Shown here piece after piece: positions 1 to 64,000 of a stretch of 64,000 nt of DNA; within the stretch, counting starts at the first letter, position 1, and each line of letters starts with the position of its first letter. Origin of the DNA: Nitratireductor sp. B36. GTDB lineage: Bacteria; Pseudomonadota; Alphaproteobacteria; Rhizobiales; Rhizobiaceae. The stretch is from positions 124,001 through 188,000 of the forward strand of contig NZ_JACKZY010000005.1 in NCBI RefSeq assembly GCF_020833685.1, in the 5' to 3' direction. The position numbers and the translations under genes were made by a program. Below the pieces are notes generated by a model. That model saw nothing but the letters and a program-made list of their open reading frames with translations. It was not told where the DNA came from and made no database searches.

Positions 1-234
1 CCGCATGGAAAACTTCTCGATGCCGCCTTCGAACTGGCCGAACGCATCACGCGTCATTCCCCGCTGGCGAGCGCCCGTATCCTCCATGCGGTGACGCGCG
101 GGCTCAACACCACCATTGCGGAGGGGCTGCTGATCGAGAGTGAACAGTTTGCCAGAATGGCTGTGACCCGCGACGTGCATGAGGGGCTCGGTGCGTGGAT
201 CGAGCGGCGGACGCCGCGCTATGAGGGGCGGTGA
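1..234 (+). CDS. Enoyl-CoA hydratase/isomerase family protein, C-terminal end (partial)
   Basis: The reading frame is open from the left edge and stops with TGA at 232-234, giving the last 77 residues. The segment ends with the pattern VHEGLGAWIERRTPRYEGR, which fits the crotonase C-terminus, where an EG-x(4)-F-x-E-K-R-x-P-x-F motif follows an E-x(2)-x-F helix. Crotonases act on acyl-CoA thioesters in the cytoplasm. The oxyanion-hole and catalytic residues lie upstream of the window, so hydratase cannot be separated from isomerase or another crotonase activity. The next gene is convergent, its stop lying 9 bases downstream. Confidence 0.7.
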   Translation, partial: PHGKLLDAAFELAERITRHSPLASARILHAVTRGLNTTIAEGLLIESEQFARMAVTRDVHEGLGAWIERRTPRYEGR

Positions 235-243
235 TGCCGCGGT

Positions 244-1125
244 TCAGGTGGCGCGGGAAGACTCGGTGATGATCCATTGCCGGAAACGCGCCATCGCGTT
301 TGTCTGTGGCCGGTCCGAGTGCCAGGTGAGGTAATAACGCCCGACAGAGACCGTGGTGCCAAAGGGCTGGGTCAACCGTCCCTCGGCGACCTGACGCGCA
401 AACATGGCAACCGGCAGAAGCGCGACGCCCGCGCCCTCAGCGGCAAGCTGCGCCAGGGCGATGGAGGAATCCAGCACCGGGCCGGTGACGGGCGGGCAGG
501 GTGTGCCCGCCGCCTCGAACCAGCCGGGCCATTCAGCACTGCGATAGCTTCTTAAGAGAACCATCTGGGCCAGATCCGCAGGCTCCGATAGACGCAGCGC
601 GAGGGACGGCGCGCAGAGCGGCGCCATGGGTGCTGCGACAAGCGGGACCGCATCATTTCCGGTCCAGCTTCCATTGCCGAAGCGGATCGCCATGTCGAGC
701 CCTTCACGCAGAATGTCGACGCGGTTGTTGTTTGTGGAGATGCGCAGGTCGACCTCCGGATGGGCGTTCTCGAAGGCGGCAAGCCTGGGCAACAGCCAGC
801 CGAGCGCGAAGGTGGTGTTCACGCCGATCTTCAGGAGCTCCACATCGCGCCGCCCGGTGATGCGGGACAGCGTGCGGGCAATGCCGTCGAGCCCGTGTTC
901 CAGCACGGGATAGAGGAGCCTCCCCTCATCGGTCGGCACCAGCCCGCCGGACGCCCGCAGGAACAGGGCGACACCGAGCCTATCCTCCAGCCGGGCGATC
1001 TGGTGGCTGACGGCGGCCTGCGTGACCCGCAACTCCTCCGCCGCCCTGGTGAAACTGCCCTGCCGCATGGCGACTTCGAACACGCGCAGCGCATTGAGCG
1101 GAATATCGGCTCTGTCCATAGGCAT
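244..1125 (-). CDS. LysR-family regulator, AmpR/GcvA-like
   Basis: 293-residue LysR-type regulator. The N-terminus (IPLNALRVFEVAMRQGSF, then TRAAEELRVTQAAVSHQI) is the winged helix-turn-helix and closely follows the AmpR and GcvA pattern (PLNALRxFExAxRxxSFTRAA, VTQAAVSHQ). The rest is the periplasmic-binding-protein-like effector domain. It is divergent from a class A beta-lactamase gene with about 160 bases between starts, the classical arrangement of AmpR/PenR-type regulators and the beta-lactamase they control, so regulation of that gene is inferred. Two dyads lie between them. GcvA-type control of another target is the alternative. ATG 1119 is a second possible start. Confidence 0.85.
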   Translation of the reverse strand: MPMDRADIPLNALRVFEVAMRQGSFTRAAEELRVTQAAVSHQIARLEDRLGVALFLRASGGLVPTDEGRLLYPVLEHGLDGIARTLSRITGRRDVELLKIGVNTTFALGWLLPRLAAFENAHPEVDLRISTNNNRVDILREGLDMAIRFGNGSWTGNDAVPLVAAPMAPLCAPSLALRLSEPADLAQMVLLRSYRSAEWPGWFEAAGTPCPPVTGPVLDSSIALAQLAAEGAGVALLPVAMFARQVAEGRLTQPFGTTVSVGRYYLTWHSDRPQTNAMARFRQWIITESSRAT

Positions 1126-1135
1126 TACTTTATCT

Positions 1136-1154
1136 AATGATGCCCCTGATCATT
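1136..1154. promoter_or_regulatory. Inverted repeat upstream of the LysR gene
   Basis: AATGAT, 7-base spacer, ATCATT. It lies just upstream of the LysR start codon within the divergent control region. LysR regulators usually bind interrupted dyads of the T-N11-A type, so this is a candidate autoregulatory site. Function is inferred from position only. Confidence 0.4.
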
Positions 1155-1195
1155 TGTCGTTTGCGGCGCGAACACAAGCCGAAATATAGGATTGT

Positions 1196-1217
1196 CATGA
1201 CATTGACTGATGTCATG
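1196..1217. promoter_or_regulatory. Inverted repeat upstream of the beta-lactamase gene
   Basis: CATGACAT, 6-base spacer TGACTG, ATGTCATG: eight-base arms with perfect symmetry, 70 bases before the chosen beta-lactamase start. It is the strongest dyad in the intergenic region and a good candidate for LysR regulator binding. It could instead form a hairpin in the leader transcript. Confidence 0.5.
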
Positions 1218-1286
1218 CAAGGGCATAGCGGGGCTTCTCCGCCGGCTGAGAGGCAAACGCCAGCCGGCATGAACAAGGAACAAGAC

Positions 1287-2171
1287 ATGCGTAAACTGAC
1301 ATCTGTTCTGTCGCGCTTCGCGGCAGGGCTCGCCCTCGGCCTGTCGCTTTTCGGCCCCGCCAGCGCAGACGAGGGCGCTGCGACGCTCTCCCAGACAGTC
1401 GAGCGAATTGAAAGCACGCTTGGCGCACGGGTGGGCATCGTGATCCGCGACACCGGTTCGGACTGGCGCTGGAGCCACCGCGCGGAAGAACGGTTTCTGA
1501 TGAACAGCACGGTGAAGGCGCTGATTTGCGGCGGCGTGCTTGCGAAGGCCGATGCCGGGGCGCTCGCTCTCGAAGATGCCCTGCCCATTCGCCAGTTCGA
1601 TATCGTTTCCTATTCGCCGGTGACCCAGAAGCAAGTGGGCAAGGCCATGTCGATCGCAGATCTTTGCCTTGCCACACTGGACATGAGCGACAATGCGGCA
1701 GCGAACCTCCTGATCGGGCGGCTGGGCGGACCGAAGGCGGTCACCGCGTTTCTGCGCGATATCGGCGATCCCGTCAGCCGCCTCGACCGGCTGGAGCCGA
1801 AGCTCAACGCCTTCGCGCCCGGTGACCCGCGCGACACGACCACGCCGGCAGCCATGACCGAAACCTGGCATGCCCTGCTTCTGGGCGATGTGCTGAAACC
1901 CGCCTCGCGCACGCAACTCATCGAATGGATGAGCCATGGCGGCGTGACCGGCGCCCTGATGCGCGCCTCCCTGCCCAAAGACTGGGCGATCTCCGACAAG
2001 TCCGGCGCGGGAAGCCACACGCGCAATCTGGTGGCCATGGTGACGCCACCCGGCCGCGCACCCTTCCTCGTCTCGATCTTCATTTCCGACACGGATGTGG
2101 ATTTTGAAACGCGCAATGGGGCGCTGAAGGATGTCAGTGCAGCCATCGTGAACGTGCTGAAAAGCCGATAG
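1287..2171 (+). CDS. Class A (serine) beta-lactamase
   Basis: Hydrolyses beta-lactams in the periplasm. With the start at ATG 1287 (preceded by AGGAA at 1276-1280) the product has 294 residues and a Sec signal peptide ending near ASA-DE (residue 27). The class A motifs are intact: S-x-x-K as STVK (Ser74, Lys77), SDN (134-136), the omega-loop E-x-x-L-N as EPKLN (Glu170, Asn174) and KSG (238-240) replacing KTG. Cys81 and Cys127 fall where the TEM disulfide partners Cys77 and Cys123 would be. The frame stays open back to 1137, but that extension lacks a Shine-Dalgarno and would bury the signal peptide. The divergent AmpR-like gene suggests inducible expression. Substrate range cannot be read from sequence. 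Confidence 0.93.
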   Translation: MRKLTSVLSRFAAGLALGLSLFGPASADEGAATLSQTVERIESTLGARVGIVIRDTGSDWRWSHRAEERFLMNSTVKALICGGVLAKADAGALALEDALPIRQFDIVSYSPVTQKQVGKAMSIADLCLATLDMSDNAAANLLIGRLGGPKAVTAFLRDIGDPVSRLDRLEPKLNAFAPGDPRDTTTPAAMTETWHALLLGDVLKPASRTQLIEWMSHGGVTGALMRASLPKDWAISDKSGAGSHTRNLVAMVTPPGRAPFLVSIFISDTDVDFETRNGALKDVSAAIVNVLKSR

Positions 2172-2194
2172 GAACGATACGGACGGTGCTGCGC

Positions 2195-2674
2195 TCAGAA
2201 ATCGAGTGCAGCGCCGTCCACCACCTCCTTCATGACGAAAAAGGTGCGCGTCTGGCGCACGCCGGGCAGGGCGATCAACTGGCTGCCATGCAGCCGGTTG
2301 AAATCGGCCATGTCGCGCACCCGGATCTTGAGAAAATAGTCGAAATCGCCAGCCACCAGATGGCAATCGAGAATGAAGGGCAATTTGCGGATCGCCGCTT
2401 CGAAGGCGGAAAAGCTCTCCGGCGTGGAACGGTCGAGCACCACACCGACCATGACCAGAGCCCCGCGCCCGACATGCTTTGGTGCGACCGCCGCATGTAC
2501 GCCGCGCACATAGCCTTCCCTGAAAAGCCGCTCGGTGCGGCGGTGGCAGGTGGCGGCACTGACGCCGACAAGCTTTGCCAGATCGGCATTGCTCAGCCGG
2601 CCATCGCGCTGCAGATGCCGGAGAATGCGCATGTCGGTGCGGTCAAGATTGCTCTCGGTGGAAGATTCTTCCAT
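2195..2674 (-). CDS. acdR: Lrp/AsnC-family regulator (AcdR-like)
   Basis: 159-residue Lrp/AsnC protein: N-terminal helix-turn-helix (LDRTDMRILRHLQRDGRLSN, then ADLAKLVGVSAATCHRRTERL) and a C-terminal RAM ligand-binding domain (about residues 75-150). It is divergent from acdS with 144 bases between starts. This is the known acdR-acdS arrangement, in which the Lrp-like protein responds to ACC and activates acdS. The name rests on that context; the protein itself is an ordinary Lrp paralogue. Confidence 0.8.
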   Translation of the reverse strand: MEESSTESNLDRTDMRILRHLQRDGRLSNADLAKLVGVSAATCHRRTERLFREGYVRGVHAAVAPKHVGRGALVMVGVVLDRSTPESFSAFEAAIRKLPFILDCHLVAGDFDYFLKIRVRDMADFNRLHGSQLIALPGVRQTRTFFVMKEVVDGAALDF

Positions 2675-2730
2675 TCAGAATCCTATCGAATTGGAAAATG
2701 GATCAGTTATTAGGTCATGTCTGCATTTCA

Positions 2731-2748
2731 TAAGCAATCTGCTGCTTA
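2731..2748. promoter_or_regulatory. Inverted repeat between acdR and acdS
   Basis: TAAGCA, 6-base spacer, TGCTTA in the divergent control region, 71 bases before the acdS start. Spacing and symmetry suit an Lrp-family dimer. Candidate AcdR site, assigned by position only. Confidence 0.4.
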
Positions 2749-2818
2749 AATCTGAAAGCACATTCCGCAATTTCTCGGCTAGGCTCGCCGCAGATCAGAC
2801 ATCATCGAAAGGCCTGCC

Positions 2819-3832
2819 ATGCTGGAAAAATTCGAACGCTATCCGCTCACTTTCGGCCCCACGCCCATCGAGAAGCTGGAGCGCCTTTCCGCGCATCTGG
2901 GCGGCGGGGTTTCGCTCTATGCCAAGCGGGAGGACTGCAATTCCGGCCTCGCCTTCGGCGGCAACAAGCTGCGCAAGCTGGAATATATCGTGCCCGATGC
3001 GATTGCTTCAGGTGCCGACACGCTGGTTTCGATCGGCGGCGTGCAATCGAACCACACCCGCATGGTGGCGGCGACGGCGGCGAAGATCGGCTTCAAATGC
3101 CGGCTCGTGCAGGAAAGCTGGGTGCCGCATGAAGATGCCGTCTACGACCGGGTCGGCAATATTCTCTTAAGCCGCGTGATGGGTGCGGATGTCGAAATGG
3201 TGGACGAAGGGTTCGACATCGGCATTCGCGAAAGCTGGGAAAACGCGCTGAAAGATGTGGAAGCGAAAGGCGGAAAGCCCTATGCGATCCCCGCCGGCGC
3301 CTCGGTGCATAAATATGGCGGCCTCGGCTATGTGGGTTTTGCCGAAGAGGTGCGCGCGCAGGAGAAAGAGCTCGGCTTCACCTTCGACTATATTGTCGTC
3401 TGCACCGTGACGGGCTCCACTCATGCCGGCATGCTGGTCGGTTTTGCCGCTGACGGGCGGGCGCGCAAGGTGATCGGCATCGATGCGTCCGGCACACCGG
3501 ACCAGACCCGCGCGCAGGTGCTGGAGATCGCGCGCAACACGGCGAAGCTGGTGGAACTTGGCCGCGAGATTGCCGATGACGATCTGGTGCTGATCGAGGA
3601 TTATGCCTACCCCGCCTATGGCGTGCCCTCGGAAGAGACGAAGGACGCAATCCGGCTTTGCGCGCGGCTTGAAGGCATGATGACCGACCCGGTCTATGAG
3701 GGCAAATCCATGCAGGGCATGATCGACCTGGTGAAGAAAGGCTTCTTTCCCGAAGGCTCAAAAGTGCTCTATGCGCATCTCGGTGGCGTGCCGGCCATCA
3801 ATGGCTACAGCTATGCCTTTCGCAACGGGTGA
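2819..3832 (+). CDS. acdS: 1-aminocyclopropane-1-carboxylate deaminase
   Basis: PLP enzyme (fold type II) that splits ACC, the plant ethylene precursor, into 2-oxobutanoate and ammonia. 337 residues, the usual AcdS length. The diagnostic residues are all present, shifted by one from the Pseudomonas numbering: PLP lysine in [10 protein letters not shown] (Lys50), nucleophilic Ser77 in GGVQSNHTR, Tyr293-Glu294 in DPVYEGKS, and Leu321 in YAHLGG. The Glu/Leu pair separates true AcdS from D-cysteine desulfhydrases. It suggests a plant-associated lifestyle or recent ancestry, and nitrogen use from ACC. A weak AAAGG Shine-Dalgarno precedes the start. Confidence 0.95.
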
Positions 3833-3844
3833 GGGGAGAGGGGA

Positions 3845-4171
3845 TTATACCCCCAGAAAACGCGCAAGCGCCTGATCCACCTCCGCCAGCAATGGTGTCT
3901 CGATATGGCCTATGCGGCGTCCGAGCTTCGCCACCGGCACGGCCGCGGGCTTGTCGACCATGATCTGCGAGACGGCCCTGAGGCCGTTTTCCTGCGAGGG
4001 CGCGACGGTGATGCGGAAAAGCGGCCATTCATGCACATCGCTGGTGATCCGCAAAACCACCACAGACGGCAATTCGGCAAAGGCATCGTCCTGCACGACA
4101 AGCGCGGGGCGCGGCTTGCCATAATCGCCGGCGACAGGGATGGTCACCAGATCCCCGCGCCTTATTTCCAT
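3845..4171 (-). CDS. MazF/PemK-family toxin
   Basis: 108 residues. The N-terminus (IRRGDLVTIP, then YGKPRPALVVQDD) is the PemK/MazF signature: RGD followed by a KPRPALV strand. The family are ribosome-independent or ribosome-associated mRNA endoribonucleases. The ATG lies inside the last codons of the upstream small gene (10-base overlap), the usual translational coupling of antitoxin then toxin. A conserved hydrophobic tail (HIETPLLAEVDQALARFLGV) ends the protein. Cleavage specificity cannot be predicted. Confidence 0.88.
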   Translation of the reverse strand: MEIRRGDLVTIPVAGDYGKPRPALVVQDDAFAELPSVVVLRITSDVHEWPLFRITVAPSQENGLRAVSQIMVDKPAAVPVAKLGRRIGHIETPLLAEVDQALARFLGV

Positions 4172-4449
4172 TCGTCACCAAAGGAAGATAGATCGTCTTC
4201 CAGCTCACGCATGACCGCCGCCTCGTCGGACGAGACCCGGCTGGCAGCGGCGGCTTCACGTGCCTGCCGCGCGGCCTCCTCCTCAAACCGGCGGCGCCTG
4301 TCCTCTTCGATCTTCTCGAGAGCGAGACCGCGCATCAGCGCACCGAGAGATTTCCGGTCTTTTCTGGCAAGACGCGCAAGCGCATTCTTCGTCTCACCAT
4401 CAATGCGGAAGGTGATCGACTCTTCTTTCTGGTTTTGCATTCGCGGCAT
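4162..4449 (-). CDS. Antitoxin of the MazF/PemK pair, RHH-like
   Basis: 95 residues. The N-terminal part (EESITFRIDGETKNALARLA) looks like a ribbon-helix-helix DNA-binding fold. The rest is a highly charged helix rich in Arg, Glu and Ala that ends in an acidic tail (ELEDDLSSFGDEWK), typical of an intrinsically flexible toxin-neutralising arm. It is first in a two-gene operon with the toxin. AGGGACG precedes ATG 4449. The palindrome at 4477-4488, just upstream, is the likely autoregulatory site. Confidence 0.8.
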   Translation of the reverse strand: MPRMQNQKEESITFRIDGETKNALARLARKDRKSLGALMRGLALEKIEEDRRRRFEEEAARQAREAAAASRVSSDEAAVMRELEDDLSSFGDEWK

Positions 4450-4476
4450 GGCACGTCCCTAGGGTCAGGACATTTG

Positions 4477-4488
4477 ATCTTGCAAGAT
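4477..4488. promoter_or_regulatory. Palindrome upstream of the PemK-type TA operon
   Basis: Perfect 12-base palindrome ATCTTGCAAGAT, 28 bases upstream of the antitoxin ATG, bracketed by direct repeats GACATTT at 4469-4475 and 4493-4499. RHH antitoxins commonly bind such sites as toxin-antitoxin complexes and repress their own operon. Candidate operator. Confidence 0.55.
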
Positions 4489-4510
4489 GTAAGACATTTT
4501 TGCGTACTTT

Positions 4511-5218
4511 TCAAACAATCCGGAACACTGCACCACTGCCGGCATCGCGGTAGAAATCCACACGCTCGCCATTCCAGTGATAGTCGATGTGACGGCCCTG
4601 CACGGGGTTGGCCGCGCTGTCGGGATAAAAGAGGCCGACACATTCGCCGCCCGGATGGCGCACACTTGGATAGGCAATGCCTTCGGAGCCGGCTGCGCGC
4701 AGGCCGAGGGCAAGCGCCTGTGCCTCGGCATAGTCGTCAGGGGCGAGTGCTGCATCAAAACCGCCACCACGCAGATCGTGGAGCTCTGCCTTCACGTCGA
4801 GCACGATCTCGCGGAACTGGGAGGTCCAGCCGGCGGGCTCGCCCGTTGCCGCCATGAAGCGGGCATGGTGGTGGATGGTTTCGAACAGCGCGGTCTCGAA
4901 AGAGGCCGCTACATAGAGGACGCCAAAACGTCCATCGCTGAAGCGGCTCGGGCGATCCGGACTGACATGGGTGAAGGGCGCCATCAGAAAGGAGGCACCC
5001 GGCCCCGACACACGCCGCGCAGGCGGCACGAGATCCAGATTGCCGATTGTTTCCATGATGCGCGGATTGGTCTTCTGCTCGGCGGAAATGAGCAGCGGCC
5101 AGTCGGCTGGATCGGCAATATCCTCGAAAAGATCGATCGGGGGATAGATGCTGCGGATGATGCGCACCGCGCCACGCCAGTCGATGGAGGCGAGGGGCGG
5201 CGTGTCACTGCCGGTCAC
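4511..5218 (-). CDS. RES-domain toxin
   Basis: 235 residues with GTG start at 5218. The RES domain covers roughly residues 85-215: SRFSDGRFGVLYVAASFETA supplies the conserved Arg region (Arg92/97), the following LFETIHH supplies the Glu (113), and GIAYPSVRHPGGE supplies the Ser (185), the three residues that name the family. Characterised RES toxins (for example MbcT, Xre-RES pairs) degrade or modify NAD+. The GTG overlaps the TGA of the upstream antitoxin by four bases, so the pair is translationally coupled. Confidence 0.88.
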   Translation of the reverse strand: MTGSDTPPLASIDWRGAVRIIRSIYPPIDLFEDIADPADWPLLISAEQKTNPRIMETIGNLDLVPPARRVSGPGASFLMAPFTHVSPDRPSRFSDGRFGVLYVAASFETALFETIHHHARFMAATGEPAGWTSQFREIVLDVKAELHDLRGGGFDAALAPDDYAEAQALALGLRAAGSEGIAYPSVRHPGGECVGLFYPDSAANPVQGRHIDYHWNGERVDFYRDAGSGAVFRIV

Positions 5219-5628
5219 CAGCCACCCCGCTCGGCATCGAGATAGCGGCGCACGCGCATCAGATCGGTGAGTTCGCCGCCCAGCATGATGTCGAGTGCGG
5301 TGTGGCCGGCGAAGGCTTCATTGGGCCGGAAGATCCAGCGATAGGCGCGCTGGGGCTCGCGGAAGATGAGACGCAGCGCCTTGTGGATGCCCATCAGGTT
5401 TGAGAGCCGCGCCCGGCCATCGCGGTCGATGCGGCCAGGCCCCTCTGCCTTCCAGCGCCGATAGGTGCGCAATGGCAGATCGAGCAGGATGGCCGCTTGT
5501 TCGTCGGTGATCTCCCACAGCCGGAAGAGATTGACCGTCGCACGAAACATCGCCGCTGCCTCGTCATCGGTTATCGGTGCGGGACGGAACTCCTGGCTTC
5601 GGGTATCGACCGGCTGCAACTGCGCCAT
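5215..5628 (-). CDS. Xre/MbcA/ParS-like antitoxin of the RES pair
   Basis: 137 residues. The central region (LFRLWEITDEQAAILLDLPL, then RTYRRWKAEG) is the Xre-type helix-turn-helix of this antitoxin class. The C-terminal part (GIHKALRLIF, then NEAFAGHTALDIMLGGE) is the MbcA/ParS/Xre toxin-binding domain, with its typical N-x-x-F-x-G and P/A-L-x-x-M-x-G pattern. A strong AAGGAGAG precedes the ATG. A promoter overlapped by an inverted repeat lies immediately upstream. Confidence 0.87.
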   Translation of the reverse strand: MAQLQPVDTRSQEFRPAPITDDEAAAMFRATVNLFRLWEITDEQAAILLDLPLRTYRRWKAEGPGRIDRDGRARLSNLMGIHKALRLIFREPQRAYRWIFRPNEAFAGHTALDIMLGGELTDLMRVRRYLDAERGGW

Positions 5629-5641
5629 GCTTCTCTCCTTT

Positions 5642-5676
5642 TGGCATTAAATAGTACGTATAATGCCATTTGGCAA
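5642..5676 (-). promoter_or_regulatory. Promoter and operator of the Xre-RES operon
   Basis: Read on the minus strand: -35 TTGCCA (5676-5671), 17-base spacer, -10 TATTTA (5653-5648). An inverted repeat, TGGCATTA (5642-5649) and TAATGCCA (5661-5668) separated by 11 bases, overlaps the -10 and spacer. A further TGGCA half-site sits in the -35. This is a standard autorepression layout for an Xre-family antitoxin. Confidence 0.65.
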
Positions 5677-5764
5677 CTTTTCCGATAGAAACACGCCAAC
5701 CACATGGACCGCACGAGCCCCATGCGCCCGGTGGGACGACATCGCCGGACGAGCAAAAAATAAT

Positions 5765-5781
5765 ACCAGTTCAAAACCTGT
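5765..5781. promoter_or_regulatory. GntR operator copy upstream of its own gene
   Basis: ACCAGTTCAAAACCTGT matches the perfect palindrome at 6581-6597 at 14 of 17 positions. It sits 49 bases before the GntR start at 5830, indicating autoregulation by the same regulator that controls nanE. Confidence 0.6.
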
Positions 5782-5829
5782 GAAAAATTTGCCATGATCA
5801 TCTGGCAAGCACAGGGCAGAGGAACAGAG

Positions 5830-6579
5830 ATGGAAGAAGCGGCACTTCTTGATTTCATGCGCGCACACATCGCGCGCGGCAACAGCGCCGAACCGCTCTA
5901 TCGAAGGGTGGAGATGGCGCTGGCGGAAGCCATTCATTCCTCGCGGCTGAAGCGCGGGGCGGTGATCCCCAGCGAGCGGACGCTGTGTGCTGCCCTTTCC
6001 ATGTCGCGCGTCACCATACGCCGCGCCATCGAGGACCTGGAACGGGAGGGGCTTTTACACCGGCGGCACGGGGCGAAGACGGTGGTTTCCTCACGGCTGG
6101 AAAAGTCGCTCTCCACCATGACCAGCTTTTCCGAAGACATGCGCTCGCGCGGGCTGGAGCCCGGCTGTATCTGGATTTCCAAGGAAACCGCGCGCCCTTC
6201 TCCTGCCGAGATGATGGCGCTGGGCATTTCGGGCGGCGACCAGATCGCGCGCCTGAAGCGCATCCGCACCGCCGACGACATGCCGATCGCCATCGAGACG
6301 GCGGCACTGCCCGTGCGGTTTCTGCCCAAACCCGCAGCGGTTGGCGCATCGCTCTACCAGGCGCTGGAGGCGCGCGGAGCCATGCCGGTGCGCGCGGTGC
6401 AGCGCATGCAGTCGACCCCGATAACGCCGGAAGAGGCGCGCCTGCTTGAAGCGCCTTCCGACACCAGCCTGCTGGTGGTGGAGCGCCGGTGTTTTCTGGA
6501 AGACGGGCAGATCGTGGAATTCACGCAGACCAAATATCGCGGCGACGTCTATGATTTCGTGATCGAGCTGCACCGATAA
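5830..6579 (+). CDS. GntR-family regulator, HutC/UTRA type, of the nan operon
   Basis: 249 residues. The N-terminal winged helix (PLYRRVEMALAEAIHSSRLK, then GAVIPSERTLCAALSMSRVT, then RRAIEDLEREGLLHRRHGAK) is the GntR signature. The UTRA effector domain covers about residues 95-245 and probably binds a phosphorylated amino sugar, as in NagR-type relatives. It is first in the direction of the nan genes, and matching palindromes lie before its own gene and before nanE, so it most likely represses both. Start ATG 5830 is preferred over 5794 because GAGGAACAGAG precedes it and the extension lacks family similarity. Confidence 0.85.
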   Translation: MEEAALLDFMRAHIARGNSAEPLYRRVEMALAEAIHSSRLKRGAVIPSERTLCAALSMSRVTIRRAIEDLEREGLLHRRHGAKTVVSSRLEKSLSTMTSFSEDMRSRGLEPGCIWISKETARPSPAEMMALGISGGDQIARLKRIRTADDMPIAIETAALPVRFLPKPAAVGASLYQALEARGAMPVRAVQRMQSTPITPEEARLLEAPSDTSLLVVERRCFLEDGQIVEFTQTKYRGDVYDFVIELHR

Positions 6580-6580
6580 T

Positions 6581-6597
6581 ACCAGTTTAAAACTGGT
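6581..6597. promoter_or_regulatory. GntR operator before nanE
   Basis: ACCAGTTTAAAACTGGT is a perfect 17-base palindrome with a central A, starting two bases after the GntR stop codon. It touches the -35 of the predicted nanE promoter. The near-copy at 5765-5781 supports a dedicated operator. A further CTGGTAT half-site is at 6604-6610. Confidence 0.7.
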
Positions 6598-6626
6598 TGT
6601 ACTCTGGTATTTGATCTGCCTATGAT
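6597..6626 (+). promoter_or_regulatory. Predicted nanE promoter
   Basis: -35 TTGTAC (6597-6602), 18-base spacer, -10 TATGAT (6621-6626). It implies transcription from about 6633, downstream of the ATG at 6622, and therefore supports the GTG start of nanE at 6652. Prediction by consensus match only. Confidence 0.45.
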
Positions 6627-6651
6627 GCCCTCTTCAAACGGGGGAACAAGC

Positions 6652-7335
6652 GTGACAGACAGCATTCAATCGCTTGAGAACGGCCTGATCGTCTCCTGTC
6701 AGCCGGTGACCGGTGGGCCGATGGACACGGCGCCGATCGTCGTCGCGTTCGCGCTGGCCGCCCTTGCCGGCGGCGCGCAGGGATTGCGGATTGAATCTGC
6801 AGACTATGTGAAGGCCGTGCGGGCGGCGACCGACGCGCCGATCATCGGGCTCGTGAAACGGGACCTCGACGCCTCCCCTGTGCGGATCACGCCGTGGATC
6901 GAGGATGTGGAGGCGCTGGCGGCGGCGGGGGCGGATGTCATCGCCTATGACGCGACACAGCGCGCGCGGCCGGTGCCAACGAATGAGCTCGTGAGCCGCA
7001 TTCACGCGGCGGGAAAGCTCGCCATGGCCGACTGTTCCGTCATTTCCGATGCGCGGCAGGCGCTGGATGAAGGTGCCGAGATGGTGGGCTCCACGCTTTC
7101 GGGCTATACGGGCGGGCCGGAGCCGACAGAACCCGATCTCGACCTGATAAGCGCCATGCGCGCGCTGACCCCCTATGTGGTCGCTGAAGGCTGCATCCGC
7201 CAACCGCACCATGCGAGCGCCGCGCTCCAGGCCGGCGCGCGGCTGGTGGTGGTCGGTTCGGCGATCACGCGGCCTGAGCACATCACCTCCTGGTTTCGTG
7301 AAGAGATGGATGAGGTGGTGGGAGCGCACGCATGA
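6652..7335 (+). CDS. nanE: N-acetylmannosamine-6-phosphate 2-epimerase
   Basis: Converts ManNAc-6-P to GlcNAc-6-P in the cytoplasm. 227 residues from GTG 6652, which has GGGGGAAC upstream. The family landmarks are clear: GLIVSCQPVTGGPMD at the N-terminus, GAQGLRIES, GLVKRDLD with the active-site lysine, VIAYDATQRARP, MADCSVISDA, and the C-terminal phosphate-binding VAEGCIRQP and VVVGSAITRP of a TIM barrel. The frame extends to ATG 6622, but that codon overlaps the predicted -10. Its stop overlaps the nanK start by four bases. Confidence 0.92.
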   Translation: MTDSIQSLENGLIVSCQPVTGGPMDTAPIVVAFALAALAGGAQGLRIESADYVKAVRAATDAPIIGLVKRDLDASPVRITPWIEDVEALAAAGADVIAYDATQRARPVPTNELVSRIHAAGKLAMADCSVISDARQALDEGAEMVGSTLSGYTGGPEPTEPDLDLISAMRALTPYVVAEGCIRQPHHASAALQAGARLVVVGSAITRPEHITSWFREEMDEVVGAHA

Positions 7336-8201
7336 GCGGGGAGAAAACGGTTCTGGCGCTCGATATCGGAGGGACGAAAATGCTCGCTGCCCTGGTGCGC
7401 GGCGAGACCGTTGCCGACAGCCTGACCATGCCGACCCCGAAAGGAGACGGCGGCCCGGCCGAATGGCTGGAAGCGCTGTTTGCCAGAATCGCGCACTGGC
7501 AGGGAACCTACGAGAGTGTTGGCGTGGCGGTGACGGGCATTGTCGATGACGGGCTGTGGTCGCCTCTCAACCGCAGGACACTCGACATTCCAGAGCGGTT
7601 TCCGCTGTTGCAGACGGTGATGGGTCTTTCAGAAAAGCCGGCCATCGCCGCCAATGATGCGCAGGCCGCCGCATGGGGCGAATATCGATATGGTGACGGT
7701 GAGGGGGATCTGGTTTTCCTGACGATCTCTACCGGCATTGGTGGCGGTGTGGTTCTGGATGGCAAATTGCGGGCGGGGCTCGCCGGCCATTTCGGCTTGA
7801 CGCAGGGGCAGGATTTCGACGGCGCGCTTGAGGATCACGTCTCGGGCAATTTCATCGCCGCCGAGGCGGCAGTGCATCAGCCGGGCTCGAGTGCGCGCGA
7901 GGTTTTTGCGGCAGCGGAGAAGGGCGAGTGCTGGGCCGATGCCATTCTCGATCTTTCGGCGCGGCGGACGGCCATTCTGTGCCGCAACATAAAACTGACC
8001 TTCGACCCGGCGCGCATTGTGATCGGCGGTGGCATCGGGCTGGCGCCGGGCTACCGGGCGCGCATCGAGGCGCATCTTGACGATGTGCCCGAAAGGCTGA
8101 GGCCCCGGCTTGTGCCGGCGAGGCTCGGCGACAAGGCCGGCGTGGTGGGGATCGCCGACCTGGCACGTGAAACCAAGACCCAAAACCAGACAAACCAATA
8201 A
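7332..8201 (+). CDS. nanK: ROK-family sugar kinase, probable N-acetylmannosamine kinase
   Basis: 289 residues. The N-terminal ATP-binding LALDIGGTKMLAALV and the STGIGGGVVLDG loop mark a ROK/hexokinase-fold kinase. Coupling to nanE (ATGA overlap) suggests it phosphorylates ManNAc to ManNAc-6-P. Unusually, the ROK zinc motif CxCGxxGCxE is absent: after the AGHFGL that corresponds to AGEIGH, the sequence runs through a short cysteine-free stretch to HVSGNFIAAE. Several divergent ROK kinases lack this site, so activity is still plausible, but the exact substrate is inferred from context. Confidence 0.8.
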   Translation: MSGEKTVLALDIGGTKMLAALVRGETVADSLTMPTPKGDGGPAEWLEALFARIAHWQGTYESVGVAVTGIVDDGLWSPLNRRTLDIPERFPLLQTVMGLSEKPAIAANDAQAAAWGEYRYGDGEGDLVFLTISTGIGGGVVLDGKLRAGLAGHFGLTQGQDFDGALEDHVSGNFIAAEAAVHQPGSSAREVFAAAEKGECWADAILDLSARRTAILCRNIKLTFDPARIVIGGGIGLAPGYRARIEAHLDDVPERLRPRLVPARLGDKAGVVGIADLARETKTQNQTNQ

Positions 8202-8215
8202 ATGGGAGAATGACC

Positions 8216-9547
8216 ATGAAACCTGTTGCACGATTTGCAGCCGCCCTTCTGGGCAGCGTTTTTGCCGCCGGCCTTTATGCCGGTGCGGCCAATGCGGAAG
8301 TGACCGTGCTCGGCTGGCCGGGCGGCCCGGAAGAAACGGCGCTGCGGGCTGCCGCTGACGCCTATAACGCCAAGGATGATGTGAGCGAGGAGAACAAGGT
8401 CGAGCTTCTGTTCTTCAACCGCGACGGCTTCTGGGACAAGTTGCAGGCGGACCTTGCCGCAGGCTCGGACGCGTTCGACCTGAACCTGCTCGCCACCTAT
8501 TCCATCGGCCGCTACGCGCCCTTCATGGAGCCGGTGGAGCTTTCGGACGAGGCGCAGGCGCTTTATGGCGATGCGGTGCTTTCAACCATGCAGTTCGACG
8601 GCAAACAGTATGGCGTGCCGACCGACCTTTCGCTGCATTTCATGTATTACCGCAAGGACCTGATCGACGCGCTGATGAGCGATGACGACGCCAGGGCGCG
8701 CTATGCGGACATCAGCGAGGAGCATCTGGGCACGGCGATGGAGCCGAAGAACCCGGACGAATGGACCTGGGACGACTATGCCGCGACCGCGCTCTATTTC
8801 ACCAAGGCGGTGAACCCCGACAGCCCGACGCGCTATGGCACGGTGCTGCAGATGAAGAACCTGCTCTTCAACATCATGGTGTGGCAGTCCACCGCGCGCT
8901 CTTATGGCGGCGACTGGATGGATGCCGATGGCAAGATCACGGTCGACTCGGAGGCCTTCCGCAAAGGGCTGGAGCTCTACAAGAAGCTCTATGATGCCGG
9001 TGCGACGCCGCGCGATTCCCTTTCCTACGAATTTGCCGAGGCGAATGCCGCCTATGCGGCGGGCCAGGTGGCGGCCATGGTGCAGTGGAATGCGGCGGCA
9101 GCCGACCTGACCAATGCGGAGAAATCGCCCGCCGTGGGCGAGGTGACGGCGACGATTGCGCCGCCAGCGGGCCCTGAGGCGCGCGCCACGCATATCCATG
9201 GCCTGGGGCTTGGCCTCAACAAGAGTGCCGAAAACAAGGAAGGCGCGAAGGCTTTTCTGAAATGGCTCTCGACGGAGGAGGCGGCCCTGATCTATGCGCG
9301 CGCGGGCGGAGCGCCGGCGCTTTCGGCGGACGCGGTTTCGGCGGTTGCGGAAGAGCGACCCGATCTCGTGCAGCTTGGCGAATATGCCGGGGCCTATGGC
9401 TATGTCATGAATGGCGGGGCTTCGGCCAATGCGCTTGCGATCTACGAATTGCAGGCGAAGGAGTTCACCGGTTACTGGTCGGGCCAGCAGGATCTCGACA
9501 CGGCGTTGGCCAATGTCGAGAAGGGCATGGCGGATCTCCTGAAGTAA
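8216..9547 (+). CDS. ABC sugar-binding protein (CUT1, family 1)
   Basis: 443-residue periplasmic solute-binding protein with a signal peptide ending near ANA-EVTVLGWPGG. It has the family 1 architecture, with a conserved MQFDGKQYGVPTDLS segment and a C-terminal helical region ending KGMADLLK. GGGAGA at 8204-8209 selects ATG 8216 over 8210. It follows nanK by 14 bases, so the ligand is probably ManNAc or a ManNAc-containing sugar. Stem-loop repeats separate it from the permease genes, which would favour its expression over theirs. Confidence 0.85.
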   Translation: MKPVARFAAALLGSVFAAGLYAGAANAEVTVLGWPGGPEETALRAAADAYNAKDDVSEENKVELLFFNRDGFWDKLQADLAAGSDAFDLNLLATYSIGRYAPFMEPVELSDEAQALYGDAVLSTMQFDGKQYGVPTDLSLHFMYYRKDLIDALMSDDDARARYADISEEHLGTAMEPKNPDEWTWDDYAATALYFTKAVNPDSPTRYGTVLQMKNLLFNIMVWQSTARSYGGDWMDADGKITVDSEAFRKGLELYKKLYDAGATPRDSLSYEFAEANAAYAAGQVAAMVQWNAAAADLTNAEKSPAVGEVTATIAPPAGPEARATHIHGLGLGLNKSAENKEGAKAFLKWLSTEEAALIYARAGGAPALSADAVSAVAEERPDLVQLGEYAGAYGYVMNGGASANALAIYELQAKEFTGYWSGQQDLDTALANVEKGMADLLK

Positions 9548-9562
9548 CACTGGCTGGTGCTG

Positions 9563-9673
9563 GCCCCTCATCCTCACCTTCTCCCCGCTAGCGGGGAGAA
9601 GGGGACATAGACGTCGCCGCTTCTTCCTTCTTCCCGTGAGCGGGGAGAAGGTGCCGGCAGGCGGATGAGGGGC
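9563..9673. repeat. Composite palindromic repeat between binding protein and permease genes
   Basis: Outer arms GCCCCTCAT (9563-9571) and ATGAGGGGC (9665-9673) enclose a perfect 26-base palindrome at 9577-9602 (core CCCCGCTAGCGGGG) and a second imperfect hairpin around 9630-9651. The same family recurs at 39438-39566 and 41594-41706. Here it lies between the binding-protein stop and the permease start. Confidence 0.8.
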
Positions 9674-9719
9674 GGGTGCCAACCGCTAAACCGATCCGGA
9701 AACCAGACCAAGAAACCCA

Positions 9720-10586
9720 ATGGAAACGACCCATCGCCTCGAATGGACGCTGCTTGCCACACCGCTGATGATGTTTCTGCTGGTGTGTCTCGGCTTTCCG
9801 GCCATCGTGAACCTGATCTACTCCGTCTCCGACATCAGCTTCGAGACGTTGCGCAGCCCCGAGATTTCCGGTTTCGGCAATTTTGCCGCAGTGCTGACCG
9901 ACAGCGGTTTCTGGCGGGCCAACTGGTTTTCGCTTCGCTTCGGTCTTCTGACGGCCATTCTCGAATGCCTGATCGGGCTCGGGCTTGCGGTTTTCCTCGC
10001 GCCGCTCTTCAAGGACCGTAGCTGGCCGATTGCCATTTTGATGCTGCCGCTGATGGTGGCGCCGGCGCTGATGGGGCTGATGTATAGGCTTGTGTTGCAT
10101 GAATTCGCCGGACCGGTGCCGCATTATCTGTGGGCGTGGTTCGGCAACAGCCCGGCGTTTCTGGGACCGAACTCGGCCTTCTGGACGCTGATTGTGGTCG
10201 AGACGCTGCAATGGACGCCGTTTGCGTTCCTGCTTTTTCACATGGCCTATCAGGCGATCCCGGAGGAGCTAAGGGAGGCGGCTTCGATCGACGGCGCGAC
10301 GGGCCTTGCCCGGTTCTGGCGCATCGAACTGCCCTTGATGCTGCCGACGCTGGCGGCGGCGCTTCTGATCCGTTTCATCGACGGGTTTCGCGTGTTCGAC
10401 AATGTCTATGTGCTGGCCGGAAGCGGGGCAGGCGGCTCCACCACCTCGCTCTCGATCTACATCTATGAAGCCTTCTTCAAGCAGGCGGCCATCGGCAAGG
10501 CGGTGGCGGCATCGGTGATCCTCTTTGCCGCGTCGTTTGCCGTGCTTTACGGCCTGAACCGCCTTGCAAGGCGCAGGAGACGATGA
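9720..10586 (+). CDS. ABC sugar permease (CUT1, MalF-type)
   Basis: 288 residues with six predicted membrane segments, the first near residues 12-35. The cytoplasmic EAA loop is present as EELREAASIDGATGLARFWR, followed by IELPLMLPTL. It forms the inner-membrane channel with the next gene. Its stop overlaps the next start (ATGA). No ATPase gene follows in this operon. Confidence 0.9.
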   Translation: METTHRLEWTLLATPLMMFLLVCLGFPAIVNLIYSVSDISFETLRSPEISGFGNFAAVLTDSGFWRANWFSLRFGLLTAILECLIGLGLAVFLAPLFKDRSWPIAILMLPLMVAPALMGLMYRLVLHEFAGPVPHYLWAWFGNSPAFLGPNSAFWTLIVVETLQWTPFAFLLFHMAYQAIPEELREAASIDGATGLARFWRIELPLMLPTLAAALLIRFIDGFRVFDNVYVLAGSGAGGSTTSLSIYIYEAFFKQAAIGKAVAASVILFAASFAVLYGLNRLARRRRR

Positions 10587-11407
10587 TGCTCAACGCGATC
10601 CGCTGGGCCGTGTTTGCCCTTGCCGCCTTTGCGATGAACTTTCCGCTCATTGTCACGCTTGTGACCTCGTTCAAGAGCGCGCGCGAGATTTCGACCAATC
10701 CGGGGCTCTGGATCAACGCGCCGACGCTGGAAAACTATGCGACGGTGCTGACGGTTTCCGACCGCCTGAATATTTTCCTATACCTTGCCAACAGCTTTGC
10801 CGTGGCGGCCATGGGCACGCTTCTGGCCGTGGCGCTGGCGCTGCCGGCGGCCTATGCGATCGTGCGCGGGCGGTTTGGTGAAAAGACGCTCCTGCCGCTG
10901 ATCGTGAATCTGCGGGCGGTGCCGCTCGTCATCTTCGCCATTCCCATCTACATGATGTTCCAGTTCATGGGCCTGCTCGACACGCGCTTCGGCCTTGGGC
11001 TGGTGATGACCATCGTCAACATTCCGCTGGTGCTGATCATCCTCGTCAACGCCATTTCGGACGTGCCGTTCGAACTGGACGAGGCGGCGATGATCGACGG
11101 GGTGAGCCGCACGGGCATTCTGTTCAAGATCGTCGGCCCCGTGTGCCGGCCGGCCCTTGTGACGAGCATGATCTTCGGCTTCATCACCGCATGGAACGAG
11201 TTCCTGTTCGGCCTGATGCTGACCACCTCGAAGGCGGTTCCGGTGACGGTCGGCGCGTCGTTCTTTTTCGCGGCGTCGGGCGGCGGCGTTCAATGGGGCG
11301 TGGCAGCGGCGGTGATGATGGTGGGCGCGCTGCCGCCCATGCTGCTGGGGCTTCTCATGTATCGCAAGATCAGCGGCACGATGATGGCCGGGGCGGTGAA
11401 GGGGTAG
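10583..11407 (+). CDS. ABC sugar permease (CUT1, MalG-type)
   Basis: 274 residues and six membrane segments. The EAA loop is FELDEAAMIDGVSRTGILFK. It is the second permease of the nan-linked importer and the last gene of the operon. The C-terminus MYRKISGTMMAGAVKG is typical of MalG-like subunits. An ATPase subunit is needed for transport but is absent; the nearest candidate is at 13767-14882 on the other strand. Confidence 0.9.
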   Translation: MMLNAIRWAVFALAAFAMNFPLIVTLVTSFKSAREISTNPGLWINAPTLENYATVLTVSDRLNIFLYLANSFAVAAMGTLLAVALALPAAYAIVRGRFGEKTLLPLIVNLRAVPLVIFAIPIYMMFQFMGLLDTRFGLGLVMTIVNIPLVLIILVNAISDVPFELDEAAMIDGVSRTGILFKIVGPVCRPALVTSMIFGFITAWNEFLFGLMLTTSKAVPVTVGASFFFAASGGGVQWGVAAAVMMVGALPPMLLGLLMYRKISGTMMAGAVKG

Positions 11408-11783
11408 AGTCATGCTCCAATTTTTCAGCCCGATTGTGGCGACAAGAACATCGGCTTAGCCGTGCGCGGGCCGTGAGCGGATTTGCATTCCCCAAGAACG
11501 TTCACACTCTCTCATCTGCCATACGCCAAGAGAGTTCGGACAAAGGCCAAGCGCCGGGCAAAGCCATTTTTCACTCGATGCAAAGTAAGGCGTATTTCCG
11601 ATAGTATCCCGCATCTTCAGAGAATTGGGAATTACAAAATAAATATTATTTTATATAATGCATTTTATTATTAAATATCGTCAAAACTATTATTTAAAAT
11701 TAAATGCCATGCCAATTGACCGAATATAGTATGTTTGGTTATTGCCGTTTCGGTTTTCTGAATCTGATATTGGCATCAAATAT
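11408..11783. other. AT-rich spacer between the nan operon and the S9 peptidase gene
   Basis: 376 bases with no supportable gene. From about 11600 the composition changes sharply to AT-rich sequence with runs such as TTTATTATTAAAT, unlike the flanking high-GC DNA. No clear terminator hairpin was found after the permease stop. The AT-rich part may hold the promoter of the peptidase gene, and it marks the left border of a compositionally foreign patch. Confidence 0.6.
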
Positions 11784-13754
11784 ATGAAAAGATACTTTTA
11801 TATAATTTCACTGCTTATAATTACGTTTTCGATTCTGTCATATTTCTTTTTCGTCGGAAAAAATTCGCTTCTATATACTGAAGAGGAAAGGTCATATATC
11901 CCCCTCTCGGCTCTGTACCAAGCCTCTGAGACATCGGAAAGAGGCTTCATCCCATCTTTCGATGGGTCAATCATTGCGTCTTTCATGGAGGAAGGGGCAA
12001 AAAAAACAATACGCCTTCGTCGACGCTCTGAGAAAAGCTCCTATGAGGAAATCGATGCCTCAGAAATCAGTGATTTCAACTGGCATCCCTTTCTCAATGC
12101 TCTGGTGGTGAACAAGAACGGAAGACTTTGGCAGATCCCAGCCGAAACAACGCGCCTCGAGAAGTGGATCGATGTAACCCCCCGAGGATTTTTGAACGCG
12201 AGTATCTTGCGCTGGCCAAAGGATGCCTCCGGCGAGCTCGTTGTCTCATCAACCGATCGAAACCCCGCCTTTTCCGACCTTTACACGCTGCGTACCGATG
12301 GCAGTGGCAAGACACTGCTTGAGGAAAACGAAGGCAACACATTTGGATGGTGGTTCAACGCCGATCTGAACCCTGTCGTGCGTCTGGACGAGCTTCCGAA
12401 CGGAAACAGAAGGGTTCTGCATCGCAGACCCAACGAGGAAGAATGGAAGCCTGTTCTCGACATCGAAAAGCGAGATGACTTCGAGATTCTGCGCCCTCAG
12501 AACATCGACACGGAACTATACGCTCTGTCCAATCGCGGAAGGGATACGATCGCTCTTGTCAGGGTGAACCTTGCGGATGGCCTCGAAGAGGTCATTGCGC
12601 GGGACGAGGACGTGGACATTGTTTCCGCCTTTTTCCTCAATAAGTCGAAAAATCTCCCCGATCTGGTGACCTACCCAAAGAATGGATATCCGTTTATCGA
12701 ACCGCTGACCCCGGAAGGCAATCGGCTCAAGAATCTGGTTGATACGCGCGAGCGTCAACCGGGTGGAGGTGTGATAGGCCAATCTGCCGACGGGCGTATT
12801 CTCACCATCGCAGAGCAAAACAGCGCGGAGGCACTTACTTTCTTTCTGCTTGATGTGCAGAGCGGAACGAAAGAGGAGCTGGGTTCAACACCGTTGAAAA
12901 AATGGGCTCGCTACCTCTCGCCGATGATCCCGAAAACGATCCACGCAAGGGATGGTCTAAAGCTACCTGCCTTCCTCACGCTACCCAAAAACCGTCCTCC
13001 CGAGAAACTCCCCGCCGTTGTCATGATACATGGGGGGCCAGCGAGCCATTACCGCTATGGTTTCGACGCGGACGTCCAGATGCTCGCCAACCGCGGTTAC
13101 GCCGTTCTACAGGTCAACTTTCGCGGTTCCACCGGATATGGCAAAGCATTTCGGGCTGCTGGCTACGGAGAGGCCGGCCGAGCCATGCAAGACGATATTG
13201 TCGATGCAGCGAAGTGGCTGGTAGAAAATGGAACAGCCGACCCGAACCGCATGGCCGTAATGGGAGGAAGCTATGGCGGTTACTCGGCCGCGCTCGCAAT
13301 GACCCGCGATCCAGGTCTGTTCAAGGCGGCTATCGTGGAATCCGCCGTCCTGGATCTGCGATACCAAATGCAGAACAATCCGTTTTCCTGGGCTCTCGGA
13401 AGAGATGAACTGGAACGATATTTCGGCAATCCGGACGATGAAGCCGAACTGGAGGAGATGTGGCGCCGTTCCCCCCTGACACAGGCCAGTCGCACCGAAG
13501 GCGCGATCCTTCTGATGGCAGGAAAGAGGGATACGGTGGTTGGCTTCGAGCAGAGCGAAGCGTTCGAGCGCGCTTTGAAACAGGCAGGGAAGTCCGTGCA
13601 GGCACTCTACCATGAGGACGAAGCCCACAGCGTGATAGATCCTGAAGCGCTGTTGAAGCGGGCGAGGGCGATCGAGTCCTTCCTGGCCGAACAACTGGGA
13701 GGCGACGTGGAGAAACCCGCCTCGCCAACCCGGTTCCCCGGCTGGTTTAACTGA
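11784..13754 (+). CDS. Membrane-anchored S9 family peptidase (acylaminoacyl-peptidase/DPP type)
   Basis: 656 residues. An N-terminal hydrophobic anchor (residues 3-24, YFYIISLLIITF onward) is followed by an extracytoplasmic beta-propeller-like region. The C-terminal alpha/beta hydrolase carries the catalytic triad: Ser496 in GGSYGGYS, Asp583 in AGKRDTVV and His615 in DEAHSV. MIHGGPASHY provides the oxyanion region. Members cleave short peptides or N-acylated peptides. The frame is open to a TTG at 11742, but ATG 11784 begins the anchor and is preferred; neither has a good Shine-Dalgarno. The 5' third is AT-rich with many A/T-ending codons, unlike its neighbours, suggesting transfer. Confidence 0.85.
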   Translation: MKRYFYIISLLIITFSILSYFFFVGKNSLLYTEEERSYIPLSALYQASETSERGFIPSFDGSIIASFMEEGAKKTIRLRRRSEKSSYEEIDASEISDFNWHPFLNALVVNKNGRLWQIPAETTRLEKWIDVTPRGFLNASILRWPKDASGELVVSSTDRNPAFSDLYTLRTDGSGKTLLEENEGNTFGWWFNADLNPVVRLDELPNGNRRVLHRRPNEEEWKPVLDIEKRDDFEILRPQNIDTELYALSNRGRDTIALVRVNLADGLEEVIARDEDVDIVSAFFLNKSKNLPDLVTYPKNGYPFIEPLTPEGNRLKNLVDTRERQPGGGVIGQSADGRILTIAEQNSAEALTFFLLDVQSGTKEELGSTPLKKWARYLSPMIPKTIHARDGLKLPAFLTLPKNRPPEKLPAVVMIHGGPASHYRYGFDADVQMLANRGYAVLQVNFRGSTGYGKAFRAAGYGEAGRAMQDDIVDAAKWLVENGTADPNRMAVMGGSYGGYSAALAMTRDPGLFKAAIVESAVLDLRYQMQNNPFSWALGRDELERYFGNPDDEAELEEMWRRSPLTQASRTEGAILLMAGKRDTVVGFEQSEAFERALKQAGKSVQALYHEDEAHSVIDPEALLKRARAIESFLAEQLGGDVEKPASPTRFPGWFN

Positions 13755-13766
13755 CCGGCGCTCAGA

Positions 13767-14882
13767 TTACCCGATGCGCTCTTGCGTCTGCGGGTCGAAC
13801 AGCACCGCCTTGTCGAGATTGAAGGCGAGGCGGGCGGTCTGGCCGGCGGAGATGGGCGCATCGGCGCGCAGGCGGGCGACGATCTCACGCCCGCCGAGCC
13901 GGGTGACCGCGAATGTGTCGGAACCGGCAGGTTCGATCACCTCGATCTCGCAGTCGAGTTCGCTGATGCGGCTGGCATTGCGGTCGGCGCTGTCGGGGTC
14001 TGTCAGCGCTTCAGGGCGGATGCCGAACACCACCTCCTTGCCATCGCGGCCTGCAAGCGCGCCATTGGCCTCAGCCATGGGCAGGGTCAGGGGTGCGCCA
14101 TCCTCGCGCTCCATGACGATGGCGACATCGCTGCCATCGGCTTTCACCTTTGCCGGAATGAGGTTCATGGAAGGCGAGCCCATGAAATCGGCCACAAAAA
14201 GATTGTTGGGCCGGTTGTAGATCTCGGCCGGGGTGCCGAACTGCTGGAGAACGCCGTCCTTCAGGACCGCGATCTTGGTGGCCAGTGTCATCGCCTCGAT
14301 CTGGTCATGCGTGACATAGACGATGGTGGTGCCCATGCGCTGGTGCAGGCGCTTGATCTCGGTGCGCATGTCGACACGCAGCTTGGCATCGAGATTGGAG
14401 AGCGGCTCGTCGAACAGGAACACCATCGGATCGCGCACGAGCGCCCGGCCCATGGCGACACGCTGGCGCTGACCACCGGAAAGCTGGCTCGGCTTGCGGT
14501 CGAGCAGCGCGCCGATCTGCAGCGTTTCGGCAACCCTGGCAATCGCCGCGTCGCGCTCCGCTTTTGGAATGCCGCGGATTTCCATGCCGAAGCCGATGTT
14601 CTCGGCCACGGTCATGTTTGGATAAAGCGCATAGGACTGGAACACCATGGCGATGTCGCGCTGCGAGGGGTGGAGATCGTTGACCACCTTGCCATTGATG
14701 CTGATCTCGCCGCTGGTGATGGCTTCAAGCCCGGCAATGGTGTTGAGCAGGGTGGACTTGCCGCAGCCGGACGGGCCGACGAGCACCAGGAAGCCGCCCT
14801 CTTCGATTTCGAGGTCGATGCCCTTCAGCACATCCACCTTGCCGAAGGATTTTCTGAGATTGTCGATCTTGAGAAAGGCCAT
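13767..14882 (-). CDS. CUT1 ABC transporter ATPase (MalK/UgpC/MsmK type)
   Basis: 371 residues. Walker A GPSGCGKSTLLN, signature [16 protein letters not shown], Walker B VFLFDEPLSNLD and switch histidine VTHDQ are intact. The C-terminal third is the MalK-type regulatory OB/TOBE domain. It is the last gene of the operon binding protein, permease, permease, ATPase. ATPases of this group are often shared between CUT1 importers, so it could also energise the neighbouring nan-linked importer, which has no ATPase of its own. Confidence 0.93.
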   Translation of the reverse strand: MAFLKIDNLRKSFGKVDVLKGIDLEIEEGGFLVLVGPSGCGKSTLLNTIAGLEAITSGEISINGKVVNDLHPSQRDIAMVFQSYALYPNMTVAENIGFGMEIRGIPKAERDAAIARVAETLQIGALLDRKPSQLSGGQRQRVAMGRALVRDPMVFLFDEPLSNLDAKLRVDMRTEIKRLHQRMGTTIVYVTHDQIEAMTLATKIAVLKDGVLQQFGTPAEIYNRPNNLFVADFMGSPSMNLIPAKVKADGSDVAIVMEREDGAPLTLPMAEANGALAGRDGKEVVFGIRPEALTDPDSADRNASRISELDCEIEVIEPAGSDTFAVTRLGGREIVARLRADAPISAGQTARLAFNLDKAVLFDPQTQERIG

Positions 14883-14886
14883 GGGC

Positions 14887-15765
14887 TTATCCTTTGACGG
14901 CGCCGGCCATGAGGCCGCGCACGAAATAGCGTCCGGAGACGATGTAGACGATCAGGGTGGGCAGGGCGGCGAGGATCGCGCCGGCGAAATGGACATTGTA
15001 TTCCTTCACGCCGCCCGACGAGGACACGAGATTGTTGAGCGCAACCGTCATGGGCTGGGAATCGAAGTCGCCGAAGGAAACGCCGAACAGGAAGTCGTTC
15101 CAGATATTGGTGAACTGCCAGATAACCGTGACCACGATGATGGGGGCGGAGGAGGGCAGGAGAATGCGCCTGAAAATCTGGAAGAAGCCCGCGCCGTCGA
15201 TCTGCGCCGCGCGGATCAGCTCCGTGGGGAAGGCGGCGTAATAATTGCGGAAGAACAGCGTGGTGAAGCCGAGGCCATAGACCACGTGGATCAGAACCAG
15301 CCCCTGTGTCGTGCCGGCAATGCCCAGCATGCCCAGAATACGTGCGGCAGGAATGAGCGCGATCTGGAAGGGGATGAAGCAGGACAGAAGAATGAGCCCG
15401 AAGACGATGTCATCGCCCCGGAAGCGCCATTTGGTGAGCACGTAACCATTGAGCGCGCCCAGAATGGTGGAGATGGCCACGGCGGGCACCACCATGAGGA
15501 TGGAGTTGAAGAAATAGGGCTTCAGACCCGTTGGCTGCACGCCCACCTGCGCGCTCGACCATGCCTTGGTCCATGGCTCGAAGGTGAAGACATCGGGCAG
15601 GGCGAGCATGTTGCCCTGGCGGATTTCTTCGAGCGGTTTCACCGAATTGACCAGCATCACGTAGAGCGGCAGGAGATAGTAGACCGCAAAGACGATGAGG
15701 ACGGAATAGATTGCGGCGCGGGCAAGCTTGTTGCCGCTGACGCCAGCGGTTTTTTCAGCGCTCAT
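14887..15765 (-). CDS. ABC sugar permease (MalG/GtsC-like)
   Basis: 292 residues, six membrane segments and an EAA loop TELIRAAQIDGAGFFQIFRR. The N-terminal region (YYLLPLYVMLVNSVKPLEEI) and the VSFGDFDSQPMTVALNNLVS stretch resemble glucose/mannose GtsC-type permeases. The start overlaps the upstream permease stop by four bases; the ATPase start is four bases after its stop. Confidence 0.9.
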   Translation of the reverse strand: MSAEKTAGVSGNKLARAAIYSVLIVFAVYYLLPLYVMLVNSVKPLEEIRQGNMLALPDVFTFEPWTKAWSSAQVGVQPTGLKPYFFNSILMVVPAVAISTILGALNGYVLTKWRFRGDDIVFGLILLSCFIPFQIALIPAARILGMLGIAGTTQGLVLIHVVYGLGFTTLFFRNYYAAFPTELIRAAQIDGAGFFQIFRRILLPSSAPIIVVTVIWQFTNIWNDFLFGVSFGDFDSQPMTVALNNLVSSSGGVKEYNVHFAGAILAALPTLIVYIVSGRYFVRGLMAGAVKG

Positions 15766-16640
15766 CTCTGCCTCCCCGGTTTCAGTTCGGAATAGAGATA
15801 GGGAATGATGATCGAGAAGATCATCACCAGCATGATGATGGCCGACGACGCGCCAATGCCCATCTGGTTTCGGGTAAAGGTGTAGGAATACATGAAGGTG
15901 GCCGGCAGTTCGGTGGCCTGACCGGGGCCGCCGCCGGTGAGCGCGATGACGAGGTCATAGGACTTGATGGCCAGATGCGCGAGCACCACGAAGGCGGACA
16001 GGAAGACCGGGCGCATCATGGGAATGATGATGCGGCGATAGATGGTGACATTGGACGCGCCATCCATCTGCGCAGCCTTGATGATCTCGCTGTCGACGCC
16101 GCGAAGGCCCGCAAGAAACATGGCCATGACAAAGCCGGACGACTGCCAGACGGCGGCGATGACCACCGTGTAGATCGCCAGCGTGCGGTCCTTGATCCAG
16201 GCAAATTCGAAGCTTGCCCAGCCCCATTGATGCATGGTGTTTTCAAGCCCGATGCCGGGATCGAGAAACCATTTCCACGCCGTGCCCGTGACGATGAAGG
16301 AGAGCGCCATCGGATAGAGATAGATGGGCCGCAGAAAGCCTTCGCCACGGATCTTCTGGTCGAGCAGGATCGCCAGAAAGAGCCCCAGTACGGAACAGAT
16401 GATGATGTAGAGCGAACCGAAGATCGCCAGATTGGTGAGCGCCCGCCACCAGTGACGCAGATCCCACAGTTTGGCGTAATTCTCGAACCCGACAAACCCG
16501 TAGGACGGCAGCATGCGCGAATCCGTCATCGACAGGTAGAACGTGTAGAGGATGAAGGCGTAGACGAAGATCAGGATCAGCGCCATGCTCGGGCTGAGCA
16601 CCAGGCGCGGTATGATCTCCTGCAGGCGATTGCGGTTCAT
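15762..16640 (-). CDS. ABC sugar permease (MalF/GtsB-like)
   Basis: 292 residues with six membrane segments. GTAWKWFLDPGIGLENTMHQ and the EAA loop SEIIKAAQMDGASNVTIYRR are characteristic of GtsB/AglF-like permeases for hexoses. It follows the binding-protein gene after a 225-base spacer containing two stem-loops. Confidence 0.9.
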   Translation of the reverse strand: MNRNRLQEIIPRLVLSPSMALILIFVYAFILYTFYLSMTDSRMLPSYGFVGFENYAKLWDLRHWWRALTNLAIFGSLYIIICSVLGLFLAILLDQKIRGEGFLRPIYLYPMALSFIVTGTAWKWFLDPGIGLENTMHQWGWASFEFAWIKDRTLAIYTVVIAAVWQSSGFVMAMFLAGLRGVDSEIIKAAQMDGASNVTIYRRIIIPMMRPVFLSAFVVLAHLAIKSYDLVIALTGGGPGQATELPATFMYSYTFTRNQMGIGASSAIIMLVMIFSIIIPYLYSELKPGRQR

Positions 16641-16697
16641 TCTGGTTTTCCGTTTTTAACGGTGTGGCGTGGGGTATCCCCTCTGCCTTGCCAGGCA

Positions 16698-16809
16698 TCT
16701 CCCCCTCAAGGGGGAGAGCACGCGGTGGGGCCGGTTTCGGTGACCCATCGGCTGGCAAGAGGCCCGGCGGCTATGTCAGCCCATCTCCTCTGTGGAGGGG
16801 AGATGGGCT
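16698..16809. repeat. Two stem-loops between the glucose-type binding protein and permease genes
   Basis: Hairpin 1 at 16698-16717: TCTCCCCCT paired with AGGGGGAGA. Hairpin 2: AGCCCATCTCC (16778-16788) paired with GGAGATGGGCT (16799-16809). They lie between the binding-protein stop and the first permease start, so they could stop 3' exonuclease decay and stabilise the upstream message. Confidence 0.75.
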
Positions 16810-16865
16810 TTAGACCGGAGGGGCGTTGAGCCCCTCGCTTCTCTGAGCCCCTGACGCTGCCGCCC

Positions 16866-18122
16866 TTACTGCGCCGCAGCGACGGCGTTCTTCAGCTCTT
16901 CGACGGCTTCTTCCGAGGTCAGCTCACCGTTGAAGTGCTGCGTGACCACATCGTTCACCGCGTTCTTCACGGCAGCCGGTGCGCCATGGCCATGAGCCAT
17001 GGAGCCGAAGAGCGAGCCGCTCGAATTGGCTTCGGCCAGATCGGCCATGCCCTTCTTGCCGCAATCGTCAAACGCGTCGTTCGGCACGTCGGTACGGGCA
17101 GGCACCGAACCCTTGACCACGTTGAAGGCCGACTGGAATTCCGGGTTCATGACGGCGGAAGCCATCATTTTCTGAGCCTTCTGCTTGTCTTCGCCGACCT
17201 GGAACATGACGAACTGGTCGGAATTGAAGGTCACAGAACCCTGCGTCCCGGGGAAGCGGATGCAGACGAAATCCTCGCCCGGCTTCTTGCCTGCCTTGAG
17301 GAACTCGCCCTTGGCCCAATCGCCCATCATCTGCATGCCGCCGGTGCCCTCGATGACCATGGCCGAGGCCAGGTTCCAGTCACGGCCGGAGAAATTGTCG
17401 TCGACATAGGTGCGCAGCTTCGCCATGCGGTCGAAGGCTTCCTTCATCTTGTCGGAGCCGAGCGCCTCGGGGTCGAGATCGTTGAGTGCGGCCTTGTAGA
17501 AATCATTGCCGAGCGAGAGAACGACGGCCTCGAACACCGTGGCATCCTGCCAGGGCTGGCCGCCATGGGCGAGCGGGGTGATGCCGTTTTCCTTCATCTT
17601 GTCCAGAACGGCGACGAGCTCTTCCCAGCTTTCAGGCGCCTTGCCGCCGGCGGCATCGAGCGCGGCCTTGTTGATCCACACCCAGTTGGTGGAGTGGACA
17701 TTCACCGGCGAGGCAATCCAGTTGCCATCATATTTGGAGAAGTTCTGGAGGGCCGCCGGCACAACGTCGGCCCAGCCTTCTTCCTCGGCCACATCGTTCA
17801 GGTTCGCGACGACGCCCTGCTCGGCCCAGTCGATGATGTCGAAGCCGAGCATCTGCACGGCGGTCGGCGCATTGCCTGCGGTGACGCGGGCGCGCAGCGC
17901 CGTCATGGCAGCCTCACCGCCGCCACCGGCGACCGGCATGTCCTGCCATGTGACGCCCTTGGATTCCAGATCTTCCTTGAGAACGTTGAGCGCGGCGGCC
18001 TCGCCACCCGAGGTCCACCAATGCAACACTTCAACGCTATCTTCTGCCATGGCATTGCTGCCGGCAGCGAGGGTAAGAAGGGCTGTTCCCGCCGCAAGCG
18101 CGGCGAATTTGCGAATGGTCAT
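16866..18122 (-). CDS. ABC sugar-binding protein, glucose/mannose (GtsA-like)
   Basis: 418 residues with a signal peptide ending near [13 protein letters not shown]. The mature N-terminus ([19 protein letters not shown]) and [11 protein letters not shown]-like region (here [20 protein letters not shown]) match the GtsA glucose/mannose-binding group, and the [15 protein letters not shown] segment fits too. It heads the minus-strand operon, divergent from a LacI regulator. A dyad typical of LacI proteins lies upstream. Alpha-glucoside binding (AglE type) is the main alternative. Confidence 0.85.
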
Positions 18123-18166
18123 GATAATCCTCCCAATGGGATCGCTTGCTCCTTTGCGATCTATCT

Positions 18167-18184
18167 ATTTATAACGTTATAAAT
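18167..18184. promoter_or_regulatory. LacI-type operator of the glucose-type ABC operon
   Basis: ATTTATAACGTTATAAAT is a perfect 18-base palindrome with the central CG step typical of LacI/GalR operators. It lies 45 bases upstream of the binding-protein ATG and 188 bases before the divergent LacI gene. Likely repression site. Confidence 0.7.
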
Positions 18185-18371
18185 CCCATGGAGGTCAATC
18201 AGATTCTTGTCTGATTGAAGGGAGGAGATAAAACATTGAAAACCAAGGGGAATTTTTTCTCGTTTTTCAGCTTTTCTGCCTGTAAACATAAATTTATATC
18301 GATTGAAATTGCGGTTTTTGGCGAATCCGGCGCCATCCAGAGCCGTGCACAGGCAACCGGGAGGAGATGAC

Positions 18372-19424
18372 ATGGCGCGCCGATCGGACCGCCCCACATT
18401 GCGGACAATTGCAGAGATGACCGGCCTTGCCGTCACCACCGTTTCGCGCGCATTGCTCGATGCACCGCAGATCGCGCTGGAAACGCGGCAGCGCGTCCAG
18501 CGGGTCGCGCGCGAGATCGGCTACCAGCCCGATCGCGCGGCGCGGCACCTGCGCACGGGGCGTACCAATGTCATCAGTTTCGTGCTCGATCCGCATGACG
18601 AATTGCTGGGCTTCAGTACCTCGATGATCAGCGGCCTGACGCGCGCCCTGCGTGACACGCAATACCATCTGGTGATCACACCGCATTTCGCCGAGGCTCC
18701 AACGCTCGACCCGATCGAATACATCCTGCGCAACCGCATGGCCGACGGCGTCGTCTTCTCGAGAACCGAACCCAAGGACCCGCGCGTCAAGCTGCTGATG
18801 GAAAACGATTTTCCCTTCGTGTCTCATGGCCGCACGGATCTCGGCATCGAGCATGCCTTTGTCGACTATGACAATGCGGCTTTTGCACGGATGGCGGTGG
18901 AGCGCCTTGTTTCAAAGGGGCGGCGGCGGCTGGCGCTGATCCTCCCGCCAGACCGGTTCATGTTTCGTCGTCATCTGCGCGACGGATTTCAGGAGGCGGT
19001 GGAGAGGGCCGGCGTCGCATCGGAATTGCCGGGAGATATCAATCTCGACAGCGACGCAGCCGACTTATATGCGTGGCTTACCTGGCGGCTGAGGCAGCCG
19101 GATCCGCCGGACGGCATGGTGTGTGCCGGTGAAGTTTCGGCGCTTTCGCTCATGGCCGCTCTGAGCGATCAAGGCCTGACCGTGGGCAGTGACTTCGACC
19201 TGGTCGTCAAGCAGACCTCGCTGCTTTACGACGAAGTCCGCCCGCGGATCGACGCGGTCTACGAGGACATCTCGCAAGCCGGTGAGACACTTGGAAAACT
19301 GCTTATCCGCCGGATAGCCGGCGAAAGGCCGTCTGCGCTGCAGTTTCTGCAAGAGCCGGTGCCGCGCTTCACCGATCGCGGCCAGGGAACCCGGACGGCC
19401 ATCGGCGCACGGCAGTCGGCGTAA
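18372..19424 (+). CDS. LacI-family regulator (AglR/GlcR-like)
   Basis: 350 residues. The N-terminal helix-turn-helix (RPTLRTIAEMTGLAVTTVSR, then ALLDAPQIALETRQRVQRVA) and hinge helix REIGYQPDRAARHLRTG are typical of LacI. The rest is the periplasmic-binding-like sugar domain. GGGAGGAG precedes ATG 18372; the frame extends to 18303 but without family similarity. It is divergent from the CUT1 operon it probably represses. The N-terminal domain is close to the AglR pattern of rhizobia, which leaves alpha-glucoside response open. Confidence 0.88.
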   Translation: MARRSDRPTLRTIAEMTGLAVTTVSRALLDAPQIALETRQRVQRVAREIGYQPDRAARHLRTGRTNVISFVLDPHDELLGFSTSMISGLTRALRDTQYHLVITPHFAEAPTLDPIEYILRNRMADGVVFSRTEPKDPRVKLLMENDFPFVSHGRTDLGIEHAFVDYDNAAFARMAVERLVSKGRRRLALILPPDRFMFRRHLRDGFQEAVERAGVASELPGDINLDSDAADLYAWLTWRLRQPDPPDGMVCAGEVSALSLMAALSDQGLTVGSDFDLVVKQTSLLYDEVRPRIDAVYEDISQAGETLGKLLIRRIAGERPSALQFLQEPVPRFTDRGQGTRTAIGARQSA

Positions 19425-19430
19425 GTCAGC

Positions 19431-19991
19431 TCACGAGCTCCGCAAGGCGCCGGCTTCCAGAAGGCCGCGGAAAGCGCTTAGCATATCGGCGACCTCCTGG
19501 TCGTTGACCACATTGATGGAAAGCAGCTCCATCGCACGCACGCCATGCACCACCAGAAGAGCGATAACGGCAAGGGACGGGTCGCTTGCGCTGGCCTTCA
19601 TCTGGTCGAGAACCTGGCGCTCATATGTCTGCACCGGCTTCAGGAAATCCGGATTCTCGGCCAGGGCAGCCAGCAGGCCCGAAGGCGGCGGCTGGCACTT
19701 TTTTCGCTCCTCGACAAACAGGTCGATATAGGCTTGCACAATGCCGTTGGGGCTCTTCTCATGCGCTTGTTTGCGTTGCTCAAACTTCTCGTACTCCTCC
19801 CCGATGAAGCCCTCGACGAGCGCCTCAAACAGCTTTGCCTTGCTGGAGAAGTGATAAAGAAGCCCCCCTTTTGAGACCCCGGCGCGCGCAGCGACCGCAT
19901 CCAGCGACATGCTGGCAGCGCCCGCCTCACGCACGATCTCTGCGGCCGCATCGAGAATTTTCTCCCGTGCGCCGGAACTCGGTCTCACCAT
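19431..19991 (-). CDS. TetR-family repressor of the RND efflux operon
   Basis: 186 residues from ATG 19991. The DNA-binding domain is GAREKILDAAAEIVREAGAA, then SMSLDAVAARAGVSKGGLLY, then HFSSKAKLFEALV. The C-terminal ligand domain is of the TetR_C type with ALAENPDF and a dimer helix. The frame extends to 20087, but those codons cover the predicted promoter and operator, so the shorter start is chosen. It is divergent from the efflux genes, implying drug-responsive repression of both. Confidence 0.87.
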   Translation of the reverse strand: MVRPSSGAREKILDAAAEIVREAGAASMSLDAVAARAGVSKGGLLYHFSSKAKLFEALVEGFIGEEYEKFEQRKQAHEKSPNGIVQAYIDLFVEERKKCQPPPSGLLAALAENPDFLKPVQTYERQVLDQMKASASDPSLAVIALLVVHGVRAMELLSINVVNDQEVADMLSAFRGLLEAGALRSS

Positions 19992-20007
19992 CCTGACATC
20001 CTGAAGC

Positions 20008-20036
20008 TTGACAATACCGTCCAGACGGTACAGTAA
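20008..20036 (+). promoter_or_regulatory. Promoter with embedded TetR operator before the RND genes
   Basis: TTGACA (20008-20013) is followed after 17 bases by a weak -10 CAGTAA (20031-20036). The spacer contains a perfect dyad, TACCGTC (20015-20021), CA, GACGGTA (20024-20030). An operator within the spacer is a direct way for the divergent TetR protein to repress both genes. Confidence 0.6.
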
Positions 20037-20160
20037 AGCGCCGACATTTGGCAAGCCAAGTTCGCGATCCGCTCTTGCCCACGGCAAACGGCGTCGCTAT
20101 CTGCGCCACTCTTATGTAAGTTAATCGATATTATTACGAACGCCTCCGGGGTCCGACGAC

Positions 20161-21363
20161 ATGATCAAGCGTCTTCTCATCGCCATTGTCCTGCTCGCAA
20201 TTGTCGCGGGCGGCATAATCGGCTTCAACATGTTCCGCGATCAGGCGATCCAGCAGTTTTTCGCCAACATGCCCGTTCCCACAGTCACGGTCTCGACCGT
20301 GGAGGCTGAAGAGGGAAAGTGGACGCCAACGATCGAGGCCATCGGCACGGTCAACGCAAACCAGGGCGTGGATCTGACAGTCGAGACCACCGGCATCGTC
20401 ACCGACATCCGTTTCGAGGCGAACCAGCAGGTCAATGCCGGCGATGTTCTTCTCCAGCTTGAGGACAATATCCAGCAGGCCGATCTGAGCGCTTCGCGCA
20501 CGCAGGCGGCTCTGGATCAGCAGGCGCTCGATCGCGCCCGTGAGCTGCGCAACCGCGGTGTGAGCTCGGGCGTGTCGCTCGACAATGCGGAAGCGGCAGC
20601 ACAGGCATCCGCAGCTCAGGTGCAAAAGGCAGAAGCCGTGTTGCAGCAGCGGCAGTTGCGCGCGCCCTTCTCGGGGACGATTGGTATTCCGCGCGTCGAC
20701 AAAGGCCAGTATCTTTCCCCCGGCACCATCGTCGCCACGCTGCAGGACATCGAAACGATGCGCGCCGACTTCACCGTTCCCGAGCAGCAGCTCGGCAATC
20801 TGGAGATCGGCCAGCCCGTGCGCCTCTCGCTCAACAATGACAGTGAAGAGTTTGAAGGCGAGATCACCGGTATCGATCCGAAGGTCGACCCGTCGAGCCG
20901 CCTTGTCTCGGTGCGCGCGCGCATCGACAACACCTCTGGCAAGCTCACCCCCGGCCAGTTCGTTCAGGTGAAGGTCATCCTTCCGGAAGAGGAAGGCATC
21001 ATTTCGCTGCCGCAGACAGCCGTCGTCACCAGCCTGTATGGTGACTATGTGTTTGCCGCACGCAAGCCTGAAAAGGCTGAGCAAAGCGAAGACGGTCAGG
21101 AGAAACTGGAAGCACGCCAGGTATTCGTCCAGGTGGGCCGCCGTTCCGGGAACCAGGTGGAGATCCGTTCGGGCATCGAACCTGGCGGCATCGTCGTGAC
21201 GGCCGGACAGAACCGTCTTTCGAACGGCACGCCGGTTGCGATCGACAACACGATCAACCCGGGTTCGCCGAAGTCACCCACGTCCGACGGCGCAACGGCA
21301 TCCGAGCCCGATCAGGAACCGGCAGGCGACGATCCCAAGACGGAAGAGGCGGCAGCCCAATGA
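20161..21363 (+). CDS. RND efflux membrane fusion protein
   Basis: 400 residues. The N-terminal membrane segment (residues 4-24, LLIAIVLLAIVAGGIIGFN region) is followed by the barrel-sandwich domain (IEAIGTVNANQGVDLTVE and LRAPFSGTIGIPRVDKGQYL), an alpha-hairpin (about residues 95-160) and a beta-barrel. It links the inner-membrane pump to an outer-membrane channel. The C-terminal tail is acidic and Pro/Ser-rich. It overlaps the pump gene by four bases. A weak Shine-Dalgarno precedes the ATG. Confidence 0.93.
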   Translation: MIKRLLIAIVLLAIVAGGIIGFNMFRDQAIQQFFANMPVPTVTVSTVEAEEGKWTPTIEAIGTVNANQGVDLTVETTGIVTDIRFEANQQVNAGDVLLQLEDNIQQADLSASRTQAALDQQALDRARELRNRGVSSGVSLDNAEAAAQASAAQVQKAEAVLQQRQLRAPFSGTIGIPRVDKGQYLSPGTIVATLQDIETMRADFTVPEQQLGNLEIGQPVRLSLNNDSEEFEGEITGIDPKVDPSSRLVSVRARIDNTSGKLTPGQFVQVKVILPEEEGIISLPQTAVVTSLYGDYVFAARKPEKAEQSEDGQEKLEARQVFVQVGRRSGNQVEIRSGIEPGGIVVTAGQNRLSNGTPVAIDNTINPGSPKSPTSDGATASEPDQEPAGDDPKTEEAAAQ

Positions 21364-24300
21364 GTTTTTCCGATATCTTCATCCGCAGGCCGGTCCTCTC
21401 GACCGTCCTCGGACTGCTGATCCTGCTGCTTGGCTTCCAGGGACTGTTCAACCTGCAGGTTCGTCAGTATCCGGAGGTCGAGGAGACGGTGATTACCGTC
21501 ACCACAATCTATCCCGGCGCCAGCGCTGACCTGATCCAGGGTTTTATCACGGCCCCCATTGCCCGCGCCGTGGCGACCACGGAAAACGTGGACTACGTCA
21601 CGTCGCAAAGCCGCCCTTCGGCCAGCACGGTCAGCGTGCAGATGCGGCTTGGCTCCGATCCGGACGTCGCGCTGACGGAGGTCATGTCCAAGGTGCAGCA
21701 GGTGCGCAGTGAACTGCCTGCAGACGCCAAGGACCCGACCATCGTCAAGGGCACGGGCATGCAGTTCGCCACCATGTATCTGGCGATGCAGAACCCCAAC
21801 ATGTCGAGCGAACAGCTCACCGAATACATCGAACGCGTCATTCGCCCACGCATGTCGACCATCCCCGGCGTTGCCGAGGTGCAGATCATCGGTGCGGCGA
21901 ATTATTCAATGCGTGTTTGGATCGATCCGGTTCGGCTGGCGGCGCGCCAGCTTACCGCGGCCGAGGTGTTAGCCGGCATCAAGGCATCGAATTTCCTTGC
22001 CGCGCCCGGCAAGACCGAAAACGAATATGTCGCCTACGCGATCTCGATGGAATCCACGCTTCAGACACCCGAAGCCTTTGGTGCTCTGCCATTGAGGGCG
22101 ACAGGTGACGACGTGGTGCGCCTGCGCGATGTCGCCGATATCGAGCTTGCCGCTGAAAGCACCGACATGGTGGTGAGCTTCAACGGCCAGCCGGGCACGT
22201 TTATCGGCGTCTTCCCGACGCCAGGCGCAAACCCGCTCGACATGGCGGGTGCCGTGACGGAGGAGCTGCCGTCCATCCAGGCAAGCCTGCCTGAAGGCAT
22301 GAGCATCGAGGTTCTTTACGACGCGACGGAATCCATCAGTGCGTCCATTGACGAGGTCTTCAAGACCATCATGGAAGCGGTGCTGATCGTTATCGTCATC
22401 ATCCTCCTGTTCCTCGGCTCGTTCCGCTCCGTGCTGATGCCGATCGTGACGATTCCGCTTTCGCTGATCGGCGTCTGCTTCATCCTGTTTGCGCTCGGAT
22501 ACTCGATCAACCTCCTGTCGCTGCTGGCCATGGTGCTGGCCATCGGCCTCGTGGTGGATGACGCCATCGTTGTGGTGGAGAACATTCACCGGCATATCGA
22601 GGAAGGCCTCTCGCCGCGCCGCGCGGCCTTTGTCGGCATGAAGGAAATCACCGGCCCGGTTGTCGCCATGACGATCACGCTTGCTGCGGTGTTCGCGCCT
22701 CTGGCGTTCACCGGCGGTCTGACAGGCTCGCTGTTCCGCGAGTTTGCCATGACGCTCGCAGGTGCGGTGGTCATTTCCGGCATCGTCGCTCTGACCATCA
22801 CCCCCATGATGTCAGCGCGCATTCTCAAGCGTGGCAATCACAGCCGGTTCCAGGTTATTGTCGACACCACCTTTGACAGGCTTGCGAATTTCTACGAACG
22901 GATGGTGAGCGGTTCGCTCAACTACCGCCCCGTCACGATGCTGGTGGTTCTGGTCCTTCTCGGGCTGACCGGTTTCATGTTCATGAACACCTCCAGCGAG
23001 CTGGCGCCCGAAGAAGACGAGGGTGCGCTGTTTTCGCTGATCACCGCGCCGTCCTATGCAACCTCGGACTACACCTCGCTTTACACGACGCAGATGCGCG
23101 AGCTGACCAAGGATCTGCCTGAACTGAAAGCCAACTTCTCCATTGTCGGCTTCGGCGGACAGACCAATTCGGGCATCGCGCTCTGGGCCTTCAAGGACTG
23201 GGCGGATCGCGAGAGGTCGCAAAAGGAGATCCAGCAGGACATCCAGGCAAGGCTCTCCAAGATCTCCGGCGTCGAGGCACTCGTCTTTGCGCCGCCTTCG
23301 CTGCCGGGGGCCGGAGGCGGGCTGCCGATCTCGCTCGTCATCCAGTCGACAAGCGATTCGGCACGTGTGTTCGAGGTGGCCGAGAAGATCAAGGAAGAGG
23401 CGCAGGCCTCAGGCCGCTTCATCGTCGTGCAGAACTCGCTTGCCTACAATGCCCAGCAGGTTGTGGTGACGGTCGACCGTGACCGGGCCGCGGCGTTGAA
23501 CCTTCCGGTTTCCGATGTCGGCACGACACTCAGCCTGCTTGTCGGGAGCGGTTCGATCGCGCAGTTCGACCGCGATTCAAACAGCTACGACATCATCATG
23601 CAGGTGCCGCAGGAGTATCGTGACAACCCCGAAAGGCTGGGCGATTTCTTCGTACGCAGCGCCACGGGCGAAATGGTGCCGCTTTCGGCGGTGATCACGG
23701 TGTCGACCGATGTTGCCGCGGCTGCGATCGAGCAGTTCAACCAGTTGAACTCGGCGACGATCTCGGCCCTGCCGGTGCCCGGTGTTTCAACCGGTGACGG
23801 CCTCGCCGTGATCGAGGACATTGCCAAAAACACCATCCCGGACGGGTTCTTCATCGAGTATTCCGGCCAGTCGCGGCTTGAAGTGGAGCAGGGCAACACG
23901 ATCCTGATCGCCTTCACGCTCGCCGTGGTGGTGATCTATCTGGTGCTTGCGGCGCAGTTCGAGAGCTTCCGCGATCCGCTCATCATCATGATGACGGTGC
24001 CGCTGTCGATCTTCGGCGCGATCCTGCCGCTCAATCTGGGACTGTCGACGCTGAACATCTACACCCAGGTCGGACTGATCACGCTCATAGGCCTGATCAC
24101 CAAACACGGCATCCTGATGGTGGAGTTCGCCAACCAGCAGCGGGAGGAGCATGGCCTGTCACGCGTTGAGGCCATCGTCGCGTCCGCCAAGGTGCGCCTG
24201 CGGCCGATCCTCATGACCACGGCCGCCATGGCGCTCGGTGTGGTGCCGCTGATCATGGCGGCAGGTGCGGGTGCCGCGGCGCGTTATTCGATGGGGCTCG

Positions 24301-24446
24301 TCATTTTCACCGGCCTGATCATCGGAACCTCGTTCACCCTGTTCGTGGTCCCCATGTTCTACACCTTCATTGCCAAGGAAAAGCTTGAAGCCGAGGAAGA
24401 CGATCACCCGGGATCGGCCGCACAACCGGCTCCGGCGGGTGAATAA
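21360..24446 (+). CDS. RND multidrug efflux transporter, HAE-1 family
   Basis: 1028 residues, 12 membrane segments with two large periplasmic loops. TM4 carries the proton-relay aspartates (GLVVDDAIVVVEN) and TM10 the lysine (LITKHGILMVEFAN), so it is a proton-driven HAE-1 pump and not a metal (HME) pump. The N-terminus FSDIFIRRPVLSTVLGLLIL is typical. No outer-membrane factor gene follows, so the complex must recruit a TolC-like protein encoded elsewhere. A strong terminator lies 13 bases after the stop. Confidence 0.95.
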   Translation: MSFSDIFIRRPVLSTVLGLLILLLGFQGLFNLQVRQYPEVEETVITVTTIYPGASADLIQGFITAPIARAVATTENVDYVTSQSRPSASTVSVQMRLGSDPDVALTEVMSKVQQVRSELPADAKDPTIVKGTGMQFATMYLAMQNPNMSSEQLTEYIERVIRPRMSTIPGVAEVQIIGAANYSMRVWIDPVRLAARQLTAAEVLAGIKASNFLAAPGKTENEYVAYAISMESTLQTPEAFGALPLRATGDDVVRLRDVADIELAAESTDMVVSFNGQPGTFIGVFPTPGANPLDMAGAVTEELPSIQASLPEGMSIEVLYDATESISASIDEVFKTIMEAVLIVIVIILLFLGSFRSVLMPIVTIPLSLIGVCFILFALGYSINLLSLLAMVLAIGLVVDDAIVVVENIHRHIEEGLSPRRAAFVGMKEITGPVVAMTITLAAVFAPLAFTGGLTGSLFREFAMTLAGAVVISGIVALTITPMMSARILKRGNHSRFQVIVDTTFDRLANFYERMVSGSLNYRPVTMLVVLVLLGLTGFMFMNTSSELAPEEDEGALFSLITAPSYATSDYTSLYTTQMRELTKDLPELKANFSIVGFGGQTNSGIALWAFKDWADRERSQKEIQQDIQARLSKISGVEALVFAPPSLPGAGGGLPISLVIQSTSDSARVFEVAEKIKEEAQASGRFIVVQNSLAYNAQQVVVTVDRDRAAALNLPVSDVGTTLSLLVGSGSIAQFDRDSNSYDIIMQVPQEYRDNPERLGDFFVRSATGEMVPLSAVITVSTDVAAAAIEQFNQLNSATISALPVPGVSTGDGLAVIEDIAKNTIPDGFFIEYSGQSRLEVEQGNTILIAFTLAVVVIYLVLAAQFESFRDPLIIMMTVPLSIFGAILPLNLGLSTLNIYTQVGLITLIGLITKHGILMVEFANQQREEHGLSRVEAIVASAKVRLRPILMTTAAMALGVVPLIMAAGAGAAARYSMGLVIFTGLIIGTSFTLFVVPMFYTFIAKEKLEAEEDDHPGSAAQPAPAGE

Positions 24447-24459
24447 ACGAAAATCCAGG

Positions 24460-24484
24460 CCCCGCTTCGGCGGGGTCTTTTTTT
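24460..24484 (+). terminator. Rho-independent terminator of the RND operon
   Basis: Stem CCCCGC (24460-24465), stable TTCG loop, GCGGGG (24470-24475), then TCTTTTTTT. It closes the efflux operon and insulates the following small gene. Confidence 0.9.
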
Positions 24485-24660
24485 GATGGCAAACGGCCGG
24501 CTCATTTTTTGTTTTCTGCGGCAACCCGATTTGATTGGAACGCTGCAGAGCAACTTTTCTTCTCGCCACATTCTTCACGAAAGTGGCCCTCGGGATGAAC
24601 CCGGGGTCGGGCATTTCGAAACCCCGCGAAGGGGTGACACCCGTAAGGAAGGAGTTCCTC

Positions 24661-25071
24661 ATGATACTACGCAGCAAATTGCGCTTGGCCGCTGCCGCAT
24701 TCGCCTTCACCACCAGTGCCGCCGCGATCTCACCGGCGCTGGCGCAAGATGCCGTACCGTCACCTTCTCCTGCGCCGCAGGCGCAGACCGAATCGTTCGA
24801 CGACCAGAAGCTGCAGGCCTTTACGGTCGCCTTCCTCGCAGTCAGCGATGTGAAGGAACAATACACGGAGCGCTTCCGGCAGGCTCCCTCGGATGACGAG
24901 AAGCAGAAAGTTCAGGTCGAGGCCACACAGCAGATGGAACAGGCCGTCGACCAGACGGACGGCATCTCGGTGGACGAATACAATCAGATCATCCAGACAG
25001 CCCAGACCGATGAGGCATTGGCTCAGAAGCTCAACGGCATGATCGGAGAGGCTGCAAAGTCGCAGAAATAA
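24661..25071 (+). CDS. Secreted DUF4168 domain protein
   Basis: 136 residues with a signal peptide cut near ALA-QDAVPSPSPA. A short Pro/Ser/Gln linker is followed by a DUF4168-like helical domain: DQKLQAFTVAFLAVSDVKEQ at one end and GISVDEYNQIIQTAQTDEAL at the other. Function is unknown; proteins with this domain are small periplasmic or surface helices. AAGGAG precedes ATG 24661, which is chosen over an earlier in-frame ATG at 24535 because the signal peptide begins here. It stands alone, convergent with the next gene. Confidence 0.8.
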   Translation: MILRSKLRLAAAAFAFTTSAAAISPALAQDAVPSPSPAPQAQTESFDDQKLQAFTVAFLAVSDVKEQYTERFRQAPSDDEKQKVQVEATQQMEQAVDQTDGISVDEYNQIIQTAQTDEALAQKLNGMIGEAAKSQK

Positions 25072-25093
25072 GCAAATGCGGGAAGGGGCGTCG

Positions 25094-25768
25094 TCAGGCG
25101 CCCTTTTCCAGCTCCTCGAACAGAGCGACAACAGCATCCTGCGCCACGGCTATGTGATAGCGCAGTGCACCACGCAGCTGTTCCTCATCGCGCTTTCTCA
25201 ACGCTTCCATGATCGGCTCATGAGTCTCGGCCATGCGCTGCGGGTCATCGTAAATTTTGCCGATCAAGGTGATACCGGCGCGCATCTCGGTCGCCAGTTC
25301 GTCATAGACCCGGATCAGACGCGCATTGCCGCTCGCCTTGCAGATCATGCGATGAAAGGCGAAATCCTCGAAAATCTGTGTCTCGATAGACGCCTGACCG
25401 GCCGTGCCGTAGAGACGTCCAAGCTGCTTTTCGAGAGCGGCGAGATCGGCCTCGGTAGCGCGCTCCACCGCAAGACAGCCTGCATGCAGTTCAAGGCCGA
25501 TGCGCAGCTCGTAAATGTCGCGCATCTCGCTGGCGCTGAAGGTGCGAACGAAAAAACCGCGCCGCGGTGAGAAGGTGACAAGACCCTGGCTTTCCAGAAG
25601 CCGGGCCGCCTCGCGGACAGGGGCGCGGCTGGTGCCGAACTCGCGCGAAAGCTGAAGCTCCGTCAGCCGTTCGCCGGGCTTAAGATGCCCGGTGACAATC
25701 GCCTCGGTGATCTGCCGGGCTATCTGCGTCACCAGATCCGTTGTGGATACTTCCGAAAACACGCTCAC
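25094..25768 (-). CDS. GntR-family regulator, FadR/FCD subfamily
   Basis: 224 residues from GTG 25768, which has GGGAA seven bases upstream; longer in-frame starts lack similarity. The winged helix is VTQIARQITEAIVTGHLKPG, then ERLTELQLSREFGTSRAPVR, then EAARLLESQGLVTFSPRRGF. The C-terminal FCD all-helical domain has the usual metal-binding pattern (EDFAFHRMICKASGN and the His in LRYHIAVAQDAV). It is divergent from the 26-35 kb operon and probably controls it in response to a carboxylate or related metabolite. Confidence 0.87.
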   Translation of the reverse strand: MSVFSEVSTTDLVTQIARQITEAIVTGHLKPGERLTELQLSREFGTSRAPVREAARLLESQGLVTFSPRRGFFVRTFSASEMRDIYELRIGLELHAGCLAVERATEADLAALEKQLGRLYGTAGQASIETQIFEDFAFHRMICKASGNARLIRVYDELATEMRAGITLIGKIYDDPQRMAETHEPIMEALRKRDEEQLRGALRYHIAVAQDAVVALFEELEKGA

Positions 25769-25853
25769 CGCCGTTTTCCCAAAACTTCCCCTCCCAATGG
25801 CATCGCAGCGCAGGCGCGGCGTATGTCCCGCCACTATGACAGGCAAAATGACG

Positions 25854-25865
25854 ATTGTCGACAAT
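25854..25865. promoter_or_regulatory. FadR/FCD-type operator
   Basis: ATTGTCGACAAT is a perfect 12-base palindrome whose core, TTGTCGACAA, matches the TnGTnnACnA pattern of FCD-type GntR regulators. It lies between the divergent regulator and the aldolase gene, so it probably controls both directions. Confidence 0.65.
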
Positions 25866-25982
25866 TGACACTCTGCCCGAACCTGTGCTTGCCTGTCGAT
25901 CAACAAAACGGCTCTGAGGGGAGCCGCGCGACAACACATGACCACCGTTCGTGACCGGACGGTTTGCGCGAGGGAGATGTTG

Positions 25983-26762
25983 ATGAACGTACAATCCCAA
26001 CCGGTTTCAGCCGCAGACACGGGGCAGCCGCGCGAGCGGGTCGAGCTGGCTGCGGCCTACCGCCTGATCGCGCATTATCACCTGGATGACAGCATTTTCA
26101 CCCACATTTCGGCTCGGGCGCCGGCAGAGGAGGGTGAGCACGCCTTCCTGATCAACCCGTTCGGCCTGCGTTTCGACGAGGTGACGGCATCGAGCCTCGT
26201 GACCGTCGACATCAATGGCGACATCCTGCGCGACAATCATGGCGCGGGCATCAACAAGGCCGGCTTCACCATTCACAGCGCCGTCCATGCCGCGCGGCCC
26301 GATGTGCATTGTGTGCTTCACACGCATACGGTGGCGGGTGTGGCCATCTCCTCAATGGAAGAGGGCATCCTGCCGCTGAACCAGTGGTCGCTGCAGTTTC
26401 ACAACCGCCTTGCCTTCCACGATTATGAGGGCATTGCGCTCGATCTCGGCGAGCGCGAGCGGCTTGTGGCCGACCTCGGCGACCGCAATGTCATGATCCT
26501 GCGCAATCACGGGCTTCTGACCTGCGGGCGCACGGTGGGCGAAGCCTTTGCGCTGATGTTCAACATGGAGCGCGCCTGCCGCGCCCAGCTCGCCATCATG
26601 TCTTCGGGCGGAAAGCAGATCCGCATTGCCGAGGAACTGGCCGAGAAAACGGCGCGCCAATATGAGGGCTGGGACACCCATCACACCGGTAACAAGCCTG
26701 ACCCGCAATGGGAGGCCTTCCAGCGCCTCGCCATCAAGCACTATCCCGACCTCGTGGAGTGA
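25983..26762 (+). CDS. Class II aldolase/adducin-like protein
   Basis: 259 residues. The zinc ligands of the fold are visible as HxH in HCVLHTHTVAG and a third His in LRNHGLLTCG; DDSIFTHISARAP and FLINPFGLRFDEVTASSLV are family landmarks. Members include sugar-phosphate aldolases, 3-oxo-4-phosphate decarboxylases and uncharacterised adducin-like enzymes, so the reaction is open. AGGGAG at 25971-25976 selects ATG 25983. It is the first gene of a long operon and is followed after 85 bases by a peptide-type binding protein. Confidence 0.82.
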   Translation: MNVQSQPVSAADTGQPRERVELAAAYRLIAHYHLDDSIFTHISARAPAEEGEHAFLINPFGLRFDEVTASSLVTVDINGDILRDNHGAGINKAGFTIHSAVHAARPDVHCVLHTHTVAGVAISSMEEGILPLNQWSLQFHNRLAFHDYEGIALDLGERERLVADLGDRNVMILRNHGLLTCGRTVGEAFALMFNMERACRAQLAIMSSGGKQIRIAEELAEKTARQYEGWDTHHTGNKPDPQWEAFQRLAIKHYPDLVE

Positions 26763-26847
26763 GGCCGGACTGACGCAAAGCCAATTGCCCGACACGATCA
26801 AGGGAGAACGATCTTTCGCCGGGCGAGCAACAAGGGGAACGAAAGCC

Positions 26848-28395
26848 ATGCTGAAACGACTGACCACACTTGCCGCCGCCATGCTGGTCTCGACGGCGCT
26901 CCATGCAGAGCCCGTCTCGGGCGGGCGCGCCAATGTCGTGATCCAGCCCGAACCGCCAAGCCTTATGATGGGTCTGGTCCAGAACGGCCCGACACAAATG
27001 GTCGCCGGCCAGATCTATGAGGGTCTGCTGCGCTACGACGAGAAGCTGCAGCCCATGCCGCAGCTTGCGAAATCGTGGGAAGTTTCCGAGGACGGCCTGA
27101 CCTATACGTTCAAGCTGCACGACAATGTGAAATGGCATGACGGCGAGCCGTTCACCTCTGCCGACGTGGTGTTCTCCGCCGATGTCTTCCTGCGTGAAAC
27201 CCATGCGCGCCTGCGCACCTCGCTGGAGCATGTGGAATCCATCACCGCACCCGACGACACCACGGTCGTCTTCAAGCTGAAGCAGCCCTTCGGCCCGTTT
27301 CTCGGCATTTTCGAGGCCGGCACGATGCCGATGGTGCCCAAGCACATCTATGAAGGCACGGATTACAAGAACAACCCGGCCAACAACACGCCGATCGGCA
27401 CCGGGCCTTTCAAGTTCGAAGAGTGGGTGAAGGGTTCGCATATCCTGCTCACCAAGTTCGAGGATTACTATGAGGAGGGCAAACCCTATCTCGACGAGAT
27501 CTACTGGCATGTGATCCCGGACGCGGCTTCGCGCGCGGTTGCCTATGAGACGGGCGTGGTGGACATTTTGCCCGGCGGCTCGGTGGAGAATTTCGACGTC
27601 CAGCGGATCGCTGATATGGAGAACACCTGCATCACCGACAAGGGCTGGGAGTATTTCGGTCCGCTCTCGTGGATGTGGCTCAACAACCGCGAAGGCCCGA
27701 CGGCCGACAAGCGCTTCCGCCAGGCGGTCATGTATGCGATGGACCGCGACTTCGCCCGCGACGCGCTGTGGAACGGCCTCGGCAAGGTTGCCAAAGGCCC
27801 GGTGTCCTCGTCGACGCGTTTCTTCACCGACGACGTGACCGCATATGACCACGACCCGGAGAAGGCCAAGGCCCTGCTCGAAGAGATGGGCTATGACGGC
27901 GAGACCGTGCGCCTTCTGCCACTGCCCTATGGCGAAACCTGGCAGCGCTGGGCCGAGGCCGTGAAGCAGAATCTCGGCGAAGTGGGCATCAATGTCGAGA
28001 TCGTCTCCACCGATGTGGCCGGCTGGAACCAGAAACTGGCCGAGTGGGACTACGACATGGCCTTCACCTATCTCTACCAGTATGGTGATCCGGCACTGGG
28101 CGTGGCCCGCACCTATATTTCCACGAACATTGCCAAGGGCTCGCAGTGGAACAATGTGGAAGGCTACGAGAACAAGGAGGTCGACGATCTCTTTGCCAAG
28201 GCCGCGGTGGCCGTGACGGCGGAAGAGCGCCAGGAGCTCTACACCGAAGTGCAGCAGAAACTGGTGGACGACGTGCCGGTTGCCTGGCTGCTCGAACTCG
28301 GTTTCCCGACGATCTATCGTTGCAATGTGAAGGATCTCGTCACCACGGCCATTGGCGTGAATGACGGCTTCAAGGACGCCTATATCGAAAAATAG
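26848..28395 (+). CDS. ABC solute-binding protein, family 5 (peptide/opine type)
   Basis: 515 residues, signal peptide ending near LHA-EPVSGGRA. Family 5 landmarks: NGPTQMVAGQIYEGLLRYDE, LAKSWEVSEDGLTYTFKLHD, GEPFTSADVVFSADVFLRET and TPIGTGPFKFEEW. The ligand is probably a small peptide, an acylated amino acid or an opine-like molecule; sequence alone does not tell. Start ATG 26848 begins the signal peptide. A stem-loop separates it from the permease gene. Confidence 0.9.
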   Translation: MLKRLTTLAAAMLVSTALHAEPVSGGRANVVIQPEPPSLMMGLVQNGPTQMVAGQIYEGLLRYDEKLQPMPQLAKSWEVSEDGLTYTFKLHDNVKWHDGEPFTSADVVFSADVFLRETHARLRTSLEHVESITAPDDTTVVFKLKQPFGPFLGIFEAGTMPMVPKHIYEGTDYKNNPANNTPIGTGPFKFEEWVKGSHILLTKFEDYYEEGKPYLDEIYWHVIPDAASRAVAYETGVVDILPGGSVENFDVQRIADMENTCITDKGWEYFGPLSWMWLNNREGPTADKRFRQAVMYAMDRDFARDALWNGLGKVAKGPVSSSTRFFTDDVTAYDHDPEKAKALLEEMGYDGETVRLLPLPYGETWQRWAEAVKQNLGEVGINVEIVSTDVAGWNQKLAEWDYDMAFTYLYQYGDPALGVARTYISTNIAKGSQWNNVEGYENKEVDDLFAKAAVAVTAEERQELYTEVQQKLVDDVPVAWLLELGFPTIYRCNVKDLVTTAIGVNDGFKDAYIEK

Positions 28396-28414
28396 GCGAC
28401 TGCCCGATCCGGGA

Positions 28415-28439
28415 ATGCGCGGGCAAACCGCCCGCGCAT
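28415..28439 (+). repeat. Stem-loop after the peptide-type binding-protein gene
   Basis: Perfect 10-base stem ATGCGCGGGC (28415-28424), loop AAACC, GCCCGCGCAT (28430-28439). No T-run follows, so it is more likely an mRNA-stabilising or attenuating hairpin than a full terminator. Confidence 0.75.
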
Positions 28440-28471
28440 CCTCACCTTGAGTCCGATCCTGCAGGGGCCCG

Positions 28472-29440
28472 ATGCTACGCTTCATACTCATGCGCCTGGG
28501 CAAGGCGGCGATCATCCTGATCGCCATCCTGACGCTCAACTTCTTCCTGATCCATGCCGCGCCCGGCGATCCCGCTGCGGTGATGGCAGGCGAGGCGGGG
28601 GCCGCCGACGCGAAGTTCATCGCGCAGCTTCGCGAGCAGTTCGGCCTCGACAAACCGCTGCTGACCCAGCTCGGGATTTACCTCAAGGGCGTGCTGCAGT
28701 TCGATCTCGGCTTTTCCTATCGCCAGCAGATGCCGGTGGCCGATCTCATTCTCGACCGGCTGCCCGCCACGCTGCTTCTGACCATGACGGCCTTCGTCAT
28801 CTCGCTGGTCCTGGGCACTCTGGCAGGCGTTCTCGCCTCCGCGCGTGTCGGCAAATGGTCGGACACGGCGATCTCCACCCTGGCGCTGCTTTTCTACGCC
28901 ACGCCGCTCTACTGGGCGGCGCTGATGGCGGTGCTTCTGTTCTCCGTTTATTTCAACTGGCTGCCGGGTTTCGGTTATGAGACGGTGGGGGCGAACTACA
29001 CCGGCTTGCGCCGCGCGCTCGACATCGGCCAGCATCTCATCCTGCCCGCGACCACGCTCGGCCTCTTCTTCATGGCGGTCTATATGCGCATGACGCGCGC
29101 CTCCATGCTCGAAGTCAGCCAACTCGATTTCGTCAAGACTGCGCGGGCCAAGGGGCTGAAGCCCGGCATCATCCAGCGCCGCCACATCTTCCGCAATGCC
29201 ATGCTGCCGGTGGTGACGCTTGCCGGTCTTCAGGCGGGTCAGCTCGTGGGCGGCGCGGTGCTGACCGAAACCGTGTTCGCATGGCCCGGCATCGGGCGTC
29301 TGATGTTCGAGGCGCTCGCCCAGCGCGACTACAATCTGCTTCTTGGCGTGTTCTTCGTGTCCGCCGCCATGGTGCTCCTGTTCAACCTCATCACCGACAT
29401 TCTCTATCGGTTCGTTGACCCAAGAATCCGGGTGGCATGA
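28472..29440 (+). CDS. Peptide-type ABC permease (DppB-like)
   Basis: 322 residues. The N-terminal membrane segment is followed by AAPGDPAAVMAGEAG and LREQFGLDKPLLTQLGIYLK, the DppB signature, then five more membrane segments. The EAA loop is DFVKTARAKGLKPGIIQRRH. ETVFAWPGIGRLMFEALAQR is diagnostic. It overlaps the next permease gene by four bases. Confidence 0.93.
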   Translation: MLRFILMRLGKAAIILIAILTLNFFLIHAAPGDPAAVMAGEAGAADAKFIAQLREQFGLDKPLLTQLGIYLKGVLQFDLGFSYRQQMPVADLILDRLPATLLLTMTAFVISLVLGTLAGVLASARVGKWSDTAISTLALLFYATPLYWAALMAVLLFSVYFNWLPGFGYETVGANYTGLRRALDIGQHLILPATTLGLFFMAVYMRMTRASMLEVSQLDFVKTARAKGLKPGIIQRRHIFRNAMLPVVTLAGLQAGQLVGGAVLTETVFAWPGIGRLMFEALAQRDYNLLLGVFFVSAAMVLLFNLITDILYRFVDPRIRVA

Positions 29441-30279
29441 TGGCTGATTTCTGGAAACGCTTCTCCCGCAATCGTGGCGCCGTGATCGGCCTTGCGATCC
29501 TCGCCATCGTCATTCTGGTGGCGCTGCTTGCGCCGCTGATCTTCCCGCAATCGCCGTGGCGCATGGTGCAGCGGCCCTTCCTGCCGCCGTTTGCCATGGA
29601 CCAGTATCCGTTGGGAACCGACGCGCTTGGCCGTGACGTGATCTCGGGCCTTGCCTATGGGGCGCAGGTCTCGCTTCTGGTCGGTCTCGTCTCGACGGTC
29701 GCCGCCCTTCTGATCGGCATCCCCATCGGCGCGCTTGCGGGCTATTTCGGCGGCTGGGTGGACGACGCGCTGATGCGCTTTACCGAATTCTTCCAGACCG
29801 TGCCGAGCTTTGCGCTCGCCATCGTTCTGGTGGCGATCTTCCAACCCTCGATCGAATCGATCATCGCGGCAATCGCCATCGTAAGCTGGCCGCCGGTCGC
29901 GCGCCTCGTGCGCGGCGAGGTGCTATCGCTGCGCTCGCGCGAATATGTGGAAGCGGCCATTCTTTCGGGCCAGACGAGCCTGACGATCATTCTGCGGCAG
30001 GTTCTGCCCAACACGATCTCGCCCATCATCGTGCTTGCCTCGCTGATGGTGGCAACGGCGATCCTTCTGGAATCCTCGCTCTCCTTCCTTGGGCTCGGCG
30101 ACCCCAACCTCATGTCGTGGGGCTACATGATCGGCGCGGCGCGCACGGTGATCCGGCAGGCCTGGTGGCTTTCCTTCTTCCCCGGCGTTGCCATTCTGCT
30201 CACCGTTCTGGCGCTGAACCTGATCGGCGAAGGGCTGAACGATGCGCTCAACCCGCGCCTTGCGCGGCGCGGCAAATAG
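29437..30279 (+). CDS. Peptide-type ABC permease (DppC-like)
   Basis: 280 residues, six membrane segments. The DppC features are visible: YPLGTDALGRDVISGLAYGA after the first membrane segment, the EAA loop YVEAAILSGQTSLTIILRQV, LESSLSFLGLGDPN and a GEGLNDALNPRLARR C-terminus. It pairs with the DppB-like subunit. Confidence 0.93.
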   Translation: MMADFWKRFSRNRGAVIGLAILAIVILVALLAPLIFPQSPWRMVQRPFLPPFAMDQYPLGTDALGRDVISGLAYGAQVSLLVGLVSTVAALLIGIPIGALAGYFGGWVDDALMRFTEFFQTVPSFALAIVLVAIFQPSIESIIAAIAIVSWPPVARLVRGEVLSLRSREYVEAAILSGQTSLTIILRQVLPNTISPIIVLASLMVATAILLESSLSFLGLGDPNLMSWGYMIGAARTVIRQAWWLSFFPGVAILLTVLALNLIGEGLNDALNPRLARRGK

Positions 30280-30288
30280 GAGGGCGCG

Positions 30289-31911
30289 ATGACAGAGCCC
30301 GTTCTCAAAATCAGAAACCTGAAGATCGCGCTGCCGGAGGGTGCCGACCGAGACTTTGCCGTCAACGATGTTTCCTATGATCTTCATGCCGGTGAAATTC
30401 TCTGCATTGTCGGGGAATCGGGTTCCGGCAAATCCATGTCGGCCAATGCGGCCATGGGGCTTCTGCCCGATCTGGTGCGACCGGTGGGCGGCGAAATCCT
30501 CTTCGAGGGCATGGACCTTCTGAAACTCTCGGAAACCGAGATGATGGACCTGCGCGGCAAGAAGATCGCCATGATCTTTCAGGAGCCCATGTCGGCGCTC
30601 AACCCGCTGATGCGGGTGGAAGACCAGATCGCCGAAGTGTTCGAGGCGCATGGTCTGCTGACGCCGAAGGAGCGTGCAGCGCGCGCCATCGAACTCCTGA
30701 CGGAAGTGGGCATTCCCGATCCGGAAAAGGCGGCGCGGGCCTATCCGTTCCAGCTTTCCGGCGGGCAGCGGCAGCGCGTCATGATCGCCATGGCATTGGC
30801 GCTCGAACCGCGCATGCTGATCGCCGACGAGCCGACCACCGCGCTCGACGTGACCACGCAGGCGCAGATCCTGGAGCTGATCCGCAATCTGCAGGAAAAG
30901 CACGGCATGGCCGTGATGTTCATCACCCATGATTTCGGCGTGGTGGCCGAGATCGCCGACCGCGTGGCGGTGATGCAATATGGCAAGATCGTCGAGGCGG
31001 GCACCGCCGACGAGGTTTTGGACAACCCGCAGCATGAATATACGCAAAAGCTGATCGCGGCGATCCCGAAGCTTGCCGCCGAGGCGGGCGAGGAAACGGC
31101 GGGAAAGACGCCGATCCTCGAAGTGGAAGGGCTCAACAAGACCTATGTGACCGGCGGTGGTCTGCTCTTTTCCAAGCCGCGTATCGTTCACGCGGTCAAC
31201 GATGTGAACCTGACGCTCAGCGAGGGCGAGACACTGGGCATTGTCGGCGAATCCGGCTCCGGCAAATCGAGCGTCGGGCGCTGCCTCGTGCGGCTGATGC
31301 AGCCCGATTCCGGCACGGTGAAGCTCGCCGGACACGACATGGCGCAGCTCTCCGGCGAGGCGCTGCGCGAGGCGCGCAAATCGATCCAGATGATCTTTCA
31401 GGACCCTTACGCCTCGCTCAACCCGCGCTCCAAGGTTGGCCGCATCATCGCCGAGGGGCCGATGGCGCATGGGGTTTCCAAGCAGGAAGCCTATGCGCGC
31501 GCGGTGAAACTTCTGGAACTGGTGGACCTCGATGCGCTCGCCATCGACCGCTATCCGCACGAGTTTTCCGGCGGGCAGCGCCAGCGCATCGGCATTGCCC
31601 GCGCGCTGGCGCTGGAGCCGCGCGTGATCATTGCTGACGAGGCGGTTTCGGCGCTGGATGTTTCCATTCAGGCGCAGGTGCTCGATCTTCTGGCGGAGCT
31701 GAAGGAGCGGCTCAATCTGGCGCTGATCTTCATTACGCACGATCTGCGGGTTGCGGCCCAGATCTGCGACCGCATCGCCGTGATGCAGAAGGGCAGGGTG
31801 GTCGAGATGGGGCCGGCGCATGCCATCTTCAACAATCCACAGAGCGACTATACGCGCACCCTGATCGAGGCCATTCCCGGCCGCGAGAAGGAGCTGGCGG
31901 CGGCGGGGTGA
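30289..31911 (+). CDS. Peptide-type ABC ATPase, two fused nucleotide-binding domains (DppD-DppF / GsiA-like)
   Basis: 540 residues carrying both ATPases in one chain. Domain 1 has Walker [13 protein letters not shown], signature [16 protein letters not shown] and Walker [13 protein letters not shown]. Domain 2 has [28 protein letters not shown] and [12 protein letters not shown]. Each has an oligopeptide-type C-terminal region; [10 protein letters not shown] and [10 protein letters not shown] mark the domain ends. AGGAGG precedes the ATG. The next gene is 352 bases away, across repeats. Confidence 0.93.
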
Positions 31912-31955
31912 CGCGGTGACGACTGGAGCTCACTTCAGCGCGGTGCGTGCCCATT

Positions 31956-32205
31956 CCCTCGCCCTTCGACAAGCTCAGGATGAGGGAACGGGCATGGAGA
32001 GGCTGACGTCTGTGGCGGCGTCTTGCTGTGGTTGGGTGGTGCGTGCCCGTCCCCTCGCCCTTCGACAGGCTCAGGATGAGGGGAGGGGCATGGAGAGGCT
32101 GGCGTCTGTAGTATCGCATATACAAACGCTCGCGCATCCACTGTTAGCACTCATCCAGTTCGCACCTCCACAAGCCCTCATCCTGAGCCTGTCGAAGGGC
32201 GAGGG
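31956..32205. repeat. Three copies of a dispersed 31-base repeat in a 352-base spacer
   Basis: Copies at 31956-31986 and 32052-32082 (forward; core CGCCCTTCGACAAGCTCAGG and CGCCCTTCGACAGGCTCAGG) and at 32175-32205 (inverted). Opposed copies can pair across the spacer. The same family recurs at 53375-53604. Otherwise the 31912-32263 stretch holds no gene I can support. Confidence 0.85.
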
Positions 32206-32263
32206 CGGGATGATGCGCGCCATCGCTCACCACTCTCAACACTAATCTGCAGGAACCACCGAC

Positions 32264-33565
32264 GTGGACGAACAACTGGCACAGAAGATCCTCGCAGCGG
32301 TCGAGGAAGGCTTTGAAGAACAGATCGGCTTTACCGAAGACCTGATCCGCTTTCCCTCGCTGCGCGGAAAGGAAAAGCCCGCACAGGAATTCGTTCACAA
32401 GGCGCTTGAAGCGCGTGGCTACGCGGTCGAAACCTTCCATATCGATGAAGACAAGATCAAGGATCATCCGGGCTTTTCGCCCGTGGCCGTCGATTATTCC
32501 GACGCGGTGAACGTGATCGCCACCCACGAGCCGCGTGAAAACAGAGGCCGGTCGCTGATCCTCAACGGCCATATGGATGTGGTGCCGGAAGGCCCGCACG
32601 ATATGTGGGAGGTTTCGGCACCCTATGAGCCGAAGCGCGAGGGCGACTGGCTTTATGGGCGCGGCGGCGGTGACATGAAGGCCGGCATCGCGGCCAACAT
32701 TTTCGCGCTCGACGCGCTGCGCCGCATCGGCCTGCAACCGGCGGCGAAAGTGCATGTGCAGAGCGTGGTGGAGGAAGAATGCACCGGCAATGGCGCGCTC
32801 GCCTGCCTGGTGGAAGGCTATACGGCGGATGCCGCCATCATTCCCGAGCCGGAAGACGAAATGCTGGTGCGCGCCAACACCGGCGTTTTGTGGTTCGAGG
32901 TGAATGTGTCGGGCCACCCCGTGCATGTGCGCGAGGCGGGCACGGGGGCCAACGCCATCGAGGCGAGCTTCCGCGTGATCGAAAGCCTGAAACGCCTGAC
33001 CGCGGATTGGAACGCCGAGAAGGCGAACTATCCCTATTTCGAGGAGCTCGATCACCCGATCAATTTCAATGTCGGCAAGATCGAGGGTGGAGACTGGGCC
33101 TCCACCGTGGCGGCCTGGTGCAAGCTCTCCTGCCGCATCGCCATCTATCCCGATGACGACCCGAAGGATCGGGCAGCGCAGATCGAGGCGCATCTGGCCC
33201 GCGAACTGGCCGATGATCCCTTTCTTGGCAATCGCCCGCCCGAGGTGATCTGGAACGGATTTTTCGCGCGCGGCTATGTGCTGGAGGAAGGGACCGATGC
33301 CGAAAAGGCGCTGGCCGAAGCGCACCGCGCGGCGACCGCGAGCGAACTGAAAAGTTTCGTCACGCCGGGCTATCTCGATGCGCGGGTGTTCGTGATCTAT
33401 GCGGGCATGCCGTGCCTCGTCTATGGTCCGATCACCGAGAACATCCACGGGTTCGACGAGCGCGTGAGCCTTTCCTCCATCAAGCGGGTGACGGGCGCGA
33501 TCGCGCTTTTCATCGCCGACTGGTGCGGCGTGGAACCCATCGATGCGGAGGCCGCAAATGGCTGA
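32264..33565 (+). CDS. M20-family deacylase/peptidase (ArgE/DapE/ACY1 type)
   Basis: 433 residues, GTG start with AGGA upstream. The dizinc site is complete: NGHMDVVPEG (His, first bridging region), GRGGGDMKAG (bridging Asp), VVEEECTGNG (catalytic and metal Glu), IIPEPEDEM (Glu/Asp) and ENIHGFDERV (His). The dimerisation domain lies between. M20 enzymes hydrolyse N-acyl amino acids or dipeptides. Position after a peptide-type importer suggests it removes an acyl group from the imported compound. Confidence 0.87.
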   Translation: MDEQLAQKILAAVEEGFEEQIGFTEDLIRFPSLRGKEKPAQEFVHKALEARGYAVETFHIDEDKIKDHPGFSPVAVDYSDAVNVIATHEPRENRGRSLILNGHMDVVPEGPHDMWEVSAPYEPKREGDWLYGRGGGDMKAGIAANIFALDALRRIGLQPAAKVHVQSVVEEECTGNGALACLVEGYTADAAIIPEPEDEMLVRANTGVLWFEVNVSGHPVHVREAGTGANAIEASFRVIESLKRLTADWNAEKANYPYFEELDHPINFNVGKIEGGDWASTVAAWCKLSCRIAIYPDDDPKDRAAQIEAHLARELADDPFLGNRPPEVIWNGFFARGYVLEEGTDAEKALAEAHRAATASELKSFVTPGYLDARVFVIYAGMPCLVYGPITENIHGFDERVSLSSIKRVTGAIALFIADWCGVEPIDAEAANG

Positions 33566-34523
33566 CGGACGGGTGATCGAGGGGGTTTATCTGAGCACCG
33601 CCTTCGATCTGCACGCGCTTTATGGCCATGCGCTGGCACCGCATGCAGGCACGATACGCCTGCGCCATCCGCATGAGATCGACAATCCGGAGGAAATCCG
33701 TTTTGCCCTCAGCTGGCGGCCGGCGGATGATGCCTTTGACCCTTATCCGAATCTGCGGCTTGCACATTCCATTGCGGCGGGTGTCGACAGCATCATCAAC
33801 TGCCCGAGCCTGCCAAAGGATGCGCTGGTGGCGCGCGTGCGCGACCCGGACCAGGGCGACATGCTGGCAGGCTTCGCGGCATGGCATGTGATCTGGCATC
33901 ATCGCAACATGCGCCATCACATCGTGCATGAGGCAAAGCACGAATGGGCGCGGCTCATCCCGTCCATCATGAAGCCGCCGCGTGAAACGCCGGTGGGCAT
34001 TCTGGGTTTCGGCCTGATGGGGCGGGCCATCGCCCGCGCGGTGACGGCCATGGGGTTTCCGGTGGTGGCCGCCGCGCGAAACGCGCCGGCGGAAGATGTG
34101 CCCGGCGTGCACTTCGAGAGCGGGGAAGGAGCCGCCCAGCGCGTTGCGGAACAGGCCGCCATCCTGATCAACGTTCTGCCGCTGACGGGAGAGACGCGCG
34201 GGCTGCTTAATCTCGATTTCTTCAACCGCATGCCGGAAGGCGCCGCACTCATCCAGCTTGGGCGGGGCGAACATCTGGTCGAGGCCGATCTCCTGCGCGC
34301 GCTCGACAGCGGGCGCATTGCCTCCGCCTCGCTCGACGTTTTCGACGTGGAGCCGCTGCCCAAAGAGCACCCCTTCTGGGCGGATGAGCGCATTCTCGTC
34401 ACGCCGCATCAGGCGGGCGATTGCTCGCCGCACACGATGGCCGAACAGCTTGCCAGCGCCGCACAGGCAGTGGTGGCGGGAGACATACCGGAAACGGTGG
34501 TCGACAGATCCAACGGATATTGA
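33558..34523 (+). CDS. 2-hydroxyacid dehydrogenase, GhrA-like
   Basis: 321 residues. The Rossmann motif GILGFGLMGRAIARA binds NAD(P)H; catalytic residues are Arg in LIQLGRGEHLVEADLL, Glu in DVFDVEPLPKEHPF and His in VTPHQAGD. It resembles glyoxylate/hydroxypyruvate reductase A. ATG 33558 is supported by GGAGG and overlaps the M20 gene by eight bases, so the two are co-translated. It probably interconverts a 2-oxo acid and 2-hydroxy acid produced in this operon's pathway. Confidence 0.85.
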   Translation: MADGRVIEGVYLSTAFDLHALYGHALAPHAGTIRLRHPHEIDNPEEIRFALSWRPADDAFDPYPNLRLAHSIAAGVDSIINCPSLPKDALVARVRDPDQGDMLAGFAAWHVIWHHRNMRHHIVHEAKHEWARLIPSIMKPPRETPVGILGFGLMGRAIARAVTAMGFPVVAAARNAPAEDVPGVHFESGEGAAQRVAEQAAILINVLPLTGETRGLLNLDFFNRMPEGAALIQLGRGEHLVEADLLRALDSGRIASASLDVFDVEPLPKEHPFWADERILVTPHQAGDCSPHTMAEQLASAAQAVVAGDIPETVVDRSNGY

Positions 34524-34532
34524 AGGACGACA

Positions 34533-35561
34533 ATGAAAGCCATTTTCGACGAACGCCAGTTGCGGCACACGCCGGAGCGCTATTTCCGGCGCGGGGCCTA
34601 TATGCCCCATCCCGAACAGGCTGAACGCGCGATCCTGATCCGCGACATGCTGATTAAAAACGAATTCCCCATCGAGAAACCCCGCGATTTCGGCGACGGG
34701 CCGATCAAGGCGGTGCACGATCCGGACTATGTGGATTTCTGGAAGGACGCCTACCAACGCTGGCGCGCGGAGGCGCCGGATCAGGAACCGATCCCCAACT
34801 GCCACCCCGGTCCGCGCCGGGGGCGGCCTTCCTCATCCGTTTTCGGCCAGCTCGGCTGGTGGGCGACCGACACGTCGGTTCCGCTGACGGAAGGCACGTG
34901 GGATGCCGTCTACTGGTCGGCGCAGACGGCGCTTGAGACCGCCGAGCGCGTGAAGGAAGGCGAACGCATGGTCTATGGCCTGTGCCGCCCGCCGGGACAC
35001 CATGCGCTTTCCAATGCGTCGAACGGCTTCTGCCTGTTCAACAACGCGGCCATCGCAGCGCAAAGCCTGCGCGAACGCTTCGGCAAGGTGGCGGTGCTCG
35101 ACATCGACACGCATACGGGCAATGGCACGCTCGACATCTTCTATGATCGCGGCGACGTTTTCGTCTGCTCGCTGCACACGGACCCGGACCTCTACCCGAC
35201 CTATTATCTCGGCTATGAGGACGAGCGCGGCGAGGGCGAAGGCGAGGGGGCGACGCTCAATCTCTGCCTGAAACCCGGATCGGATACGGAAACGATCCTT
35301 GGCCGCTTCCGCGAGGGGCTTTCGGCCATCACCGCCTTTGGCGCGGAGGCGCTGGTGATCTCGCTCGGGCTCGACATGGCGGCGGACGATCCGCTCTCGG
35401 AGGTGAAGCTCACGGGCGACGGCTTTGCCACCATGGCGCGCGAGATCGCGGCTCTGGGGCTACCAACGGCGCTGATCCAGGAAGGCGGTTATCTGGGCCC
35501 GTCGCTTTCGAGAAATGCGGAGATCTTCCTCACTGCCAGCCGCGAAGCACTGGCGGGCTGA
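34533..35561 (+). CDS. Histone-deacetylase-family amidohydrolase (acetylpolyamine amidohydrolase type)
   Basis: 342 residues. HDAC-fold landmarks: catalytic His pair in RPPGHHALS, metal ligands in VLDIDTHTGNGTLDIFY (Asp, His) and SLGLDMAADDPLSEV (Asp), and the transition-state Tyr in IQEGGYLG. The N-terminal region and the loop with NCHPGPRRGRPSSS match bacterial acetylpolyamine amidohydrolases, which deacetylate N-acetylputrescine, cadaverine or similar. GAAGGACG precedes the ATG. It is last in the operon, next to the M20 gene, giving two predicted amide hydrolases in one pathway. Confidence 0.87.
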   Translation: MKAIFDERQLRHTPERYFRRGAYMPHPEQAERAILIRDMLIKNEFPIEKPRDFGDGPIKAVHDPDYVDFWKDAYQRWRAEAPDQEPIPNCHPGPRRGRPSSSVFGQLGWWATDTSVPLTEGTWDAVYWSAQTALETAERVKEGERMVYGLCRPPGHHALSNASNGFCLFNNAAIAAQSLRERFGKVAVLDIDTHTGNGTLDIFYDRGDVFVCSLHTDPDLYPTYYLGYEDERGEGEGEGATLNLCLKPGSDTETILGRFREGLSAITAFGAEALVISLGLDMAADDPLSEVKLTGDGFATMAREIAALGLPTALIQEGGYLGPSLSRNAEIFLTASREALAG

Positions 35562-35575
35562 GACAGCTCACGGCG

Positions 35576-36511
35576 TCATTGCACGCTTTGCGGATCGGGT
35601 GCTGGCTGAACCGGAGTGACCGGCCTTGCCAGCGCCCGCTCACGGAACACGATGTAGAGCCCCGCACCCATGGTGATGGCGATGCCGAGTGCGGCCAGCC
35701 CATTGGGCAGATCGCGGAAGATGAGCCAGCCAATGACCGTGGCGAACGGGATCTCCAGATACTGGATCGGCGCCACGGTGGCCGATGGCGCAAAGCGCAG
35801 CGACCACGTCATGAGAAGGTGGCCGAATGTGCCGAAGAAGCCGGAGGCGATAAGAAGCAGCATTTCCCGCATGTCGGGCTGCACCATGCGCAGTTGCGGC
35901 AGGTCGAACCCCAGGTTTAGCATGGCCAAGAAACCAAAGCCGATCATGGCATAGATGCCGCTCACCACCTGAAGCGCGATGGGGTCGGCATCGCGCGAGA
36001 TCTGGCGCGTCACCAGCATATAGCCGGAGAAGGCGACCGCCACGAGAAGCGGCAGAAGTGCTGGCGCACCGACGGTCAGGAAGCTCGGCTGCACAACGAG
36101 CATGGTGCCGACGAAGCCGACCGAACAGGCGGCAAGCCGCCTTGGCCCCACATCCTCGCCCAGAAAGAATTTTCCAAAAGCCAGCATGATGAAGGGCATG
36201 ACGAAGGCGATGGCCACGGCATCGGCCAGCGGCAGATAGCGCAGCGACATGAACATCGCGCCGATGCCGGCAATGTGGAGCGCCGTGCGCAGCACGGTGA
36301 GGCGCATGACGCGGGGAGAAAGAAGCAGCGACTTGCCGCTCCACCACACGACCGGCATAAGAAACACCACCTGCGCGGCAAAACGCACCACCAGCAGCTC
36401 GAACAGCGGAATGGTCTCGCCCAACAGTTTTGCGATCGAGTCGCCCAGAGGGGCGACCGCGCAGAACCCGATCATCAAGAGGATGCCGACAAGCGGCCGG
36501 TCGTTTGACAT
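35576..36511 (-). CDS. EamA/DMT-family transporter
   Basis: 311 residues and ten predicted membrane segments in two EamA repeats; MFMSLRYLPLADAVAIAFVM and APIQYLEIPFATVIGWLIF are family hallmarks at the ends of the repeats. DMT proteins export small metabolites such as amino acids or purine-related compounds. Its gene is convergent with the amidohydrolase gene (14 bases apart) and 96 bases from the following dehydrogenase stop; the substrate is unknown. Confidence 0.87.
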   Translation of the reverse strand: MSNDRPLVGILLMIGFCAVAPLGDSIAKLLGETIPLFELLVVRFAAQVVFLMPVVWWSGKSLLLSPRVMRLTVLRTALHIAGIGAMFMSLRYLPLADAVAIAFVMPFIMLAFGKFFLGEDVGPRRLAACSVGFVGTMLVVQPSFLTVGAPALLPLLVAVAFSGYMLVTRQISRDADPIALQVVSGIYAMIGFGFLAMLNLGFDLPQLRMVQPDMREMLLLIASGFFGTFGHLLMTWSLRFAPSATVAPIQYLEIPFATVIGWLIFRDLPNGLAALGIAITMGAGLYIVFRERALARPVTPVQPAPDPQSVQ

Positions 36512-36607
36512 TGCGCGACCCTATGGAGCGAAGCCGCGCCGCGCAATGTCACATGGCGGCGAAATGGTACGGCCAGCGAGGGAAATCCTGCGCTGGCCGA
36601 GCTGGCC

Positions 36608-37711
36608 TTATGCGGCCTGTGCCTTCGGGCCGGTCTCGGGCTGGTAGGTGCGACCGAAGCGGTTTGCCAGAAAATCCTCGAGCGCGATGTCTTCCTGCTG
36701 GACAAAGCCCTTGGACGGCAGGTTGCCGTTGGCGAGCAGGTCGAGCACGGTGCAGATGCCGGCGGCGGTGGTCTTCTGGATGGCGCTGCGGGCAGTTGGC
36801 CCGGCCGGGTCGGCAAACACGCTGTTGGCATAGCTTTCCTGCACCAGCCGGCCATTTTTCAGGCCGGTGATGGTGACGAAGATCACGACCACATCCTGCA
36901 TGGTGGTGGGCAGCGCGTGCTCGAAAATCTCTTTCAGAAGATCGCGGCGTTCGCTGAGGCGCAGATCGTTCAAGAGCATTTTCATGACCGAGGCATGACC
37001 CGGATAGCGGATCGTGCGGTAGTTGAGATTGCGCACACGACCCTTGAGCGATTCGCAGATGGAGCCGAGCCCGCCGGAGGTGTTGAAGGCCTCGTAGCGC
37101 ACGCCATCGAGCGAGAACTCCTCGTGCCCCTCAAGCGGCGCGACCTCCTTCATCTCGCCATCGACGATGGCCTCGCAAGGCTCGCAATATTCGTTGATGA
37201 CGCCTTCCGGCGACCAGGTGAGATTGTAGTTGAGCGCATTGGCCGGAAACTGCGGCAGCGCGCCGACCCGCATGCGCACATCGCGCAGCGTGTCGAAACG
37301 CTTGGCCAGCGAATTGGCGGCGATGGTGATGAAGCCCGGTGCCAGCCCGCATTGCGGGATGAAGGCCCTCTCGGCGGAAGCAGCGATTTCCTTCACGCGG
37401 CGCGTGCTTTTCACGTCCTCGGTGAGGTCGAGATAGTGAACGCCCGCTTCGGCAGCCGCCTCGGCGATGGGCACCGTGAGGTGATAGGGCGCGGCGTTGA
37501 GCAGGGCGAACTTGCCCTTGAGCACGGCGGCAAGGGCCTTCGTGTCGGAGAGGTCGACTTCCACGCCGGAGATCTGCGGGTGAGAGGGCAGGACCGCAAG
37601 CTGCTCAGCCGACCGGTCGGCGACCGTGACCGTGTAATCGCCCGAGGCGACCAGCATGTCTGCGATGGCGGATCCAATGCGCCCGGCTCCCGTGACAACG
37701 ATTTCTTTCAT
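36608..37711 (-). CDS. Saccharopine dehydrogenase-like protein
   Basis: 367 residues. The Rossmann start VVTGAGRIGSAIADMLV, the YHLTVPIAEAAAEAGVHYLD segment and CGLAPGFITIAANSLAKRFD place it in the saccharopine dehydrogenase/homospermidine-synthase-like family. In related bacteria such enzymes act in lysine catabolism or form secondary amines by reductive condensation. The divergent Lrp regulator fits an amino-acid-responsive role. Which substrate is used cannot be decided from sequence. Confidence 0.82.
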   Translation of the reverse strand: MKEIVVTGAGRIGSAIADMLVASGDYTVTVADRSAEQLAVLPSHPQISGVEVDLSDTKALAAVLKGKFALLNAAPYHLTVPIAEAAAEAGVHYLDLTEDVKSTRRVKEIAASAERAFIPQCGLAPGFITIAANSLAKRFDTLRDVRMRVGALPQFPANALNYNLTWSPEGVINEYCEPCEAIVDGEMKEVAPLEGHEEFSLDGVRYEAFNTSGGLGSICESLKGRVRNLNYRTIRYPGHASVMKMLLNDLRLSERRDLLKEIFEHALPTTMQDVVVIFVTITGLKNGRLVQESYANSVFADPAGPTARSAIQKTTAAGICTVLDLLANGNLPSKGFVQQEDIALEDFLANRFGRTYQPETGPKAQAA

Positions 37712-37731
37712 CCCGCTCCCTTTCGAATTTG

Positions 37732-37774
37732 TCTGGCGATTGTATCTGGCGATTCTGCCTGGATGTTTGTCCAG
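37732..37774. promoter_or_regulatory. Direct and inverted repeats in the Lrp / saccharopine-dehydrogenase control region
   Basis: Direct repeat TCTGGCGATT at 37732-37741 and 37745-37754 (13-base period), followed by a dyad CTGGA (37759-37763), 6 bases, TCCAG (37770-37774). Clustered near-repeats suit cooperative binding by an Lrp-family octamer. Candidate operator region. Confidence 0.45.
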
Positions 37775-37861
37775 TCTGGCTTTGATCGACGTTGAATCGA
37801 AGTATCATTCCGGGTAATTTCACTCACGATTTTATGCATATCGACGAATGGAATTAGCAAT

Positions 37862-38293
37862 ATGACGAAAACGGACGCAGACCGGTCGGTGATTGCGCTG
37901 TTGCGTGAGAATGCGCGCATGCCGGTGTCGGAGATTGCCCGGCGGCTGGGTGTCTCGCGCTCCACCGCGCAGAGCAGGCTGGAGCGGCTTGAGCGCAGCG
38001 GAACGATTGCCGGCTATATGGTGCGGCTTTCGGGGGAATATGATGCAGCACAAATCCGCGCGCATCTTCTCGTGACGGTGTCGCCAAAGCTTTCCGGCGA
38101 CGTGATTACGGCGATGGAGAAGATGCCCGCCGTGCGCACGGTTCACTCGGTGAGCGGGTCGTTCGACATGATCATCATCGTCGAAGCGCCTTCGGTGGCC
38201 GAGCTCGACGCGGTGATCGACACGATCGGCGCGCTGAAGGGCGTTGACCGGACGATGAGCTCGATCATCCTGTCGACGAGAATCGACCGTTAG
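37862..38293 (+). CDS. Lrp/AsnC-family regulator
   Basis: 143 residues. The helix-turn-helix is ADRSVIALLRENARMPVSEI, then ARRLGVSRSTAQSRLERLER, and the RAM effector domain carries VRTVHSVSGSFDMIIIVEAP. It is divergent from the saccharopine-dehydrogenase-like gene (150 bases between starts) and probably controls it in response to lysine or another amino acid. Repeats begin immediately after its stop. Confidence 0.87.
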   Translation: MTKTDADRSVIALLRENARMPVSEIARRLGVSRSTAQSRLERLERSGTIAGYMVRLSGEYDAAQIRAHLLVTVSPKLSGDVITAMEKMPAVRTVHSVSGSFDMIIIVEAPSVAELDAVIDTIGALKGVDRTMSSIILSTRIDR

Positions 38294-38395
38294 AGCAATT
38301 CCAGGAAAAGTGGGAACCGGTTTTCCGTCCGGAATTGCTGAAAAACAATAAGTTAGAGCGTTTTCGCGATTCAACGAAAAGCGGAAGCGCTCTAA
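38294..38395. repeat. Dispersed Rhizobiales-type repeat, two imperfect palindromes
   Basis: AGCAATTCC (38294-38302) pairs with GGAATTGCT (38331-38339) around GGAAAAGTGGGAACCGGTTT; TTAGAGCG (38353-38360) pairs with CGCTCTAA (38388-38395). This two-part design, with AAAAG and GGTTTTCC boxes, is familiar as a mobile or remnant intergenic element of the order. Recognition is from memory of the pattern, not a search. Confidence 0.7.
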
Positions 38396-38423
38396 GAGCT
38401 TCAGTGATCCGCTGACGCGAAAC

Positions 38424-38587
38424 CGTCATCCCGGAAGTCCGAAGGGCTATCCGGGACCCATTGGAAGAACGCCATGGAGCGCGGCCCGGCAGTGGTCCGG
38501 CTGGATGGATGCCGGTGGCGACTTCTGCGGAGATCGGCCTTGCCGCTCAATGGGTCCCGGCTCTCCCTCCGGTCGGCCGGGATGACG
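38424..38587. repeat. Nested inverted repeat abutting the permease gene
   Basis: Outer arms CGTCATCCCGG (38424-38434) and CCGGGATGACG (38577-38587); inner CGGGACCCATTG and CAATGGGTCCCG pair within it. It ends exactly at the base before the permease stop codon, so it could act as the 3' hairpin of that operon. Confidence 0.75.
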
Positions 38588-39403
38588 TCAAAGTTGCACT
38601 GCTACTCCACCGCCATCCGCGCCGCGCCTGCGGGCAATCTCGTAGGCGATGGCTCCGAACACGGTGATCGCGATCATGATGAGCGCCAGCGCATTGACGG
38701 CGGGCGTCAGGCCGGTGCGCACCTTGGTGGCGATGTAGACCGTGAGCGGCGTGTCGAAACCGCGCACGAAGAGCGTGGTGTTGTAGTTCTCGATGGATTG
38801 GAGAACGGCAAGGAAGCCGGCGGCGATGAGCGCCGGCTTCAGGAAGGGCAAAAGCACGCGGCGGAAGACCATGAATTTCGACGCGCCGAGGCCAAGGGCC
38901 GCCTCTTCCTGCGTAGGATCGAAACGCTGGAGGCGCGCCGTGATCATCAGCATCACATAGCAGATGATGAAGCTTGCCTGCGCCACCACGATCAGGAAAA
39001 CACCGCCCCCGACGCCAAGCTGCCGCCAGAGAACCAACGTGGCGATGCCGATGACCACGCCGGGCGTGAGCAGCGGCGACACCATGACCGCATACATGAA
39101 GCTGCGGGCGCGCGCATGCAGGCTGGTGAGAACGAGAGCCGCCGCAGTGCCGATGGGCAGGACGGTGATGACCACGAAGAAAGCGACGATGAAGGAGGTC
39201 CACAGCGACTGCCACATGCCGCTGTCGCTCCACAGCGCGTCGAACCATTGCAGCGTCGTGCCGCGCCATGGCGTCACGGTCGGGAAGCGGCTCGTGTTGA
39301 ACGTGGCGATGCCCATGATGGCGAGCGGCGCGAACAGGTAGAGAAAGAACGCCACCATGTAGAAGCCGAACAAGGCGCGGGCGATGCGGTCGGCGGCACT
39401 CAT
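38588..39403 (-). CDS. Polyamine-type ABC permease (PotC-like)
   Basis: 271 residues, six membrane segments. The PotC hallmarks are YLFAPLAIMGIATFNTSRFP and the W-x-G-T-T-L-Q-W-F motif (PWRGTTLQWFDALW), with the EAA loop EEAALGLGASKFMVFRRVLL. It is last in the minus-strand operon. A repeat precedes it at 39438-39566. Confidence 0.9.
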   Translation of the reverse strand: MSAADRIARALFGFYMVAFFLYLFAPLAIMGIATFNTSRFPTVTPWRGTTLQWFDALWSDSGMWQSLWTSFIVAFFVVITVLPIGTAAALVLTSLHARARSFMYAVMVSPLLTPGVVIGIATLVLWRQLGVGGGVFLIVVAQASFIICYVMLMITARLQRFDPTQEEAALGLGASKFMVFRRVLLPFLKPALIAAGFLAVLQSIENYNTTLFVRGFDTPLTVYIATKVRTGLTPAVNALALIMIAITVFGAIAYEIARRRGADGGGVAVQL

Positions 39404-39437
39404 GCACGACCCTCCGGGGCTGGCCGGAGAGGCCGGT

Positions 39438-39566
39438 GCTGCCCCTCACCTGCCTGCCGGCATCCTCTCCCCGTAAACGGGGCGAGGAAAGGCAATGGGC
39501 ATCTCGGCGCGTTGCCTTCTCCCCGTGCGCGGGGAGAAGGTGCCCGAAGGGCGGATGAGGGGCAGC
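39438..39566. repeat. Composite palindromic repeat between PotB- and PotC-like genes
   Basis: Perfect outer arms GCTGCCCCTCA (39438-39448) and TGAGGGGCAGC (39556-39566) enclose two hairpins with CTCCCCGT...ACGGGG and CTTCTCCCCG...CGGGGAGAAG. Same family as 9563-9673 and 41594-41706. Here it splits the two permease genes. Confidence 0.8.
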
Positions 39567-39593
39567 GCCCACGCTTGTAGATGGCCACGGCAC

Positions 39594-40475
39594 TCATTTC
39601 GCCACCTCCGTCAGGCTCACGCGGGCAATGCGCAGCGTGACGAGCACCACTGCAAGGCACAGAACCAGAAGCACCAGCGCATAAGCGGCACCGCGGTTCC
39701 AGTCGCCGCCCTCGAAGAACCAGTTGTAGATGATCTCGGTGAACCAGCGGCTGCCCGGCGCGCCGAGAAGGGCAGGCGCGACATAGCTGCCGGCGGCGAG
39801 CATGAAGGTGAAGACGCAGCCCGTGGCGATGCCCGCCTTGGCGTGCGGGATGACCACCCGCCAATGAATGCGCCAGGTGGAAGCGCCGAGATCGCGCGCG
39901 GCCTCGATCTGCGATTTGTCGAGCGATTCGATGGCGTTGTAGATCGGGAACAGCATGAACAGGATGTAGGCATAGGTCATGCCGGCCAGCACGCCGCCAT
40001 CGCCATACCAGCGCACCGGCTCGTCTATGATGCCGAGCGAAAGCAGGAAGGCATTCAGCGGGCCGCGAAACGCGAGCAGGATATACCAGGCGAGCGTGCG
40101 CAAGACCTCGTTGATCCAGAACGGAATGGTGAGTGCCAGAAGCACAACCGCCGTCTGGTTCACCGTCGCGTGCTGGGCAAGCCAGAACGCCATCGGATAA
40201 CACACCAGAAAGGTGATGAAAGCGACAAGCGCGCTCGCCCACACGGTCTTGAAGAAGATCGCGCGGTGAACGCCCTCATTGGCCAGATAGAGAATGTTGT
40301 CGAGTGAATAGACATCCTCCGGCCCGCCAAGCTGCGAGGGCGGCAGGTTGGGCCGCAGCGCGTAGTCGATCATCATCACATTGGGCGCGAGCACCATGCC
40401 GGCGAGCCACACGCCGACCAGCGCCAGAAACAGCGTGCCGAGGCCACCGCCGAAACGCCTGTAGAGCTCAGACAT
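39594..40475 (-). CDS. Polyamine-type ABC permease (PotB-like)
   Basis: 293 residues from ATG 40475. Six membrane segments; WINEVLRTLAWYILL and the EAA loop SQIEAARDLGASTWRIHWRV are PotB/PotH features. The frame is open to 40652 but only by overlapping the ATPase gene; ATG 40475 gives the normal eight-base overlap. Confidence 0.9.
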   Translation of the reverse strand: MSELYRRFGGGLGTLFLALVGVWLAGMVLAPNVMMIDYALRPNLPPSQLGGPEDVYSLDNILYLANEGVHRAIFFKTVWASALVAFITFLVCYPMAFWLAQHATVNQTAVVLLALTIPFWINEVLRTLAWYILLAFRGPLNAFLLSLGIIDEPVRWYGDGGVLAGMTYAYILFMLFPIYNAIESLDKSQIEAARDLGASTWRIHWRVVIPHAKAGIATGCVFTFMLAAGSYVAPALLGAPGSRWFTEIIYNWFFEGGDWNRGAAYALVLLVLCLAVVLVTLRIARVSLTEVAK

Positions 40476-41532
40476 CGGGCAGGACCACCGCGTTTGTGCT
40501 TTCAAAGCCGAAGCCGGATTTTTCGCCGATGGCGGGAGCGCTCGCAAGTTCGGTGCTGGCGATTGAAGCCACCAATGGCGTGCCGTCTTCGGCAACGCCG
40601 TGCGCCAGCGCAAAAGCGCCCTCGAAATCGATGCGCTCGATGGTGGCGGCAAGCCGGTTCGCCCCGCCCTTCGGTTTCAGCGCTTCGGGCCGCACATAAA
40701 GCTTTGCCGCCACACCGCCTGTAAGCCCGTCACCGGCGCGGCCGGTCAAGGTTCCATGGGCGGTTTCCACCGTGGCGATGCCGTTGTCGATGCCCTTCAC
40801 CGTGCAGGAGAGCGCATTTGTTTCGCCAACGAAGGTGGCGACGAAGGGCGTGGCCGGATTGTCGTAAAGCTCGCGCGGTGCGCCCACCTGCTGAACCACG
40901 CCGGCGCTCATCACCGCAACGCGGTCCGACATGGCGAGCGCCTCGGACTGGTCGTGCGTGATGTAGATGAAGGTGACGCCGGTGCGCTTTTGCAGGGCGC
41001 GAAGCTCTGCGCGCATGTGCTGGCGCAGCTTCAAATCGAGCGCCGATAAGGGCTCATCGAGCAGCAGCACCTGCGGCTCGACCGCGAGCGCGCGGGCAAT
41101 GGCAACGCGCTGGCGCTGGCCGCCGGAAAGTTCGCCGGGCATACGGTCGCCATAGCCTTCAAGCGCGATCAGCTTCAGGAGTTCGTCGGCCTTCTTGCGG
41201 CGCTCGGCCTTCGAGACGCCGCGCGCCTCCAGCCCGAAGGCGATGTTTTCCCACACGGGCATCAGGGGAAAGAGCGCAAGCGACTGAAAGATCATCGCCG
41301 TCGGGCGCTGGTTTGGCCCCAGCGGTGTCATGTCCTGCCCGCCGATCAGGATGCGGCCTTCGGTCGGGTTCAGGAAACCGGCAATGACGCGCAGGAGCGT
41401 GGTCTTGCCACAGCCGGATGGCCCGAGAATGGAGAAGAACTCCCCGCCTTCAACCGTGAAGGAGACATCGTCCACAGCGCGGGTGGTGCCGAATGTAACG
41501 CCGACATGATCGAGCTCTACGGAATGTGACAT
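40468..41532 (-). CDS. Polyamine-type ABC ATPase (PotA-like)
   Basis: 354 residues from ATG 41532. Walker A GPSGCGKTTLLRV, signature [16 protein letters not shown], Walker B VLLLDEPLSALDLKLR, switch YITHDQSEALAM. The C-terminal TOBE domain begins near ETNALSCTVKGI. The gene lies between binding-protein and permease genes, giving the order binding protein, ATPase, permease B, permease C. The upstream frame to 41655 runs into a repeat and is not used. Confidence 0.92.
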   Translation of the reverse strand: MSHSVELDHVGVTFGTTRAVDDVSFTVEGGEFFSILGPSGCGKTTLLRVIAGFLNPTEGRILIGGQDMTPLGPNQRPTAMIFQSLALFPLMPVWENIAFGLEARGVSKAERRKKADELLKLIALEGYGDRMPGELSGGQRQRVAIARALAVEPQVLLLDEPLSALDLKLRQHMRAELRALQKRTGVTFIYITHDQSEALAMSDRVAVMSAGVVQQVGAPRELYDNPATPFVATFVGETNALSCTVKGIDNGIATVETAHGTLTGRAGDGLTGGVAAKLYVRPEALKPKGGANRLAATIERIDFEGAFALAHGVAEDGTPLVASIASTELASAPAIGEKSGFGFESTNAVVLPDV

Positions 41533-41593
41533 GGTCCTCCCCCGGGATCCCCCGGTGTTTTGTGGGCTTTCGCAAGGATTGTCCGGCGGCGCC

Positions 41594-41706
41594 CGCCCCT
41601 CATCCGCCTGCCGGCACCTTCTCCGCGCAAGCGGGGAGAAGGAAGATGGCCGCAACGTCTATGCCCCCTCTCCCCGCGTGCGGGGAGAGGGTAAGGGTGA
41701 GGGGCG
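41594..41706. repeat. Composite palindromic repeat after the polyamine-type binding-protein gene
   Basis: Outer arms CGCCCCTCA (41594-41602) and TGAGGGGCG (41698-41706); inner hairpins CTTCTCCGCGC...GCGGGGAGAAG and CCCTCTCCCCGC...GCGGGGAGAGGG. It separates the binding protein from its ATPase, as at 9563-9673. Confidence 0.8.
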
Positions 41707-41731
41707 AGCGCCGTCAGTTCATCCAGTTTCC

Positions 41732-42856
41732 TCAGGCCGAGAGGAAACGGTCCTGATATTCGTTGCGCTTGGCGACGAACCAGCTTTCCTGGATCGGCCA
41801 CCACCACAGCTTGTCCAGCGCGTCGCCCGGATAGGCGGCGGCGAAGAATGCCTTGGCGTCGTCGGATGTCATGTCGGCGGCACCCACGGCGGTGGAGTTG
41901 ATCGAGGTCGCGTTGGTGTACATGGCGCCGGCTTCCGGCGTCAGGAACCAGTTGATGAAGGCATAGGCCTGGTCGAGGTTTTCCGCACCCTTCGGGATCG
42001 CCACGCCTTCCATCCACGCCAGCGCGCCTTCCTTCGGCGCGATGAAGCCGATGGGCAGGCCTTCCTTGGAAAGCGCTGCGGCGGTTGAATCCCAGGTCTG
42101 GCCGATGGCGCAGCCATTGACGCGGAAGGCACCCTGCGCCTCGTTCTCGTTGGACCAGAACTGCGCGATGTTGGCCTTGCGGGCAATCGCCTCCTCGAGA
42201 ATCACGTCGTAGATCTTGACCATGTTCTCTTCGGATTTGAAGGCATCGGTCATCGGCATGGGCAGCTTGCCCTCGCCTTCGAGCCAGAGGCCAAGGCCAA
42301 CGAGGCCCGAATGGCCGCGCACCGTGGCCTTGCTCTTCATTTCCGGCTTCCAGATGTCGCCATAGGATGCGGTGCCATATTCGAGCGGCGCCTGATCCTT
42401 GTCGAAGGAAACGGCTTCCGTGCCCCAGTCGGTGGGCACCTGATAGCGCTTGCCGTCGATCACCGCGCCAAGGTTTGCGGAATTCGTCCAGGCGCTCGGC
42501 AGGCAGTTGTCGACGTTAACCTTGCTCTCGTCGATGGGCTGCACGAGCTCGAACTCGACATAGTTGGGCACGCGGTCGACCGTCGGCCAGATGATGTCGA
42601 ACCCGCCCCCATTGTTGGCGCGGAGCTGGTTCAAGAGCTCGTCATTGGTGCCGTAGGGCGTGTAATTCGCCTTGATGCCGGTCTCTTTTTCGAAGGCGGC
42701 GAGCATCTCGTCGTTCAGATAGCCGGCCCAGGCGAAGATGTTCACCGAGCCGGAGGAGCCCTGCGCATAGCTGCGCGAAATGAACGGCGCGGCCAGCGAA
42801 AGGCCAGCCATCGAGGCAGCGCCCTTGATGAAGTTGCGGCGTTTGATCAATGTCAT
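41732..42856 (-). CDS. ABC solute-binding protein, spermidine/putrescine type (PotD-like)
   Basis: 374 residues. A twin-arginine leader is present (IKRRNFIKGAASMAGLSLAA), ending near SYA-QGSSGS. The mature part has VNIFAWAGYLNDEMLAAFEK and the FDIIWPTVDRVPNYVE region of PotD/PotF-like proteins. ATG 42856 is preferred over a GTG at 42865. The ligand may be a polyamine or a different amine or organic acid; many rhizobial PotD homologues are unassigned. No enzyme gene accompanies the importer. Confidence 0.87.
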   Translation of the reverse strand: MTLIKRRNFIKGAASMAGLSLAAPFISRSYAQGSSGSVNIFAWAGYLNDEMLAAFEKETGIKANYTPYGTNDELLNQLRANNGGGFDIIWPTVDRVPNYVEFELVQPIDESKVNVDNCLPSAWTNSANLGAVIDGKRYQVPTDWGTEAVSFDKDQAPLEYGTASYGDIWKPEMKSKATVRGHSGLVGLGLWLEGEGKLPMPMTDAFKSEENMVKIYDVILEEAIARKANIAQFWSNENEAQGAFRVNGCAIGQTWDSTAAALSKEGLPIGFIAPKEGALAWMEGVAIPKGAENLDQAYAFINWFLTPEAGAMYTNATSINSTAVGAADMTSDDAKAFFAAAYPGDALDKLWWWPIQESWFVAKRNEYQDRFLSA

Positions 42857-42969
42857 GGAAAGCACTCCCCTGATTTCTGCGTTGAGATCGCAGGCGTTAT
42901 TCCCGCTATGTTACAGCGCGATGACCGGGCGGCAACAAAAAACGTCGAAAACGTTGAGGATGCCAAAAA

Positions 42970-43734
42970 TCAGGAGATCGAGAGGCTCTCCGCGACCTCC
43001 TTTAGAGCCGCAAGCGCGGTTTCCACATCCGCGGCCTGCGTGTCTTCCAACTGTTCGAAATAGGGGCAGGTGAGCACCGCCATGGCATCGCCGGAGGGGC
43101 CGAAAACCGGCACGGAAATATCTCGAACCCCAACGAGCTGAAGACTGTCGCCGATACGGTATCCGCGTGTGCGCACATCGTCCAGAGAAGGCTCCATGGC
43201 CGTGAGATGGCGCACCCGGTCTGCACCGCCCCAGATGGCAAGCGTCTCGTTGCGCCGGTCCGGGCTCTGGAATGCAAGCAGGGTCTGGCCCGAACCTGTG
43301 TTGAGCAGATCGAGTTGGGCGCCCGGGCGCAGCCGAAACTCCCAGTTGGCGGGGCTGCTGGCCTGCGCCACGACGATGGCATAGCCGCGCTCCGGCGCCA
43401 CGAGATGCACCGACTGATGCGTCCTGCGCGCAAAGCCGTCCATCAGTGGCAAGGCACGGGCGGCAAGCCGACGCAGCGGCGGATGCTGGCTGCCGAGCAT
43501 GAACAGCTTCATCGTCAGCGCATAGCGATCACCCTCGATGGAGCGGCTCACATAGTCGCGCGCCACCAGGCGCTCGAGCATGCGGTAAATCTCGCTTGGG
43601 CCGCGGCCCATTTCCTTGACAATCTCGGCGCGGGTCAGTCCGTTGGGCTGGCGGGAAAGCAGTTCGAGAATATCGAGCCCCTTGTCCAGCGCAGGGGCGC
43701 GGTAGCGCTCTTCCGTGGTCTTCCTGCTGCTCAC
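42970..43734 (-). CDS. IclR-family regulator of the L-fucose operon
   Basis: 254 residues from GTG 43734, preceded by GGAGGGCGAG; the longer frame starts at a TTG with no Shine-Dalgarno. The winged helix is ALDKGLDILELLSRQPNGLT, then RAEIVKEMGRGPSEIYRMLE; the effector domain follows from about residue 90. It is divergent from the fucose genes and presumably responds to a pathway sugar or acid. Strong dyads lie in the shared control region. Confidence 0.87.
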   Translation of the reverse strand: MSSRKTTEERYRAPALDKGLDILELLSRQPNGLTRAEIVKEMGRGPSEIYRMLERLVARDYVSRSIEGDRYALTMKLFMLGSQHPPLRRLAARALPLMDGFARRTHQSVHLVAPERGYAIVVAQASSPANWEFRLRPGAQLDLLNTGSGQTLLAFQSPDRRNETLAIWGGADRVRHLTAMEPSLDDVRTRGYRIGDSLQLVGVRDISVPVFGPSGDAMAVLTCPYFEQLEDTQAADVETALAALKEVAESLSIS

Positions 43735-43805
43735 CTTCTCGCCCTCCGGTCCGGTGCATTGACGGGGAATCGTCTCTCTTGTCAACTTTGATATTGCAAT
43801 GATCT

Positions 43806-43831
43806 TTCATATATGAATAGACTATTCGTAT
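43806..43831. promoter_or_regulatory. IclR operator region before the fucose operon
   Basis: Two overlapping dyads: TTCATATATGAA (43806-43817, perfect) and ATATGAATAG-A-CTATTCGTAT (43811-43831, one mismatch). They lie 46-71 bases before the SDR ATG within AT-rich sequence, as expected for an IclR dimer or tetramer site. Confidence 0.6.
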
Positions 43832-43876
43832 ATAAACGATGATGGAGCTGTGGCTCAATAGGGAGGAGGTCATCGT

Positions 43877-44626
43877 ATGCGACTTGAAGGAAAGCGGATT
43901 CTGATATCCGCCGCCGCTCAGGGTATTGGTCGTGCCAGCGCGCTTGCCTGTGCCGCCGAAGGAGCGTCGGTCATCGCCGTCGACATCAATGAAAAGGGGC
44001 TTGCCTCGCTGGCTGCTGAAAACAGCGCCATAGAGACGCACCGGCTGGATGTGTGCGACCGCACCACCATCGATGCGCTGGCTCAGAAAGCAGGAAAGCT
44101 CGACGGGCTTTTCAATTGCGCCGGCTTTGTTCACCACGGAACGATCCTCGACGTGACGGAAGAGGACTGGGCCTTCAGCACCGACCTCAACATCACCTCC
44201 ATGTATCGCATGACACAGGCTTTCCTGCCCGGCATGCTGGAAAGGGCAGAGGAGACGGGCAGCGTTTCCGTTCTCAACATGGCCTCCATGGCCTCTTCCA
44301 TCAAAGGCTTCGTCAACCGGGCCGTCTATGGCGCGACCAAGGCAGCCGTGATCGGACTGACCAAGTCGATCGCCGCCGATTTCGTGAAGCAGGGGGTGCG
44401 CTGCAATGCGCTCTGCCCCGGCACGGTCGACACGCCCTCGCTGCGCGGGCGCATCGCCTCCGCCCCCGATCCGGTGCAGGCGGAAAAGGATTTCATCGCG
44501 CGCCAGCCCATGGGGCGGCTCGCCACTGTGGACGACATGACACCGATGGTGCTCTATCTCCTTTCGGATGAAAGCCGCTTTGTCACCGGGCAGGCGATGC
44601 TCGTCGATGGCGGCGTGACGATCTGA
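43877..44626 (+). CDS. SDR dehydrogenase, probable 2-keto-3-deoxy-L-fuconate dehydrogenase
   Basis: 249 residues. Nucleotide motif [32 protein letters not shown], catalytic Ser in ASMASSIKG and Tyr-x3-Lys in [11 protein letters not shown]. The sequence follows the animal DHRS6/BDH2 pattern closely (AGFVHHGT, SSxKGx[13 protein letters not shown]), a group that also holds bacterial 2-keto-3-deoxy-L-fuconate dehydrogenases. With fuconate dehydratase in the same operon, oxidation of 2-keto-3-deoxy-L-fuconate to the 2,4-diketo acid is the likely reaction. GGGAGGAGG precedes the ATG. Confidence 0.85.
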
Positions 44627-44636
44627 GGATCGCGCG

Positions 44637-46211
44637 ATGGCAACGGCGTCCACGAGCATGACGACCGAAGCCGGCAAAAATGAAATCCGGCCGGTCGTTT
44701 CCATGCGCGGCATCGAAAAGCGCTTTCCAGGCGTGCATGCGCTCAGGGATGTGCGCTTCGAGCTGATGCCCGGTGAGGTCCACGCGCTGATGGGAGAGAA
44801 TGGCGCGGGAAAGTCCACGCTGATGAAAATTCTCTCCGGCATCTACCCGAAGGATGAGGGCGAGGTGCTGATCGACGGCCAGCCGGTCGAGATCGAGAGC
44901 CCGCGCGCCGCGCAGGATCTGGGCATCAGCATCATTCATCAGGAACTCAGCCTGATGAATGATCTGACCGCGGCCCAGAACATCTTCATCGGCCGCGAGC
45001 CGCGCCTGCGCTTCGGCAGGCTGGACGAGACCGCACTCAATCGCCAGACGGCGGAAATCTTCGCCTCCATGAACCTGAAGCTCGACCCAAGGGTGCAGGT
45101 GGGCGGGCTTACCATCGCCAAACAGCAGATGGTGGAGATTGCCAAGGCGCTCTCCTTCCATTCGCGCGTGCTGATCATGGACGAGCCGACAGCCGCCCTG
45201 AACAATGCCGAGATCGAGGAACTGTTCGTCATCATCCGCCGGCTGAAGGCGGAAGGTGTCGGCATCATCTACATTTCGCACAAGATGGATGAGCTGAAAC
45301 GCATTGCCGACCGGGTGACGGTGATGCGCGACGGGCAATATGTGGACACGGTTTCCGCCACCGACACACCGGTGAGCGAGATCATTTCCATGATGGTGGG
45401 GCGGGCGCTGACCGACAGTGCCCTCAAGGTGCCCGACCTTGAAGACGCACCTGTCGCGCTGGAAGTGAAGGGGCTCACGCGCGGACGCGAAATCCGCAAA
45501 GTCAGTTTCTCGGTTCGCCAGGGAGAGATCCTCGGCTTTGCCGGGTTGATGGGGGCAGGCCGCACGGAAGTGGCGCGGGCGATCTTCGGCGCTGACCCGC
45601 GTGAGGCCGGTGAGATCATCGTCAACGGCACACCGGTTGATATCCGCACGCCCGCCGATGCGGTCGCCGCCGGCATTGGCTACCTCTCCGAAGACCGCAA
45701 GCATTTCGGCCTTGCGGTGGGCATGGATGTCCGCGCCAATGTCGCCATGGCGAGCCTGGAGCGCTTTACCGGCAGGCTCGGCGCGCTCGACGAGGCGGGC
45801 ATGCGCGATGCTGCGCGCGGCTATATCCAGCAGCTCGACATCCGCACCCCTTCCGACCGGCAGGAGGTGCGCCTTCTCTCCGGCGGGAACCAGCAGAAGG
45901 TGGTCATCGCCAAATGGCTTCTGCGCGACTGCGACATCCTGATCTTCGATGAGCCGACACGCGGCATCGATGTCGGCGCGAAGAGCGAAATCTACAAACT
46001 GTTGAATGCGCTGGCGGCGCAGGGACGGGCGATCATCGTGATCTCGTCCGAACTGCCGGAAGTGCTGCGGCTCAGCCACCGCATTGCCGTCATGTGCGAG
46101 GGGCGGCTGACAGGCTTTCTGCCGGGAGGGGCGGAAACCAGCCAGGAAGACATCATGCGCCTTGCCACAGAACGCGAGAGTGCCATGGAACCGGTGGGAG
46201 GAGAAGAATGA
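44637..46211 (+). CDS. CUT2 ABC sugar ATPase, two domains (RbsA/XylG type)
   Basis: 524 residues. Domain 1 has an intact Walker [16 protein letters not shown] and Walker [13 protein letters not shown]; its signature is the degenerate [16 protein letters not shown] normal in this family. Domain 2 has the degenerate [16 protein letters not shown], signature [16 protein letters not shown] and [14 protein letters not shown]. Only the first site is expected to hydrolyse ATP efficiently. It overlaps the permease start by four bases. Confidence 0.93.
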
Positions 46212-47215
46212 GCACCGTGGAAGCCACTCCGCAGGCCGGCTTTGCCGCACGGCTTCTGCAGGCGGGCGCGCACCAGAAACTGCTGGCCTTCATGAGCCTG
46301 ATCATACTCCTGATCGGCTTTTCGCTGGCTTCGCCCAACTTCATGCAGACCTCGAACATCATCGCCATTCTGCAGGCGACCTCGGTGAACGGGGTTCTGG
46401 CCATTGCGGCCACGCTCGTCATCATCACCGGCGGCATCGACCTTTCGGTCGGCACGCTGATGACTTTTTGCGCGGTCATCGCGGGTGTCGTCCTCACCTA
46501 TTGGGGCCTGCCGCTGCCTCTCGGCATTCTCGCGGCCATTGGTGCCGGTGCGCTGTGCGGGCTCACCTCGGGCACTTTCGTCGCCAAGATGAAGATCCCG
46601 CCCTTCATTGCAACGCTCGGCATGATGTTGATGCTCAAGGGGCTGTCGCTCGTCATATCCGGCACGCGGCCGATCTATTTCAACGACACGCCGGGCTTTA
46701 CCGAGATCTCTCGCGGGTCGCTGATCGGCGAGGTCATCCCCGCCCTGCCGATCCCCAATGGCGTGCTGATCCTGTTTCTCGTGGCCATTGCCGCGAGCTA
46801 CATTCTGGGCCGCACCGTGCTCGGGCGCTACACTTTTGCACTGGGTTCCAACGAGGAATCGGTGCGCCTTTCCGGTGTCAACACGGATGCGTGGAAGATG
46901 GCGGTCTATGCGCTGGCCGGCGGCATATGCGGCATTGCCGGCCTGCTCATCGCCTCGCGCCTCAATTCCGCGCAGCCCGCTCTTGGTCTCGGCTACGAGC
47001 TTGAGGCGATTGCCGCCGTCGTCATCGGCGGAACCTCGCTTGCCGGCGGGCGCGGCACGATCCTCGGCACGCTGATCGGCGCCTTGATCATGGCGGTTCT
47101 GGCCAATGGCCTGCGCATCCTCTCGGTGGCGCAGGAGTGGCAGACCGTGGTGACGGGCGCGATCATCATTCTCGCCGTCTATGCCGACATGATGCGCAAG
47201 CGGCGCATGGGATGA
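46208..47215 (+). CDS. CUT2 ABC sugar permease (RbsC type)
   Basis: 335 residues, about ten membrane segments. [40 protein letters not shown] and [20 protein letters not shown] are RbsC-type signatures. GGGAGGAG precedes ATG 46208. It is the inner-membrane channel of the proposed L-fucose importer. Confidence 0.92.
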
Positions 47216-47295
47216 GTTTCAACACAAAGAGGGCGGCAAACGCCCCGGGTTTCGACCAGATGAGTGAGTGTGAACAAGAAACCGGAGGAGGAAAC

Positions 47296-48243
47296 ATGTT
47301 CACGAGACGCGCAATGCTGGGCGCCATCAGCGCCGTAGCCCTCGTCGCAAGCGGTATGGCCGCTTCGGCGCAGGACAAGATGTATATCCCGCTGATCTCG
47401 AAAGGGTTCCAGCACCAGTTCTGGCAGGCCGTGAAGGCCGGCGCCGACAAGGCCGCGGCAGAGCTGGACGTGGAGGTCACCTTCGAGGGGCCGGACAATG
47501 AAACCATGGTCGACCGCCAAATCGACATGCTGGCGGCGGCCCTTGCCAAGAAGCCGGCAGCACTCGGCTTTGCCGCCCTCGACAGCCAGGCGGCCATTCC
47601 GCTTCTGAAACAGGCGGATGAGGCGGGCATTCCCGTGATCGCCTTTGACTCCGGTGTCGACAGCGACATCCCGAAGGCGACGGCCTCGACCGACAATCTG
47701 GCCGCAGCCGCCCTTGCCGCCGACAAGATGGCAGAGCTGATCGGCGGGGCTGGGCAGGTTGCCGTGGTCGCCCACGACCAGACGAGCCGCACCGGCATCG
47801 ACCGGCGCGACGGTTTCGTCAATCAGGTGAAGGAGAAATATCCGGACATCGAGATCGTCACCATCCAGTATGGCGGCGGCGATCACCTGCAGTCGACGGA
47901 GATCACCAAGTCCATCCTTCAGGCCAATCCGGATCTGAAGGGCATTTTCGGCACCAATGAAGGCTCCGCCATCGGCGTGGTCAATGGTGTGCGCGAGATG
48001 GATCGCTCCAATGTCGTGATCATCGGCTACGATTCCGGTGCGCAGCAGAAGGAAGCGATCCGCGAAGGCCTGATGGCCGGTGCGATCACGCAGAACCCGG
48101 TGGGCATCGGTTACGAGACGGTCAAGGCCGCCGTGGCCGCCGCCAAGGGCGAAGAGGTGCCGGCTTCCATCGATACCGGCTTCTACTATTACGACAAGAC
48201 CAACATCGACGATCCGGAAATCGCAGCCGTTCTTTACGACTGA
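47296..48243 (+). CDS. CUT2 sugar-binding protein, probable L-fucose binding
   Basis: 315 residues, signal peptide ending near ASA-QDKMYIPL. Periplasmic binding fold type I: YIPLISKGFQHQFWQAVKAG, KKPAALGFAALDSQAAIPLL, IPVIAFDSGV and NVVIIGYDSGAQQKEAIREG. GGAGGAGG precedes the ATG. A hairpin follows the stop. L-Fucose is inferred from the enzymes of the operon. Confidence 0.88.
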   Translation: MFTRRAMLGAISAVALVASGMAASAQDKMYIPLISKGFQHQFWQAVKAGADKAAAELDVEVTFEGPDNETMVDRQIDMLAAALAKKPAALGFAALDSQAAIPLLKQADEAGIPVIAFDSGVDSDIPKATASTDNLAAAALAADKMAELIGGAGQVAVVAHDQTSRTGIDRRDGFVNQVKEKYPDIEIVTIQYGGGDHLQSTEITKSILQANPDLKGIFGTNEGSAIGVVNGVREMDRSNVVIIGYDSGAQQKEAIREGLMAGAITQNPVGIGYETVKAAVAAAKGEEVPASIDTGFYYYDKTNIDDPEIAAVLYD

Positions 48244-48259
48244 TCCGGGATCGCCAATC

Positions 48260-48283
48260 GCTCCGGGGAGCCTTCCCCGGAGC
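48260..48283 (+). repeat. Stem-loop after the fucose binding-protein gene
   Basis: GCTCCGGGGA (48260-48269), loop GCCT, TCCCCGGAGC (48274-48283): a perfect 10-base stem without a T-run. It lies between the binding-protein stop and the fuconate dehydratase start. Confidence 0.75.
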
Positions 48284-48314
48284 GCCATTCAAACAACGGA
48301 TTTGACGACTGACC

Positions 48315-49622
48315 ATGACTCGGACCATGACCAGGATCACCGGCCTGCGCACCGTGGATGTGCGCTTTCCCACCTCCGACCATCTGGATGGATCGGATGC
48401 CATGAACCCGGACCCGGACTATTCGGCGGCCTATGTGATCCTCGAAACCGATGGCGAGCACGAAGGCCACGGCCTGACCTTCACCATCGGGCGGGGCAAC
48501 GACATCTGCTGCGCCGCCATCGAGGCGATGCGCCATCTGGTCGTCGGGCTCGACATGAACTGGGTGGCCGAGGACATGGGCCGCTTCTGGCGGCATGTCA
48601 CCTCCGACAGCCAATTGCGCTGGATCGGACCCGACAAGGGCGCGATCCATCTGGCAACAGGCGCGGTGGTGAACGCCGTCTGGGATCTGTGGGCAAAAAT
48701 CGAGGGCAAGCCGGTGTGGCGGCTGGTGGCCGAGATGAGCCCCGAAGAACTCGTGCGCTGCATCGACTTCCGCTACATCACCGATTGCATCACACCGGAC
48801 GAGGCACTCGCCTTCCTGCGTGAAAGAGCGAAGGGCAAGGAAGAGCGCATCGCCACGCTCGAACGCGAGGGTTACCCCTGCTACACCACATCCGCAGGCT
48901 GGCTCGGCTATGACGATGAAAAGCTCCGCCGGCTGTGCCGCGAGGCGGTGGATGCCGGGTTCAAGCACATCAAGATGAAGGTTGGTCGCGATCTCGACGA
49001 CGACATTCGCCGGCTCACCATCGCCCGCGAAGTGGTCGGCCCGGATGTCAATCTCATGATCGACGCCAATCAGGTTTGGGAAGTCGATGAGGCCATCGAG
49101 TGGGTGGGGAAACTTGCTTTCGCCAAACCCTGGTTCATCGAAGAGCCAACCAGTCCGGACGACATTGAAGGACATCGCAAGATCCGCGAAGGCGTTGCAC
49201 CGGTCGAGGTCGCCACCGGCGAGATGTGCCAGAACCGCATCATCTTCAAACAGCTCATCATGCGCGGCGCCATCGATGTGGTGCAGATCGATTCCTGCCG
49301 GCTGGGCGGTGTGAACGAGATTCTCGCGGTGATGCTAATGGCGGCGAAGCACGGGCTGAAGGTCTGCCCGCATGCGGGCGGTGTCGGCCTTTGCGAATAT
49401 GTGCAGCATCTCTCCATGATCGACTATCTATGCATCGCCGGCACACGCGAGGGCCGCGTCATCGAATATGTCGACCATCTGCATGAGCATTTTGTCGAAC
49501 CCTGCGTGATCCGCAACGCGGCCTATATGCCGCCGCAGGCACCGGGCTTCTCCATCGAGATGAAACCGGCATCACTGGAGAAATACCGTCACCACCCGGC
49601 GCGGGATCAGGTGCCGGCATGA
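48315..49622 (+). CDS. L-fuconate dehydratase (enolase superfamily)
   Basis: 435 residues, close in length and sequence to Xanthomonas FucD and human ENOSF1. Converts L-fuconate to 2-keto-3-deoxy-L-fuconate. Active-site parts visible: Lys-x-Lys in FKHIKMKVGRD, metal ligands Asp in MIDANQVW, Glu in WFIEEPTSPDD and Glu in EVATGEMCQNR, and general acid/base His in VCPHAGGVGLCEY. The N-terminal VDVRFPTSDHLDGSDAMNPD is specific to this subgroup. Its stop overlaps the next start by four bases. Confidence 0.92.
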   Translation: MTRTMTRITGLRTVDVRFPTSDHLDGSDAMNPDPDYSAAYVILETDGEHEGHGLTFTIGRGNDICCAAIEAMRHLVVGLDMNWVAEDMGRFWRHVTSDSQLRWIGPDKGAIHLATGAVVNAVWDLWAKIEGKPVWRLVAEMSPEELVRCIDFRYITDCITPDEALAFLRERAKGKEERIATLEREGYPCYTTSAGWLGYDDEKLRRLCREAVDAGFKHIKMKVGRDLDDDIRRLTIAREVVGPDVNLMIDANQVWEVDEAIEWVGKLAFAKPWFIEEPTSPDDIEGHRKIREGVAPVEVATGEMCQNRIIFKQLIMRGAIDVVQIDSCRLGGVNEILAVMLMAAKHGLKVCPHAGGVGLCEYVQHLSMIDYLCIAGTREGRVIEYVDHLHEHFVEPCVIRNAAYMPPQAPGFSIEMKPASLEKYRHHPARDQVPA

Positions 49623-50659
49623 GAGCTTCGGACCCGGTTGCGCTGCGCGGCGGCACCGTGCCGCCGGTCACGCTGACGCGCATGGGCTTTGGCGGCGCGC
49701 CACTCGGCAATCTCTATCGCCGGGTTGAGGAAGCGGACGCGCAGGCAACGCTGCAGGCCGCTTTCGACGGCGGCATGCGCTATTTCGACACCGCGCCGCA
49801 ATATGGTCTCGGGCTTTCCGAACAGCGCTTCGGACAGGCGATCCGGCGCTTCGGGCGCGATGCGATCACGCTCTCGACCAAGGTCGGGCGGCTTCTGGAA
49901 GACTGCGGGCCCGACGAAGTCACACCAACCGCCTTTGTCGACACACCCCGGAAAAAAATCGTCTACGACTACACCTATGATGGCGTGATGCGCAGCCATG
50001 AGGCGAGCCTCGCGCGGCTCGGTGCGGAGCGTGTCGACATCCTTCTCGTGCACGATGTGGACGTTTTCACCCACGGCACTCAGGAGGCAAGCGACGCGAA
50101 GGTGCGCGAGCTTTTCGACGGTGGAGGCTATCGCGCGCTTTGCGAGCTGAAAGAGGCAGGGCAGGTGCAGGCCATCGGTGCCGGCGTCAATGAATGGCAG
50201 GTGTGCGAACGCCTGCTCGGGCTGGGCGATTTCGACGCTTTTCTCTTGGCCGGGCGCTACACGCTTCTGGAACAGGAAGCGCTCGACAGTTTCCTGCCGC
50301 TCTGCGTGAAGCGCGATGTCGGCATCATCCTGGGCGGGCCCTACAACTCCGGTATTCTGGCGACCGGGGCTATCGAGGGCGCGCGCTATAATTACGAGCC
50401 CGCGCCGGCAGACATCCTTGAAAGGGTGCGGCGGATCGAGGCCGTGTGCGCGGCGCATGGCGTGCGGTTGATCGAAGCGGCTCTGCAATTCGTGATGGGA
50501 CACCCGGCGGTGCGCACGGTTATCCCCGGTGCGATGACACCGGAAGAAGTGCAGGCGAACATCGCGCTCTTTTCGCGTAACGTGCCTGCCGGACTGTGGT
50601 CTGACCTCAAGGGCCAGAACCTGATCCGGCCCGACGCACCGACCCCGGAGGAAAACTGA
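49619..50659 (+). CDS. Aldo/keto reductase, probable L-fucose dehydrogenase
   Basis: 346 residues. AKR tetrad: Asp in RYFDTAPQYGLGLSEQ (with the Tyr), Lys in LSTKVGRLL and His in ILLVHDVD. GMRYFDTAPQYGLGLSE and VTPTAFVDTPRKK resemble D-threo-aldose 1-dehydrogenases, which oxidise L-fucose to L-fuconolactone using NAD(P)+. The gene order (dehydratase, dehydrogenase, mutarotase, lactonase) supports that substrate. A pyridoxal 4-dehydrogenase-like activity is the alternative in the family. Confidence 0.87.
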   Translation: MRASDPVALRGGTVPPVTLTRMGFGGAPLGNLYRRVEEADAQATLQAAFDGGMRYFDTAPQYGLGLSEQRFGQAIRRFGRDAITLSTKVGRLLEDCGPDEVTPTAFVDTPRKKIVYDYTYDGVMRSHEASLARLGAERVDILLVHDVDVFTHGTQEASDAKVRELFDGGGYRALCELKEAGQVQAIGAGVNEWQVCERLLGLGDFDAFLLAGRYTLLEQEALDSFLPLCVKRDVGIILGGPYNSGILATGAIEGARYNYEPAPADILERVRRIEAVCAAHGVRLIEAALQFVMGHPAVRTVIPGAMTPEEVQANIALFSRNVPAGLWSDLKGQNLIRPDAPTPEEN

Positions 50660-51099
50660 TGCTGCGTGGTATCGACCCCATTCTTTCACCCGATCTCCTG
50701 CGCATCCTGCGCGCCATGGGCCATGGCGACGAGATCGTCATTGCCGATGCGAACTTTCCCGGCGAGGCGAGCGCGCGCGATTTCGTGCGGCTCGACGGCA
50801 TTTCCGCGCCGCGCGTGCTGGAAGCGGTTCTGAGCGTGATGCCGCTCGATTCCTTTGTCGACGATCCCGCGATCAGCATGCAGATGGTGGACGACCCGGA
50901 TGGTGTGCCGCCGGTGGTGGCCGAGTTTCAGACCGTGATCGATCGGGTGGCGGACAACCCGGCGCAGATACGCCCGCTGGAGCGCTTTGCCTTCTATGAC
51001 CGCGCGCGCGATGCCTTTGCCGTCATCCAGACCGGCGAGCGGCGCTTTTACGGCAATGTGATCCTGAAGAAGGGCGTTCTTCCGCAAGAGGGCGCCTGA
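50659..51099 (+). CDS. fucU: L-fucose mutarotase
   Basis: 146 residues of the RbsD/FucU fold. MLRGIDPILSPDLLRILRAM, GHGDEIVIADANFP and the C-terminal TGERRFYGNVILKKGVL match FucU, including the conserved His and Asp of the anomer site. It interconverts alpha- and beta-L-fucopyranose, feeding the dehydrogenase. The ATG overlaps the previous stop by one base (TGATG). Confidence 0.92.
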   Translation: MLRGIDPILSPDLLRILRAMGHGDEIVIADANFPGEASARDFVRLDGISAPRVLEAVLSVMPLDSFVDDPAISMQMVDDPDGVPPVVAEFQTVIDRVADNPAQIRPLERFAFYDRARDAFAVIQTGERRFYGNVILKKGVLPQEGA

Positions 51100-51101
51100 C
51101 C

Positions 51102-51932
51102 ATGCGCCGGATCGATGCCCACCAGCATTTCTGGAAACTTTCTCGTGGCGATTATGGCTGGCTGACGCCGGAGCTTTCCACGATCTACCGGGATTTCCTG
51201 CCCGACGATCTGATACCGCTCATGGAGGCCGAAGGCATTGTAGGCACGGTGCTGGTGCAGGCGGCGCCCAGCGACGCGGAAACGGATTTCATGCTCTCGC
51301 TGGCCAACGAGAACGCCTTCATCAGGGGCGTTGTCGGCTGGGTGGATTTCGAAAGCCCAGACGCACCGAGGCGCATCGCGGAGCTGGCCACCCACAACAG
51401 GCTCAAGGGCCTGCGCCCCATGATTCAGGACATCCCGGACCCGGACTGGATGCTGCACCCGCAACGCGACGCGGCGTTTCGGGCGCTGATCGGCCACGGG
51501 CTCGTTTTCGATGCGCTCGTGCTGCCACGCCACCTGAAAAATCTCGCCGTGCTGGTGGACCGCTATCCCGAAATGACCGTGGTGATCGACCATTGCGCCA
51601 AACCGGACATCGCATCGGGCACATTCGAGGCGTGGGCCCAAGACATGGCTGCTCTTGCCACGCGCGAACAGGTGTCGTGCAAGCTTTCCGGTCTGGTGAC
51701 CGAGGCAGGTGAAAGCTGGAACCGTGAGAAACTCCAGCCCTTTGCCGATCATGTGCTCGCGGCCTTCGGCCCGGAGCGTGTGATCTGGGGTAGCGACTGG
51801 CCGGTCTGTACGCTCGCCGCAAGCTATTCCGACTGGTGCGAAGCGACTGCCGCGCTGCTCCAGCGGTTTGATGCGGCAGACCGCGAGGCAATCCTCGGTG
51901 GCAATGCGGGGCGAATTTACGGGCTGAGCTGA
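51102..51932 (+). CDS. Amidohydrolase, probable L-fuconolactone hydrolase
   Basis: 276 residues of the amidohydrolase_2 (COG3618) group. RIDAHQHFWKLSRGDYGWLT carries the HxH metal site, TVVIDHCAKPDI a further His and VIWGSDWPVC the terminal Asp. COG3618 proteins hydrolyse sugar lactones; here L-fuconolactone to L-fuconate. It is the last gene of the operon; its start is two bases after the fucU stop. Confidence 0.88.
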   Translation: MRRIDAHQHFWKLSRGDYGWLTPELSTIYRDFLPDDLIPLMEAEGIVGTVLVQAAPSDAETDFMLSLANENAFIRGVVGWVDFESPDAPRRIAELATHNRLKGLRPMIQDIPDPDWMLHPQRDAAFRALIGHGLVFDALVLPRHLKNLAVLVDRYPEMTVVIDHCAKPDIASGTFEAWAQDMAALATREQVSCKLSGLVTEAGESWNREKLQPFADHVLAAFGPERVIWGSDWPVCTLAASYSDWCEATAALLQRFDAADREAILGGNAGRIYGLS

Positions 51933-52083
51933 TCTCGTTCAGGGCTGCCGCCGGTATCACGGCCCTGAGCCTTCCCAAGCCAGTCGCCACGCCACGCTCG
52001 CCCTGAGCCGGGCATCCATGCCGTTGCGGTCAATTTTCCTCCTGCTGCGCTTTCGTCCCAGCTCGCCCACTTGCGCACCTAGA

Positions 52084-52100
52084 ATGTTATGATATTACAT
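52084..52100. promoter_or_regulatory. Zur-like box before the COG0523 gene
   Basis: ATGTTATGATATTACAT, an imperfect palindrome pairing at six of eight positions, resembles the alphaproteobacterial Zur pattern (ATGTTATnnTATAACAT-like). It is 28 bases before the ATG. If real, the GTPase is induced in zinc shortage. Confidence 0.5.
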
Positions 52101-52127
52101 ACCGAACGTCAGCCAGAGGAGCCATGC

Positions 52128-53345
52128 ATGCCCAATCCGGACAACCGCCTGCCCGTCACCGTTCTTTCCGGCTTTCTGGGGGCGGGCAAGACGACACTCC
52201 TGAACAATGTGCTCAACAACAGGGCAGGCCGCAGGGTGGCGGTGATCGTCAACGACATGTCGGAAGTGAACATCGACGCCGATCTGGTGCGCGAGGGCGG
52301 CGCGAACCTTTCGCAGACCGACGAGAAGCTGGTCGAGATGACCAATGGCTGCATCTGCTGCACGCTGCGCGACGATCTCCTGAAGGAGGTGCGGCGCCTG
52401 GCAGCGGAAGGGCGGTTCGACTACCTGCTGATCGAATCCACCGGTGTTTCGGAACCGCTACCGGTGGCCGCCACCTTTGAGTTTCGCGACGAGCAGGGCA
52501 TGAGCCTTTCCGATGTCGCGCGGCGCGACACGATGGTCACGGTGGTCGACACGCTGAACCTGCTCGAAGACTATGCCAGCCATGATTTTCTGCGCGACCG
52601 GGGCGAGGTCGCGGGCGAGGGGGACGAGCGCACGCTTGTAGATCTTCTGGTCGATCAGATCGAGTTTGCCGACGTCGTGATCCTGAACAAGGTGAGCGAT
52701 GCCGGCCCGGAGCGCCTCGATGCAGCGCGCAAGATCGTCACCGCACTCAACCCGGATGCGCAGATCATCGAAACCGATCATTCGCGTGTTGCGCCAGAGC
52801 GCATCTTCGACACGGGGCTTTTCGATTTCGAGGCCGCGCACCAACACCCGCTCTGGGCCAAGGAGCTTTACGGCTTCGCCGATCATGTGCCGGAGACGGA
52901 GGAATATGGCGTTTCCTCCTTCGTTTACCGTGCGCGGCGGCCCTTCCATCCGCAGAAAGTGCATGCGGTGCTGAATGCGCCGTTGCCGGGGGGCATCCGC
53001 GCCAAGGGGCATTTCTGGATCGCGACGCGGCCCGACTGGGTGGCGGAGTTCAGCCTGGCGGGCGCGCTATCCAGCGTGAAGCCGCTTGGCACCTGGTGGG
53101 CGGCTGTGCCGCGTGAGCGTTGGCCGAACCACAAGGAAGCGAAAGCCTTCATGGACCGCTACTGGAGCGAACCCTATGGGGACCGGCGGCAGGAGCTGGT
53201 CTTCATCGGCACCGGCATGGACCCCGAACGCATCACGGCTGCACTCGATGCCGCTCTTGTGGGCAGCGAGACGCGGTTTGACCCCGCAGAGTTCCGCGCG
53301 CTGGCGGATCCTTTCCCGCGCTGGCAGCGGGCGCGGGCGGCCTGA
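52128..53345 (+). CDS. COG0523 (CobW-like) GTPase, probable zinc metallochaperone
   Basis: 405 residues. G1 loop [16 protein letters not shown], the metal-binding C-x-C-C motif in [23 protein letters not shown]-like [12 protein letters not shown], and NKVS as G4. The C-terminal CobW_C domain is rich in His and Trp ([28 protein letters not shown]). Length and the GHFWIATR region match ZigA/Zng1-like zinc chaperones better than the cobalamin-linked CobW. AGAGGAG supports ATG 52128. A Zur-like box upstream favours zinc despite the cob neighbours. Confidence 0.85.
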
Positions 53346-53374
53346 GGGGCGGGTGCCGGCCGCGCGTGTCCTCT

Positions 53375-53604
53375 CCCTCGCCCTTCGACAAGCTCAGGAT
53401 GAGGGAGAGAGGCAACTTTGCGCCAGCTTCGAGGTGCAAGGGCGTGGCCTGAGGCGCAGTGTGCTTGCCTTCTCCCCCGCCCTTCGACAAGCTCAGGGTG
53501 AGGGAAAAGGCAGGGAGAACCTGACACAAGCCTCAACGCAGAAGGCATCCCACACAGCCCTCATCCTGAGCTTCCTGAGCCTGTCGAAGGGCGAAGGGCG
53601 AGGG
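53375..53604. repeat. Copies of the 31-base dispersed repeat between the COG0523 gene and cobF
   Basis: Copies at 53375-53405 and 53474-53504 (forward) and 53558-53604 (inverted, enlarged by the internal duplication CTGAGCTTCCTGAGCCTG and a repeated AGGGCGA). Same family as 31956-32205. Opposed copies at the 3' ends of two convergent genes could act as a bidirectional terminator. No gene is supported in 53346-53624. Confidence 0.8.
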
Positions 53605-53624
53605 CGGGATGAAGTCCGCCGAAC

Positions 53625-54386
53625 CTACCGCCTCACCCGCAGGAGATAGGTATCCATGATCCAGCCCTTGTCTTCCCGCGCTCTGGCCCGCGTCTCCACA
53701 ATCTGCTCCATCACCTCCCCCAGCAGCCCACTAACCAGAAGCTCATCCGCCGTGCCGAGATAGGCCCCCCAGTAAATCTCGTAGGCATCTGCGTCGAGCG
53801 TCTGAAAGGCGCAGTCGCCGTCGAGCATGACGAGAAGCGTGTCGGCATTGGGTGGAAAGCCCTCCGCCTTCAGCCGCCTTCCGGTGGTGATCAGCACCGA
53901 ACCGCCGATCGTGTTGACCGGCATATGGTGGCTGGCCGCCAGCGCCTGAATGCTGGTGATGCCCGGCACCACCTCCAGCGCGACGGCAAGCGCCGTCTCG
54001 CGGCGCATATGCTCGATGATGCGCAGCGTGCTGTCATAAAGCGAAGGGTCACCCCAGACGAGAAAGGCAGCACAGCCCGTCTCGCCCGTATGCGCCGCAA
54101 GCAGATCGCCATAGGCGCGGGCGATGGCCATGTGCCAGTCGTCCACGCCCTGGCGATAGCTCGGATTGGCGGCGTCACGCACCGGCAGGTCGAACTCCAC
54201 GATCCGCGTATGCCGGTTTTCCAGAAACCGCTCACAGATGACGCGGCGCAGATCGGCCAGATCCTCTTTCGCCTCGCCCTTGCGGGGGATCAGGATCACG
54301 TCTGCCCGGTTCAGCGCATTGATGCCCTGAACCGTCATGTGTTCGGGATTGCCCGTGCCGATGCCGATGAGCGAGAGCGTGCGCAT
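53625..54386 (-). CDS. cobF: Precorrin-6A synthase (deacetylating), CobF
   Basis: 253 residues. Uses SAM to methylate C-1 of precorrin-5 with loss of acetate, a step specific to the oxygen-dependent pathway. TLSLIGIGTGNPEHMTVQGI is the SAM-binding start; VWGDPSLYDSTLRIIEHM, VVPGITSIQALAASH and INTIGGSV-like VNTIGGSVLITTG are CobF features. It is the last gene of the minus-strand cob run; its start is two bases after the cobT stop. Confidence 0.93.
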   Translation of the reverse strand: MRTLSLIGIGTGNPEHMTVQGINALNRADVILIPRKGEAKEDLADLRRVICERFLENRHTRIVEFDLPVRDAANPSYRQGVDDWHMAIARAYGDLLAAHTGETGCAAFLVWGDPSLYDSTLRIIEHMRRETALAVALEVVPGITSIQALAASHHMPVNTIGGSVLITTGRRLKAEGFPPNADTLLVMLDGDCAFQTLDADAYEIYWGAYLGTADELLVSGLLGEVMEQIVETRARAREDKGWIMDTYLLRVRR

Positions 54387-54388
54387 AA

Positions 54389-55402
54389 TCAGCCGTCCGA
54401 AACGCCGGCTTCGGCAAAGGTCGCCATGCCGCTATGGCAGGCAAGTGCTGCGCGCAGAATGTTGATGGCAAGGCATGCGCCGGACCCTTCGCCAAGCCGC
54501 ATGTCGAGATCGAGCAGCGGCTGGAGACCGAGCCTTGAAAGCAGCTTGCGATGGCCGGGTTCGGCGGAAACATGACCGGCAATGGCGTGTGCCAGACCGT
54601 CATCGCCAAGGCGCGCGAGCGGCGCGACCGCCGCGCCGCACACGAACCCGTCGAGCAGCAGCGGAATGCGCTTTTGCCGCGCGGCGAGGGCGGCGCCGAA
54701 CATGGCGGCAAGCTCCCGCCCGCCGACACAGCGCAGCGCCTCCAGCGGATCGGAAAGTGCCTCGCCGTGGCACGCAAGGGCGGCATCCACGGCCTCGGCC
54801 TTGCGCGAAAGGCCGGCATCGTCGACGCCCGTGCCGCGCCCGACCCAGTCCGCACCCCCGCCACCGAAAAGAGCAGCGGCCAGCGCGGCGGCGGCGGTGG
54901 TGTTGCCAATGCCCATTTCTCCGAGTGAGATGAGATCGGCCCCTTCCGGCACCGCATCGAAACCGGTCTGGACGGCGGTCAGGAAGTCGGCTTCCTCCAT
55001 GGCCGGCGCTTGCGTGAAATCCGCCGTGGGGCGCTCGATCTGCAGCGGCGTGACGGTGAGGATGGCGCCAGACTGCTTTGCCAACTGATTGATCGCCGCG
55101 CCGCCGGCAGAGAAATTCGCCACCATCTGCGCCGTCACCTCGGCCGGAAAGGCCGAAACGCCCCGCGCGGTCACCCCGTGGGAGCCGGCAAAGATCAACA
55201 CATGGACCCGGTCGAGCGCAGGCTTTTCGCGCGCCTGCCAGCGGGCCAGCAGGATGGCTGCCTCTTCAAGCCGGCCAAGACTGCCGGGCGGCTTGGTAAG
55301 CACGGCCTGGCGGGCGGTTGCGGCCTGGGCGGCGTCCTCGTCGCCATTGGGGCGGTTGTTGCAGGCGGTGCGCAGATCGTCGATCGAGAGAAAGCGGGTC
55401 AT
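54389..55402 (-). CDS. cobT: Nicotinate-nucleotide-dimethylbenzimidazole phosphoribosyltransferase
   Basis: 337 residues (called CobU in Pseudomonas denitrificans). Makes alpha-ribazole phosphate for the lower ligand. Landmarks: KPPGSLGRLEEAAILLA, IFAGSHGVTARGVSAFPAEV, LGEMGIGNTTAAAAL and the catalytic Glu in LDMRLGEGSGACLA. It ends nine bases before the cobS stop region and is co-oriented with cobS and cobF. Confidence 0.95.
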   Translation of the reverse strand: MTRFLSIDDLRTACNNRPNGDEDAAQAATARQAVLTKPPGSLGRLEEAAILLARWQAREKPALDRVHVLIFAGSHGVTARGVSAFPAEVTAQMVANFSAGGAAINQLAKQSGAILTVTPLQIERPTADFTQAPAMEEADFLTAVQTGFDAVPEGADLISLGEMGIGNTTAAAALAAALFGGGGADWVGRGTGVDDAGLSRKAEAVDAALACHGEALSDPLEALRCVGGRELAAMFGAALAARQKRIPLLLDGFVCGAAVAPLARLGDDGLAHAIAGHVSAEPGHRKLLSRLGLQPLLDLDMRLGEGSGACLAINILRAALACHSGMATFAEAGVSDG

Positions 55403-55411
55403 GGAAATCCT

Positions 55412-56176
55412 TCAGATGAAATGCGTGACGGCGGCGATGAGCACGATGGTTTCGGCCAGTTGCTGCAGTGCGCCGAGCACATCGCCCGTCTGCCCGCCAA
55501 TCTGCTTTTCGGCGAGCCACTTGATGAAGAAGAGCGCGAGAGCGAGAAGCGGCGCAGCCACCAACGCAAAGCCGGGATCGAAAAGGAAAAGCAGCGCAGC
55601 GCCAATCGCGAGCGCAACGAAAACGGTGCCTGGTCCCGGACGCCCTGCGCCTGCCGAAAGCCCGTTTTCGCGCGCCGGTGGCGAAAGGCGCATCAGCGCC
55701 GGCATGAGTGCGCGCGAGGCCGCATGCGCCAATAGAAGGACGGGAATGGCCACGAAGCCGAGCGCCACGAGCGCCGACCAGCGCAAGAGAAACGAGAGGA
55801 TCAGCGCGGCGACGCCATAGGAGCCGATGCGGCTGTCCTTCATGATGGTGAGCTTTTTCTCCGGCGTTGAACCGCCGCCGAAACCGTCGGCCACGTCGGC
55901 CAGCCCGTCCTCATGCAGCCCGCCGGTTACAAGCGTGCCCGCCGCGAGCGCCAGAGCGGCGACGATGGTGGTCGGCAGGCCGAGCATCGCCGCTCCGATC
56001 ACCACTGCACTGCAAATCGCGCCAACCAGAAGACCGGCGAGCGGTGCAGCCCATTGGGCGGCGGCAAAATCGTGCGCCGGCATCTGGAACGCCGGCAGAG
56101 GCAGCCGCGTGTAAAAGCCCAGACAGGCGCCCACATCGCGAAGGGCTGTCATGAGCATGGAGCGGGGTTCGGCCAT
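55412..56176 (-). CDS. cobS: Adenosylcobinamide-GDP ribazoletransferase
   Basis: 254 residues (CobV in P. denitrificans). Joins adenosylcobinamide-GDP to alpha-ribazole in the inner membrane. Hydrophobic throughout with about six or seven membrane segments; the acidic motif GGLHEDGLADVADGFGGG is diagnostic. ATG 56176 is used; 56158 and 56152 are alternatives. Four bases separate it from the cobB stop. Confidence 0.93.
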   Translation of the reverse strand: MAEPRSMLMTALRDVGACLGFYTRLPLPAFQMPAHDFAAAQWAAPLAGLLVGAICSAVVIGAAMLGLPTTIVAALALAAGTLVTGGLHEDGLADVADGFGGGSTPEKKLTIMKDSRIGSYGVAALILSFLLRWSALVALGFVAIPVLLLAHAASRALMPALMRLSPPARENGLSAGAGRPGPGTVFVALAIGAALLFLFDPGFALVAAPLLALALFFIKWLAEKQIGGQTGDVLGALQQLAETIVLIAAVTHFI

Positions 56177-56180
56177 GGCG

Positions 56181-57494
56181 TCAGCTCCGCGCTATGGCGT
56201 GAAAATAGGTGCCCGACACATGCCCGCGCCGCGCACCGGAGGGGCCGAGCGCGTGGCCCTGCCCATCCGCGAGCATGGCGAGCGGCGCATCGCTGCCGGG
56301 CTCCACCAGCCGCGAATAGTGGAATTCGTGGCCACGGATCGTCTCGCCCTTGCTGCCGATGGCGCAGTCGCTCATGAGCGTCGCCTGCCGATAACCGAGA
56401 TTCATCTTGCGCTTCGCATAGCTCGTTACATGGCCGAGCAGACCCAGCATGGCGTGGGTCGTGCCGCCCGCATCTTCCAGCGCCTTGCCCAGAACCATGA
56501 ACCCGCCGCACTCGCCGTGAACGGGGCTTGTCTCCGAGAAAGCCTTCATCGAAGCTTGAAAGGTCTTTGCAGCGGCGATCCGGCCCGCATGAAGTTCGGG
56601 ATAGCCGCCGGGAAGCCAGCAGGCGTCAGCGCTCTCCGCCGGGCCTTCATCGGCGAGCGGCGAGAAGGGCAGAAGCACCGCCCCCGCCTCGCGCCAGTGG
56701 CGGGCGAGATGCGGATAGACGAAGCTGAAAGCGGCATCCTGCGCGATGGCGATGCGTTGGCCTGGCGGTGGCAGAAGCCGCGCCGCATCGCCCGTCTGCA
56801 TGGAAAGCGGCACGGCGGCCTTCATCACCGCATCGAGATCGATGGACTGTTCCATCACATCGGCAAGCCGCTCGATGAAAGCTTCGAGCGCGGCATGTTC
56901 GCTCGCCTGCACAAGGCCCAGATGCCGCTCCGGCAACGCCATGTCCGGGTTGCGGTAGACCGCGCCCAGAACCTTGATGCCGATGGCCTCGATGGCGTCG
57001 CGCGCCATCGCTTCATGGCGCGGGCTCGCCACCTGATTGAGCACCACGCCGGCAATCCGCACCTTCGGGTCGTAGCCGGCAAAGCCTTTTGCCAGCGCGG
57101 CAGCCGTTTGCGACTGGCCGGATACGTCGAGAATGACCACGCAGGGCACATCATAAAGCCGCGCGATGTCGGCTGCCGCACCGGAGCGACCCGGCTCCGA
57201 AACGATGCCGTCGAACAGGCCCATGGCGCTCTCGATGAGCAGCATATCGGCATCTTCGCTTTGCCGGCTTCCAAGATGCGCGAGCAGATCCGGGTGCATG
57301 GCCCAGCTGTCCAGATTGACACCCGGATGCCCCGTCGCCGCCTGATGAAAACCGGGATCGATATAGTCGGGGCCGGATTTCGCGCCCCGCACGGCGAGGC
57401 CGCGCCTCTTGAGCGCCCGCATCAGGCCGATGGTCACGCTGGTCTTGCCCGCGCCCGAACGAGCCGCACCAATGATGATCGCCCGCGCCGTCAT
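56181..57494 (-). CDS. cobB: Cobyrinate a,c-diamide synthase
   Basis: 437 residues. Amidates hydrogenobyrinate at side chains a and c using ATP and glutamine. The N-terminal ATP-binding part starts IIIGAARSGAGKTSVTIGLM and contains KSGPDYIDPGFHQAATG; the C-terminal GATase domain holds the nucleophile in HGECGGFMVLG and His in GHEFHYSRL. It overlaps cobA by four bases. Confidence 0.95.
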   Translation of the reverse strand: MTARAIIIGAARSGAGKTSVTIGLMRALKRRGLAVRGAKSGPDYIDPGFHQAATGHPGVNLDSWAMHPDLLAHLGSRQSEDADMLLIESAMGLFDGIVSEPGRSGAAADIARLYDVPCVVILDVSGQSQTAAALAKGFAGYDPKVRIAGVVLNQVASPRHEAMARDAIEAIGIKVLGAVYRNPDMALPERHLGLVQASEHAALEAFIERLADVMEQSIDLDAVMKAAVPLSMQTGDAARLLPPPGQRIAIAQDAAFSFVYPHLARHWREAGAVLLPFSPLADEGPAESADACWLPGGYPELHAGRIAAAKTFQASMKAFSETSPVHGECGGFMVLGKALEDAGGTTHAMLGLLGHVTSYAKRKMNLGYRQATLMSDCAIGSKGETIRGHEFHYSRLVEPGSDAPLAMLADGQGHALGPSGARRGHVSGTYFHAIARS

Positions 57495-58267
57495 GAGAGC
57501 GCCTCGCGCAACGCGACGATACCGCCGATCACGATAACCGATGGGGAGCCGAAGCCCTGTTCCTTGGCCTGCGAAACAAGGGACGAGAGCGTGGTGGTGA
57601 GGATGCGCTCGTCACGCTTGGTCGCATTCATGATGAGGGCGGCCGGCGTGTCGACCGCCATACCGCCGGAGGAGAGCGCGTCCACGATCAGGGCAAGCTT
57701 GTGCATCCCCATATAGATGACGATGGGTTGCCCCGTTTTCGCCAGCGCCGCCCAGTCGAGATCGTCGGACGTGCCGGCGGCGTGGCCAGTCGCGAAAATC
57801 ACCGCCTTGTTCACCCCGCGCATGGTGGCGGGAATGCCCGCATCGGCAAGCGCGCCCACCGCCGAGGTGACGCCCGGCAGAAAGCGAAAGGGAATGCCGG
57901 CGAGCGACAGCACCAGCGCTTCCTCGCCGCCACGGCCAAACATGTTCGGGTCGCCGCCCTTCAGGCGCAGAACCCTGTGCCCCGCCTCGGCCTCGGCCAC
58001 CATCAGCCGGTTGATTTCATCCTGCGCCGTGGAGGGTTGGCCAGCGCGCTTGCCGACAAAGATATGTCGAGCCTGGGGCGCGGCTTTCAGGACGTCTGGA
58101 TCCACCAGCGCGTCATAAATCACCACATCCGCCGCATCGAGCGCGGCCAGAACACCGAGTGTCAGGCAGCCAAAGCCGCCGGGGCCAGCACCCGCAAGCC
58201 ACACATGGCCCGGCTCAAAGGGCGTTGGTTCAAAAGGCAGGCGGTTGAGCGCTTCAGCCAAGCTCAT
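57491..58267 (-). CDS. cobA: Uroporphyrinogen-III C-methyltransferase
   Basis: 258 residues. Methylates uroporphyrinogen III at C-2 and C-7 to give precorrin-2. The second motif [40 protein letters not shown] and the TGHAAG region are normal. The first SAM motif is odd: [20 protein letters not shown] replaces the usual GAGPGDPxLLT. It overlaps cobM and cobB by four bases each. Confidence 0.93.
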
Positions 58268-59028
58268 AATCCCTCCCGCCCGCGAAACCGGCGCTGATAA
58301 TCGGCGCTGTAGAGCGCGCTTTCGCGAAAATCCTCGGCACCCAGCCCCGGCCCGACAAGGATGAGCGCCGTGCGCTCGATGGGGTCTTTCGCCATCTCTG
58401 CCTCGATGGTGGAAAGCGTGCCGCGCAGAATGCGCTCGTCCGCCCAGCTTGCGCGGGCGACAATGGCGACCGGGCAGTCGGGGCCGTAATGCGGGGTCAG
58501 CTCGGCCACCACACGGCCCAGCGCGTGAATGGCGAGGTGAATGGCGAGTGTCGTGCCGGTGGCGGCGAAATTGGCCAGCGTTTCGCCTGCCGGCATTTTC
58601 GACGCGCGGCCGGAAATGCGGGTCAGAACGAGGCTCTGCGCCACTTCCGGAATGGTGAGCTCGCGTCCCAGCGCCGCCGCAGCCGCCGAGAAGGAAGGCA
58701 CGCCCGGCGTCAGCGTGTAATCGATGCCGAGTGCTGCAAGACGGCGGATCTGTTCGGCAACCGCGCTCCAGACGGAAAGATCGCCCGAATGCAGCCGGGC
58801 AATGTCCTCGCCCGCTTCATGGGCGCGGACATATTCCGCCTCGATCTCCTCAAGCGACATGGGCGCGGTGTTGACGATGTGGGCTCCCGGCGGGCAGTGG
58901 GCGAGCAACTCCTCCGGCACCAGCGAACCGGCATAAAGGCAGACCGGGCAGCGCGCGATCAGATCGCGGCCACGAACGGTGATGAGGTCGGCAGCGCCCG
59001 GTCCGGCGCCAATGAAATGAACGGTCAT
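58264..59028 (-). CDS. cobM: Precorrin-4 C11-methyltransferase
   Basis: 254 residues. SAM-dependent methylation at C-11 giving precorrin-5. The start [56 protein letters not shown] and [17 protein letters not shown] are CobM/CbiF landmarks. Its ATG overlaps the cobE stop by four bases. Confidence 0.95.
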
Positions 59029-59411
59029 GATTGTCTTCCGGTGGTCGCGATGGCGCAGGTCACGCCGTCAAGTGTGAGCCTCGGCCCGAGAAGCCGGGCG
59101 GCTGGGCCGCAGACGGCCAGCGCCGCCGCCTCTGAGGCCGATGGCAGGCCGGTGGCGGAAAGCGCCTGTTCCGAGCGGGTCAGGCAGTGCGTCGCCACCG
59201 CCTGCAGTGCAGCGTCATCGGCAATGACAAGCGGCAGGCCGAGCGCCTTTGCAGCATCCGTCAGGCCGGGCTCTTCCCGTTTCAGTGGCACGGTCGCCAG
59301 CGCGTCGAGCCTGTCCCGTGTGATGTCGTGCATTGCCAGGGCGGCGGCGAGCGCAGCAAGAACGGCCTCGGGCGAAACACCTTTTCTGGCTCCAAACCCG
59401 GCGCAGATCAT
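59025..59411 (-). CDS. cobE: Cobalamin biosynthesis protein CobE (CbiG C-terminal type)
   Basis: 128 residues from ATG 59411. The sequence ([20 protein letters not shown] and [20 protein letters not shown]) is the CbiG_C/CobE fold. Genetically required in the aerobic pathway; suggested to help handling or hydrolysis of intermediates. ATG 59411 has GGAGG upstream and gives the ATGA overlap seen at other junctions; ATG 59429 would overlap cobL by 22 bases. Confidence 0.88.
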
Positions 59412-60655
59412 GGCTTCCTCCAGCGCCATTGAAGCACCGGCATGGCCGGGCGCAGCGCCGTCATGCCGCCAACGGGGGCCGCGCGTGCAATGGCGATCTC
59501 GATCAGCTCTCCGCCGTGCCGCCCATGGCAGTCGATCAGAAGCGCCTGCGTTTCGAGCGTCACCCCGTTTGCGACAAGGCGGCCCCCGGTTCCAAGAGCA
59601 GCAATCGCCGCCTCCATCAGCCCCGGCACGGTCGCCCCGCCACCGACGAAAACCACATCCGGTGCGGCAAGGCCCGCGAGCGCTGCGGGAGCCTTTCCCT
59701 CAACCACGGTGAGCCGCGGCATGCCCATGCGCTCCGCATTTCGGGCAATGCGCGCCGCGCGCTCGCCGTCTGCCTCGATGGCGATGGCGCTGAGCGATGC
59801 GTGCTGCCGCAGCCACTCGATGGAAATGGAGCCTGAACCCGCTCCGATGTCCCAGAGCCGTTCACCGCGTTTCGGGGCAAGCGCCGACAGGGTGACGGCC
59901 CGCACCTCCGCTTTGGTGATCTGCCCGTCATGCTCGAAAAGCCCGACTTCAAGCCCGGTTCCAAGCGGCAGGATGCGCGCATCCTCATCCGCCGCCACCT
60001 CGATGGCGACCACGTTCAGATCATCGAAGTTTTCTGCGGAAAGCGCGGCAGCCATGAAGCTGACCTGCCGTTCACGCGGCCCACCCAGCGCTTCCAGCAC
60101 GTGAAAGCGCGAGGGGCCAAAACCCTCTGCGGTAATCAGCTCTGCAATCGCAGCCGGAGCCGCGCCATCGGATGTGAGCGCGAGAACGCGCGCGCCGGGA
60201 TGAAGCAGCGGGCGGATCAGTGCCAGGGGCCTGCCATGCAGCGAAACCGTCTCGACCGCTTGCAGCGGCCAGCCAAGCCGGGCAGCAGCAAGCGCGAAGG
60301 AAGAAGGCGCGGAAAAGACGCGCATCTCGTTCGCCGGGATGCGCCGCGTCAGCGTCGCACCAACACCGAAGTGAAACGGATCGCCTGAAGCGAGCACGCA
60401 GACCTTCTTGCCCCTCAGCGCTTCGATTTCATCGACCGCCTTGGCGAAAGGCGAGGGCCACTGCCGAGTCTCGCCGGAAATCTCATCTGCCGCAAGTTCA
60501 AGATGCCGCGCACCACCGAACACGATCTCCGCATCGGCAATCGCGCGGCGGGCTTCCGCGCCAAGCCCGGCCAGCCCATCCTCGCCGATGCCCACAATGG
60601 TGAGCCAGCGCCTTGAGGTTTCCGCCTGACTGCAAAATGCTCTAGAAGACGTCAT
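59408..60655 (-). CDS. cobL: Precorrin-6Y C5,15-methyltransferase (decarboxylating)
   Basis: 415 residues in two domains. The N-terminal CbiE-type methyltransferase (WLTIVGIGEDGLAGLGAEAR) acts at C-5; the C-terminal CbiT-type domain (LWDIGAGSGSISIEWLRQH) methylates C-15 and decarboxylates. ATG 60655 gives the normal short leader before WLTIVGIG. The frame extends further upstream but inside cobK. Its start codon overlaps the divergent cobK start by two bases (CATG). Confidence 0.93.
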   Translation of the reverse strand: MTSSRAFCSQAETSRRWLTIVGIGEDGLAGLGAEARRAIADAEIVFGGARHLELAADEISGETRQWPSPFAKAVDEIEALRGKKVCVLASGDPFHFGVGATLTRRIPANEMRVFSAPSSFALAAARLGWPLQAVETVSLHGRPLALIRPLLHPGARVLALTSDGAAPAAIAELITAEGFGPSRFHVLEALGGPRERQVSFMAAALSAENFDDLNVVAIEVAADEDARILPLGTGLEVGLFEHDGQITKAEVRAVTLSALAPKRGERLWDIGAGSGSISIEWLRQHASLSAIAIEADGERAARIARNAERMGMPRLTVVEGKAPAALAGLAAPDVVFVGGGATVPGLMEAAIAALGTGGRLVANGVTLETQALLIDCHGRHGGELIEIAIARAAPVGGMTALRPAMPVLQWRWRKP

Positions 60656-61427
60656 GGCAAAGCAGACCCTTCTCATTCTTGGTGGAACAGGCGAAGCGCG
60701 GCGGCTGGCAGCGCGGCTTTGCGCGTGGGGCGCGCTGCGTGTCGTCACATCGCTTGCCGGGCGCACAAGCACACCGAAAGCCTTGCAGGGCGAGGTGCGT
60801 GTGGGCGGTTTCGGCGGCGCCGAGGGGCTTGCGCGTTATCTCGAGGGCGAAGGCATCGACCTGATGGTGGACGCCACGCACCCCTTCGCCGCGCGCATGG
60901 CGCGCAATGCGACGGAAGCCGCCCGACTGACCGGCGTGCCGCTCATCACGCTCATGCGCGCCGCCTGGCAGCCGGTCGCCGGCGACAAGTGGCAGACCGC
61001 GTCCGGCATGGCCGAGGCGGCAACCCTGCTCGGCCCTGAGCCCCGGCGCGTGTTCCTCGCCATCGGCCGGCAGGAGGTGCAGGCGTTCCGCGCGGCGGCG
61101 CAGCACAATTATCTGGTGCGCAGCGTGGAGCCGGTGGAGCCCACCCACCTGCCGCCGAACGCTCACTGCATTCTGGCGCGCGGGCCTTTTTCCGAAGACG
61201 ATGAAATCGCGCTGCTCGCCGATCACCGCATCGACATCGTGGTGGCCAAGAACAGCGGCGGTGCCGCGACCTATGGCAAGATCGCGGCCGCCCGCAGGCT
61301 CGGCCTGCCGGTGATCATGATAGACCGGCCAAAGCCGACTGGCGCAGCCGTCGTGGCCGGTGTCGACGAAGCCATGGCTGCAATCGAGGCTCATCTGGCG
61401 GCTCCGCTGGCCGAGCGCGGCGCATAG
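60654..61427 (+). CDS. cobK: Precorrin-6A reductase
   Basis: 257 residues. NADPH-dependent reduction of precorrin-6A to precorrin-6B (6Y). LLILGGTGEARRLAARLCAW, LMVDATHPFAARMARNATEA and VVAKNSGGAATYGKIAAARR are CobK signatures. It is the only plus-strand cob gene: start codon shared with cobL, end overlapping the cobJ end by 37 bases. Confidence 0.94.
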   Translation: MAKQTLLILGGTGEARRLAARLCAWGALRVVTSLAGRTSTPKALQGEVRVGGFGGAEGLARYLEGEGIDLMVDATHPFAARMARNATEAARLTGVPLITLMRAAWQPVAGDKWQTASGMAEAATLLGPEPRRVFLAIGRQEVQAFRAAAQHNYLVRSVEPVEPTHLPPNAHCILARGPFSEDDEIALLADHRIDIVVAKNSGGAATYGKIAAARRLGLPVIMIDRPKPTGAAVVAGVDEAMAAIEAHLAAPLAERGA

Positions 61428-62155
61428 ACCAACGGCGATTTGCCCGGGCGCTCGATCATCCGTGTTTCGGGCGAACCGATGATGACACAGGTGGCCATGT
61501 CGGCCATCTCACCACGCGCCTCGTTGAGCGGAACAATCGCCATGCGTTCGTCGGGCCGTCCGGCGGCGCGTCCGAACACGACCGGCGTGGAGGCCGGCAG
61601 AATGCCGCTTAACAACTCGAAGGCGCGGCCAAGCTGCCAGGGGCGGGCGCGGCTAATCGGATTGTAGAGCGCGATCACGAAGCCCGCACCGGCAGCAGCC
61701 GCAAGCCGGGTTTCGATCAGTTCCCAGGGTTTCAGATTGTCCGAAAGCGATATGGCGCAGAAATCATGGCCGAGCGGCGCGCCCACGCGGGCCGCCACCG
61801 CCAGCATGGCCGTCAGCCCCGGCACGATCTCCAGATCGAGTGTGCGCCAGTCCTCAGGCCCATGCTCGATGGCCTCGCACACCGCCGCCGCCATGGCGAA
61901 GACGCCCGCATCCCCACCCGAAACCACCGCCACATGCCTGCCTTGGGCCGCCATGGTGAGCGCCGCCTTCGCGCGGGCAAGCTCTTCCCGGTTGTCGGAG
62001 GCATGGCGAGTCTGGCCATCGTTCAGTTCAAGCCGGTCGAGATAGGGACCGTAGCCGAAGAAATCGCTCGCCGCCGCAATCGCCGCGCGCGCCTCCGGCG
62101 TTGTCTGTGCCGGTTTTCCGGGGCCGGTGCCGATTATGACGAGACGCCCGCTCAT
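61391..62155 (-). CDS. cobJ: Precorrin-3B C17-methyltransferase
   Basis: 254 residues. Methylates C-17 with ring contraction to give precorrin-4. LVIIGTGPGKPAQTTPEARA, FGYGPYLDRL, VAVVSGGDAGVFAMAAAVCE and LGHDFCAISLSDNLKPWELI are CobJ/CbiH landmarks. It overlaps cobI by four bases. Confidence 0.95.
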   Translation of the reverse strand: MSGRLVIIGTGPGKPAQTTPEARAAIAAASDFFGYGPYLDRLELNDGQTRHASDNREELARAKAALTMAAQGRHVAVVSGGDAGVFAMAAAVCEAIEHGPEDWRTLDLEIVPGLTAMLAVAARVGAPLGHDFCAISLSDNLKPWELIETRLAAAAGAGFVIALYNPISRARPWQLGRAFELLSGILPASTPVVFGRAAGRPDERMAIVPLNEARGEMADMATCVIIGSPETRMIERPGKSPLVYAPRSASGAAR

Positions 62156-62892
62156 GCCACCGCCTCGCCGGGCTTTGCCTGCCAGCCCGGTCCGAGCACC
62201 AGTGAGAAATAGGGGGCCTCATCGTCCGCCTTGTCGGCGAGCGGGGTCATGCTTGTGTTGTCCATGGTGCCGCGTTCCACATAGACGGTGCCACCAAGCC
62301 TGTCGGCGCGGGCCAGCGCCCTGCGGATTTTCGGCAGATTGCGCCCCACCTTCATGATGACGAAGGCCTCCGTATCGCTCACGCGGCGCACAAGCTCATC
62401 TTCATCGAGCGTTCCGGGCAAAACCGTCATGATGTCGTCGCCCTGAACGATGGCGATGCCTACCTGCGACCAGCAGCCGGACATGGCCGTGATGCCGGGG
62501 ATCACCTCCGTCGGATAGTGCGCGGCAAGCCGCACATGCAGATGCATGTAGGAGCCATAGAACAGCGGGTCGCCCTCGCTCAGGACGGCAACCGTGCGCC
62601 CCGCATTCAGATGCGCTTCCACCGCCCGCGCCGAAGCCTCGTAAAAGCCGGTGATGGCCGCGATATAGCGCGGATCGGTCTTGTCGAACTCGGTGGTAAC
62701 TGGATATTCGAGCGGCAGTTCCTCGATGCCTTCCGGCAACAGCCCCTCGACCGTGCGGCGGGCATTGCCCCGACGGCCACGCTTGGCGAAGTAGGCCACC
62801 ACATCCGCCCGCTCCAGCGCCTTCAGCGCCTTGACGGTGATGAGTTCGGGATCGCCGGGTCCGGTGCCGACGCCAATCAGGGTTCCGTTCAC
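62152..62892 (-). CDS. cobI: Precorrin-2 C20-methyltransferase
   Basis: 246 residues from GTG 62892. Methylates precorrin-2 at C-20. GTLIGVGTGPGDPELITVKA begins the SAM site; LSEGDPLFYGSYMHLHVRLA and VIPGITAMSGCWSQVGIAIV are CobI features. The GTG overlaps the cobH stop (GTGA). The frame stays open upstream only as a shadow of cobH. Confidence 0.94.
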   Translation of the reverse strand: MNGTLIGVGTGPGDPELITVKALKALERADVVAYFAKRGRRGNARRTVEGLLPEGIEELPLEYPVTTEFDKTDPRYIAAITGFYEASARAVEAHLNAGRTVAVLSEGDPLFYGSYMHLHVRLAAHYPTEVIPGITAMSGCWSQVGIAIVQGDDIMTVLPGTLDEDELVRRVSDTEAFVIMKVGRNLPKIRRALARADRLGGTVYVERGTMDNTSMTPLADKADDEAPYFSLVLGPGWQAKPGEAVA

Positions 62893-63521
62893 AGGCCTGC
62901 CCTCGCAAGTGCGTTGATGGCCGCTGCTGTCATGGCGCTGCCGCCCATGCGGCCGCGCACGATGGCGAAGGGAATTCCAAGCCCGCTCTCGGCAAGGGCC
63001 TCCTTCGATTCCATCGCACCGACAAAACCGACCGGCATGCCAATGATGGCGGCGGGTTTCGGCGCACCGGCGCGCAGCATGTCGAGCAGGTAGAAGAGTG
63101 CGGTCGGCGCATTGCCGATGGCGATCACCGCTCCCTCCATGTGCTCGCGCCACAGTTCCAGCGCGGCGGCGGAACGCGTGTTGCCAAGCTTTTGTGCAAG
63201 CTCCGGCGTGCGCGCATCGCGCAAGGTGCAGATCACCTCATTGTCGGCGGGCAGCCGCGTGCGCGTCACACCGCGCGCCACCATCTCCGCATCACACAGG
63301 ATCGGCGCACCTTCTTTCAGCGCCGCGCGGCCCGCCGCCACGAACCCCTCGGAAAAGACGAAATGTCTTGCGGCCTCGACAAGCCCGCAGGCATGGATCA
63401 TGCGGATGGCGACATCGGCCTCTTCCGCGCTGAAACGCGCGAGATCGGCCTCGGCGCGGATGATCGCGAACGACTTTTCATAGATGGCATTGCCGTCGCG
63501 TATGTACTCGGTTTCTTGCAT
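62889..63521 (-). CDS. cobH: Precorrin-8X methylmutase
   Basis: 210 residues, the usual CobH length. Moves the methyl group from C-11 to C-12, giving hydrogenobyrinate. The proton-transfer His lies in VAIRMIHACGLVEAA; EGAPILCDAEMVARGVTRTR and IGNAPTALFYLLDML are conserved. Its ATG lies directly against the cobG stop. Confidence 0.95.
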   Translation of the reverse strand: MQETEYIRDGNAIYEKSFAIIRAEADLARFSAEEADVAIRMIHACGLVEAARHFVFSEGFVAAGRAALKEGAPILCDAEMVARGVTRTRLPADNEVICTLRDARTPELAQKLGNTRSAAALELWREHMEGAVIAIGNAPTALFYLLDMLRAGAPKPAAIIGMPVGFVGAMESKEALAESGLGIPFAIVRGRMGGSAMTAAAINALARAGL

Positions 63522-64000
63522 TCAGCCTGACTTTCGAAGAAGGGCAGCGCGCAGCGTCTCGCCGCGCTCTGTGAGAAAGGTGCGAAGGCGTTCGGAAGGT
63601 TTTGCGCCAACGCAGGAAAGGGTGCAGCAGCTCTCGGCCGCGATCAGGTTCACAACAGGCCCGGCGGGCTGGGCGCATCCTTTCTCGCAGGCCGAAAGGT
63701 GAAGGCGAAACGGACCATCGGGCAGACCCGCCGCAGCCGCCTCGGCGGCAAGCGCCTTGGCATCGAACCGCGCCGAGGCACAGGCTGGCGCCCCGGCGCA
63801 GGCGGCTATGGATAGGCGGGGATCATGCGCGTCCGTGACGAAGCCAAGAGCCTCAGCCCCCCGCGACAACGCTTCCTGCCGGGGCTCATCGAGCCCGATC
63901 AGCAGCAGGCCGCTGCGCGGCGCAAGACGTATTTCCCTGGCATCCGAGGCGGCCTCGCAAAGCGCGACCAGCGCTTCCGCTGCGACCTGGCCGAAGGGCA
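63522..64000 (-). CDS. cobG: Precorrin-3B synthase, C-terminal part (partial)
   Basis: Open to the right edge; about 158 residues visible. It belongs to the nitrite/sulfite-reductase-like family. The second ferredoxin-like half starts with PFGQVAAEALVALCEAASDA; the iron-sulfur/sirohaem-type cysteines are in CAGAPACASA and HLSACEKGCAQP. CobG uses O2 to hydroxylate C-20 and form the lactone of precorrin-3B, so its presence marks the aerobic pathway. The N-terminal half is outside the window. Confidence 0.92.
   Translation of the reverse strand, partial: PFGQVAAEALVALCEAASDAREIRLAPRSGLLLIGLDEPRQEALSRGAEALGFVTDAHDPRLSIAACAGAPACASARFDAKALAAEAAAAGLPDGPFRLHLSACEKGCAQPAGPVVNLIAAESCCTLSCVGAKPSERLRTFLTERGETLRAALLRKSG

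Follow-up and report, generated by a model that had tools for sequence, protein, structure and literature searches.

What small molecule would a bacterium take up and break down with a peptide-type importer, two amide hydrolases, a hydroxyacid dehydrogenase and a class II aldolase encoded side by side? The question is raised by a locus of Nitratireductor sp. B36 at positions 25094 to 35561 of the window (the whole 64,000-nucleotide stretch that was analyzed). An FCD-family GntR regulator gene (25094..25768, minus strand; Pfam FCD 90.5 bits, GntR 65.4 bits) diverges from a run of plus-strand genes coding for a class II aldolase/adducin-family enzyme (ALD2, 25983..26762; PRK07044 321.6 bits, cut-off 207), a family 5 solute-binding protein (SBP5, 26848..28395; Pfam SBP_bac_5 304.4 bits), DppB-like and DppC-like permeases recognized by domain profiles (28472..29440 and 29437..30279; the frames overlap or abut), a fused DppD-DppF ATPase (DppDF, 30289..31911) with two ABC_tran and two oligo_HPY stretches, an M20 ArgE/DapE-family deacylase (32264..33565; PRK06837 651.3 bits, cut-off 376), a GhrA-like D-2-hydroxyacid dehydrogenase (33543 or 33558..34523; 2-Hacid_dh_C 134.8 bits, cut-off 25.1) and an HDAC-fold amidohydrolase (34533..35561; Hist_deacetyl 215.6 bits). 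Open reading frames and domains agree with the arrangement described in a first-pass annotation, in which the regulator faces importer, hydrolase, dehydrogenase and aldolase genes, but the run contains eight genes rather than seven. The coupled starts of M20 and GhrA also hold, since M20 ends at 33565 and GhrA begins at 33543 or 33558. The limits of the FCD, aldolase and binding-protein genes were set by comparison with a near-identical annotated operon on plasmid pNK_1 of Nitratireductor kimnyeongensis, whose regulator homologue fixes GTG as the FCD start. DppDF and M20 are separated by a 352-bp gap holding a repeat element (31942..32205) with two 72-nt direct copies and 31-nt inverted arms; Rfam gave no match at the gathering threshold across 24-37 kb of the window.

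The earlier claim of a good operator and dedicated co-regulation is supported by comparison. A perfect palindrome, ATTGTCGACAAT, lies at 25854-25865 and occurs once in the 4.19-Mb genome. Of 60 divergent loci compared, 26 carry its core, TTGTCGACAA, between the FCD and aldolase genes; the figure is 25 of 54 once six separately fetched loci are removed, two of which duplicate contigs already in the set. The background across loci is 0.016 per kb, so that about 0.3 occurrences would be expected in the 60 FCD-aldolase regions. We predict that the FCD regulator controls the whole operon from this one operator, and that the operon is induced by its substrate.

Gene content and order are conserved among relatives. 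The main counts refer to the best 80 of 254 related loci, those nearest to the window SBP, a set enriched in Bradyrhizobium and Nitratireductor relatives. Within these 80, HDAC is present in 74, ALD2 in 64, GhrA in 58 and M20 in 30, and HDAC is found in 32 of the 35 genus or MAG labels that we assigned from source names. GhrA is always accompanied by ALD2 (58/58), and in all 58 of these loci the order ALD2-SBP-DppB-DppC-DppDF-GhrA is kept on a single strand. The enzymes are therefore not randomly adjacent in the 80 closest of the 254 loci, and the proposal of a dedicated unit combining import, amide hydrolysis, 2-hydroxyacid oxidoreduction and a C-C bond enzyme is supported. The notion that both hydrolases form a fixed pair is not, because M20 occurs in just 30 of the 80 and is an optional member; it accompanies the closer HDAC group in 26 of 37 loci and the other group in 3 of 37. 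By source names the operon spans three orders of Alphaproteobacteria (Hyphomicrobiales, Rhodobacterales and Rhodospirillales), and it is also found on one Comamonadaceae plasmid. In one locus (L040) GhrA and HDAC are separated by a 1.3-kb gap.

Relatives of lower identity often lack the aldolase and GhrA. Thirteen annotated plasmid loci, found through the SBP and extending to lower identity than the 80-locus set, include HDAC in 10, M20 in 7, ALD2 in 6, a PanE-type gene in 4 and a GhrA-type gene in 3; in a Neorhizobium locus (L139) the SBP stands without any of these partners. A plasmid record without annotation (L145) was left out. Only six of 16 loci fetched for a GhrA relative contain the operon, HDAC relatives of 41-44% identity occur in six plasmid stretches without an SBP5-type importer, and HDAC is absent from the long stretches of L072, L094, L106 and L132. 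A search of viral contigs with the HDAC protein returned no relative, and literature searches aimed at the operon found no description at the level of search results.

The active sites of the HDAC-fold enzyme, GhrA and ALD2 appear intact, as had been noted from the window alone. The HDAC His-His, Asp, His, Asp and Tyr residues are kept in 81/81 aligned proteins, GhrA Arg241, Glu270 and His289 in 65/65, and aldolase His113, 117, 128, 130 and 191 in 71/71, with His56 in 70/71 and a gap in the remaining one; we take these positions to be active-site or zinc residues. ALD2 thus combines a profile match above its cut-off with conserved histidines. GhrA scores 151.8 bits against the NF012013 equivalog, under the curated cut-off of 403, and its NAD-binding domain and Arg/Glu/His triad place it in the D-2-hydroxyacid dehydrogenase superfamily.

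The importer consists of a family 5 binding protein, two permeases and ATPase domains, as in E. coli DppABCDF, from which it differs in the fusion of D and F and in a ligand-contact position. The SBP5 group lacks the Asp with which DppA and OppA bind the ligand ammonium group, Gln occupying the position of DppA Asp408 (mature numbering) in 26/26 aligned proteins, and the carboxylate-binding DppA Arg383 (precursor; Arg355 mature) aligns to a gap in all 26, as it does in OppA. The DppA-type Asp is reported as the contact for the ligand ammonium group (PMC3295651, PMC12136057), and its replacement by Gln makes ordinary dipeptides unlikely as the ligand. The predicted SBP5 model has a mean pLDDT of 80.3 and is weak at residues 415-434; the matches listed in structure searches are, by title, binding proteins of the same class. 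Foldseek places CtaP first and AgaA second. The Agrobacterium opine importers AgaA and MoaA likewise have family 5 binding proteins and amine-conjugate ligands, and AgaA also ranks second by sequence; SBP5 has 27% identity to AgaA. To our knowledge, the Agrobacterium opine operons have no HDAC-fold hydrolase, GhrA or ALD2.

Further genes adjoining the operon in relatives, overlooked in the first-pass annotation, concern amine handling. Among the best 80 of 254 loci, an omega-aminotransferase is present in 18, a kinase in 20 and a phospho-lyase in 22; none of the three adjoins the window operon. Other genes appear as stand-ins. A ThDP enzyme is found solely where ALD2 is missing (5/5 among the best 80 of 254, and also the plasmid loci L136, L148 and L157). 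A PanE-family enzyme follows the ATPase gene, at the place of GhrA and together with ALD2, in Skermanella and A. lipoferum. Six E. coli PanE positions, whose functional roles we assume, were checked: Asn98, Lys176, Asn180, Asn184, Ser244 and Glu256 are all kept in these two (L146 and L147), and in A. argentinense and A. brasilense (L136 and L148) the PanE-like protein keeps Glu256 alone and has lost the other five. Replacement by a PanE-like protein was at first doubted on A. argentinense alone; the two relatives named above turned out to keep the residues. A GlcD-type enzyme sits between DppDF and HDAC in L112, with relatives in L109 and L118. The operons of Palleronia (L106) and Thioclava (L140) include an amidase gene, HDAC being absent from the fetched stretch, which fits small-molecule amide hydrolysis; an exchange of HDAC for amidase is weakened by Thalassospira L088, in which HDAC occurs together with a same-cluster amidase. 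These stand-ins would presumably do the same job as the genes that they replace. Ectoine catabolism was not adopted as a general function, ectoine names occurring in 1 of 20 annotated plasmid stretches; in Chelatococcus CO-6 the cluster adjoins a complete ectoine cluster. A family 5 transporter near an omega-aminotransferase on contig C2 of the same genome was set aside as a different system (35% SBP identity).

From these sequence comparisons we consider it probable that the locus is a catabolic operon induced by its substrate, and that this substrate is a small amide conjugate lacking a free alpha-ammonium group. SBP5 and DppBCDF would import the amide-blocked conjugate, and the HDAC-fold enzyme would hydrolyze an amide bond; where present, M20 or a carbamoylase-type Zn hydrolase would open another amide or acyl linkage. 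Breakdown of the acid half would go through a D-2-hydroxy/2-oxo acid pair, handled by GhrA in the window and by a PanE-family or GlcD-type enzyme in some relatives. Cleavage or decarboxylation of the 2-oxo acid would fall to the class II aldolase-family enzyme or, elsewhere, perhaps to the ThDP enzyme. The amine half would be transaminated, or phosphorylated and eliminated, by the enzymes found beside the operon in relatives; in the window organism these are probably encoded elsewhere in the genome. We infer the reaction directions, the half that carries the hydroxy acid and the substrate. Among the observations that count against this scheme, ALD2 occurs without GhrA in 6 of the 80 closest loci, and the cofactor-loop Arg179 of GhrA is kept in 62/65 aligned proteins. 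We read an Arg at this position as a preference for NADP(H), which is suggestive of the reduction direction.

A rival reading, in which amides of ethanolamine-type amino alcohols release a 1,2-amino alcohol that the kinase and phospho-lyase of relatives convert to an aldehyde, would be analogous to the phosphoethanolamine route but seems unlikely. The phospho-lyase is nearest to 5g4i and ethanolamine-phosphate phospho-lyase, and the kinase/class III PLP lyase pair resembles the ethanolamine kinase system, but the kinase is present in only 20 and the phospho-lyase in only 22 of the 80 closest loci, and neither adjoins the window operon. The SBP-model match behind this reading ties with an uncharacterized Bacillus protein (36.4) and CcNikZ-II (36.0), with many further matches close behind and both CtaP and AgaA ahead in Foldseek, and the model is weak at the residues noted above.

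Use of acetylpolyamines or N-acetyl-diamines, the HDAC being a true acetylpolyamine amidohydrolase in line with its first-pass name of acetylpolyamine-type enzyme, is improbable. The nearest solved HDAC entries carry that name, and omega-aminotransferases can act on diamines, but the importer belongs to the peptide class and we know of no place for an aldolase and GhrA in polyamine breakdown. P. aeruginosa PA1409 and PA0321, acetylpolyamine amidohydrolases, share the hydrolase family of the window HDAC; their gene surroundings presumably differ, and the window operon has the aldolase and GhrA in addition. Both are reported to be needed if the bacterium is to grow well on acetylcadaverine and acetylputrescine (PMC4784309). 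The equivalent of Mycoplana Glu117 is Ser or Ala in 81/81 aligned proteins, and that of Glu106 is Glu in just 4/81. Entry 9gkz, which we take to be PsApaH, has Gly at the 117 place. The lost Mycoplana contacts were downgraded as an argument against polyamines, as PsApaH, a proven polyamine deacetylase, also lacks Glu106 and has His there (PMC11532494). The window HDAC carries the RPPGHH and EGGY motifs, which are associated with small acyl groups (PMC11532494) and agree with acetyl substrates.

We give only a slight chance to pantothenate-like N-(D-2-hydroxyacyl) omega-amino acids as the substrate. Hydrolysis would yield a D-2-hydroxy acid plus an omega-amino acid; the hydroxy acid would be oxidized to its 2-oxo form and split by retro-aldol cleavage, and the amine would be transaminated. 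The PanE-family enzyme with all six positions at the place of GhrA alongside ALD2, the occurrence of M20 or N-carbamoyl-amino-acid-type hydrolases and of omega-aminotransferases, and the lack of a free amine in pantothenate, which agrees with the Asp-to-Gln change, are all in its favor. Against it, the small-acyl motifs of the HDAC mean that removal of the bulky pantoyl group would fall to M20, itself optional, the known pantothenate pathway oxidizes the 4-hydroxyl first, and among the stretches opened the PanE-type gene takes the GhrA place only in four from Azospirillaceae. An undescribed N-(D-2-hydroxyacyl) amide pathway whose substrates include pantothenate or pantetheine is similarly improbable.

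An ordinary dipeptide importer with accidental neighbors is very improbable: the Dpp-type fold and permeases and some distant SBP relatives without the enzymes speak for it, but content and order are conserved in 58 of the best 80 of 254 loci, the ammonium-binding Asp is replaced throughout, and the genome has just two HDAC-family genes.

If true, the N-(D-2-hydroxyacyl) amide pathway would provide genes so far missing for the hydrolysis of pantothenate by pantothenase, a protein whose identity is given as unknown in PMC10393543, and for pantoate oxidation and retro-aldol cleavage. For many HDAC-fold enzymes of bacteria no substrate has been assigned, and here one lies within a conserved, putatively catabolic operon with its own importer and a single operator. 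Once identified, the ligand of SBP5 would give several protein subfamilies a function at the same time, and it is probably an environmental amide used by many soil and marine bacteria.

An FCD-family GntR regulator (FCD; 25094–25768, minus strand) faces eight plus-strand genes, which encode in order a class II aldolase-family enzyme (ALD2), a family 5 binding protein (SBP5), DppB, DppC, a fused DppD-DppF ATPase (DppDF), an M20 deacylase, a GhrA-like D-2-hydroxyacid dehydrogenase (GhrA) and an HDAC-fold amidohydrolase (HDAC). Pfam supports every assignment, and NCBIfam gives related families for all of the proteins except HDAC, for which none is listed. Gene starts were refined against the annotated operon of Nitratireductor kimnyeongensis plasmid pNK_1, which has the same nine genes in identical order. 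Because SBP5 matches at least four Nitratireductor plasmid records at 91–99% identity, one of them 299,709 bp long as compared to 287,752 bp for the contig carrying the window, the window may be located on a plasmid or chromid. A repeat element at 31942–32205, in the gap between the DppDF and M20 genes, comprises a perfect inverted repeat of 31 nt and a pair of 72-nt direct copies that are 92% alike. An EamA gene (35576–36511, minus strand) lies just beyond HDAC, and a DMT-family transporter recurs near the end of variant clusters L136, L138, L146, L147 and L151, twice with a small cupin gene alongside.

A profile of seven SBP5 proteins identified 254 relatives in one-genome-per-species contigs, of which the best 80 were retained; these were picked by similarity to the window SBP5 and are rich in Bradyrhizobium and close relatives, such that the counts are not independent. 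The first-pass annotation had grouped the aldolase, M20, GhrA and HDAC genes with the importer as a single set, and this grouping is borne out for HDAC (74 of the 80 loci, and 32 of 35 genus or MAG labels, as assigned by us), ALD2 (64) and GhrA (58), with FCD in 55, DppB in 78, DppC in 77 and DppDF in 76, but not for M20, which is present in only 30. All 58 GhrA-bearing loci also carry ALD2, and all have the order ALD2-SBP5-DppB-DppC-DppDF-GhrA on one strand.

HDAC-family genes number two in the window's own genome. Close HDAC relatives (55–98% identity) are the last gene of the operon in most of their loci, and remote ones (about 40%) mostly lie beside FCD on the opposite strand; exceptions include close genes on the other strand in L114 and L119–L121 (61–63%) and remote genes downstream in L098, L109, L112 and L118 (41–43%). 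The gene thus changes position between loci yet stays, and its association with the operon has outlived rearrangement. Two of the six loci without HDAC are short contigs (L083 and L091; 6.7 and 3.3 kb), and no HDAC was found in the long stretches L072, L094, L106 and L132.

A predicted operator palindrome, ATTGTCGACAAT, is positioned between FCD and ALD2 (25854–25865), its single place in the 4.19 Mb genome. The core, TTGTCGACAA, is present in 26 of 60 FCD–ALD2 intergenic regions (25 of 54 without six separately fetched loci), where about 0.3 are expected from its background of 0.016 per kb over the collected loci. Carriers are mostly close relatives, together with Tistrella, Thalassospira, Limimaricola (2/3) and Chachezhania; the core was found in none of the Bradyrhizobium loci scanned.

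More remote relatives are less uniform. Fourteen plasmid loci were taken from 30 listed records among the 72 matching SBP5, one of them lacking annotation; the 13 annotated loci include HDAC in ten, M20 in seven, ALD2 in six, a GhrA-type gene in three and a PanE-type gene in four; HDAC, ALD2 and GhrA are all absent from the Pararhizobium (L135) and Thioclava (L140) plasmid loci, and in Neorhizobium L139 only the SBP gene is present. Loci collected for a GhrA relative have the operon in just 6 of 16, and HDAC relatives (41–44% identity) occur in six plasmid stretches without a window-type importer. This patchiness counts against a strict pathway, and from these surveys the SBP5–HDAC link is the broadest, with ALD2–GhrA a feature of closer relatives. 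In L038 and L039, two more of the 16 loci collected for GhrA, GhrA and ALD2 relatives (46–53% identity) are divergent neighbors in the absence of a close importer, and these two may be a separate pair. A related HDAC (42–43% identity) in Shinella (L150) and Parasedimentitalea (L152) lies within a different cluster, with a polar amino acid ABC importer, a class III aminotransferase, a 3-keto-5-aminohexanoate-cleavage-type enzyme and, in Shinella, a GNAT gene, a set that might serve to degrade an N-acetylated beta-amino acid. On a Chelatococcus CO-6 plasmid (L157), a variant cluster of gabT, ThDP, importer, HDAC, Zn hydrolase, kinase, class III enzyme, DMT transporter and cupin genes directly adjoins a complete gene set for ectoine uptake and catabolism.

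Residues that we take to be catalytic or metal-binding are invariant in HDAC (His-His pair, Asp, His, Asp and Tyr; 81/81 aligned sequences), GhrA (Arg, Glu and His; 65/65) and ALD2 (His128, His130 and His191; 71/71). Arginine in a cofactor loop of the GhrA kind is a sign of NADP(H) use, and Arg179, kept in 62 of 65, suggests this cofactor, so that GhrA may work as a reductase. At residue 195 of the window HDAC, which follows the zinc ligand His, the 40 sequences of the closer HDAC group all have Thr, Ala or Gly, and the 41 of the other group all have His. The nearest solved structures to the window HDAC are labelled acetylpolyamine amidohydrolases. In the Mycoplana enzyme Glu117 contacts polyamine (PMC5454378); the equivalent position is Ser or Ala in 81/81 sequences, and that of Glu106 is Glu in only 4/81. 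These losses are not decisive on polyamines, because the proven acetylputrescine deacetylase PsApaH has His at 106 (PMC11532494). The window enzyme bears the RPPGHH and EGGY motifs, which that paper links with small acyl groups.

In the mechanism we propose, an amide-blocked conjugate would be imported and hydrolyzed by HDAC, aided where present by M20 or a carbamoylase-type Zn hydrolase (8/80 loci and, by annotation, plasmid loci). A 2-hydroxy/2-oxo acid branch would pass through GhrA and then ALD2, and an amine branch through an aminotransferase or a kinase and lyase. Of the 80 loci, 18 encode an omega-aminotransferase (PRK06105 type) and 22 a phospho-lyase-type class III enzyme; none of them encodes both. 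The lyase is accompanied by an APH-fold kinase in 20 loci and by another APH-type gene in the remaining two (L079 and L089), and 14 of 21 kinase–lyase pairs are ≤20 bp apart using longest-ORF starts. The PRK06105-type gene is also carried by two plasmid loci, one from a Comamonadaceae strain and one from Thioclava, whose annotations further show a phosphotransferase and, after it, another class III or aspartate-aminotransferase-family gene. Away from the operon, the window genome encodes an omega-aminotransferase 65% identical to that of the relatives, and a phospho-lyase relative (45%) in a 1026-aa frame. A separate family 5 importer (35% SBP identity) is encoded near a relative of the omega-aminotransferase (65%) in this genome (L167; contig C2, 104000–123000).

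Several loci contain candidate stand-ins. In Skermanella and A. lipoferum, which have ALD2, a PanE-family enzyme that retains each of the six E. coli PanE positions checked occupies the place of GhrA after the ATPase gene; A. argentinense and A. brasilense have a PanE-like protein that has lost five of the six, and a ThDP enzyme with ALD2 absent. ThDP enzymes occur in five of the 80 loci, all without ALD2, and GlcD-type genes in 3 of the 22 without GhrA, including L112, between DppDF and HDAC. We infer non-orthologous replacement of a 2-hydroxy/2-oxo acid oxidoreductase and of a 2-oxo acid C-C bond enzyme. Less surely, an amidase would replace HDAC as the amide hydrolase: it is in the operon at Palleronia L106 and Thioclava L140, with no HDAC within the stretch covered, and Thalassospira L088 has both.

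Every part of the operon belongs to a known family, and no description of the combination was found in open-licence literature, among the matches listed. The overall plan resembles that of opine and acetyl-amine catabolic operons, from which it departs by combining a peptide-class importer, GhrA and ALD2 with a hydrolase of the HDAC fold. The operon of Chelativorans sp. YIM 93263 (L058) is complete except for GhrA, for which no gene was found, and has HDAC directly after M20; it offers a natural test of the need for GhrA.
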